Origin: Clostridiales bacterium
GTDB taxonomy: Bacteria > Bacillota > Clostridia > Christensenellales > UBA1242
Length of the DNA: 34,420 nt
Direction of reading: 5' to 3'
NCBI GenBank assembly: GCA_918285425.1
Contig: CAKJZE010000017.1
Coordinates: 1 to 34,420, forward strand
Made by a program: the position numbers and the translations under genes. Shown here one piece after another: positions 1 through 34,420 of the stretch (positions are counted from its first letter, which is position 1; each line of letters begins with the position of its first letter). The notes beneath the pieces are model-generated. The model had not been told where the DNA came from, ran no database searches, and was given only the letters and a program-made list of their open reading frames with translations.

Positions 1-2000
1 ATGTTAAAGTCGCCACGTCCCTGAGTCTTGCTGCGGAGGTCTGAAATATATCCAGTCATCTCTGCAAGAGGAACTTGCGCTCTTATAACTTGACTTCCAG
101 CTATGGAAGATGTACCCAAAAGGTTTCCGCGGCGTTTAGAGATATCACCCATAACATCGCCGAGGTATTGGTCAGGAACGGTGATTTCAACGTTCATGAC
201 AGGTTCGAGAAGCACGCTGTCGCCTTTCTTGAAAGCATCTTTGAATGCAAGGCTTCCTGCAATCTTAAATGCCATTTCAGAAGAGTCGACTTCGTGGTAT
301 GAACCATCGATCAAAGTTGCTCTGAAGTCAACAGTTTCATATCCAGCAAGCACACCGCTCTTGGCAGCTTCTTGGATACCTTTATCAACTGCAGGAACAT
401 ACTCTTTAGGGACTGAACCGCCGACAGTTTTATCAACGAATTCATAGCCTTTTCCAGCTTCGAGTGGCTCAAACTCAACAAGACAGTGTCCGTATTGACC
501 TTTACCACCTGACTGTTTGATATATTTTCCTTCAGATGTAACTTTCTTTTTAAGTGTTTCACGATATGCAACTTGAGGTGCACCAACATTACATTCAACT
601 TTATATTCACGTTTCATTCTGTCAACAATGATTTCAAGGTGAAGTTCACCCATACCAGAAATGATTGTTTGTCCAGTTTCTGTATTGGTTGATCTGCGGA
701 AAGATGGGTCCTCTTCTGCAAGTTTTGCAAGAGCATTTGCCATCTTCTCTTGGTCAGCTTTTGTTTTTGGTTCTACCGCAACAGAGATAACTGGCTCTGG
801 GAAATCCATGGACTCAAGGATAATTGGGTGTCTTTCATCACAGAGTGTTTCACCAGTTGTTGTGTCTTTAAGACCAACGATAGCAACGATATCACCTGCA
901 TAAGCTTCTTGTTCTTCAGTTCTGCTGTTAGCATGCATACGAACAAGTCGACCAACACGTTCTTTCTCACCTTTGTTTGCATTGTATACATAAGAACCAG
1001 ATGTAATCTTACCACTGTAAATTCTATAGAATGTAAGAGTTCCAAATGGGTCCTTTGCAATTTTAAATGCAAGACCAGCAAGAGGTTCATCATCAGCAGT
1101 TTTTCTTGTTGCTGGATTACCATCAAGGTCAACACCTTTGACATCAGGAATATCAATTGGTGATGGCAAATAATCAATAACTGCATCAAGCAATTTTTGA
1201 ACACCTTTATTACGAAGTGATGATCCACAAAGTACTGGAGTTATCACAAGGTCAATTGTTGCTTTTCTTAAAGCAGTTTTAATTTCTTGCTCGGTAAATT
1301 CTTCACCACCGAAGAATTTTTCAAGCAAAACATCATCAACTTCAGCAACGGCTTCGACCATTTCACTGCGGTACTTTTCAGCATCAGCTTTCATATCTGC
1401 AGGGATTTCACGAACCTCAATCTTTTCACCTTTATCATCCATGTAATAATAGGCTTTCATATCAATAAGGTCAATAATTCCTTCAAATGATTCAGCACGT
1501 CCAATTGGAAGTTGAATAGGCACAGCATTTGCTTTAAGTTGTTCACGAATAGATGAAACAACGTTATAGAAATCTGCACCAAGGTTATCCATTTTATTTA
1601 CAAATGCAATTCTTGGAACATGGTATTTATTGGCTTGGTTCCAAACTTTTCTTGATTGAGCCTGTACACCCTCTTTAGCGGTGAACACCTCAATCGCACC
1701 ATCAAGAACTTTAAGGCTTCTTTCAACTTCAATAGTGAAGTCAACGTGTCCTGGAGTATCAATGATGTTGACTTTATAGCCTTTCCAATGAGTAGTGGTT
1801 GCAGCAGATGTGATAGTTATACCACGCTCTTGCTCTTGAGCCATCCAGTCCATTGTGGCTTCACCATCATGTACTTCACCAATTTTATGGCTTTTACCAG
1901 TATAATACAAAATACGTTCAGTAGTTGTAGTTTTACCGGCATCGATATGAGCCATGATACCAATGTTTCTTATTTTGCTTAGTTCAAAATCTCTAGGCAT
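1..2000 (-). CDS. fusA: Translation elongation factor G (C-terminus beyond window)
   Basis: Ribosomal translocase GTPase that moves tRNA and mRNA after peptide-bond formation and helps recycle ribosomes. The N-terminus carries the G1 motif [19 protein letters not shown], followed by the switch region with [19 protein letters not shown]. The last visible residues, [17 protein letters not shown], belong to the conserved end of domain V, so of about 690 residues only the last 25-30 are missing. The ATG at 1998-2000 follows AGGAG at a 6-nt spacing. It lies downstream of rpsL and rpsG in the usual str order but has its own promoter in the 289-bp gap. No tuf gene is visible because the window ends here. 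Confidence 0.97.
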
Positions 2001-2064
2001 AATTTTCTCCTAATTTAAAGTCACGTAATATTTCCCACATTTGCCAAGAAATATTACAAATATT

Positions 2065-2092
2065 ATTATAATATAATTTTTTAGATTTTCAA
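2065..2092 (-). promoter_or_regulatory. Sigma-A-type promoter of fusA
   Basis: TTGAAA (2087-2092), a 16-nt spacer, then TATAAT (2065-2070), about 65 nt before the fusA start. The gap 2001-2289 otherwise holds only a weak hairpin near 2185-2200 and no convincing terminator, so fusA may be read both from here and by run-through from rpsG. Confidence 0.6.
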
Positions 2093-2289
2093 AATGTTTT
2101 AATTATTTTATTTGATTTTTAAATAACTAATAACACTTTTTTGTTGATTGTAAAGATAACGGGATTTTAAGTTCAAATTCAGATGCAGGGCAAGGCTCTG
2201 AAAAATTTACAGGCATGATTTTATATTAATAAATGAGTGTCTGGAAATTTTTCAAGAAACGCAGCACTGCGCTTAATTTGGACTTAAAA

Positions 2290-2778
<489 letters not shown>

Positions 2779-2792
2779 TTAAAGTTTAAAGA

Positions 2793-3173
2793 TTATTTAG
2801 GCTTTTTAGCGCCATATTTACTTCTTGCTTGCTTACGGTCTTTAACACCGGCAGTATCAAGTGTTCCACGAATGATGTGATAACGCACACCAGGAAGGTC
2901 CTTAACACGACCTCCGCGGATAAGAACAACAGAGTGTTCCTGCAAGTTATGACCAATACCTGGGATATAAACAGTACCTTCCATACCTGTTGAAGCAAGT
3001 TTAACCCTTGCAATCTTACGAAGAGCTGAGTTAGGCTTCTTTGGTGATGTAGTAGTAACTGACAAACAAACACCACGTTTTTGTGGGCATTCTTCCAAAA
3101 TTGGAGATTTTGCTTTTGTTGTTTGTGGTTCACGTCCCTTACCATGTCTTAAAAGCTGGTTAATGGTTGGCAT
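2793..3173 (-). CDS. rpsL: Small-subunit ribosomal protein uS12
   Basis: Decoding-centre protein of the 30S subunit. The 126 residues begin [15 protein letters not shown] and contain [22 protein letters not shown] and [14 protein letters not shown]. The lysines whose substitution gives streptomycin resistance in other bacteria (in the PKKPNS loop and in GGRVKDLPG) are present, so the sequence looks drug-sensitive at this protein. The start has a strong AAGGAGG site. It is first gene of the rpsL-rpsG(-fusA) operon, expressed from the promoter at 3309-3337 through a leader of about 130 nt. Confidence 0.97.
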
Positions 3174-3270
3174 AATTCTACCTCCTTAAAATTTGTTGAA
3201 CTTCACACTGCCCCAAGAGGAAATTCTTGGATAATTTCACACTCAAATTTGCACACCACTACAAAATTGA

Positions 3271-3310
3271 ACATAAAAATAGCCAAGCATGACATTCATG
3301 CAATGGCTAT
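3271..3310 (-). terminator. Hairpin with T-run overlapping the rpsL promoter
   Basis: ATAGCCA (3279-3285) pairs with TGGCTAT (3304-3310), and an inner stem GCATG/CATGC closes on ACATT. On the minus strand it is followed by a T-run, as in an intrinsic terminator. The outer stem is completed only by transcripts entering from upstream, so it may insulate the rpsL promoter from read-through. Confidence 0.45.
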
Positions 3311-3337
3311 TGTAAAACATTTTTGCTTTTAAGTCAA
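3309..3337 (-). promoter_or_regulatory. Promoter of the rpsL operon
   Basis: TTGACT (3332-3337), 17-nt spacer, TACAAT (3309-3314). The start point would fall near 3302, inside the hairpin at 3279-3310, so only its inner stem would be in the rpsL transcript. Confidence 0.7.
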
Positions 3338-3416
3338 TAGTTTTACGCGTTTTTATGCGATTTTTATAAGATTTTTCTTGTTTTTAATATAAATAGTGGT
3401 CTAATTTCTGATTAAT

Positions 3417-3440
3417 AAAAACAACAACCGGTTGGTTGTT
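3417..3440 (-). terminator. Intrinsic terminator after the 3439-3960 gene
   Basis: AACAACC and GGTTGTT form a 7-bp stem with a GGTT loop (about 3423-3440). A T-run follows on the minus strand. The stop codon of the gene overlaps the base of the stem. Confidence 0.6.
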
Positions 3441-3960
3441 ATTTTTCAATGTTTATATTTTTAAGATAACCAATTTTGTAATCAATCTTTTTTATGTTGC
3501 CAAGCACTGGTGAAAGCTCCATAGGAAGGGCTTGTTCAATCTTTGCCAAAAGTGCTTTTGCATCTTTTTTACTTAAATTATATGTGAAGTTATAACCAAG
3601 TTTCTCTATGTCAATGTCAAGCAAACCGCCATACTCTTTCAATTTGTTATATGGACAATGCAGCCTGTATTCATTTATTGCAAACAAAAGAACTTCGTTG
3701 ATTTTTTCATCTTCAAAAATATCTGTATGCTTTATTATTTTATAGATTCTTTTTCTGAATTTTTTTGGCAGTACATCTATAATGGCCTCAAAGGTAAGAA
3801 GGTACTTTTCTTTTGGCATACTGTCAGCAACTTGCACAATATAACTTACATTTTCAATATTTGATATTTTTTCATTAAATTCATAGTTGATAAATCCATC
3901 ATCAACATTTACAATTTCAAACCCCACAGCAGTGGCAAGTTCGTGTAAAAAATTTTTCAT
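3439..3960 (-). CDS. Hypothetical protein, 173 aa
   Basis: I do not recognise a family. The protein is soluble, with no signal peptide or membrane segment and a mixed charged composition (MKNFLHELATAVGFEIVNVD at the start, a Lys-rich middle). An AAGGA-like site precedes the ATG by about 7 nt. The gene sits directly behind a strong terminator (3971-3999) that ends the 4018-4581 gene, with no room for a separate promoter, so it is probably expressed by read-through or from a promoter inside the upstream gene. Being on the same strand in a 3-gene run suggests a weakly linked operon. Confidence 0.7.
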   Translation of the reverse strand: MKNFLHELATAVGFEIVNVDDGFINYEFNEKISNIENVSYIVQVADSMPKEKYLLTFEAIIDVLPKKFRKRIYKIIKHTDIFEDEKINEVLLFAINEYRLHCPYNKLKEYGGLLDIDIEKLGYNFTYNLSKKDAKALLAKIEQALPMELSPVLGNIKKIDYKIGYLKNINIEK

Positions 3961-3970
3961 ATATATTCCT

Positions 3971-3999
3971 TATTCAAAAAGCCACAAACTGTGGCTTTT
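3971..3999 (-). terminator. Strong terminator after the 4018-4581 gene
   Basis: AAAAGCCACA (3977-3986) pairs with TGTGGCTTTT (3990-3999) across a 3-nt loop. On the minus strand the stem is followed by TTTTT. It lies only 11-40 nt before the start of the next gene. Confidence 0.75.
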
Positions 4000-4017
4000 C
4001 ATAAATATTCTTTTTAT

Positions 4018-4581
4018 TTATTCACCTTTTTGGCTTACACGGATATCAATTTCTTCTTGAGCTTTACCCAAATCGTCAATAATTTGACTGTCAATTGCAT
4101 CAACAAGCTCTCTTTTTAAACCAGCTGTCTGTGCAACAGGATTTGATAAGAAGGAATTTTGTCTTACACCACTTGATTTGTGTACAAAAGGATACTGTCC
4201 CGCTTTATCACCTTTTTTAAATTTTGCGTCATACATTTTCTCTGCAATGGCGTCACCAAGTGCAACCAAATCTCCGCCAGCTTCTGCATAATCAGAAACA
4301 CTTAATTTTAAATCACCTGCAATGTGATCATATGCCCAAAGAACATATTTTTCATCCAATTCGCTTGAATCAGTTGGAACAGAAAATCCACCATCCATCT
4401 TAATGTCTTTTGTTTTATAATCATAATTCAATTGATATATTCCAATACTGTTTTTGCCAGTATAATCACCTTGTTGAGGAACTGGGAAACGGCCGTCTAA
4501 CACAGCCAGTCTGATAATTTGCCCAATTACTTTTTCTTTATCCGTAAATTTGCTTTCACTTATGATGTTTTTAAGTTTCAT
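4018..4581 (-). CDS. Hypothetical protein, 187 aa
   Basis: No family recognised. It is soluble and has no signal peptide. Visible features are a central run rich in Asp, Tyr and Gly (SIGIYQLNYDYKTKDIKMDG) and a C-terminal charged helix. The start is set by GGAGG inside the end of the upstream HicB-like gene, with 5 bp between that gene's stop and this ATG, so the two are translationally linked. It is followed by a strong terminator. The sequence does not resemble HicA toxins, which are about 60-80 aa with a double-stranded-RNA-binding-like fold and a conserved His. Confidence 0.72.
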   Translation of the reverse strand: MKLKNIISESKFTDKEKVIGQIIRLAVLDGRFPVPQQGDYTGKNSIGIYQLNYDYKTKDIKMDGGFSVPTDSSELDEKYVLWAYDHIAGDLKLSVSDYAEAGGDLVALGDAIAEKMYDAKFKKGDKAGQYPFVHKSSGVRQNSFLSNPVAQTAGLKRELVDAIDSQIIDDLGKAQEEIDIRVSQKGE

Positions 4582-4586
4582 AAATT

Positions 4587-4922
4587 TTATTCCTCCGCAT
4601 CAACCAAGTATTTCTGAACAAAATTTTTGTATGCTTCCTCTTGAGAATTCAGTGCCAGACCATCTTCAACATCTGTGTCTGCCAAAAGCACAAATCTTTG
4701 TGGATTGAGCTTTAATGCATCTTCATACTTTGTTGCCTCTGGAACAGTCGCACCCATTTTACTTGCAAACTCAAGATAAGCCTTTAAATATTCTTCCGCT
4801 TGAACATATGCTTCTTCAACAGTCTCACCACAAGCAACAATGTCCAAATCTGGGAATAATACCGTATAGGTTTTGTCAGTCTTATCAGAAAATAACACCA
4901 CTGGATAAATAAATTTTTTCAT
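4587..4922 (-). CDS. HicB-like (UPF0150) domain protein
   Basis: The first 65 residues match the HicB antitoxin fold: a YPVVLFSDKTDKTYTVLFPDLD strand pair (residues 6-27), then GETVEEAYVQAEEYL. In HicAB systems this domain binds and blocks the HicA mRNA interferase. Here the C-terminal half (ALKLNPQRFVLLADTDVEDG) is not an obvious helix-turn-helix or ribbon-helix-helix DNA-binding domain. No HicA-sized ORF is adjacent, so it is either an orphan or has a different partner, possibly the gene 5 bp downstream. A GGGG site lies about 8 nt before the ATG. Confidence 0.78.
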   Translation of the reverse strand: MKKFIYPVVLFSDKTDKTYTVLFPDLDIVACGETVEEAYVQAEEYLKAYLEFASKMGATVPEATKYEDALKLNPQRFVLLADTDVEDGLALNSQEEAYKNFVQKYLVDAEE

Positions 4923-5039
4923 AACTTTACCCCAATTTACATTTTAATGATTTTATTTTACCACCAAAATTTAAAAAAGTAAAATGATTTTAGGGGTTAT
5001 TTTGCTGATATTTATATAAGTTTTTCAACTTACAAACTT

Positions 5040-5068
5040 ATTATAGCATAAAAAGCCTTTTTTGTAAA
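5040..5068 (-). promoter_or_regulatory. Promoter of the HicB-like gene operon
   Basis: TTTACA (5063-5068), 17-nt spacer, TATAAT (5040-5045). The leader of about 110 nt contains a small stem TAAGTT/AACTTA with a GAAA loop near 5020-5035. A second, weaker match (TTTACT, 18 nt, TAAAAT) lies at 4955-4984. Confidence 0.6.
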
Positions 5069-5104
5069 TACACATTTTAAAATTCATATCAGATATTTCT
5101 GAAT

Positions 5105-5132
5105 TAAAAAATGCAGGTCTTTGCCTGCATTT
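5105..5132 (-). terminator. Terminator of the ABC exporter gene
   Basis: AAATGCAGG (5109-5117) pairs with CCTGCATTT (5124-5132). The minus strand continues into TTTAATT. Confidence 0.75.
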
Positions 5133-5144
5133 CATCTTTACTTA

Positions 5145-6932
5145 TTAAATATTTTCCGCAAGAAACATGGTTTTAAATTTTTGATTTTTCTTAAATAATT
5201 CATCAAAACTTCCACTGTCAACAATTTCACCTTTGTCAAGAAAATATATGACATCTGCATCTTTAATTGTTGAAAGTCTGTGAGCCACAATAACTATAGT
5301 ACTTTTACCTTTAAGCTTGTCAATAGACTCCTTTATGCTTTCCTGTGCAAAGTTGTCAAGAGAGCTTGTACTTTCATCAAACAAGATTATACTTGTATTT
5401 CTTAAAAGCGCCCTTGCGATTGCAATTCTTTGCTTTTGTCCGCCAGATAACTTTATTCCATTTTCACCAAGTTTTGTGTCAACCCCTTTATTAAGAGTTT
5501 GTACAAAGTCATAAATTGCAGCATCTTTCAATGCCTGATTAATTTCTTCATCAGTCGCATCTTTCTTTGCAAGAAGCAAATTCTCTTTAATTGTCATGTC
5601 AAATATATAAGGAAATTGGTTTACAAGGGAAATAGCATTTCTTAAAGAATGTTTACTTAATTCGTTAATATTTACTCCGTCAAGCAAAACTTCTCCACCA
5701 TCAACCTGATACATTTTTGACATAAGACTTAAAAGTGTTGACTTACCACTTCCAGACTGTCCAACAAATGCAACAGTTGTGTTCTTTTTAATTTTAAAGT
5801 TTAAGTCCTCAAACACTTTAGTTGATGACACAAGCTTTTTATAAGGTTGTTTAATCCTCTTGCCTTTTTCATCTTTGCTGACAACCTCATAATCTTTGTA
5901 AGTATAGCTGACATTTTTAAATTCTATCTCACCATCAGTGATTGCAACTTCTTTATCACCAAATTTTTCTGTAATAAAGAAATTTTCATCAAACAACATA
6001 AATATTCTTTCATTATTTATTTTGATAGAAGTAAGCTTTGACCAAACATTTCCAAGTTGCCAAATAAATCCATAAAGATGACCATGATATGAATAAATGA
6101 TGATGAAAGATGCAAGAACAATAAGTGATTTCTCCACCAAAATCACACCAAGCACCATACAAATCACGCCGGCAATCTCAATCAATAAATTACGACTGTT
6201 AAAGAATAAAGCATCAACCACATTTGATTTAATATAGGCTTTTTTATGTTGATCATAGTACTCTTTTGAAACTTCGCTTAATTTATCTTCAAGAGATATT
6301 GATTTAATATCTTTTTCACTTGCCACAATCTGTGTGGTCAATGAGTTGATTTTTTCATTTGTCTTTTTAACTTCCTTTGCATATCTGTGGTGTACCTTAT
6401 TTCTGAACATTTCCCAAATGACACATAAAATCACTGTTACAAGTATGATCAATCCAATAATCCAGTTAAGCATTGCAATATAAACAAGCATAACAAAATC
6501 GGAAATTATTTCGGTAATCATAACTACTATGTCAGAAAGACTTTCAATGGCATCTTTGGGATCATTTACTATTCTTTGAATAAATGTACCACTGTCATGA
6601 TTGGCATAGGTTTCAGAATTTAACTTAAACGCTTGCTTTGACAGATCTAAATTAATTTCTGATAATATCACAACAGAATATTTATCATAAATAATGTCAG
6701 AACAAAACCAAAAGATTCTTTGCAACAACCCAAATCCAAATGCAACCAAGAAATAGGTTATCGCAAGAGAATAAGAAGCATGTGTCAAAAATGCAACAGC
6801 TTGTGCAGTTGAAAATGTTATTCCAACAGTGCTTGCTGCGGCAAAAATGTTTATAAAAACATACAGACACACAACAAACTTGTGTCTTTTAAAATAAGTA
6901 AAAATTGATAATTTATTTTTATTTTTTGCCAT
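5145..6932 (-). CDS. ABC exporter, fused permease and ATPase
   Basis: Type IV ABC exporter half-transporter of 595 aa that would act as a dimer in the membrane and pump a substrate outward. Residues about 15-300 carry six hydrophobic segments of the permease domain. The ATPase has Walker A GQSGSGKST (about 391-399), a Q-loop in NQFPYIF, signature LSGGQKQR (from 495), Walker B ILFDEST (D519, catalytic E520) and switch VAHRLS; all are intact. The substrate cannot be told from sequence. It is a single-gene unit with its own terminator. The ribosome-binding site AAAGGAG lies inside a terminator-like hairpin just before the ATG, downstream of a leader ORF, which suggests control by transcription attenuation as known for some multidrug exporters. 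Confidence 0.93.
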   Translation of the reverse strand: MAKNKNKLSIFTYFKRHKFVVCLYVFINIFAAASTVGITFSTAQAVAFLTHASYSLAITYFLVAFGFGLLQRIFWFCSDIIYDKYSVVILSEINLDLSKQAFKLNSETYANHDSGTFIQRIVNDPKDAIESLSDIVVMITEIISDFVMLVYIAMLNWIIGLIILVTVILCVIWEMFRNKVHHRYAKEVKKTNEKINSLTTQIVASEKDIKSISLEDKLSEVSKEYYDQHKKAYIKSNVVDALFFNSRNLLIEIAGVICMVLGVILVEKSLIVLASFIIIYSYHGHLYGFIWQLGNVWSKLTSIKINNERIFMLFDENFFITEKFGDKEVAITDGEIEFKNVSYTYKDYEVVSKDEKGKRIKQPYKKLVSSTKVFEDLNFKIKKNTTVAFVGQSGSGKSTLLSLMSKMYQVDGGEVLLDGVNINELSKHSLRNAISLVNQFPYIFDMTIKENLLLAKKDATDEEINQALKDAAIYDFVQTLNKGVDTKLGENGIKLSGGQKQRIAIARALLRNTSIILFDESTSSLDNFAQESIKESIDKLKGKSTIVIVAHRLSTIKDADVIYFLDKGEIVDSGSFDELFKKNQKFKTMFLAENI

Positions 6933-6961
6933 AAAAAACTCCTTTATGTGATAAAGGAGTT
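6933..6961 (-). promoter_or_regulatory. Terminator-attenuator sequestering the exporter's ribosome-binding site
   Basis: AACTCCTTTAT (6937-6947) and ATAAAGGAGTT (6951-6961) are perfect complements with a 3-nt loop. On the minus strand the 11-bp stem is followed by a run of T (6933-6938) and at once by the exporter ATG. The stem includes the AAAGGAG site, so the folded form would stop transcription and also hide the ribosome-binding site. Confidence 0.75.
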
Positions 6962-6995
6962 CAAATTATATAAAAAATTATAAAAGAGATATCCT

Positions 6996-7043
6996 TTATG
7001 CACATTGTATTAAATTTTTGTTAAATAAAACAGCAATGTTCAC
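6996..7043 (-). CDS. Putative 15-residue regulatory leader peptide
   Basis: A GTG-initiated ORF, MNIAVLFNKNLIQCA, ending in TAA. It is preceded by a full AAGGAGG site (7053-7059) at a 9-nt spacing, stronger than that of most genes here. It lies between a consensus promoter and the terminator hairpin in front of the ABC exporter. The stop codon overlaps CATAAAGGA, a 9-nt copy of the 3' arm of that hairpin, so a ribosome finishing the leader would cover it. I infer a role in ribosome-mediated transcription attenuation, as for the BmrB leader of bmrCD in Bacillus. Its small size means coding is not proven. Confidence 0.65.
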   Translation of the reverse strand: MNIAVLFNKNLIQCA

Positions 7044-7091
7044 TTTTGATATCCTCCTTTTTAAATATTTTGCTTTTGATTTAACGATTTC

Positions 7092-7120
7092 ATTATACAC
7101 AGTAAAAATCATTTTGTCAA
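7092..7120 (-). promoter_or_regulatory. Consensus promoter of the leader-exporter unit
   Basis: Perfect TTGACA (7115-7120), 17-nt spacer, perfect TATAAT (7092-7097). The start point would be near 7085, giving a leader of about 150 nt before the exporter ATG. So strong a promoter fits a unit held off by attenuation. Confidence 0.85.
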
Positions 7121-7126
7121 CAGTAA

Positions 7127-7158
7127 AATTAAAAATGTGAGCATTATGCCCACATTTT
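7127..7158 (-). terminator. Terminator of the DUF4097-like gene
   Basis: AAAATGTG (7132-7139) and CACATTTT (7151-7158) form an 8-bp stem, extended inward by GC/GC. A T-rich tail follows on the minus strand. It separates this gene from the exporter promoter. Confidence 0.7.
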
Positions 7159-7160
7159 AT

Positions 7161-8690
7161 TTATGCCCCAAGATATAATCTTATTTTTGCATAAACACTT
7201 GTTGCGTTTATTTGATATTGTCCCGACTCTATATTTGATATAATAGACTTTTCTGCAATAAGCTCTTCACCAGCATAGACTTGTGCTTTTTCCCCTTTAG
7301 TTGATCTTAAGACATAGCTTACAGATCCTGCAGGGGCGCTTGTTGCATAGATATCAACTTGATTTGCTTTACTTCCAGCATCTACAGATACATTTGAAGA
7401 TATTTGTTCGAATTGCAAATATGTGTCCCCATTTGATTTAATGGTCACATCACCCATCAACTTTTCAGCTTTAACTTTTTTACCCGCTTTTAAAGTGATC
7501 TTATTACTTGTCAAATTTTTGAAAGTAACATCATTATTTACTGATTCAATATTCACTTCACCAGAAGTGTTGTAAACTTTTATTATACCAGTTGTGGTAT
7601 TAACTTTAACATTATTTAAACTGCCATCTTCACCAAGCGTAACATATCCGTTTTTGCCTTCAATTTCAATGTTGTTCGTATTATTTTTTACAAATGTTTG
7701 TCCTATGGTTGTTTTAATATTTAAATTGTCTGAATTATTGATTGTAATTTTACCAGAATAGGTTTCAATCTGTCCGTTTTTTAACTCATCAACAGTGATA
7801 AAACCACTTTTTGTTTTTATGCTTGTGACTTTTTCGCCTTCACCTTGATTAACTTTACCAAGCTCTACATCACCACTTGAGGTTTCTATGTTCACATTAC
7901 CACTCACAACACCTGTGCAACGCACAGCTCCAGAGCTTGTTTGAACATTAAGATTTCTACAATCTTGTAATTTTACGTCACCACCCACAGCTTTAATATT
8001 TATATCACCACTTACGTTGTTGCTTATGTTGACAGTGTTATTACTTGTTGTGGAAATATCCAAAAATTCACAAGAATAAGTTTCATCAATAGTTATTGAA
8101 CTGCCCAAATCAAGTTTAAGCAAAGCTTCAGTTGTAAGCAATCCTTCAATATTCAGTTTACCATTTGTTTTTAAGCCAAAAGTATCCAAAACCGGTGAAC
8201 CAATGATTTTAACTGAAGAATTGTTGGAGTTGATATAAATAGATCTGTTACCATCTCTAAAGTAGTATGCAGGAATCTTTAAGTCAAAGTGGTATGCATC
8301 ATAATCTTCTTTTGCATAAATAAACTTAACAAATTCCGATGTTTTGATTTTAAGGTCACCATCTTCTTTATAGTCAAGTTCCAAATTAGCTTGACTCATA
8401 TGAGAGGTAGTAAAGCCAGTAAAGTTTTGGTGAAAACTTACACTGTAAGTATAGTAGTTTGTGAAATCAATGGTGATTGGCACACCTTCAGTATCAATGT
8501 AAAGATCACCATGGAAAGTTTCAAGTGATACGTCTTTTTCATAATTACCAACAAGTGCCGACACATACCTTACGCCAAAAATTTCTGTTCCTGGTGCAAG
8601 AAACATAATAACCGCACATGAAGTAAAAAATAAACATACAAATGCGATAAGTATTATAATTGTTATGCCAATTCTTTTACTTGTGCTCAT
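7161..8690 (-). CDS. Membrane-anchored beta-repeat surface protein (DUF4097-like)
   Basis: 509 aa with an N-terminal hydrophobic segment (residues about 7-30, IGITIIILIAFVCLFFTSC) and a large extracellular part made of short repeated strands. These alternate units such as NVQTSSGAVRC, NIETSSGDVEL, SIKTKSGFITV and QIETYSGKITI, the pattern of DUF4097-type putative adhesin domains that form a right-handed beta structure. The Cys near residue 25 is not in a convincing lipobox, so it is probably a signal-anchor protein. A GGGAGGG site precedes the ATG. It is a single-gene unit with its own promoter and terminator. The function is unknown; cell-surface or envelope-stress roles are guesses. Confidence 0.75.
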   Translation of the reverse strand: MSTSKRIGITIIILIAFVCLFFTSCAVIMFLAPGTEIFGVRYVSALVGNYEKDVSLETFHGDLYIDTEGVPITIDFTNYYTYSVSFHQNFTGFTTSHMSQANLELDYKEDGDLKIKTSEFVKFIYAKEDYDAYHFDLKIPAYYFRDGNRSIYINSNNSSVKIIGSPVLDTFGLKTNGKLNIEGLLTTEALLKLDLGSSITIDETYSCEFLDISTTSNNTVNISNNVSGDINIKAVGGDVKLQDCRNLNVQTSSGAVRCTGVVSGNVNIETSSGDVELGKVNQGEGEKVTSIKTKSGFITVDELKNGQIETYSGKITINNSDNLNIKTTIGQTFVKNNTNNIEIEGKNGYVTLGEDGSLNNVKVNTTTGIIKVYNTSGEVNIESVNNDVTFKNLTSNKITLKAGKKVKAEKLMGDVTIKSNGDTYLQFEQISSNVSVDAGSKANQVDIYATSAPAGSVSYVLRSTKGEKAQVYAGEELIAEKSIISNIESGQYQINATSVYAKIRLYLGA

Positions 8691-8716
8691 TTTATCCCTC
8701 CCATTTCATTTATTAT

Positions 8717-8745
8717 ATTATACCACAACAATCAAAATAAATCAA
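8717..8745 (-). promoter_or_regulatory. Promoter of the DUF4097-like gene
   Basis: TTGATT (8740-8745), 17-nt spacer, TATAAT (8717-8722), in the gap after alaS. Confidence 0.7.
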
Positions 8746-8776
8746 CTTTTTGACTGAAGCGTCTTTCTTCACAATT

Positions 8777-10612
8777 TTATTCCAACACAGCCTTAATTCG
8801 GCGCACACCTGCACTTGAAGCTTCTTCCTTTTTAATAATGAAATGTCCAAGCACACCCGTATGCTCAACATGTGGTCCCGTGCAAATTTCTTTTGACGCA
8901 TTACCGATTGTATAAACTGAAACAATATCAGGGTATTTTTCAATAAACTGATGTTCTGCACCAGCTTTTACTGCATCTTCTTTCTTCATCTCTTCCCTTG
9001 TGACAGTTATGTCATCTTTGATCCAACCATTGACAAAATCTTCTGCCTGTTTAATTTCATCTTCAGAAAGTTTATGATCACAAGCAAAGTCAAAGCGAAG
9101 TCGCTCTGCTGTGATGTTGCTTCCCATCTGATGGCTTGTTTCCCCAACAACTCTTTTAAGTGCAGCATTTAAAAGGTGAGTTGCAGTGTGATATTTTGTT
9201 TCCATCTCACCACTGCCAGCAAGTCCACTTTTTGCAACTTGACTGTTTGCCCTTGCAAGCTCTTGGTGAGCTTTAAATGCTTCTTCATAGCCAGCCATAT
9301 CAACTTTAAGATCTTTTTCCGCAGCCATTTCAACAGTCATTTCAATTGGAAATCCATACGTCTCATAAAGCCTGAAAGCAGCTTTTCCGCTGATGACTTT
9401 ATCAGCCTCTGTTGGAACATAGTTTGGATTGTTTTTTGTCATAAACTCAACTTTCTTTTGCATATTTATTATAGTTTTATCAAACTCTTTCTCTCCTGTT
9501 TCAAGAGTCTTATTAAACTTGTCAATTTCTGCCTTTATGCTTGAAAGTATGTATTCTTTTTTCTCCACAAGAAGTGGGTAAGCCTCATTATAAACTTCAT
9601 CAATATAAATTCTTGCGACTTCAATCAAGCCCTCTGTGTTAAGTCCAATTTTCTTTGCATGACGAATTGCACGACGAAGAAGTCTTCTTAAAATATAACC
9701 AGCCCCAACATTGCTTGGAAGTATGCCATTTTTATCTCCAATAAGCATAACACCTGTGCGCATATGGTCAGAAATGATACGCATTGACTTTGTCTGGTCA
9801 GCATTTGCATCATACACGATACCGGTATTTTTTTCAATAGAAGATATAACACCAGCAAACAGATCAGTTTTATAGCAGTCTGTAAGTCCATTTAAAAACA
9901 TCAAAAGCCTTTCAAGACCAAAACCGGTGTCTACATTTTTGTTTTTAAGTGGAACATACCCATTTTCAGTTTTTTCGTACTGCATATAAACATCGTTTCC
10001 AATTTCAACATATCTTCCGCAACCACAAGCCGGGCCACAATCCTTGCCACATGCATTGTCGTGGCGTGGATAAAACCACTCATTATCAGGGCCACATGGG
10101 GTTCCAACTGTACCCTCAAGCTCCCACCAGTTATCTTCTTTTGGAAGATAGAAAATTCTGTCTTTTGTTATGCCAAGATTTTGAAGATATGATGCAGTTT
10201 CCTCATCACGAGGGGCACTTTCATTGCCCTCAAAAACAGTAGCACAAATTTTATTTCCATCAAAACCAAGAACTTTTGTTAAAAACTCAAAAGTCCAAGC
10301 AGTTTTTTCTTTTTTGAAATAGTCGCCTAAACTCCAGTTGCCCATCATCTCGAAAAATGTAAGATGTGAAATATCGCCAATGCTTTCAATATCATTTGTC
10401 CTGACACATCCTTGAACATTACAAAGTCTTGTCTTGCCGCTTGGATGTTTTGCACCAAGAAGATAAGGCATAAGTGGTTGCATACCTGCAACATTGAACA
10501 TAACACCAGTTGTTCCATCACCAACAAGAGATGCAGCACCAATGTCAACATGTCCCCTGTCTTTATAAAAATTTAGCCATTTATCACGTAATTCTTTACT
10601 TGTTATTTTCAT
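8777..10612 (-). CDS. alaS: Alanyl-tRNA synthetase, short form without C-Ala domain
   Basis: Charges tRNA-Ala with alanine. The class II core is clear: FNVAGMQPLMPYLLGAKHPS, FFEMMGNWSLGDYFKKE, GTPCGPDNEWF and the motif-3 region GAGYILRRLLRRAIRH. The editing domain keeps its metal ligands HTATH (475-479) and C577/H581 in ICTGPHVEH. The protein ends at 611 aa just after the editing domain, whereas most bacterial AlaRS are about 870 aa with an oligomerising C-Ala domain. LCNVQGCVRTNDIESIG and CTGPHVEHTG differ from the common bacterial forms and recall the short AlaRS of Patescibacteria. The gene follows dnaB by 30 bp, probably in one operon. The ribosome-binding site is weak. Confidence 0.95.
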   Translation of the reverse strand: MKITSKELRDKWLNFYKDRGHVDIGAASLVGDGTTGVMFNVAGMQPLMPYLLGAKHPSGKTRLCNVQGCVRTNDIESIGDISHLTFFEMMGNWSLGDYFKKEKTAWTFEFLTKVLGFDGNKICATVFEGNESAPRDEETASYLQNLGITKDRIFYLPKEDNWWELEGTVGTPCGPDNEWFYPRHDNACGKDCGPACGCGRYVEIGNDVYMQYEKTENGYVPLKNKNVDTGFGLERLLMFLNGLTDCYKTDLFAGVISSIEKNTGIVYDANADQTKSMRIISDHMRTGVMLIGDKNGILPSNVGAGYILRRLLRRAIRHAKKIGLNTEGLIEVARIYIDEVYNEAYPLLVEKKEYILSSIKAEIDKFNKTLETGEKEFDKTIINMQKKVEFMTKNNPNYVPTEADKVISGKAAFRLYETYGFPIEMTVEMAAEKDLKVDMAGYEEAFKAHQELARANSQVAKSGLAGSGEMETKYHTATHLLNAALKRVVGETSHQMGSNITAERLRFDFACDHKLSEDEIKQAEDFVNGWIKDDITVTREEMKKEDAVKAGAEHQFIEKYPDIVSVYTIGNASKEICTGPHVEHTGVLGHFIIKKEEASSAGVRRIKAVLE

Positions 10613-10642
10613 AATCTATTTCATTTTCCCTTTATAAAGTTA

Positions 10643-12124
10643 TCAATTAAAAATGTCATCAGCACCAGCAAAGTCAACTTCAGTCACTTCGTCTTGTGGC
10701 GGAGGGGTCAAGCCCTCTATGTTTTGTTCCATGCTCTTTTGGTTGGCGTCTGCCGCAAGATTTGTGAAACTTACTCTGCTTCCAACCCATGCAAGTGGAA
10801 TTGTACCAAGCTCACCATTTCTGTGTTTTGCAACAATAAGTTGAACTTGATAGTTTCTTGGAGCTTCCTGACCTTTTGCAAGAGCAGTTGCTGGGTTTTG
10901 GTCATCTGGACGATGCAGAAACATTACAATGTCGGCATCTTGCTCGATCGCACCAGAGTCACGAAGATCTGAAAGACCTGGAACGCTGTTTGGACGTTTT
11001 TCAACCGCACGTGAAAGTTGTGAAAGAAGAATAACTGGCACGTTGATTTCCTTGGCCAAAATTTTCATTCTTCTTGAAATTTCACGGATTTTATCCTGTT
11101 GACTGTCACTTTTAACATCACTTTCCATAAGCTGCAAATAGTCAATCATGATCAAGTCAAGTCCACGTTCACGTTTAAGTTTTCTGCACTTTGACATAAT
11201 CTGCGATGGAGTGTTAAGCGCATTGTCATCAACATATATTTTGCTATTTGAAAGTTTTTTATGAGCTTTCCAAAGTTTTGTCCAATCCTGATCTTCAAGT
11301 TCACCATGAAGAGCTTTTGTCATATCAACATTTGCAACAGAGCAAAGCATACGTTGTGCAAGTTGTTCCTTACTCATCTCAAGACTGAATACTGCACATC
11401 TTGCCGCGCCCTCAAGCGCTGCATTTGACACTATATTCATGGCAAAAGATGTTTTTCCAACCGATGGACGTGCTGCCAAGATGATAAGGTCACTTTTTTG
11501 AAGGCCATTGGTCATACGGTCAAGCTGATAGAACCCTGTTGGAACACCTCTTACCTTTCCACCACCTTTGTTGATATCGTCAAAAGTTTCCATGACGTCA
11601 GACAAACTGTCTGCAAGCTTTTCAAGTGCAGAGACCTGCCCTTTTTCGCTTATTTCAAAAATTGATTTCTCGGCAAAGCCAAGTGTATCTTCATTATCAC
11701 CTGAATAAGCTTTATTTATAATTTGATTTGATGCAACAATAACCTCACGAAGCGTGCTGTTTTTCTTCACTATGTCCACATAGCTTGCATAATGTGCAGC
11801 ACTTGGAAGCGTGTTTGTAAGACTTGTAAGATAGGAAATACCACCAATACTTGCAATCTGGTCATGACTTTGCAAATAGTCAGCCAAAGTAACAAAATCC
11901 ACAGTTTTATTTGCCATGTAAAGATCTTGCACAGCTTTAAAAATAATTTTATGAGATTCAGAATAAAAGTCATCTTCTTTAAGACGAGCAACAATATTAA
12001 GCAAGGCATCTCCATCAATCATAGCACAGCAAAGTACAGACTGTTCGGCTTCCAAACTGTTTGGCATATTCTTTGGAAGAGACACTTTATCTTCTTGTTT
12101 TTTTCTTTTTTTATCTTCAGCCAT
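10643..12124 (-). CDS. dnaB: Replicative DNA helicase DnaB
   Basis: Hexameric 5'-3' helicase that unwinds DNA ahead of the replication fork. The N-terminal domain starts at PNSLEAEQSVLCCAMID. The RecA-like domain has Walker A ARPSVGKTSFA (around residue 220), FSLEMSKEQLAQRML, Walker B LIMIDYLQLM and the arginine-finger-region motif SDLRDSGAIEQDADIVMFLHR. I chose the ATG at 12122-12124 over an in-frame GTG two codons upstream, because AAGGGG is 8 nt from this ATG but only 2 nt from the GTG. That gives 493 aa with a Lys-rich N-terminus. It is the first gene of the dnaB-alaS operon. Confidence 0.96.
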   Translation of the reverse strand: MAEDKKRKKQEDKVSLPKNMPNSLEAEQSVLCCAMIDGDALLNIVARLKEDDFYSESHKIIFKAVQDLYMANKTVDFVTLADYLQSHDQIASIGGISYLTSLTNTLPSAAHYASYVDIVKKNSTLREVIVASNQIINKAYSGDNEDTLGFAEKSIFEISEKGQVSALEKLADSLSDVMETFDDINKGGGKVRGVPTGFYQLDRMTNGLQKSDLIILAARPSVGKTSFAMNIVSNAALEGAARCAVFSLEMSKEQLAQRMLCSVANVDMTKALHGELEDQDWTKLWKAHKKLSNSKIYVDDNALNTPSQIMSKCRKLKRERGLDLIMIDYLQLMESDVKSDSQQDKIREISRRMKILAKEINVPVILLSQLSRAVEKRPNSVPGLSDLRDSGAIEQDADIVMFLHRPDDQNPATALAKGQEAPRNYQVQLIVAKHRNGELGTIPLAWVGSRVSFTNLAADANQKSMEQNIEGLTPPPQDEVTEVDFAGADDIFN

Positions 12125-12154
12125 GGGCACTTCCCCTTATACTTTAATATTTAT

Positions 12155-12183
12155 AATATAAACTTAAAAAGAAATATTGTCAA
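12155..12183 (-). promoter_or_regulatory. Promoter of dnaB-alaS
   Basis: TTGACA (12178-12183), 17-nt spacer, TATATT (12155-12160), about 30 nt before the dnaB start. Confidence 0.75.
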
Positions 12184-12260
12184 GATTTTATTGGAAATGT
12201 GGAAACATAAATTTTATTTGACTTTAGTACTCATATGTGATAACCTATATTTAGAGGTAT

Positions 12261-13403
12261 ATGAAATTTAAAATGAATAACACTTTAGATGAAAATATAA
12301 ATCAATATTGTATTAAATACAAAATTGTGCCACCTCAAAAATTTGTAAAAGGAATAATAAATCCTGGAGTAAAAACTCCTCAAAGCATAACAGATAAAGT
12401 TGTTCGCAAAATAGAAATCGAGGAGGCAAAAGATTTTAAACTACACAACATTTCTGATATAGTACGTGGAACAATAATAATTGAAGATTATTCAATTGTT
12501 CCTAGTTTAATATGGAAGTTGAAAGAAAATATACCAAATCTTTATGGTTACATATCCTCATGGACAAACGGCTATAAGGGAATTCATTTAAATTTTTCCA
12601 TTGATGAAACTAATGCCGAAATACAAATACATACACCAGAATCATTTGCTGTGAATAAAGCAACTTCTGAAGTTTATGCAAAATGGAGAAATTACAATCC
12701 AAGAAGAGAAATAGAAAATTTATTAGAACTCAAAGCTGTTGACAGTCCAATGTTTAAGGAAAAGAGAAATCAGTTCTTTGAATTGAGATCAGAATACAAT
12801 AAAGAAAACCAAGATGCAAGATTTCTATATGATAAATTATGGAGAACTGTAAACTTAAATAAACATGAAAATCTAATAAATGCTGTTTTATTTAAAATTA
12901 ACAAAATAAAATCACCTGACACAGACATCAATAAAAAACTTCACGAATCTCTATATGCAAATTTAATTGATATCAATACAGGATTAGTTGATAAAAATGA
13001 GACATATAAAAATGCAATTAATATAAGTTTAAATAATAAAGATAACCAGAACGTTTTTGTTAAAAAATTAACAAATATTTATGAAAACACTTTATCTAAT
13101 TTAAATACACAATACATACAAAATGAAACAGATGAAAACATCATAAAAACTATAAACCAGTGGGAAACATTTTTAAATGAAGAATTAAACAAATTAAAAA
13201 TGAATCTGAATTGTCAACAAGATTACTGCTCGTTTATATATTTGAAGAAATTTAACTTTATTTCAAATGCACTTAATTTGCAAAACGGACAATATATACT
13301 TACAATTGATCAAAAATCATTAAAGAATAATGTAATGGAGTGTGCAAAAGAGATACAAAAAAGACAAAATATTCTTACAAATTCTATTGAAAAAGTTAAT
13401 TAA
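12261..13403 (+). CDS. RelA/SpoT synthetase-like domain protein, putative toxSAS toxin
   Basis: 380 aa. Residues 36-130 follow the nucleotide pyrophosphokinase fold of RelA/SpoT proteins in order: VKTPQSITDKVVRK (compare the KSPESI.EKL.RK of small alarmone synthetases), DIVRGTIII (66-74, the DIAGIRI strand), GYKGIHLNF (104-112, compare GYRSLH) and EIQIHTP (120-126, compare EIQIRT). About 240 residues after it are helical, charged and unrecognised. Family members make (p)ppGpp or (pp)pApp, or pyrophosphorylate tRNA 3' ends; which one applies is unknown. A small HD hydrolase follows at 13657, the partner type seen in FaRel/ATfaRel toxin-antitoxin pairs. The gene is very AT-rich with many ATA codons. 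The start is uncertain: ATG 12261 or 12273; AGAGG is 3 nt from the first. Confidence 0.68.
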   Translation: MKFKMNNTLDENINQYCIKYKIVPPQKFVKGIINPGVKTPQSITDKVVRKIEIEEAKDFKLHNISDIVRGTIIIEDYSIVPSLIWKLKENIPNLYGYISSWTNGYKGIHLNFSIDETNAEIQIHTPESFAVNKATSEVYAKWRNYNPRREIENLLELKAVDSPMFKEKRNQFFELRSEYNKENQDARFLYDKLWRTVNLNKHENLINAVLFKINKIKSPDTDINKKLHESLYANLIDINTGLVDKNETYKNAINISLNNKDNQNVFVKKLTNIYENTLSNLNTQYIQNETDENIIKTINQWETFLNEELNKLKMNLNCQQDYCSFIYLKKFNFISNALNLQNGQYILTIDQKSLKNNVMECAKEIQKRQNILTNSIEKVN

Positions 13404-13621
13404 ATATTCAATATTTTGTCTATTAGTTGTTTCAATGCTTGTATATCTGTTTTATAACTTGCTTCTATTTCAGAAATTTCAATTCCTATGTTATCTTGTA
13501 AAAAATTAAGACTGAATGGTAAAACTTTCCATTTGTGATTAACAGAATCAAAAACAAAATCTAAAGAACATACATCATCATATGCATAAATATTATTATT
13601 AATATCAACATAAAATTTCAT
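13400..13621 (-). CDS. Small antisense ORF between synthetase and hydrolase genes
   Basis: 73 aa beginning MKFYVDINNNIYAYDD, with an acidic, plausible globular composition and no recognised family. Its stop overlaps the stop of the convergent synthetase-like gene by 4 bp. There is no Shine-Dalgarno. Upstream TTGACA (13651-13656) and TATCAT (13628-13633) at a 17-nt spacing put the start point at about the ATG, which would make a leaderless mRNA. It may be a third component of the cassette or a chance ORF. Confidence 0.45.
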   Translation of the reverse strand: MKFYVDINNNIYAYDDVCSLDFVFDSVNHKWKVLPFSLNFLQDNIGIEISEIEASYKTDIQALKQLIDKILNI

Positions 13622-13656
13622 AATTAAATGATATTATAATTGGAGGAATATGTCAA

Positions 13657-14193
13657 ATGAATAATTATTGGAATGGCGATTTATTTTATAAAACTATAGA
13701 ATTCGCACAAAAAAAACATGAAGGCCAAAAAATAATGCTTTCACAAATGCCTTATATTGGCCATGTATTTGAAGTATTTGGTGAATGCGTAAGCGGATGT
13801 TTAGAAGATAATGCTAATATAAATTGGGATTATCTTATGCAGGTTGCATTATTACATGATACGCTTGAGGATACAAATTGCACATATAATGAATTATGTA
13901 TTACATTCAACAAGGAAATAGCAGATGGCGTTTCTGCGCTCACAAAAAATACAGATTTGCCTTACAATTTAAGAATACAAGATTCTTTAAGAAGGATAAA
14001 ATTGTGTAAACCAGAAATTGCTTTGATTAAATTAGCTGATAGAATTGTTAATTTGCAAGAAAAACCTATACAATGGGACAATAACAAACTTATAAATTAT
14101 AAACAAGATGCAGAATTAATATTGGAAGAGATAGGATATGTATCTAAAACGTTGTCTTATAGGTTACAACAAAAAATAGAAAATTACTTATGA
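13657..14193 (+). CDS. Small HD-domain alarmone hydrolase (SAH-like), putative antitoxin
   Basis: 178 aa covering essentially only the RelA/SpoT-type HD hydrolase domain. Metal- and substrate-binding motifs are intact and in order: HEGQ (21-24), MPYIGH (31-36), ALLHDTLEDT (64-73, with the HD pair H67-D68 and E71-D72), SALTK (93-97) and KLADRIVNL (125-133, D128). Such Mn-dependent enzymes remove the 3'-pyrophosphate from (p)ppGpp or (pp)pApp, and some SAHs reverse tRNA 3'-pyrophosphorylation by toxSAS toxins. There is no synthetase or regulatory domain, so it is a stand-alone SAH. GGAGG stands 10 nt before the ATG. It lies 253 bp downstream of the synthetase-like gene on the same strand, so an antitoxin role is a reasonable inference. 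Confidence 0.82.
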   Translation: MNNYWNGDLFYKTIEFAQKKHEGQKIMLSQMPYIGHVFEVFGECVSGCLEDNANINWDYLMQVALLHDTLEDTNCTYNELCITFNKEIADGVSALTKNTDLPYNLRIQDSLRRIKLCKPEIALIKLADRIVNLQEKPIQWDNNKLINYKQDAELILEEIGYVSKTLSYRLQQKIENYL

Positions 14194-14241
14194 TATTCCA
14201 TTAATAATTTTAAATATTAATAATTGAATTTGTTTAAAATA

Positions 14242-14292
14242 AGAAATTTTTCACGCAAAATTTACTTTTGTAAATAAGCATGTGAGATTTTG
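14242..14292. repeat. Diverged palindromic repeat, copy 1
   Basis: Arms near AAATTTTTCACGC and GTGAGATTTT enclose TTTAC and GTAAA. It matches copy 2 at 14570-14621 in layout and in the core CACGC...TTTACTTT.GTAAAT...TGTG. Confidence 0.5.
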
Positions 14293-14457
14293 ATAAATTG
14301 TTTTAATTCAAGAAATTTAGGGCAAAATTTAAATATAATTGATACTATAAAATAATAACTTTTTTACAGGTCAGAGTTTACATATATGACTATGTAAAAT
14401 TTATATCTTCAAACATTAATTTAGGGCGAAATTTATTTTGATAACAAGGCAACAAAA

Positions 14458-14537
14458 AATCGCGACCCATTCGACTTCGTGCTTTGCACTCCGCTCAGGG
14501 CAGGCTCCACAAGCACTATATTCACATAACGCGATTT
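14458..14537. repeat. GC-richer segment bracketed by AAATCGCG/CGCGATTT
   Basis: The 8-bp inverted termini enclose about 64 bp including ATTCGACTTCG and CTCAGGGCAGGC, similar to small interspersed repeats common in Clostridia-type genomes. It stands out from its AT-rich surroundings. Confidence 0.45.
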
Positions 14538-14569
14538 CAGGGCGGAGTTTGCGTATATAAAAAAGAAAC

Positions 14570-14621
14570 AAAAAAGTTCCACGCTTGAGTTTACTTTCGT
14601 AAATGAATGTGTGGAACTTTT
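14570..14621. repeat. Palindromic repeat, copy 2
   Basis: AAAAGTTCCACGC pairs with GTGTGGAACTTTT (one G-T pair), with an inner GTTTAC/GTAAAT stem. A-rich and T-rich flanks on both sides mean it could terminate transcription in either direction. Confidence 0.55.
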
Positions 14622-14660
14622 GTAGTTTCTGCATTTAGATGCGTGAAATCCGCCCTGAAA

Positions 14661-14951
14661 TTAGCTGTGCATCCACTTAACCAAAGGCTCCCTTATTGCA
14701 TAAAGCACAGCCAAAAGAATTAAAACAGTAACCGCACCAATAACACCATTAACAAGCACCTTTTGCAACTTTGCCCTTTCCTCTTTTCCTTCAGCTTTTG
14801 CGAATTTAACACCAACTATAACGCCATAAAGAATACCAAGTGTCAAAACAACCCCGATAGCATAAGGTCCAATAAGCGTGATGGCTTTATAAAGTGGATC
14901 AACTGCATTTTCTCCAGTGCCAAGCAGATTAAAGAAGTTTGTAAATCCCAT
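14661..14951 (-). CDS. Two-helix VirB2/TrbC-like pilin-type membrane protein
   Basis: 96 aa with two hydrophobic segments (residues about 26-47, PYAIGVVLTLGILYGVIVGV, and 70-86, GVIGAVTVLILLAVLYA) joined by a short, highly charged loop (KFAKAEGKEERAKLQK). This is the shape of VirB2/TrbC-type pilin subunits of type IV secretion systems. The sequence itself is too short and simple to assign with certainty. It is divergently transcribed from a VirD4-type coupling ATPase with back-to-back promoters, which supports the reading. AGAGG lies about 8 nt before the ATG. It could instead be an unrelated small membrane protein. Confidence 0.6.
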   Translation of the reverse strand: MGFTNFFNLLGTGENAVDPLYKAITLIGPYAIGVVLTLGILYGVIVGVKFAKAEGKEERAKLQKVLVNGVIGAVTVLILLAVLYAIREPLVKWMHS

Positions 14952-14983
14952 ATTTTGTTACCTCTTTCATATTTGTTAACTTT

Positions 14984-15012
14984 ATCTTATCATTTTTAAG
15001 CACGTATGGCAA
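14984..15012 (-). promoter_or_regulatory. Promoter of the pilin-like gene
   Basis: TTGCCA (15007-15012), 17-nt spacer, TAAGAT (14984-14989) with an extended TGA just before it. It stands back to back with the coupling-protein promoter, whose -35 box begins 40 bp away. Confidence 0.65.
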
Positions 15013-15051
15013 CTAAAATTTAAAAAAAGATGAAAACCATGCCAATTTTAT

Positions 15052-15080
15052 TTGATTTATATTTTTATTATGTGTATAAT
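15052..15080 (+). promoter_or_regulatory. Promoter of the VirD4-like gene
   Basis: TTGATT (15052-15057), 17-nt spacer, TATAAT (15075-15080). It lies downstream of an upstream in-frame ATG at 15030, which rules that codon out as the start. Confidence 0.7.
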
Positions 15081-15110
15081 ATCCTTAATCTTATTGAAGG
15101 GGTGCGATCT

Positions 15111-17081
15111 ATGGCTGAAAAAAAAGGAAGTAAATTTTTAATCAGATTGTTTGGTATAGGGCTGACATTTGTTATTGGTCTTTTTGCGGCGTCAGCTGTA
15201 ATTAATTACTTGACAACAAAAGAATTTGATCTTATTGCAACTGTTAAAGGCATTACAGATGGTAAGGCACTTTTTGCCGCTGGTGTTATGGCAATGGTTG
15301 TTTTGCTTATGATGCTTATTAGCGGTGACAAATCCGGGCCAAAGCTTAAAGGTAAAGACAAAATGGAAAATCAACGCTTTCTTAAAGATGATGAACTTGA
15401 CAAAACCTTTAAACATTGCCTATACAGTGAACTTTCATCTTTCAGCCACACAGGTGTTCCCTTCCGTGTTGTAAAAAAAGGAAACAACAACTTAAAAATA
15501 CATTTCACACCAGACTGCCACACACTTATCGTCGGAGCTACTGGTACTGGTAAAACTGTTTCCTTCATTGAACCTGCACTCCAAATCATTCCTTGCTTAA
15601 AGAATAAGCCATCATTCTTTATCACTGACACAAAAGGTGAGCTTTATGCTCATCACAGCCAAAACCTTGTAAAGCAAGGCTATAAACTGGTGCTTCTTGA
15701 TCTTGCTGAACCATACAATTCTGTTCAGTGGAATCCACTTGAAAATATTTACACACAATGGCAAAAACAGCTTCATTTGGAAGAAGAAATTTTAAGACAT
15801 ACAAATGATCCAGTTAAAAACTATAATTTCATCAAAGTCGGTGAAATATATGATGATGAATGGTATGAATTTGAAGGGAAAGCTTTTGCTTCACTTAAAG
15901 ATGCACTCTTGGAAGTCGAAGTTGAAAAATCTAAAATTCGTGACGATTGCTTTGAAAACTTAAATGATATTGCAGCCGCAATTTGTACAATTGAAAACAA
16001 AAGTGAACCGTCTTGGGAACAAGGCGCAAGGGATTATTTCTTGGCAGTTTTAATTGCCATGCTTGAAGACAGCGAAAACGAGGCTTTAGGTATGACAAAA
16101 GAGAGATATAATTTCTTCAACGCCTATAAAATTGCCATGAATAAAGAAGAGGACTTTGAGGTTGTCAAACAATACTTTAACGGCAGAAATCCTCTTTCTA
16201 AAACCCGTCAACTTGCAGCCAACATCACACAAACTAATGCAAAAGTTACTCGTGATGGTTTCATGTCAACTTTAAACACAAAACTCTCTATGTTTTCGGA
16301 CAATGGTATCAGCTTCTTAACCTCAAGAAATGATATTGACTTTTATAACATGGACGAACAACCAACTGCATTCTTTGTTAAAATTCCTGATGAAAGAGCA
16401 ACAAGATATACACTTGCTTCTGTATGTATTTCACAAGCTTATAAGCTGTTTGTTGCAAAAGCTCGCGCAAATGAAAGAACCAACAGCGATAAAATGGCAC
16501 ACCTTAAACGCCCTGTTTTGTATTTAATGGACGAGTTTGCAAACCTTCCAAAAGTTTCTGAACTTGAAAAAATCATAACAGTCGCACGTTCAAGATGGAT
16601 CTTCCTGAACATGGTTATTCAGTCTTACAGCCAGCTTGACAATGTCTATGGCAAAGAGGTTTCTGAAATCGTGCGTGGTAACTGTCGTGCAACAATCTTC
16701 CTTGGAACCCCTGACCTTGCAACAAGAGAAGCCTTCTCTAAAGAGCTTGGAAGTTACACAATTGAGCAATCATCAAAAACCACTCCTGATAAAAAAGACA
16801 AAAAAGATGCTGGAGGACCTACAACAAGCACATCTTTGACCACTGTACCTCTTGTCTATCCTTCTGACCTTGACAAAATACCACTTGGTAACAACTATAC
16901 TAAAATATTTGGAAATTATCCTGTAAAATCAGTCATAACACCTTACTTCAAGTGCACAGATATCTATAAGATTGGTAAATACGAGATGCCATTTATTCCT
17001 GGAAGAAGAATGAATGAACAAGAAGTTTTCTATGATATAAGAAAAAGAAACGAACTTATCTTATCTGCATACGATGAATAA
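15111..17081 (+). CDS. VirD4/TraG-family type IV secretion coupling ATPase
   Basis: Membrane-anchored hexameric ATPase of the type that delivers DNA-protein or protein substrates to a type IV secretion channel. In 656 aa there are two N-terminal membrane segments (about 10-32 and 50-68), Walker A VGATGTGKTVSF (about 141-152), FFITDTKGELYAHHSQNL, and Walker B LYLMDEFANLPKVSELEKI (D474, E475), followed by the family's ARSRWIFLNMVIQSYSQL. The start is ATG 15111, with AAGGGG about 8 nt upstream and a promoter at 15052-15080. A C-terminal K/T/S-rich stretch (KTTPDKKDKKDAGGPTTSTS) is probably disordered. No relaxase, VirB4 or VirB6 gene is in the window, so the rest of any secretion system must lie elsewhere. 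Confidence 0.92.
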   Translation: MAEKKGSKFLIRLFGIGLTFVIGLFAASAVINYLTTKEFDLIATVKGITDGKALFAAGVMAMVVLLMMLISGDKSGPKLKGKDKMENQRFLKDDELDKTFKHCLYSELSSFSHTGVPFRVVKKGNNNLKIHFTPDCHTLIVGATGTGKTVSFIEPALQIIPCLKNKPSFFITDTKGELYAHHSQNLVKQGYKLVLLDLAEPYNSVQWNPLENIYTQWQKQLHLEEEILRHTNDPVKNYNFIKVGEIYDDEWYEFEGKAFASLKDALLEVEVEKSKIRDDCFENLNDIAAAICTIENKSEPSWEQGARDYFLAVLIAMLEDSENEALGMTKERYNFFNAYKIAMNKEEDFEVVKQYFNGRNPLSKTRQLAANITQTNAKVTRDGFMSTLNTKLSMFSDNGISFLTSRNDIDFYNMDEQPTAFFVKIPDERATRYTLASVCISQAYKLFVAKARANERTNSDKMAHLKRPVLYLMDEFANLPKVSELEKIITVARSRWIFLNMVIQSYSQLDNVYGKEVSEIVRGNCRATIFLGTPDLATREAFSKELGSYTIEQSSKTTPDKKDKKDAGGPTTSTSLTTVPLVYPSDLDKIPLGNNYTKIFGNYPVKSVITPYFKCTDIYKIGKYEMPFIPGRRMNEQEVFYDIRKRNELILSAYDE

Positions 17082-17089
17082 ACTTTAAA

Positions 17090-17122
17090 AGAAAAGTCGA
17101 AAGAAACGGCTTTTCTTTTTTT
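17090..17122 (+). terminator. Terminator of the VirD4-like gene
   Basis: AGAAAAGTCG and CGGCTTTTCT form a 10-bp stem (one G-T pair) with a 7-nt loop, followed by seven T residues. Confidence 0.75.
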
Positions 17123-17214
17123 GATAAAAATACAACCTATATTAGAATTTTTTTATATTTTATACCACATTACTATATTAATTATAAAAAAATAAATAAA
17201 ACCTATCAAATTGT

Positions 17215-17244
17215 TTGCCAGGTGCAATAGGATTGTGATAAAAT
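17215..17244 (+). promoter_or_regulatory. Promoter placing the start point at the 17251 ATG
   Basis: TTGCCA (17215-17220), 18-nt spacer, extended TGA plus TAAAAT (17239-17244). Only GTGTGT separates the -10 box from the ATG at 17251, so the mRNA is probably leaderless. Confidence 0.55.
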
Positions 17245-17250
17245 GTGTGT

Positions 17251-19005
17251 ATGAAAATGAAAAACCGCGTATTTAAAAAATTTGTATGTCTTGCTGTTTG
17301 TATGGTTTTATCCATACTATGTTTATCATTGGCATTTATTATTCCACCAGTAACACAAATAACTTTAGGTGAATCAACGCAAAACACACATTTTGCAACC
17401 ACAGACAGCAGTACATTATCAATTGACTATACAATCTTGAATTACATTTCAATTTCTCAAGAAAATCATGTGTTTACGCAAAGCGATTTTACAACTGTCA
17501 CAATGGAAGATACTGATTATCCAGCTATCTTTTCAAACAACACAATCTCAATGCGCAATGTGTCAGCAAAAACATTCAGAGTAAATAGTATTAATGATAA
17601 CACTTCTGTCTCTTTATATGAAAAAACAATAAATGGACAAAAATATTATGTTTTCAATATTGATGAGATAACTGAAGATGCTTATTATATAATTTCAATG
17701 GAATGTACACAAGATATTCAAACCAGCAGAGGTACAGTTCAACAGACATATCACTTGACTTTCTGCATAGTTCAAACCACGACCAATTTCAAAAAGGCAA
17801 GTTCACAATATGGCGCAGAAAATGCAATAAACTGGCACTATACAACAGGAAGCAAAGACTTTGATGTTTCCGCTCCAGAAATGAACCAAACTTATTCAAC
17901 AATCACTCTGTCCTTCCCTGCCGGATCTTTTTTAAATCCAGTATTTGTAAATTTCATCTATCTTGGTGAAAGTTATACTCTTGTAAGATATAAAGATACC
18001 TCAAATCACATCATAACTTATAATCAAGCAAATAATGTGACAATAGACGATGTCACAGACTTGTCTGAAGCAATGAAATTGACATTGGATAAATCCGGAG
18101 CATATACTGTTAAAATTTATGACAAAACATCAACAGTTGCATCTAATGTTAACAACATGTTAGAGTATCATTTCAACATTAAAAATCAAGCTGATCCATT
18201 TTATATCAGTGTAGTAAATGCTGTAAATGGCAGCATGATAATGAATGGACAAATAATTAACACAAATGCACTTGTAAATTTTGTGAACTTTTCAGAAATA
18301 AGATCAACCACTTCAAAAGTTGAGGTAAACAGATCATACAGACCAACAGACAATCAAAATACAACTGATACTACCTCTTATCCAGCTTCTACCCTTCCAG
18401 AAAATATCACCATTGATAAAGATGGTGTGTATGAAATAATTGTATATGATCGTCAACTTACTCCAATAAAAACCTATGGTTTCACAATTTTACAAAGTAT
18501 AAGATCATCATTTACAATTGAGGGTGAGACAATCAGTACCGAAGTAAGTGACCCTGTCAACACCCCTATCTCAAGGACAATGACAAGCAATATCAGCAGC
18601 TCATACCGCACTTTACAAACATCAACTGAATACTCTTTCGTGGTAACTGTCGCAAAATCTTCACCAAGTATTACAGGAATTAATAACAATTCAGGTACTT
18701 CAAATTCAGTCAATTTGACAGTTCATGGCGTTGGAAATATTGATGTCTATGCCTCACTTGACGGAAAATCACTTGACCTGAGCAACTATACTTTTGAAAA
18801 CGGTTCCACTCTTCCAACATTTTCTGAAAGGGGAAACTATTATGTAAGAATAACTGATGAAATGGGTACGATTGCAACAAAAAGCTTTGCAATAACAATC
18901 CAGTTGAATACTGCTTCTATAATTCTGATATCAATTGCTGCCGCTGCAATCTTGTTCATTTTAATATTTGTTATAGTTTCAAGAATGAGAATTAAAGTTC
19001 GTTAA
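17251..19005 (+). CDS. Large surface protein with N- and C-terminal membrane segments
   Basis: 584 aa from ATG 17251 (another ATG lies at 17257). An N-terminal signal segment (about 8-32, FVCLAVCMVLSILCLSLAFI) is followed by about 520 extracellular residues rich in Thr, Ser, Asn and Tyr, then one C-terminal helix (ASIILISIAAAAILFILIFV) and a short basic tail RMRIKVR. This is type I membrane topology with no LPXTG. The ectodomain looks like several beta-sandwich units: phrases such as DKSGAYTVKIYDKTS, DKDGVYEIIVYDRQL and SERGNYYVRITDEMG recur about every 120-200 residues. I do not recognise the family. It follows the coupling ATPase but has its own promoter, so a functional tie is only suggested by position. 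Confidence 0.75.
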   Translation: MKMKNRVFKKFVCLAVCMVLSILCLSLAFIIPPVTQITLGESTQNTHFATTDSSTLSIDYTILNYISISQENHVFTQSDFTTVTMEDTDYPAIFSNNTISMRNVSAKTFRVNSINDNTSVSLYEKTINGQKYYVFNIDEITEDAYYIISMECTQDIQTSRGTVQQTYHLTFCIVQTTTNFKKASSQYGAENAINWHYTTGSKDFDVSAPEMNQTYSTITLSFPAGSFLNPVFVNFIYLGESYTLVRYKDTSNHIITYNQANNVTIDDVTDLSEAMKLTLDKSGAYTVKIYDKTSTVASNVNNMLEYHFNIKNQADPFYISVVNAVNGSMIMNGQIINTNALVNFVNFSEIRSTTSKVEVNRSYRPTDNQNTTDTTSYPASTLPENITIDKDGVYEIIVYDRQLTPIKTYGFTILQSIRSSFTIEGETISTEVSDPVNTPISRTMTSNISSSYRTLQTSTEYSFVVTVAKSSPSITGINNNSGTSNSVNLTVHGVGNIDVYASLDGKSLDLSNYTFENGSTLPTFSERGNYYVRITDEMGTIATKSFAITIQLNTASIILISIAAAAILFILIFVIVSRMRIKVR

Positions 19006-19008
19006 TAA

Positions 19009-19040
19009 AAAAAGTAAGGATTTGTCCTTACTTTTTGTTT
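19009..19040 (+). terminator. Strong terminator of the surface-protein gene
   Basis: AAAAAGTAAGGA (19009-19020) and TCCTTACTTTTT (19025-19036) form a perfect 12-bp stem with a TTTG loop and a T-rich tail. Confidence 0.85.
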
Positions 19041-19104
19041 TATAACAACAAATTAACATAAAAAATAAAAATCCGTATTAGTGATGTGAACCCCTAAAAT
19101 GACA

Positions 19105-19142
19105 TATTATAAAAAAGACAGGTTTTTATACTTGTCTTTTTT
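19105..19142 (-). terminator. Bidirectional terminator at the end of the pnuC-like operon
   Basis: AAAAAAGACAGG (19111-19122) pairs with CTTGTCTTTTTT (19131-19142), one G-T pair. T-runs on both strands let it serve the minus-strand operon and block plus-strand read-through. Confidence 0.7.
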
Positions 19143-19185
19143 GTAATTGTAAAGATATAAATAAACTATATCTAGAGTACTTAAC

Positions 19186-20232
19186 TTAAAACAATAATTG
19201 TCCCTTATAAACAAATATAGATTGCAAACTTTCACAAATATCTGATATTGGACATTGAATTTCAACTTTAATTAGTTTATCCTTAATATGTTCAAATTGA
19301 TTTCTGCTTAAAATTCTTTCAATTATTTCTTCATTATCTCTAAGTTCAAGAATTCCCGTTCCTGCCCAAAAATCTGTCATTGAAGATTTAGAACTTCCAA
19401 TATGAAGCCACGCTTCTCCGCCAGGTCCTAGTCCAAATGAGAATAAAAGTGGAATATTTGTTTCTTTTTCAAAAAAGTCATTACCTCTAACCTCATAATC
19501 GGCATCCAAAAACGCTTCATTAAGAATTCGTGATTGTTTATATAATTCTTGCTTTTGCTCGTCTGTGTAAGACGAATAATCTACAACTCCATCTATTTTA
19601 AAGTTCGTTTGAGCTTTTTTAATTCTTCTCGCTTTATCTTCTTCATCATAGCTATCAAATCTTTGGGTGTATTCTGGCAACATTTCTTTAATTCGCTTTA
19701 ATAACTTTTGCTTGTCAAAATTATAATCTTTATATTGCTCTCTTGCCAAACTTAATTTTAACTCAACTTTACCATTTAATTTGTCATTAAACCAATCACA
19801 AGCTTTTCTGAAAGTCTTTGTATACTCATCAAGCCCACTTTGTGGCACATTATTTAATTCACTAAGTATTATTTCTTCGCTTTCATACTCGATTGTTGTT
19901 TTGTTATCTTTGTAATTTTCAAATATTGGAGATAGATATTCTAGCATAAATTTCATATTAAAAATTTCTGCCCAGTCAATTGTTGGATATGTAGGACTCC
20001 ACCAGTGTTTATATCCACCGAAACTAGGAACGAATGTTAAGGGCAGCTTTTTGTTGATTATATTATTTAATTTTTCATTGACGCTAACTTTAACATCGGG
20101 AGCAATTGCGTATTTTCTAAACTTTTTTGCAAAAAGTCTGTCTATCATTTTGCCATTTAGCTCTGTTGGCAAATTACTTACATTTAATAGTTGATTGTTA
20201 ATATAATCGTTTACAATTTTCGCAATTTCCAT
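19186..20232 (-). CDS. Uncharacterised 348-aa protein paired with the PnuC-like transporter
   Basis: No family recognised. It is soluble, with no signal or membrane segment. A conspicuous block lies near residues 64-90 (LPLTFVPSFGGYKHWWSPTY followed by PTIDWAEIF), and near 258-280 there is FSFGLGPGGEAWLHIGSS. The wording suggests an enzyme with a conserved pocket, but I cannot name the reaction. Its ATG is 2 nt after the stop codon of the PnuC-like gene, so the pair is one operon. A role in handling the transported ribonucleoside or vitamin is a plausible guess from context only. Confidence 0.75.
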   Translation of the reverse strand: MEIAKIVNDYINNQLLNVSNLPTELNGKMIDRLFAKKFRKYAIAPDVKVSVNEKLNNIINKKLPLTFVPSFGGYKHWWSPTYPTIDWAEIFNMKFMLEYLSPIFENYKDNKTTIEYESEEIILSELNNVPQSGLDEYTKTFRKACDWFNDKLNGKVELKLSLAREQYKDYNFDKQKLLKRIKEMLPEYTQRFDSYDEEDKARRIKKAQTNFKIDGVVDYSSYTDEQKQELYKQSRILNEAFLDADYEVRGNDFFEKETNIPLLFSFGLGPGGEAWLHIGSSKSSMTDFWAGTGILELRDNEEIIERILSRNQFEHIKDKLIKVEIQCPISDICESLQSIFVYKGQLLF

Positions 20233-20234
20233 TT

Positions 20235-20951
20235 CTATTCTCCAATTTCATCTTTTACTATGCTAGATGTCTTTTGCTTCTTTTCTAACTTTATCCATTC
20301 AATTAAACCATAAACATCATAAGTTATTTGAAAGATGTGATAAATGCAAAGTGGTAAAATGTACAAACTTCCTTCAATTACTAAAATCAGCCATAATATT
20401 GGAACAATGAAGTCATTTACAAGAAATCCAACTTGATTCCATTTACATCTTCTAATGAGTAAATAAACAGCAGGAAGCATTGATATGAAAGACAAAGTAC
20501 TAACAACCAATTGTGCAGTATTAAGCGCTTTAAGCAAAAAGAAAACTCCTACAGAAACAAAAATAAAAGCAACAGAAGAACATACCCATTCTTTTTTAGA
20601 TAAATTACTCCTAACAATTACAACATTGTCTTTTTTGTCTCTATTAGCTAGCCAGTGAATAACACCATAAATATACATTGGCAACATAATGGTCAAGTAT
20701 AGGATAGCTTCACCATACAATTGTTCTTTGTAGGAAATGAAAATGTAAAAAACAAAATAAACAACACCAATAAACTGTGTGGCAATTTTGCCTTTTGCTT
20801 GAGTAAAAACACACAATAGTCCTAATGTTGTGCTAACAATTATATACCATTTTGATTGAAACAGAATACCTGTTGTAATAACAGTTATCAATCCCAATGA
20901 TATCAAAATTAAATCTAATAAATTATAACCTTTCCAAGTTTTTAATTTCAT
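20235..20951 (-). CDS. PnuC-family nicotinamide riboside-type transporter
   Basis: 238 aa with seven or so membrane helices. It matches the PnuC family in the N-terminal WKGYNLLDLILISLG, YGEAILYLTIMLPMYIYGVIHW, and the C-terminal CKWNQVGFLVNDF with WLILVIEGS, regions that line the substrate path. PnuC proteins move ribonucleosides such as nicotinamide riboside by facilitated diffusion, trapped by a cytoplasmic kinase; related PnuT and PnuX carry thiamine or riboflavin, so the ligand here is open. No NadR-type kinase is adjacent. The promoter region carries an operator-like dyad but no good Shine-Dalgarno. Confidence 0.85.
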   Translation of the reverse strand: MKLKTWKGYNLLDLILISLGLITVITTGILFQSKWYIIVSTTLGLLCVFTQAKGKIATQFIGVVYFVFYIFISYKEQLYGEAILYLTIMLPMYIYGVIHWLANRDKKDNVVIVRSNLSKKEWVCSSVAFIFVSVGVFFLLKALNTAQLVVSTLSFISMLPAVYLLIRRCKWNQVGFLVNDFIVPILWLILVIEGSLYILPLCIYHIFQITYDVYGLIEWIKLEKKQKTSSIVKDEIGE

Positions 20952-20977
20952 ATAGGTTTACCGCTAAGCCTATTATA
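20952..20977 (-). promoter_or_regulatory. -10 box and operator-like dyad before the PnuC-like gene
   Basis: TATAAT lies at 20972-20977. ATAGGTTTA (20952-20960) and TAAGCCTAT (20965-20973) form a 9-bp dyad (one G-T) around CCGC, covering the expected start point and reaching to the ATG. No clear -35 box is seen. It may be a repressor site or a leader hairpin; the regulator is unknown. Confidence 0.45.
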
Positions 20978-21056
20978 TCATACTTCTCTTAAATTTGTAT
21001 CACTTTTGTTAATAATTATGAACTTTTCTTTAAACTCTGTATATCTAATTGTCTTT

Positions 21057-21890
21057 TCATTTTCCTCTTATTCTTTCATTATCATATCTATAAAACCAAT
21101 CAAACAGTTTTTCTTTAAGTTCTTTCATTGTTTTTATTTCTTCATTCCAAATTGTTTCGGTTTTCATTCTACTATGAAAGCTCTCTATAACAGCGTTGTC
21201 TAGTGGAGTTCCTTTTCTGCTCATTGAAATTTGATAGCCATAATTCCTACATGCGGTTTGGTATTCATAAGATGTATATTGAAACCCTTGGTCGCTATGT
21301 ATTATCAAATTTGTTGCATCTATTCTATAAAGTTTTGCCCACTTTAAAGTATCTGTTACAAGAGAAACAGGGTTTGTATTACGATATTGCATCGACACAA
21401 TACTTCTATCATACAAATCTAAAATTGTAGAAATATATAAGACTTGACCTTCAATATGAAATTCTGTTATATCTGTAACCCAAACTTTATTTGGTTCACT
21501 TACATTAAAATTTCTTTTTAACAAATTTGGTTTTACGTTTTCTTCAAACTTTCTCTTACTATAATTGTATCTTGTTTTCTTTGAATAATTCGGCATTATG
21601 TGGTATTTTTGCATTATTCTTAATATCTTCTTATGATTCATAACTAAGCCATATTTAAGTAATAATGCTTTTTGTATTCTTCTATAACCATATGTTTTAT
21701 GCGATTTATTAAACACTTCAAATATAAGTTGGGCATCAACATCATCTTTATTTAATGTGTTACGATTTCTGTAATACGTTCTTAAAGATATATCTAAAGT
21801 GTTACATAATGTTTTTAATGGATATTCTTTGCGATATACATTTATAAAAATTACTTTATCTCTTGTTGAAGCTTCAAGAATTCTTCCATT
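21057..21890 (-). CDS. IS3-family transposase OrfB, made by -1 frameshift
   Basis: The catalytic part of the transposase, with an rve-type DDE domain: VWVTDITEF (first D), IIHSDQGFQYTS (second D) and DNAVIESFHSRMK (E). The open frame extends upstream of any good start codon to the A8 run shared with orfA (21889-21896). A -1 slip there joins ILKK from orfA to NGRILEASTRDK in this frame, giving the usual OrfAB fusion. A GTG at 21716 could start a shorter product. The C-terminus stops early at YDNERIRGK; a different frame continues EKTIRYTEFKEKF, so the last 20-30 residues may be lost to a one-base shift. Confidence 0.85.
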   Translation of the reverse strand, partial: NGRILEASTRDKVIFINVYRKEYPLKTLCNTLDISLRTYYRNRNTLNKDDVDAQLIFEVFNKSHKTYGYRRIQKALLLKYGLVMNHKKILRIMQKYHIMPNYSKKTRYNYSKRKFEENVKPNLLKRNFNVSEPNKVWVTDITEFHIEGQVLYISTILDLYDRSIVSMQYRNTNPVSLVTDTLKWAKLYRIDATNLIIHSDQGFQYTSYEYQTACRNYGYQISMSRKGTPLDNAVIESFHSRMKTETIWNEEIKTMKELKEKLFDWFYRYDNERIRGK

Positions 21891-22366
21891 TTTTTTAGTA
21901 TCTCAACCTGTGTTTTATAGTCAATTTCCGAGTTTAGTTTTCTCCCGCTTCTTCCTTTCTTTGATGTATTGTAAATGTTTTTTCCTTCTTGTTCCATTCT
22001 TAACCAAGTTTTAATTGTATGAAATGATATACCATACTCTTTGGCAAGTATTTTTACTCCTGCATAACCAGATTTATATTTATCCATTATCTCTCTCTTA
22101 AACTCTGGCGTGTATTTGTTATTTTTTCGAGTAGGGACATATTTCAATTTTTTTGAATCATTGGACTTTGACTCAACTTTAGTTCTATTTGTCTTTTTCC
22201 TAGAAAGGTTATATTCGTGATTATTTCTATCTGCATTAATCCAATTCCAAAGGGTTTGTTTGGCAATTCCTTGTGACTTAGCAAACTCAGTACAACTCAT
22301 ATTGCTTGAACGAAACTTTTTTAACATTTCTTCTTTGTATTCTTCTGTAAAACCTCTATAATACAC
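21851..22366 (-). CDS. IS3-family OrfA, DNA-binding subunit
   Basis: 171 aa with two helix-turn-helix units of IS150 type: MSCTEFAKSQGIAKQTLWNWI (about 24-44) and YAGVKILAKEYGISFHTIKT (about 106-125). A basic linker lies between them, and the C-terminus is a leucine-rich coil (QVEILKKMEEFLKLQQEIK) of the kind that mediates oligomerisation. It starts at GTG with AAAGGAG about 8 nt upstream. The A8 run at CTA-AAA-AAA-ATG is the frameshift site. An extended -10 box TGTTATACT lies at 22393-22401. Confidence 0.88.
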   Translation of the reverse strand: MYYRGFTEEYKEEMLKKFRSSNMSCTEFAKSQGIAKQTLWNWINADRNNHEYNLSRKKTNRTKVESKSNDSKKLKYVPTRKNNKYTPEFKREIMDKYKSGYAGVKILAKEYGISFHTIKTWLRMEQEGKNIYNTSKKGRSGRKLNSEIDYKTQVEILKKMEEFLKLQQEIK

Positions 22367-22423
22367 TGTTTCAACTCCTTTAAATTAATTTCAGTATAAC
22401 ATAAAAAAAGATTTTTTAGACAC

Positions 22424-22463
22424 AAAAAAAGAAAGAAGCTGATAAAAACATCAATTTCTTTCT
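22424..22463 (-). terminator. Terminator inside the IS that blocks transcription from rpsT
   Basis: AGAAAGAA (22430-22437) pairs with TTCTTTCT (22456-22463), and an inner TGAT/ATCA extends the stem. Seven T residues follow on the minus strand. Placed between the right end and orfA, it would stop read-through into the transposase and could also serve rpsT. Confidence 0.7.
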
Positions 22464-22525
22464 AGATACTTTTATTTTTTTGTGACACAAATGGGGTGCA
22501 GTTCATTAGCACGGATTTTATTATT

Positions 22526-22954
22526 TTATTCTTGTTCTTTTTTTGCAGTTTTTCTTACAGTCTTTTTTGGTTCTTCAGCAACTTCTTCTGCTTTCTTTGT
22601 TGCGCGCTTTTTAACAGCTGGTTTAACCTCTTCTGCTTCTGTTTCAGCAGGTTTTACATCTTCTGCTTTTGCAGGCTTTACTGATTTTGAGCTTTGAAGC
22701 TTAACAAGTTTTGTTCCAAGATCTGCTTTCTTTCTATCTGCTTTGTTCTTATGAATAATACCTCTTGTTACACTTTTATCAATAAGCTTTACAACCTCTG
22801 GTAAGCATTTTTCTGCAGCTGCAACATCACCTGCGCCAATCAATGCATTATATTTTTTCAAACCAGTGGCAAGCTCTGATTTAAAGGCTTTGTTATTTTG
22901 CTTGTTTTGTGCTGATACCTCAACTCTTTTTTTAGCTGATTTAATGTTAGGCAT
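22526..22954 (-). CDS. rpsT: Small-subunit ribosomal protein bS20 with long C-terminal extension
   Basis: Residues 1-88 are a normal S20, which binds 16S rRNA: MPNIKSAKKRVEVSAQNKQN at the start and VTRGIIHKNKADRKKADLGTKL near its end. About 54 further residues follow, built of Lys, Ala, Glu, Pro and Val (KPAKAEDVKPAETEAEEVKP then KKRATKKAEE and KTVRKTAKKEQE). Family members are usually 80-95 aa. The extension is low-complexity, probably disordered, and recalls histone-H1-like tails. AAGGAG lies about 10 nt before the ATG. The IS lies directly downstream. Confidence 0.93.
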   Translation of the reverse strand: MPNIKSAKKRVEVSAQNKQNNKAFKSELATGLKKYNALIGAGDVAAAEKCLPEVVKLIDKSVTRGIIHKNKADRKKADLGTKLVKLQSSKSVKPAKAEDVKPAETEAEEVKPAVKKRATKKAEEVAEEPKKTVRKTAKKEQE

Positions 22955-22989
22955 ATTTAAAACTCCTTATCTTGTTTAGTACGAGTGTT

Positions 22990-23020
22990 ATTCTAGCACA
23001 CCAACTTGCAATTTGCAAGT
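22990..23020 (-). promoter_or_regulatory. rpsT promoter with 17-bp perfect dyad over the -35 box
   Basis: TTGCAA (23013-23018), 17-nt spacer, extended TGC plus TAGAAT (22990-22995). ACTTGCAA-T-TTGCAAGT (23004-23020) is a perfect palindrome covering the -35 box and part of the spacer, as for a repressor site. No T-run follows, so it is not a terminator for murI. Confidence 0.6.
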
Positions 23021-23054
23021 AAAATTTTAAATTTCACAATAAAAAATTTAAAAA

Positions 23055-23843
23055 TTATTGTGTTACTTTATATTTAGATAAAAGATCATTGAAAATCTGC
23101 ATATATCTTTGACTTTTCTTTTTATCACCCGACGCAAGCAAAAATTTTAAATTATTATCCAACCTAGTGCCTTGTACTTCCCCATCTTTATTGAAACTCA
23201 ACACTCGCGCTGCAACCCCATAATTTCCATCAATAATATTTAGTTTTAGTATGCCAAGCTGCTGTTTTATAAGACTGTAATGGGTACATCCTAAAACCAA
23301 CGTATCAATAAGTGGATTAGATAAAATATTTTTTCTTATCAGTTTCATTTCTTCACTTATTTTGAGTGGTTGCTTTTGTACAAAATGTCTTTCAATCTTA
23401 TCTGCTAAATGTGGCATTTTTTGGCTTGTTATGACACCTTTATTTAAGGCTATCAAATGCCTATATTTATCTTGCTGCAGTGTAAGCGCCGTTGCAATAA
23501 CAAGCAAATTTTTAGTTTTACTCTGCGCCAGTGCAGGCTTTATTGCAGGCTCTGTTCCAATAATGATTATATCAGTGAAATATTTTCTCAATTTTTCCAC
23601 CGTACAAGCTGTCGCAGTGTTGCATGCAATAATTATCATGGAAATGGCATATTTGGCTCTTATGGCTAAAATATTGCTTAAAACCAAGTCATATATCTCA
23701 TCTGCCGTTTTGTTTCCATATGGACAATTTTTGTCATCAGCAAAGTACAAAAAATCTGTGCAGTTAACTTTTAAATAAGTTTCCGCCATTGTGGTAAGAC
23801 CACCAATACCACTGTCATAAAAAAGAAGATATTTTTTACTCAC
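23055..23843 (-). CDS. murI: Glutamate racemase
   Basis: Converts L- to D-glutamate for peptidoglycan stem peptides, in the cytoplasm. The 262 aa show the family motifs: FYDSGIGGLTTM (substrate-binding Asp-Ser), FADDKNCPYGNKT, ACNTATA with the first catalytic Cys, and LVLGCTHYSLI with the second. The start is GTG at 23841-23843; no ATG fits and there is no Shine-Dalgarno. A promoter (TTGTCA, 18 nt, TAAAAT) ends 6 nt before this GTG, so the mRNA appears leaderless. The last 30 residues are not conserved. Confidence 0.93.
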   Translation of the reverse strand: MSKKYLLFYDSGIGGLTTMAETYLKVNCTDFLYFADDKNCPYGNKTADEIYDLVLSNILAIRAKYAISMIIIACNTATACTVEKLRKYFTDIIIIGTEPAIKPALAQSKTKNLLVIATALTLQQDKYRHLIALNKGVITSQKMPHLADKIERHFVQKQPLKISEEMKLIRKNILSNPLIDTLVLGCTHYSLIKQQLGILKLNIIDGNYGVAARVLSFNKDGEVQGTRLDNNLKFLLASGDKKKSQRYMQIFNDLLSKYKVTQ

Positions 23844-23849
23844 AATATC

Positions 23850-23879
23850 ATTTTATGATTGTCCTGTCTTTTATGACAA
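23850..23879 (-). promoter_or_regulatory. Promoter placing the start point at the murI GTG
   Basis: TTGTCA (23874-23879), 18-nt spacer, TAAAAT (23850-23855), then GATATT and GTG. The -10 to start-codon distance of 6 nt predicts a leaderless transcript. Confidence 0.55.
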
Positions 23880-23904
23880 ATAAAAAAGGGTTTTAAACCC
23901 TTTT
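23880..23904 (-). terminator. Terminator of the comEC-holA-M28-like operon
   Basis: AAAAGGGTTT (23884-23893) and AAACCCTTTT (23895-23904) are complementary, and the minus strand runs on in T residues. Only a few bases separate it from the murI promoter. Confidence 0.75.
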
Positions 23905-23909
23905 ATAAT

Positions 23910-25295
23910 TTATTCATCATTATCACTGTCTTTATTTTTGGAATCTATATCCTTTTTAACCTTTTCATCAATCAGATTTTCAATATCTTCAGAATCCCCA
24001 ATATTTTTTGCAATTTTTATAACTAATTGATCTAAATGACCATTTGTCAAAGCTTTTCTGCTCTTGTTTTTAAGGTGTAAAAATATCATGTACCATACAA
24101 AGATGAAAAGCACAAACATAGTTGCCACCATAAAACACGCAAGTTTGGTATTTATCCAAAATGAGTACATTTCATTAAGCTTGTTATCTTTTTGCATTTG
24201 TGAAGCCAAATTACTGTCATGCACTATACCACTTATAGCACTAAAATTATTGAAAAGATTTTTGTTAAAGTTATCATACTTGCTGACAACATAAACAAAA
24301 TTATCATTTTTTGTATAAGTAACATTAGCAACATTATCATATTCACATCTGCCAATAGTGAACTTTTCATAGTCGCCACTGAACAAATTTACGCAATTGA
24401 TATTTCTGCTTACAAACATAAGATTATCACTTTCAAGGCCTATATGTGTATAGTCCAGCCCATTTACATTGTCACAATTAACATGTGAAACGTTGGCAAT
24501 ATTAAGCTTTTTAAAGCCAAAATTATCGGTCAAAATAGATGACAAATAAGTTTCTTGCGTTGTTGTAAATTCATTTACATAGAAATAGTTGTATGTACCA
24601 AGAGCAATTTTATCAATATTGATTGCAAGCATGATATTTGAAGCAGTTTTATCATCAATCCCGCGCAAGTAATAACTGCTTCCGGCATAGCTATTTGTGC
24701 TTGCGCCAAAGAAAATTATTTCAATATCAAAACCAGGGTCAAGTTCTTCACCATCAAGCACATCTGCAAGTGCAAGTAGCATTGCAACTGACGCAGCACT
24801 GTCATTTAAACCATCTGTAATAAGGGTAACATAACCATCTGCATTTTTCTCAACTGGTAAATAGGCAGAATCATAGTGAGTACAAATGACTATTTTTTTA
24901 TCAGTTTCAAGCAATGCCTCCCTTCTGTATATCAAATTTTGTGATCTTCCCTTATTTCCATTGAAGTCATTAATAAATTCGAAACTTTCCACACCATCAA
25001 CTGTGGATGCATTATTTACTGGCAAAAAATTATCCAAGGAATCCATTTTACTTTTTATATACATTGCTGCATTGTATTCAATATCAGAACCCGGAAATCT
25101 GCCATTTCTTGTTTTATTTTCCTCACTTACTGAAGTTTCAATAAATTCTGTCAGATAATTGTAAATAAGAGTAGTATATTCTTCTTGAACAGAACTGTCA
25201 GCCAAAGCAATGTCAGCTGCACCAGACAAAAAAGCAAAGATAAGCATAAGTGTAAAAATTATAATGCTATATATAATTTTTCTACATTTTACCAT
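23910..25295 (-). CDS. Membrane-anchored M28-peptidase-like protein with degenerate active site
   Basis: 461 aa: N-terminal membrane or signal segment (8-30), an extracellular M28 aminopeptidase fold, a C-terminal helix (about 373-395) and a charged cytoplasmic tail. M28 zinc ligands H140 (ICTHYDS), D165 (GLNDSAAS) and D228 (INIDKIALG) are kept. The Glu-Glu pair expected in FGAEE reads FGAST (196-200), and the final SDH reads SDN (289-291). General base and two ligands are therefore missing, so hydrolysis is doubtful; it may bind peptides or be a scaffold. Its ATG overlaps the stop of the upstream membrane-protein gene by one base, with GAGGGTGAT as ribosome-binding site, so the two are coupled. 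Confidence 0.82.
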   Translation of the reverse strand: MVKCRKIIYSIIIFTLMLIFAFLSGAADIALADSSVQEEYTTLIYNYLTEFIETSVSEENKTRNGRFPGSDIEYNAAMYIKSKMDSLDNFLPVNNASTVDGVESFEFINDFNGNKGRSQNLIYRREALLETDKKIVICTHYDSAYLPVEKNADGYVTLITDGLNDSAASVAMLLALADVLDGEELDPGFDIEIIFFGASTNSYAGSSYYLRGIDDKTASNIMLAINIDKIALGTYNYFYVNEFTTTQETYLSSILTDNFGFKKLNIANVSHVNCDNVNGLDYTHIGLESDNLMFVSRNINCVNLFSGDYEKFTIGRCEYDNVANVTYTKNDNFVYVVSKYDNFNKNLFNNFSAISGIVHDSNLASQMQKDNKLNEMYSFWINTKLACFMVATMFVLFIFVWYMIFLHLKNKSRKALTNGHLDQLVIKIAKNIGDSEDIENLIDEKVKKDIDSKNKDSDNDE

Positions 25296-25867
25296 TACAT
25301 CACCCTCACAATAAAAGAAACTAAATTATAAATCTCATACAAGATAAATGGCAATGTGATTGCTCTGAACACAAACTGACCAATAAGTGCATCAACGTAT
25401 TCTCTTGCAATATTAAAATATAAACAAATGATAAATAAAAGATCTATTAAAATTTCAAATGCTAACAAATAAAGGTTTATAAATGGTAAGAAAAATCTTG
25501 CATTCAAGAAAAAACCTAAAACAATATTTCTTAAAATAAACCAGCCTCTAAATTTATTTGCAAGAACCTGCTTAGGTATCGTGTAAGAATAGATTGAAAA
25601 TCCAATAATTAAACGATAAGCAACAAACAAAAGCTCAAATATAATGTATGAAAATAACGCAGAAAATAATATGTTCAAGACAAAATAATTCTCTGGTGAA
25701 GCAAGAATTTTCAAAGGACTTATTCTGTCAATCTGTGCAATAGCTTTATAAATATTAAGCCAAACAAAAGAAAGGTACAAAAGCAGAGGTAAAATTCTGC
25801 TTAATATCAGTTGTTTTTTGTCAATTTGCCCATAGTTTATTGTCAGTTGTTTAACTTTGGTATTCAT
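25295..25867 (-). CDS. Four-helix membrane protein, unknown
   Basis: 190 aa with about four hydrophobic segments (near 22-45, 62-90, 108-155 and 165-188), starting MNTKVKQLTINYGQIDKKQL. No family recognised. It is placed 1 nt after the holA stop codon and overlaps the start of the M28-like gene by one base, so it is translated in step with both. The shared surface location of this protein and the M28-like one suggests they act together; that is inference from position. Confidence 0.72.
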   Translation of the reverse strand: MNTKVKQLTINYGQIDKKQLILSRILPLLLYLSFVWLNIYKAIAQIDRISPLKILASPENYFVLNILFSALFSYIIFELLFVAYRLIIGFSIYSYTIPKQVLANKFRGWFILRNIVLGFFLNARFFLPFINLYLLAFEILIDLLFIICLYFNIAREYVDALIGQFVFRAITLPFILYEIYNLVSFIVRVM

Positions 25868-25868
25868 C

Positions 25869-26846
25869 TTATCCTCTTATCTTTAGTATATTTAAAGTTG
25901 CAGTTTTTATAGCAACTTCTTCTTTAATTCTGCCCTGTTTTATATCTCTGTCAAATTTATAAAGCATGTCAACAATCTGCTTAAGTTTTTTTGGTGAAAA
26001 AATCTTTGCTTGATTCTTTACCATTTTAACAGCATACTCTTTGACACCTAAAAGTGAGGCGATTTCTGCATCTGTCTTGTCTTTATTGACAGAAACATAC
26101 AATGCTCTGCGATAATTGTTGTATAGCGGTGAAAGAAGTGAAAATCCACCCTTGCCCGCAGTGGTCAGTGTATAAACCAAATCTAAAGCTTTCACGCTGT
26201 CACCCTTTGCAATATACTCTGCAAGCTCAAAAACTTGATATTCCTTATCTTGCACCACAAGATTTTTAACCATATCTGAAGTAACCATCTTGCCATCTGC
26301 AAATGAGATAAGTTTTTCAACCTCACCCATTATTCTGGTCATGTCATTATTGCAAAAGAGTATAAGATTGTTCAAAGCCTGTGTATCTATGTTCGCACCA
26401 TTTTCAGAAAGTTTTTGTTTTACTATTGCCACAATGCTTTCAGGATTAAGTTTATCACAATCCACAACTGTTAAATAATTTAAATATGATTTCAGCACAT
26501 CTGCCCCACTTGGACTGAAAAACACTATCACACACTGTTCTGAAGGGCTTTGTAAGTATTTTAAAAGTTCATCATCTTTTCCTTTTGACTTGTTTTTACC
26601 TGTAAAGCCCATCACTTCAACAAGCCTTACTTTATCAACAAAAGGAAAAACGCATGCACTTCGCGCAATATCTGCAGCAGAGGCATTTTCGCCCAAAATA
26701 TCCTCATTAAGATCTGGCATGGTAAGAGCAGCAGCAGATTTAATTGTATCAAGAGCATCAAAACACAAATACCTGTCATTTCCGGTTATCAAATATGCAG
26801 GCATCAATCTTTTTGCCACAGAGTTTTTAAGATCTACAAATTTCAC
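25869..26846 (-). CDS. holA: DNA polymerase III delta subunit
   Basis: Clamp-loader subunit that opens the beta sliding clamp. Family marks are AYLITGNDRYLCFDAL near the N-terminus, IMGEVEKLISFAD in the middle, VFELAEYIAKGDSVKALDLV, and the C-terminal RDIKQGRIKEEVAIKT. I placed the start at GTG 26844-26846, which has GGGGG about 7 nt upstream and gives the usual delta N-terminus. An upstream ATG at 26877-26879 is in frame but has no ribosome-binding site, and would add 11 residues. It follows comEC, the common order in Bacillota. Confidence 0.92.
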   Translation of the reverse strand: MKFVDLKNSVAKRLMPAYLITGNDRYLCFDALDTIKSAAALTMPDLNEDILGENASAADIARSACVFPFVDKVRLVEVMGFTGKNKSKGKDDELLKYLQSPSEQCVIVFFSPSGADVLKSYLNYLTVVDCDKLNPESIVAIVKQKLSENGANIDTQALNNLILFCNNDMTRIMGEVEKLISFADGKMVTSDMVKNLVVQDKEYQVFELAEYIAKGDSVKALDLVYTLTTAGKGGFSLLSPLYNNYRRALYVSVNKDKTDAEIASLLGVKEYAVKMVKNQAKIFSPKKLKQIVDMLYKFDRDIKQGRIKEEVAIKTATLNILKIRG

Positions 26847-26907
26847 TATTTGCCCCCAAGTACATTCATATTTTAACATATCAAAAAATCATTGTAAAGT
26901 TTTTGGC

Positions 26908-28473
26908 CTAAATAAAGATAAAAGCCAATCCCAACAGTAACATACTTAAAATTACGCCTGAAAAATTAATAATTTTCTTTGTTTTTGCACCAGCAAAGAC
27001 ATAGTCAGATCCAAATACAATACTTGTCACCAAAACAATACTGAACAAAAGTACACATATCTGATTTGCACCTGATAAAGTAAGTGCACCAAACACTTTA
27101 CTTATGGCTGTCACAACGCTCATTAAAAGCTCATAAATATAGGTAAACGCACCCAAAGCTGGCGTCAACATACCTGATATAACAAAGACAAACATAAACA
27201 TAAATGCAAAGCTTGCCAAAGGTATTGCAAGTATATTTGCAACCACTGAAAACAAAGATAATCTGTCAAATTTAAGCATAACAACAAGCGTGCCCAAAAA
27301 GACCGCAAATGTTATTGCAATTGCAGATGCAAATTTCTTATGAAATACTTTTTCAAACCACCTTGTTAATGGCTTTGAAAGGAGAAGAATTCCAAGAACA
27401 GCTGAAAAACTTAATTGAAATCCAACGTCATAAACTTCAAATGGTTTAAAGAATAAAATAATTATCGCAGCAAAACTTAAACAAGAAAGTCCATCATATT
27501 CTTTAAGTCGCAACTTAAAGTAAAGCAGTACCACCGTCATAATAAGCGCACGAGTTACAGATATAGTAAACCCACACGCAAAAGCATAAAGGAATATAAT
27601 TATGCTTATCACCCAAAATTTTACTTTATCATTTGCTTTAAAAAGTTTAAGCAAAAATCCAAGTAAAGACACAACAAAACCTATGTGCAAACCACTGACC
27701 GCCAAAAGATGTGCAGTTCCGCCCGCTTGATAAGTCTTTGTCATATCCTCACCAAGCCCAGACTTATCCCCAAACATCATTGTATATCCCAGTTCACTGT
27801 ATTCTTCAGAAAGATGAGTACTTAAAACTTCCTTTGCCTTGACCTTAAATTTCTGAAAAATATTTCTTTGTATTTGGCCAGTACTGCATGCAAGTTCCTC
27901 ATTACCTTTGCCAATAAGGCTGATGCCTTTATTATAAAAATAAAAACTTGGATTATCCTGCTGATAAAGCGAAGTTTTAAAGAAATAGGTTGTACCTGAT
28001 ATGACTTCCCCAATCTCATACTTTTCACTGCGACCATCCATAACAGAAAGATATAAGCGCACACGCTTTTGTGACAAATTAACTTCAGTTTTAGTATTTG
28101 TCATCTTCACATCAACAAGAGTTATGACATAATTGTCATTTTCATTAATATATGGCTGATTTTCAACAGCTCCGATAAAAGAATATGTGCCACTTTCCAC
28201 ACCTGAGTTGTTATATGTCAATATTGATAAAAGGCTGAGTCCAACGCCCAGCATAAAACTTATTGCAACTGCAAGCACCTTGAACAGCTTGTACTCTTTT
28301 GCTACAACAAGCTTGGTCAGTACGGTCACAACAAACAATGTCGCAATTATACAAGATAAAACAATTCTTAAATTATTTCCGCTAAAAAATCCGCCTATGC
28401 AAACAATACCACCAATTAAAAACAAACTGACAGACACAAGCGGACGATAGTTAAAATATTTTTTCTGACTCAT
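26908..28473 (-). CDS. comEC: ComEC/Rec2-family DNA-uptake channel without beta-lactamase domain
   Basis: Polytopic protein of 521 aa. ComEC conducts single-stranded DNA across the membrane during transformation. Residues about 1-200 include the N-terminal helices and the extracytoplasmic OB-fold-like region. The competence domain follows with AGGTAHLLAVSGLHIGFVVSL (around 242-262) and several more helices to the end. Full-length homologues of about 700-800 aa also carry a metallo-beta-lactamase domain, proposed to degrade the non-transported strand; here the protein stops after the last helix. No separate domain is encoded nearby. An extended promoter ends 7 nt before the ATG and no Shine-Dalgarno is present. 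Confidence 0.9.
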   Translation of the reverse strand: MSQKKYFNYRPLVSVSLFLIGGIVCIGGFFSGNNLRIVLSCIIATLFVVTVLTKLVVAKEYKLFKVLAVAISFMLGVGLSLLSILTYNNSGVESGTYSFIGAVENQPYINENDNYVITLVDVKMTNTKTEVNLSQKRVRLYLSVMDGRSEKYEIGEVISGTTYFFKTSLYQQDNPSFYFYNKGISLIGKGNEELACSTGQIQRNIFQKFKVKAKEVLSTHLSEEYSELGYTMMFGDKSGLGEDMTKTYQAGGTAHLLAVSGLHIGFVVSLLGFLLKLFKANDKVKFWVISIIIFLYAFACGFTISVTRALIMTVVLLYFKLRLKEYDGLSCLSFAAIIILFFKPFEVYDVGFQLSFSAVLGILLLSKPLTRWFEKVFHKKFASAIAITFAVFLGTLVVMLKFDRLSLFSVVANILAIPLASFAFMFMFVFVISGMLTPALGAFTYIYELLMSVVTAISKVFGALTLSGANQICVLLFSIVLVTSIVFGSDYVFAGAKTKKIINFSGVILSMLLLGLAFIFI

Positions 28474-28480
28474 TTGTCAT

Positions 28481-28510
28481 ATTATATCAAAATTCGACAA
28501 ACGCAATCAA
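28481..28510 (-). promoter_or_regulatory. Promoter placing the start point at the comEC ATG
   Basis: TTGATT (28505-28510), 18-nt spacer, extended TGA plus TATAAT (28481-28486), then ATGACAA and the comEC ATG. A start point 7-8 nt after the -10 box coincides with the ATG. Confidence 0.65.
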
Positions 28511-28522
28511 GAATATATAATA

Positions 28523-28573
28523 AAAAAAATAAAAAGTCCGGCTCTTACTGCTTAAAGCAGTTCGAGTCGGACT
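28523..28573 (-). terminator. Terminator of tRNA-Glu
   Basis: AGTCCGGCTC (28535-28544) pairs with GAGTCGGACT (28564-28573), with an inner ACTGC/GCAGT stem, and the minus strand continues with a long T-rich tail. It begins 5 nt after the tRNA 3' end. Confidence 0.85.
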
Positions 28574-28577
28574 CTTT

Positions 28578-28652
28578 TGGTACCACCACGGAGAATCGAA
28601 CTCCGGTCCCCAGCGTGAGAGGCTGGTGTCCTAACCGCTAGACTATGATGGC
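28578..28652 (-). tRNA. tRNA-Glu (anticodon CTC), CCA encoded
   Basis: 75 nt including CCA. The acceptor GCCATCA pairs with TGGTGGT (two G-U), the D arm contains AGCGGTTAGGAC, the anticodon stem CCAGC/GCTGG encloses CTCTCAC with anticodon CTC, and the T arm is CGGAG-TTCGATT-CTCCG. Discriminator A is followed by encoded CCA. It reads GAG codons. It has its own promoter and terminator. Confidence 0.93.
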
Positions 28653-28671
28653 ATATAAACCCAACAGGCAG

Positions 28672-28700
28672 AGTATATCATAAAATATTCAGTTAGGCAA
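28672..28700 (-). promoter_or_regulatory. Promoter of tRNA-Glu
   Basis: TTGCCT (28695-28700), 17-nt spacer, extended TGA plus TATACT (28672-28677), about 20 nt before the tRNA 5' end. Confidence 0.7.
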
Positions 28701-28758
28701 TAGATTTGTAAAAATTTTATATTAAATAATTTTAACGATGTAATAATTATGTGTATAA

Positions 28759-29019
28759 TTATTCTGGATCAACAAATTTTTTCTTTCTCTCTTGTTCAAG
28801 TTCGGCATTTACCTTGTCACAAAGCTCGTTATATTCCTCTGACAATGGAACCATATATTTTGCATACTTATTTGCCACAGCATCCAATTTTTTCTTCCAC
28901 TTTTCCGAATATTCATCATAGCCTTTCTGTTGGGTGATTTCCATGTAATCATCAACATAGGCTTTTTGTAATCTTGATAAATGGCCTTCAATTTCTTTCA
29001 TTTTTTCTCTGTCAGTCAT
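28759..29019 (-). CDS. Small coiled-coil hypothetical protein
   Basis: 86 aa from MTDREKMKEIEGHLSRLQKA, highly charged and predicted to be almost all helix, with a heptad-like pattern and a basic end (EQERKKKFVDPE). The start is set by GGGGGAAGG just upstream; an in-frame ATG eight codons earlier lacks a ribosome-binding site. It begins 14 bp after the stop of the 29033-29758 gene and is probably cotranscribed. No family recognised. A 9-bp AT-only hairpin overlaps its stop codon but has no T-run. Confidence 0.75.
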   Translation of the reverse strand: MTDREKMKEIEGHLSRLQKAYVDDYMEITQQKGYDEYSEKWKKKLDAVANKYAKYMVPLSEEYNELCDKVNAELEQERKKKFVDPE

Positions 29020-29032
29020 AAACCTTCCCCCA

Positions 29033-29758
29033 TTAAGCATCAATAAACGATTTCGTCACAACATCTGCGATACCATTAAGGCGATGTTCGATTTCTTTAT
29101 CTTTGCCCTTACCTGCCTTCATTGCGAGAATCAGAGCTTTCACATATTGATAGTTTCCATCTTTTACAACATTTATTAACGTATTAACAATTTGCAAAAA
29201 TTCACCTTTTGTTAAAGTGCTTTTCTTGACTTTTTTAAGGCCATTAACATAGTCTTTAAGATCTTTTGCCAAGAAAATTATACGAGAACAAATATCTTTG
29301 TCAACTTCAGTGTATGTTGCTGCATTTACCTGCGCATTTTCAGCTTTTTCGTCAGGAAGCACCATTGATTTAACAGCATTTTTGAATTTCATTATCAAAC
29401 TTTGGCAAAATTCTGCATAAGGTCCTGCAGGATTTTCAGTTTTTGTAAAATATTTTGAAAGCAAATCTGAAGCACTGATTTTTTTATCATCAACGCAATT
29501 GAGTACAGCAAAAACAAATGCAACAAATTTATAAGTTTCCTCTGGAGGATTTAAACAGCCCGCCTTTGTGGTTGCCCTTTTCCATTCAGCATCAAAATTA
29601 AAGTTGACCATGCACTCTTTAATAAGATTAAAAACAACTTCAGACTTCGCAATAGATTTCAGAACATCACTGATACGTTTATCAATCATAATAAACTTTG
29701 AAGATGCCATTTTATCACAGGCATTTAAAAAGTCTTTAATATCTTCTTTTTTATCCAT
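29033..29758 (-). CDS. Hypothetical helical protein, 241 aa
   Basis: Soluble and rich in Lys, Ala and Asp, predicted largely alpha-helical, with no membrane or signal segment. It begins MDKKEDIKDFLNACDKMASS and contains NPPEETYKFVAFVFAVLNC. No family recognised. A GGTGAAAG site lies about 7 nt before the ATG. It leads a two-gene minus-strand unit with the small coiled-coil gene. The divergent neighbour at 29935 is a regulator, but there is no clear sign that it controls this gene. Confidence 0.78.
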   Translation of the reverse strand: MDKKEDIKDFLNACDKMASSKFIMIDKRISDVLKSIAKSEVVFNLIKECMVNFNFDAEWKRATTKAGCLNPPEETYKFVAFVFAVLNCVDDKKISASDLLSKYFTKTENPAGPYAEFCQSLIMKFKNAVKSMVLPDEKAENAQVNAATYTEVDKDICSRIIFLAKDLKDYVNGLKKVKKSTLTKGEFLQIVNTLINVVKDGNYQYVKALILAMKAGKGKDKEIEHRLNGIADVVTKSFIDA

Positions 29759-29900
29759 AATACTTTCACCATCACTTTTTAGTTACTGATATTTTACCAT
29801 ATAAAAAAGAATAAGAGCAATCAATTTTGTCAAATTTTAGCGTATTATTGCACTAAAAATAACAAAATTTACTGTAAACACTTCTTTTTTTGAAAATTTG

Positions 29901-29909
29901 TGTTATAAT
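29901..29909 (+). promoter_or_regulatory. Extended -10 promoter of the DUF4364 gene
   Basis: TG-T-TATAAT at 29901-29909 without a good -35 box, 25 nt before an ATG with CGGAGGT as ribosome-binding site. Confidence 0.55.
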
Positions 29910-29934
29910 GAATATAATTTAAACGGAGGTAGAC

Positions 29935-30465
29935 ATGGACGTTTCAAACAACACAACAGTCAGTAAACTTGTTTTGCTTTATGTTTTTGATAAGATGGAA
30001 ATTCCACTGACAGAAGCAACCATAACAGATATGTGTTGTAACAGAAACAGTTGGGTTGGCTACTTAACATGCAAGGAAGTACTTGCAGACCTCATCGAAA
30101 ACGGCTTTGTGGTTATTACCGCAAACAACTCTGGTGAAGAGTACTATGCAATCACAACAGACGGACGATCTTGTGTCTCATACTTTTTCATGAAAATACC
30201 TGCAAGCCTTCGTGATGAAATTGATGTGTTTATTCGTGAAAACAGGCAAAGCTTCAGAAGAAAACAAGAATACTTTGCTGACTACTATAAAAATGCAGAT
30301 GGAAGCTATACCGTCTTAATGAAAATAATAGAGCCTCTTGGCACAAAAATGGAACTCAAACTTAATGTTGCCAACCGTGGTATAGCAAAACTGATTTATA
30401 ACAAATGGGAAGAACGTGCAAGTCAAGTTTACGCATCACTTTATGATATTTTAATTGATCAATAA
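29935..30465 (+). CDS. DUF4364-family winged-helix protein
   Basis: 176 aa. The N-terminal half reads as a winged helix: SKLVLLYVFDKMEIPLTEAT, then TCKEVLADLIENGFVVIT and a wing EEYYAITTDGRSCVSYFF, followed by IPASLRDEIDVFIRENR as in DUF4364 proteins, which occur widely in Clostridia. The C-terminal half is a small alpha/beta domain of unknown role. DNA binding is inferred from the fold. The only plus-strand gene in this part of the window, it is a single-gene unit with an extended -10 promoter, a strong CGGAGGT site and a terminator. Confidence 0.85.
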   Translation: MDVSNNTTVSKLVLLYVFDKMEIPLTEATITDMCCNRNSWVGYLTCKEVLADLIENGFVVITANNSGEEYYAITTDGRSCVSYFFMKIPASLRDEIDVFIRENRQSFRRKQEYFADYYKNADGSYTVLMKIIEPLGTKMELKLNVANRGIAKLIYNKWEERASQVYASLYDILIDQ

Positions 30466-30482
30466 ACTTTTAACAAACAATA

Positions 30483-30512
30483 AAAAAAGATTTCGTATTT
30501 GAAATCTTTTTT
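30483..30512. terminator. Bidirectional terminator between convergent genes
   Basis: AAAAAAGATTTC (30483-30494) and GAAATCTTTTTT (30501-30512) form a perfect 12-bp stem with a 6-nt loop. T-runs on both strands serve the DUF4364 gene and the lipoprotein gene. Confidence 0.88.
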
Positions 30513-30517
30513 AATTT

Positions 30518-31870
30518 TTATTCAGCAAGTCCAATAAATTCTGCAGCTTTTGCCTCATCAGGAGTTTCAAGCTTAATTCTGTACATATACGTTAAATTTG
30601 TACTTGAATCTTCGCAGAAGCAATAAAGATATCCATTTATAATTTCAGGAGCCATCAATTCATCAGCATCTTTAATTTTAGAGGTTGACAACTGAACAGG
30701 TATTTTTTCTTCCTCATCAGCCCAGTTTTGGAATTTACTTTTATAGATAATACTTGAACTTTGATAGATTACCCAGTCACCATCTACGCCAATAAATGTA
30801 ATTTTTTCATCGCTGTCAAATTCATGAAAATTCTGATTTGTCATCACTCCATTATTCCAAGTTATGCTTCTTAACACTTCATCTTCATAAACCAAAACTG
30901 TCAACTTGCCATCTTGAGCCAAAAAGATGATATTTTCATAGTTGTTATAGCAAACTGCCGCATCTGCATCAAAGCTTAAAGTATCTTCCCCTGATGTAAT
31001 TGCTTTAGCATATATAGCAGAGTCATATGAATAGATGAGTTTGTCACCTTTAACCGTTAAAAGCGTAACATCTTTACCACTGTTCATCAAAATCTCACCC
31101 TTTCCATCTGGAAGAACTTTGTATACTTTCACTCCTCTTTTTACTACATCATCATCACCATAAGAGAGAGTATAATAAACATAACCATCAGCAACAGAAT
31201 CAGTATTTTCGTCACTTATAAGAGCAGATTTAACTTCTTCTTTAACAAATACACTTGTCACCTTATCTCCCATAAGTAAAGAGGTCAATGTGGCACTATT
31301 TTTTTCAAATATAACAAGATAAAGACTTGTGCTCTGCTTTACGAATCCAAATGTAAGGTCATCATCACTGGCATTTGATGTATAAAGCAATTGATCTTTT
31401 TTATTTACAAGATCATACCTTCTGAACTCTGTTTTACCATAAAGCATTTCACCAGATTTATTTTTTTCAGTACATGGAGTTGTATAGTACAAGAAATCAC
31501 CATAGATTCTTATTGAACCATACTTAAAACCAACAAGTTTATTGATAACAAGCTCAATTTGATCAAATGACTTAATTTCATTGCCATCATCATCAGTGGT
31601 TGTATTATAAAGAATATTTCCTTCAGCATCGGCTTTCACACGGTAAAGAGCACCATTGACAATATTCCCCGTAACATTTGATTTACTTGCAGTTTTTGTT
31701 CCGTTAACAAAATACAGCCAACCATCATAATATACAGATACACCACCGTTTGAAACCACACCTTCAGAACTGTTAGTTGTTGCGCTTAAATTATTATCAC
31801 AAGCTGTAAAAGTAAACAGTGTGCACAAACATAATACAAAAGCAAATAATGATTTAATAATTTTTTTCAT
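30518..31870 (-). CDS. Lipoprotein with DUF5050-like beta-propeller domain
   Basis: 450 aa. A lipoprotein signal ends in the lipobox FTFTAC with C24, so the protein is tethered to the outside of the membrane. The rest consists of repeated four-stranded blades such as VYYDGWLYFVNG, IRIYGDFLYYTTPC, VADGYVYYTLSYGDD and INGYLYCFCEDSS, the pattern of DUF5050/six-bladed propellers. The role is unknown; such proteins often bind ligands or partners at the cell wall. The start is ATG 31868-31870, with AAAGGA 9 nt upstream; an in-frame ATG three codons earlier and a TTG before it are badly spaced. Confidence 0.85.
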   Translation of the reverse strand: MKKIIKSLFAFVLCLCTLFTFTACDNNLSATTNSSEGVVSNGGVSVYYDGWLYFVNGTKTASKSNVTGNIVNGALYRVKADAEGNILYNTTTDDDGNEIKSFDQIELVINKLVGFKYGSIRIYGDFLYYTTPCTEKNKSGEMLYGKTEFRRYDLVNKKDQLLYTSNASDDDLTFGFVKQSTSLYLVIFEKNSATLTSLLMGDKVTSVFVKEEVKSALISDENTDSVADGYVYYTLSYGDDDVVKRGVKVYKVLPDGKGEILMNSGKDVTLLTVKGDKLIYSYDSAIYAKAITSGEDTLSFDADAAVCYNNYENIIFLAQDGKLTVLVYEDEVLRSITWNNGVMTNQNFHEFDSDEKITFIGVDGDWVIYQSSSIIYKSKFQNWADEEEKIPVQLSTSKIKDADELMAPEIINGYLYCFCEDSSTNLTYMYRIKLETPDEAKAAEFIGLAE

Positions 31871-31909
31871 TTTGTTCATTCCTTTCAGCAATATTTAATT
31901 CACCTTATA

Positions 31910-31938
31910 AATATATAATTATTATCGTCATTTGTCAA
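31910..31938 (-). promoter_or_regulatory. Promoter of the lipoprotein gene
   Basis: TTGACA (31933-31938), 17-nt spacer, TATATT (31910-31915), 40 nt before the start codon. Confidence 0.75.
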
Positions 31939-31951
31939 CCATTATTTAAAA

Positions 31952-32710
31952 TCAATGTCTTAAAATCAAATTTTCTTCAAAATACAACTCTCCATCACTA
32001 GCCCGTCTGAAAGATAAAAACACACCCTGCTGACCATTTTGAAAAGTTTGAGAAGTAATATAACAATATTGTCCAACATCTGCTGGCACAATAGCCTCTG
32101 GTTTTTCACAACCAACTGCAAGCAAAAATGGCTTGTTATCACGATAAATTATTCCCAGATAAGAATTCTCATCACCATTTTTGCATTCTATAAATTTTGA
32201 ACATTTAAACATATTTTCCAAATCTTTATTTCGTGAAAAAACTGAAAACAAGTGAATCAAATTGTCTTTAATTTGATCAAAAAATGTATCATTTCTTACA
32301 ACATTAAAAAGTTTATATACAAGATCATCTGTCACTTTATTTTTATTTATCACGAATTGTCTTTCATTTTTTAATTTTAAATACTGTTGATCAATAGCTT
32401 TTAAAATTTTACCAAGCTTACCAACATTATTGTATATGCCAATAAATTTTTCACCTTCACAATAAAGACAAAACAAATAACTCTCCTGTTTTGTAAATTC
32501 ATGGTCAAGTAAAAAAGTACTTTTATTGTCAATTTTTATCAATATACATTTTGTTTTAAAATGAATAAACAAATATTGTGCATCTTTGCGAGCATTGTCC
32601 AGTGTAATTATGGTTTTATCTGCTCGCTTTTGAGCACAAATAAACATACCAGACTGACAGCTCAACTCACCTTCTTTATAAAGTGACACAATAAATTGTT
32701 CATATTCCAT
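31952..32710 (-). CDS. Hypothetical protein, 252 aa
   Basis: No family recognised. Soluble; begins MEYEQFIVSLYKEGELSCQS and ends with a strand-rich part (VGQYCYITSQTFQNGQQGVF). An in-frame ATG 13 codons upstream lies inside the rsmA terminator and would add a hydrophobic stretch, so I prefer ATG 32708-32710. This start has no Shine-Dalgarno, but TG-T-TATTCT (32717-32725) ends 6 nt before it, so a leaderless mRNA is possible. Several Cys residues are scattered without a clear metal motif. Confidence 0.7.
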   Translation of the reverse strand: MEYEQFIVSLYKEGELSCQSGMFICAQKRADKTIITLDNARKDAQYLFIHFKTKCILIKIDNKSTFLLDHEFTKQESYLFCLYCEGEKFIGIYNNVGKLGKILKAIDQQYLKLKNERQFVINKNKVTDDLVYKLFNVVRNDTFFDQIKDNLIHLFSVFSRNKDLENMFKCSKFIECKNGDENSYLGIIYRDNKPFLLAVGCEKPEAIVPADVGQYCYITSQTFQNGQQGVFLSFRRASDGELYFEENLILRH

Positions 32711-32730
32711 ATAATAAGAATAACACAAAA

Positions 32731-32763
32731 AAATATAAAAAATAGACATAAAACTGTCTATTT
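32731..32763 (-). terminator. Terminator of tatD-rsmA
   Basis: AAATAGACA (32740-32748) pairs with TGTCTATTT (32755-32763) across a 6-nt loop; a T-rich tail follows on the minus strand. Confidence 0.78.
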
Positions 32764-32802
32764 TTGTAAAAAAGTGTGTTTATTAACAAAATTTTATACA
32801 TT

Positions 32803-33594
32803 TTACTTAAATAACTTTAAATAAACATCATAAAGTTGCTTTACGCTTAAAGCATCTGCTCGCTTTTGCAAAAGTTCATTTGATAACTTTTGTGACAACT
32901 GTTCTTTTGATATATCATAGCTGCTTACCAAATTATTTAATATTGTTTTTCTTTTCATTTTAAATACATTTTTTAAGAATTCAAAAAAGTCACTTGGATA
33001 ATTATTTTCTTTTGTATTCAGCAAAACAATACAGCTGTCAACTTTTGGTGCAGGCGTAAACATATTTCTTTTTACTTGTCTTACAATCTTTGCATCTGCA
33101 TTTGCACGAACATAGGCAGAAAAGTAACCATAATTACTGTTTTGTGCATCTGCAACAATGCGTTCCCCAACCTCTTTTTGCACCATTATAACAATAGTTT
33201 TTGGTCTGTAGGTTAAATCAAAAAGCTTGGTTATTATTGGTGTAGTAATATAGTATGGCAAATTGGCAACCACCTTAAAATTTTTGCCAGCAAGTTCATA
33301 AATTTTTTCCGCATTAATATTCAAAAAATCTTCATAAATAATATTTACGTTATTAAAATCAGCAAGATTTTGACTTAAAATACTTTCAAGTTCTCTGTCA
33401 ACTTCAAAAGAAATAACTTTCTTTGCAACTTTCGCGATCTCTTTTGTAAGAGTTCCTGCACCTGCACCAATTTCCACAACAACATCTTCACCAGTTACCC
33501 CAGCATCTCTAACTATTGATTGCAAAAGGTTGGTATCAGTCAAAAAATTCTGACCAAATCTTTTTTTGAAATTGATATTTTCAAAATTATTCAT
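32803..33594 (-). CDS. rsmA: 16S rRNA dimethyladenosine transferase KsgA/RsmA
   Basis: Dimethylates two adjacent adenosines in the 3' hairpin of 16S rRNA late in 30S assembly, using S-adenosylmethionine. The 263 aa contain KRFGQNFL at the N-terminus, the SAM-binding VEIGAGAGTLTKEIA, and the catalytic motif NLPYYITTPI, followed by MVQKEVGERIV and FTPAPKVDS. The start has AGAGGG about 7 nt upstream and lies 1 bp after the tatD stop, so they form an operon. The primase-like RNase M5 gene rnmV, which often stands between them in Bacillota, is absent here. Confidence 0.96.
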   Translation of the reverse strand: MNNFENINFKKRFGQNFLTDTNLLQSIVRDAGVTGEDVVVEIGAGAGTLTKEIAKVAKKVISFEVDRELESILSQNLADFNNVNIIYEDFLNINAEKIYELAGKNFKVVANLPYYITTPIITKLFDLTYRPKTIVIMVQKEVGERIVADAQNSNYGYFSAYVRANADAKIVRQVKRNMFTPAPKVDSCIVLLNTKENNYPSDFFEFLKNVFKMKRKTILNNLVSSYDISKEQLSQKLSNELLQKRADALSVKQLYDVYLKLFK

Positions 33595-33595
33595 A

Positions 33596-34363
33596 TTAAT
33601 CCCTCTTCATCTTTTTATAAACTCTGTATGTATTTTCAACAGTTTGATTGCAAAAACTTTCAAAATCCATTTCAAGCTCATCTGCTATTTTCTGTGCAGT
33701 CAGTCGCACATTTGCCGGAAAATTAACTTGTCCCCTATATGGCTCTGGAGAAAGGTGTGGGCTGTCTGTTTCCACCAATATTTTGTCAAGTGGCAATTCT
33801 TTCAAAAAACTGCGATCGGATTTTTTAAATGTGATATTTCCTGAAAAAGAAATATAAAATCCAAGTTCAATGAATTTTTGTGCATATTCTCTATTTTCAC
33901 TAAAACAGTGCATAACTCCCTTATTTTTTAACCTTGGGGCATATTCTTTTAAGATCTCATACGTATCTTGCACTGCGCTTCTTGTATGTATACAAACCGG
34001 CAAATCATACTTCACAGCGATTTCAAGCTGGTCTTTAAAAAGCTTAATTTGTTTTTCTTTATTGTTCTGAAAAACATGATAATCCAGCCCAATCTCTCCA
34101 ATTCCAATCACTTTGTCTTCAGCTGCAAGACGCTCAATAGTCTTTAAATCTTCCTCAGTTATATCATCAGCATATTCCGGATAAAGTCCAACAATAGCAT
34201 AGATATCTTTATTATTTTTGGCAAGCAAAACAGAGGCCTGTGAGTTCTTTGCATCTGTTCCAATTGTTATAATTTTCTCCAGACCATCTTTTTTCATGTC
34301 ACGAATAAGTTGTGGTGAATTTAATTCTTCATTTAATAAATGTGCATGTGAGTCAATAAGCAT
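33596..34363 (-). CDS. tatD: TatD-family metal-dependent DNase
   Basis: TIM-barrel metallohydrolase of the TatD/YcfH type, a 3'-5' exonuclease in characterised members. 255 aa with the metal ligands in order: DSHAHL (H6, H8), GEIGLDYH (Glu), CIHTRSA (His), MHCFSE (His) and VETDSPHLSP (Asp). The ATG is preceded by AAGGAG at about 8 nt. It leads the tatD-rsmA operon; its promoter is at or beyond the window end. Confidence 0.95.
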   Translation of the reverse strand: MLIDSHAHLLNEELNSPQLIRDMKKDGLEKIITIGTDAKNSQASVLLAKNNKDIYAIVGLYPEYADDITEEDLKTIERLAAEDKVIGIGEIGLDYHVFQNNKEKQIKLFKDQLEIAVKYDLPVCIHTRSAVQDTYEILKEYAPRLKNKGVMHCFSENREYAQKFIELGFYISFSGNITFKKSDRSFLKELPLDKILVETDSPHLSPEPYRGQVNFPANVRLTAQKIADELEMDFESFCNQTVENTYRVYKKMKRD

Positions 34364-34420
34364 TTTAATTTCTCCTTCATAAATTTAAATTTTAAGCATA
34401 TTTTTTAATATGAATAAAGT

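Follow-up and report, generated by a model that had tools for sequence, protein, structure and literature searches.

Does the comEC gene of this bacterium yield an mRNA that begins at its own start codon? The first-pass annotation of the window, i.e., of the whole analysed stretch of 34,420 nucleotides, had raised this question not only for comEC, but also for murI and for the gene starting at 17251. The window represents contig C17 of a genome of 885,806 bases (886 kb; 62 contigs, 89% complete, 33.8% GC), all contigs of which were included in the analysis. Genomes of the same family (f1), which consists of gut Clostridia, are tiny, with sizes of 0.8-1.5 Mb, and the nearest relative, G006, has a comEC that is 78% identical. 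All assemblies were of MAG quality. About 749 genes were predicted in the own genome with a purpose-written caller, and the start codons are therefore our own assignments. A pattern search did not detect a 16S rRNA 3' end in the own assembly, and for this reason the anti-Shine-Dalgarno (anti-SD) sequence was assumed. Genome-wide, initiation at an SD is the main mode: the anti-SD energy was -4.5 kcal/mol or lower for 69% of the genes, and AGGAG was strongly enriched upstream of start codons, with a peak 5-8 nt before the start.

First, comEC was analyzed (26908-28473, minus strand), which encodes a protein with a ComEC/Rec2 competence domain (Pfam PF03772, E 1.3e-51; TIGR00360). The ATG at 28473 lacks an SD. 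The -10 box TATAAT (28481-28486, minus strand) is preceded by TG, leaves 7 nt to the ATG and is conserved in G006 as well as in other family members, and an 18-nt spacer separates it from the -35 box TTGATT (28505-28510, minus strand). The promoter had a log-odds score of 8.3 in a model that had been trained on other, SD-bearing genes. The terminator between a tRNA-Glu gene and the promoter consists of a strong hairpin and the T run behind it (28534-28574, minus strand; -22.9 kcal/mol, z -6.2). This tRNA-Glu(CTC) gene is located on the same strand as comEC, and the region of the tRNA and the terminator hairpin (28534-28652) ends about 60 nt upstream of the comEC start.

The arrangement, i.e., a promoter at a distance of 5-11 nt in the absence of an SD, was found for comEC in 17 of 34 genomes of the family, but in only one of 20 genomes from other families (P=5e-4), and in this sole outside case an SD-led start is present as well. 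Among the members of the genus, the spacing was constant at 6-7 nt, although the intervening bases vary. About half of the comEC orthologs of the family do not have the arrangement. It is very probable that comEC belongs to a class of genes with leaderless mRNAs. A separate observation concerns a Spo0A-box-like heptamer, TG[TA]CGAA, which is found directly upstream of the comEC -10 box in five family genomes (own, 28492-28499, minus strand; G006, G002, G003, and G027), and the own genome codes for two C-terminal domains of Spo0A. TGTCGAA was considered as a common regulatory motif and was rejected, as it was neither over-represented genome-wide nor a marker of the leaderless class.

The next example was murI (23055-23843, minus strand), which encodes a glutamate racemase (TIGR00067, 153.5 bits, above the cut-off). 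It starts with a GTG at 23843 and has no SD. The -10 box TAAAAT (23850-23855, minus strand) is located 6 nt from the GTG, and the -35 box TTGTCA (23874-23879, minus strand) is again found at a spacing of 18 nt. A terminator-like hairpin is present further upstream (23884-23904, minus strand), the T tail of which extends to the -35 box. In this case it has to be considered that the box might be a sporulation-type -10 element (CATAnnnT), so that the promoter of murI would be unlike those of the other genes. Such CATA-type boxes are located 5-10 nt upstream of the start in murI orthologs (CATAAAAT, CATATCAT, CATATAAT), where the -35 matches are poor, and the own genome contains Spo0A C-terminal domains; the murI of the window, in contrast, fits the housekeeping model, trained on SD-bearing genes, with a log-odds score of 5.6 and a TTGTCA -35 box. 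The sporulation-type reading is the less likely one for this gene, and it is reasonably probable that murI is a member of the leaderless class. The CATA-type boxes of the orthologs (own region 23848-23858, minus strand) resemble the -10 elements of sporulation sigma factors.

The third gene (17251-19005, plus strand) encodes a secreted-looking protein of 584 amino acids of unknown family, orthologs of which are present in the genus and in G031. Again, no SD was found. The -10 box TAAAAT (17239-17244, plus strand) has a TG in front and is located 6 nt from the ATG, the -35 box TTGCCA (17215-17220, plus strand) is separated from it by 18 nt, and the log-odds score, obtained with the same model, was 11.7. 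A leaderless arrangement is also predicted for the orthologs of G006, G002, G031, and G001, and a leadered one for those of G004 and G003. The gene is likely to belong to the leaderless class. Its start had been misplaced by the purpose-written caller, which exemplifies that annotation programs relying on SD or coding signals alone can misplace leaderless starts.

For comEC, murI and 17251 the first-pass annotation was confirmed, as all boxes and spacings were present as described, and the anti-SD duplex energy was +0.6 kcal/mol in each case, showing that an SD is lacking. None of the three exhibits the pattern of SD-led leadered genes, which have an SD at 5-10 nt and a promoter 16-35 nt upstream, and no leadered promoter with a score above 1.6 was detected within 60 nt of any of them. 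All three have an in-frame stop codon 4-12 nt upstream of the start, and thus an alternative upstream start (GTG, 17245) exists only for 17251.

Two further genes had been proposed to be similar, and they fared differently. The first is an ORF of 73 amino acids (13400-13621), which has the elements TTGACA-17-TATCAT (13628-13656, minus strand) 6 nt upstream of its ATG. The promoter is indeed strong, with a score of 8.8 at 6 nt. However, the coding score of the ORF is at about the fifth percentile of the called genes and only one weak homolog was found in 39 relatives, so that, despite its good promoter, it may not be a gene. The second is the gene with the ATG at 32710, for which the TATTCT box (32717-32722, minus strand) is 6 nt upstream of the start. 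Here, the score was -0.1 at 6 nt versus 4.9 at 21 nt, and a leaderless mRNA is not supported. The upstream region of this gene contains a hairpin with a T run.

Additional features of the window include two adjoining ORFs (21057-22366) in which a transposase HTH domain and an integrase-core domain were found, and which probably represent an IS3-type element. A TraG/TraD-like coupling protein of type IV secretion (15030-17081) is encoded not far from a small protein with an HD domain (13657-14193), and the region 13657-17081 may thus be a conjugative or integrative remnant. An alanyl-tRNA synthetase-like protein of 611 amino acids (8777-10612) is shorter than usual.

The genome-wide frequency of such spacings was then compared with chance, a check that the first-pass annotation had suggested. 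The training set of the promoter model (-35/spacer/-10) comprised exclusively the 268 SD-bearing first genes of predicted transcripts, with the last 10 nt hidden, and the model learned TTGACA, a spacer of 17-18 nt, and a TG preceding TATAAT. A gene was called leaderless when the score was above 4 and the distance was 5-11 nt, both thresholds being our choice. Promoters at this distance were found for 29 of the 146 SD-less first genes, while local dinucleotide shuffles led to an expectation of 2.2. The numbers at 5, 6, 7, 8, 9, 10, and 11 nt were 0, 9, 7, 4, 3, 5, and 1, respectively, and a comparable excess was not seen at any other distance in this gene set. Of the SD-bearing first genes, in contrast, only one of 268 had a promoter at 5-11 nt, and their promoters peaked at 16-35 nt. 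SD-less intergenic ATGs that are not starts served as a further control; they had a match in 80 of 3,499 cases (2.3%, flat across distances), versus 20% at starts (P=3e-17), equivalent to an about 9-fold enrichment. The spacing is thus strongly enriched over chance. The leaderless set consists mainly of genes predicted to be the first of their transcript (29 of 33), and the predicted size of the class is about 34 genes, or about 7% of the transcript-first genes. The impression of a special cluster within the window was not confirmed, as three of its about 29 genes versus 34 of 749 genome-wide is not a significant difference (P=0.14).

Could the -10 boxes near start codons simply be due to chance in an AT-rich genome, with A and T further enriched by the selection of SD-less genes? 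A plain count of TATAAT over all genes did not reveal an excess 5-9 nt before starts, as this reading predicts, but SD genes dominate such a count, which explains the result. The model, which had been trained elsewhere, clearly surpassed both the shuffles and the non-start ATGs, the peak at 6-7 nt is sharp, and the same method gave no signal in a genome of another family (see below). Chance is therefore a very improbable explanation. In addition, 38 of the 42 genes with a spacing of 6-7 nt had a pyrimidine at position -1, compared to 169 of 281 (60%) of the other SD-less genes (P=4e-5). This base is not scored by the promoter model, and the count is thus independent of it. A pyrimidine is expected at this position if transcription starts at the start codon, i.e., at a -1/+1 start site. 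The distance from an upstream hairpin to the start did not differ between leaderless and other genes (P 0.20, 0.61, and 0.45).

The pattern would also be an artifact if start codons were misassigned and the true starts were located downstream, behind an SD, so that the genes would be ordinary leadered genes. Within 50 codons downstream, another start codon preceded by a good SD was indeed found for five of the 33 leaderless genes of the own genome and for 5 of 14 in the relative G029, but similar rates were obtained for SD genes (70 of 488 and 62 of 226, respectively). Moreover, the alignments of the comEC homologs of the genus begin at residues 1 to 5, and misassigned starts would not be expected to accumulate at a spacing of exactly 6 nt. 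Misassigned starts are thus highly unlikely to account for the class.

To analyze whether the arrangement is restricted to one genome, 400 kb each of three relatives were passed through the same pipeline, i.e., G029 and G027, which represent two further genera of the family, and G036, which belongs to another family of the same order. In G029, 15 of 66 genes were classified as leaderless, 11 of the 15 at exactly 6 nt (P=7e-8 against its own control), and in G027 it was 12 of 55, eight of them at exactly 6 nt (P=1e-6). A spacing of 6 nt corresponds to a start site on the A of the ATG. G036, the only genome outside of the family that was sampled in depth, had 2 of 49 and no excess over its own control (P=0.63). 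The leaderless share of first genes was thus about 7% in three genera of the family, versus about 1%, the background level, in G036. This distribution, an enrichment in three genera and its absence in G036, supports the leaderless interpretation of the first-pass annotation, and it is very likely that a genome-wide class of leaderless or near-leaderless mRNAs exists that includes comEC, murI and 17251.

The composition of the class was compared between the genomes. Of the 12 leaderless genes of the own genome that have an ortholog in G027, four (comEC, uvrC, holB, and a signal peptidase gene) are predicted to be leaderless there as well, versus five of 161 other orthologs (P=0.001), and many genes are leaderless in one genome and SD-led in another. 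The leaderless state thus appears to be retained beyond chance, yet to switch often. The leaderless genes of the own genome include those for ComEC, a ComF-family protein, PcrA, RecD2, UvrC, HolB, MnmE, TilS, LspA, signal peptidases, RlmH, cysteine desulfurase, and MurI. RecN, uracil-DNA glycosylase, TsaE, TruA, MreB, and Der are among those of G029, and ComEC, UvrC, RecG, and HolB among those of G027. Judged by eye, DNA repair and replication, competence, and tRNA modification recur.

How would these mRNAs be formed and translated? RNA polymerase initiates about 7 nt past the -10 hexamer. The promoters are of the housekeeping type (TTGACA, 17-18 nt, and TATAAT, often preceded by TG) and end 6-11 nt, mostly 6-7 nt, before the start codon. 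At a spacing of 6-7 nt the 5' end of the mRNA would therefore be on the start codon, whereas 8-11 nt would result in leaders of a few bases; in either case an SD would be absent. Both comEC and murI have a terminator immediately upstream, so that leaders can arise by read-through to a limited extent at most. Leaderless mRNAs are bound via the 5'-terminal codon and the initiator tRNA, and the 5'-terminal AUG or GUG would thus be recognized by ribosomes that already carry the initiator tRNA, while most genes of this bacterium use an SD.

A related possibility is that the mRNAs have very short leaders of 2-5 nt, or arise from alternative upstream start sites, and that initiation is leadered but SD-independent. 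With 13 of the 29 cases in the own genome, the spacings of 8-11 nt are in line with this possibility, and initiation that depends on ribosomal protein S1 is a known route without an SD. However, the most frequent spacings, 6-7 nt, leave no leader, a good leadered promoter is lacking for comEC, murI and 17251, and S1 seems to be missing from the genus of the window. Such a leadered route is thus an unlikely explanation, and leaderless or near-leaderless mRNAs remain the preferred reading.

The distribution of S1 (TIGR00717) differs between the families. A strong match was found in 24 of 24 genomes from other families of the order, while the window's family, represented by 36 genomes, has a short stand-alone protein in about 12 of them and single-domain matches in the remainder, including the window's genus. 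A leaderless comEC was not associated with the loss of S1 (5 of 12 genomes with S1, 12 of 22 without, P=0.72). The loss of IF3 was considered as a cause and rejected, as IF3 is present in 58 of 60 relatives, including the whole family. It is a tentative and rather doubtful idea that this reduced-genome family of Clostridia acquired or retained leaderless initiation throughout the family as S1 shrank or vanished, with a preference for low-level genes of DNA repair, replication, competence, and tRNA modification. If it were true, the family would be a natural system for mixed initiation in low-GC Gram-positives. In any case, a family with about 7% leaderless-looking first genes beside a relative of the same order without any is a setting for studying the gain and loss of this mode.

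Leaderless mRNAs had been regarded as rare in Bacillota. They are indeed uncommon, but not unknown: a prediction of TA-led leaderless genes for 209 Firmicutes genomes revealed them in 56, with an average of 4.2% of the genes (Zheng et al. 2011, PMC3160421). The architecture is alike, as an SD is lacking and a TATAAT-like box is located about 12 nt upstream of the start, and in low-GC Firmicutes the box is TAtAAT, in some cases with TG, as here. The bias towards information processing reported there agrees with the recurrence of repair, replication and tRNA-modification genes described above. In contrast to the uncultured Clostridia family studied here, the Firmicutes cases were concentrated in Lactobacillales and Mycoplasma, and the string "Clostridi" does not occur in the main text of that paper. 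A paper on the window's family was not found in a limited literature search.

In mapped transcriptomes of other Bacillota, 15 leaderless genes were reported for Clostridioides difficile (PMC7438776), 11 of about 1,100 for Acetobacterium bakii (PMC6239172), about 2% with leaders below 10 nt for Clostridium autoethanogenum (PMC6873888), and 28 cases without a leader or with one below 10 nt for Bacillus amyloliquefaciens (PMC4634765). In each species this is a small fraction of the mapped genes, and leaderless genes are thus rare in Clostridia with mapped start sites. Where a rate is given it is 1-2%, in contrast to about 7% of the transcript-first genes here, which is a predicted value, and the definitions are not identical. 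A similar order of frequency was found for mapped start sites of gut bacteria, i.e., 10% in Akkermansia and 15% in Bifidobacterium (PMC4782308), which belong to other phyla and for which the values were measured, whereas they are predicted here. In Deinococcus-Thermus, -10 elements are likewise separated from the ORF by just a few bp; this arrangement was tested experimentally and requires a specific spacing (PMC12340547). In that case, however, the element is TANNNT and the -35 box merely enhances expression, while full -35/-10 promoters in front of a minority of genes are found here. Taken together, the leaderless architecture is already known, while the lineage appears to be new and the frequency appears to be unusual for Clostridia.
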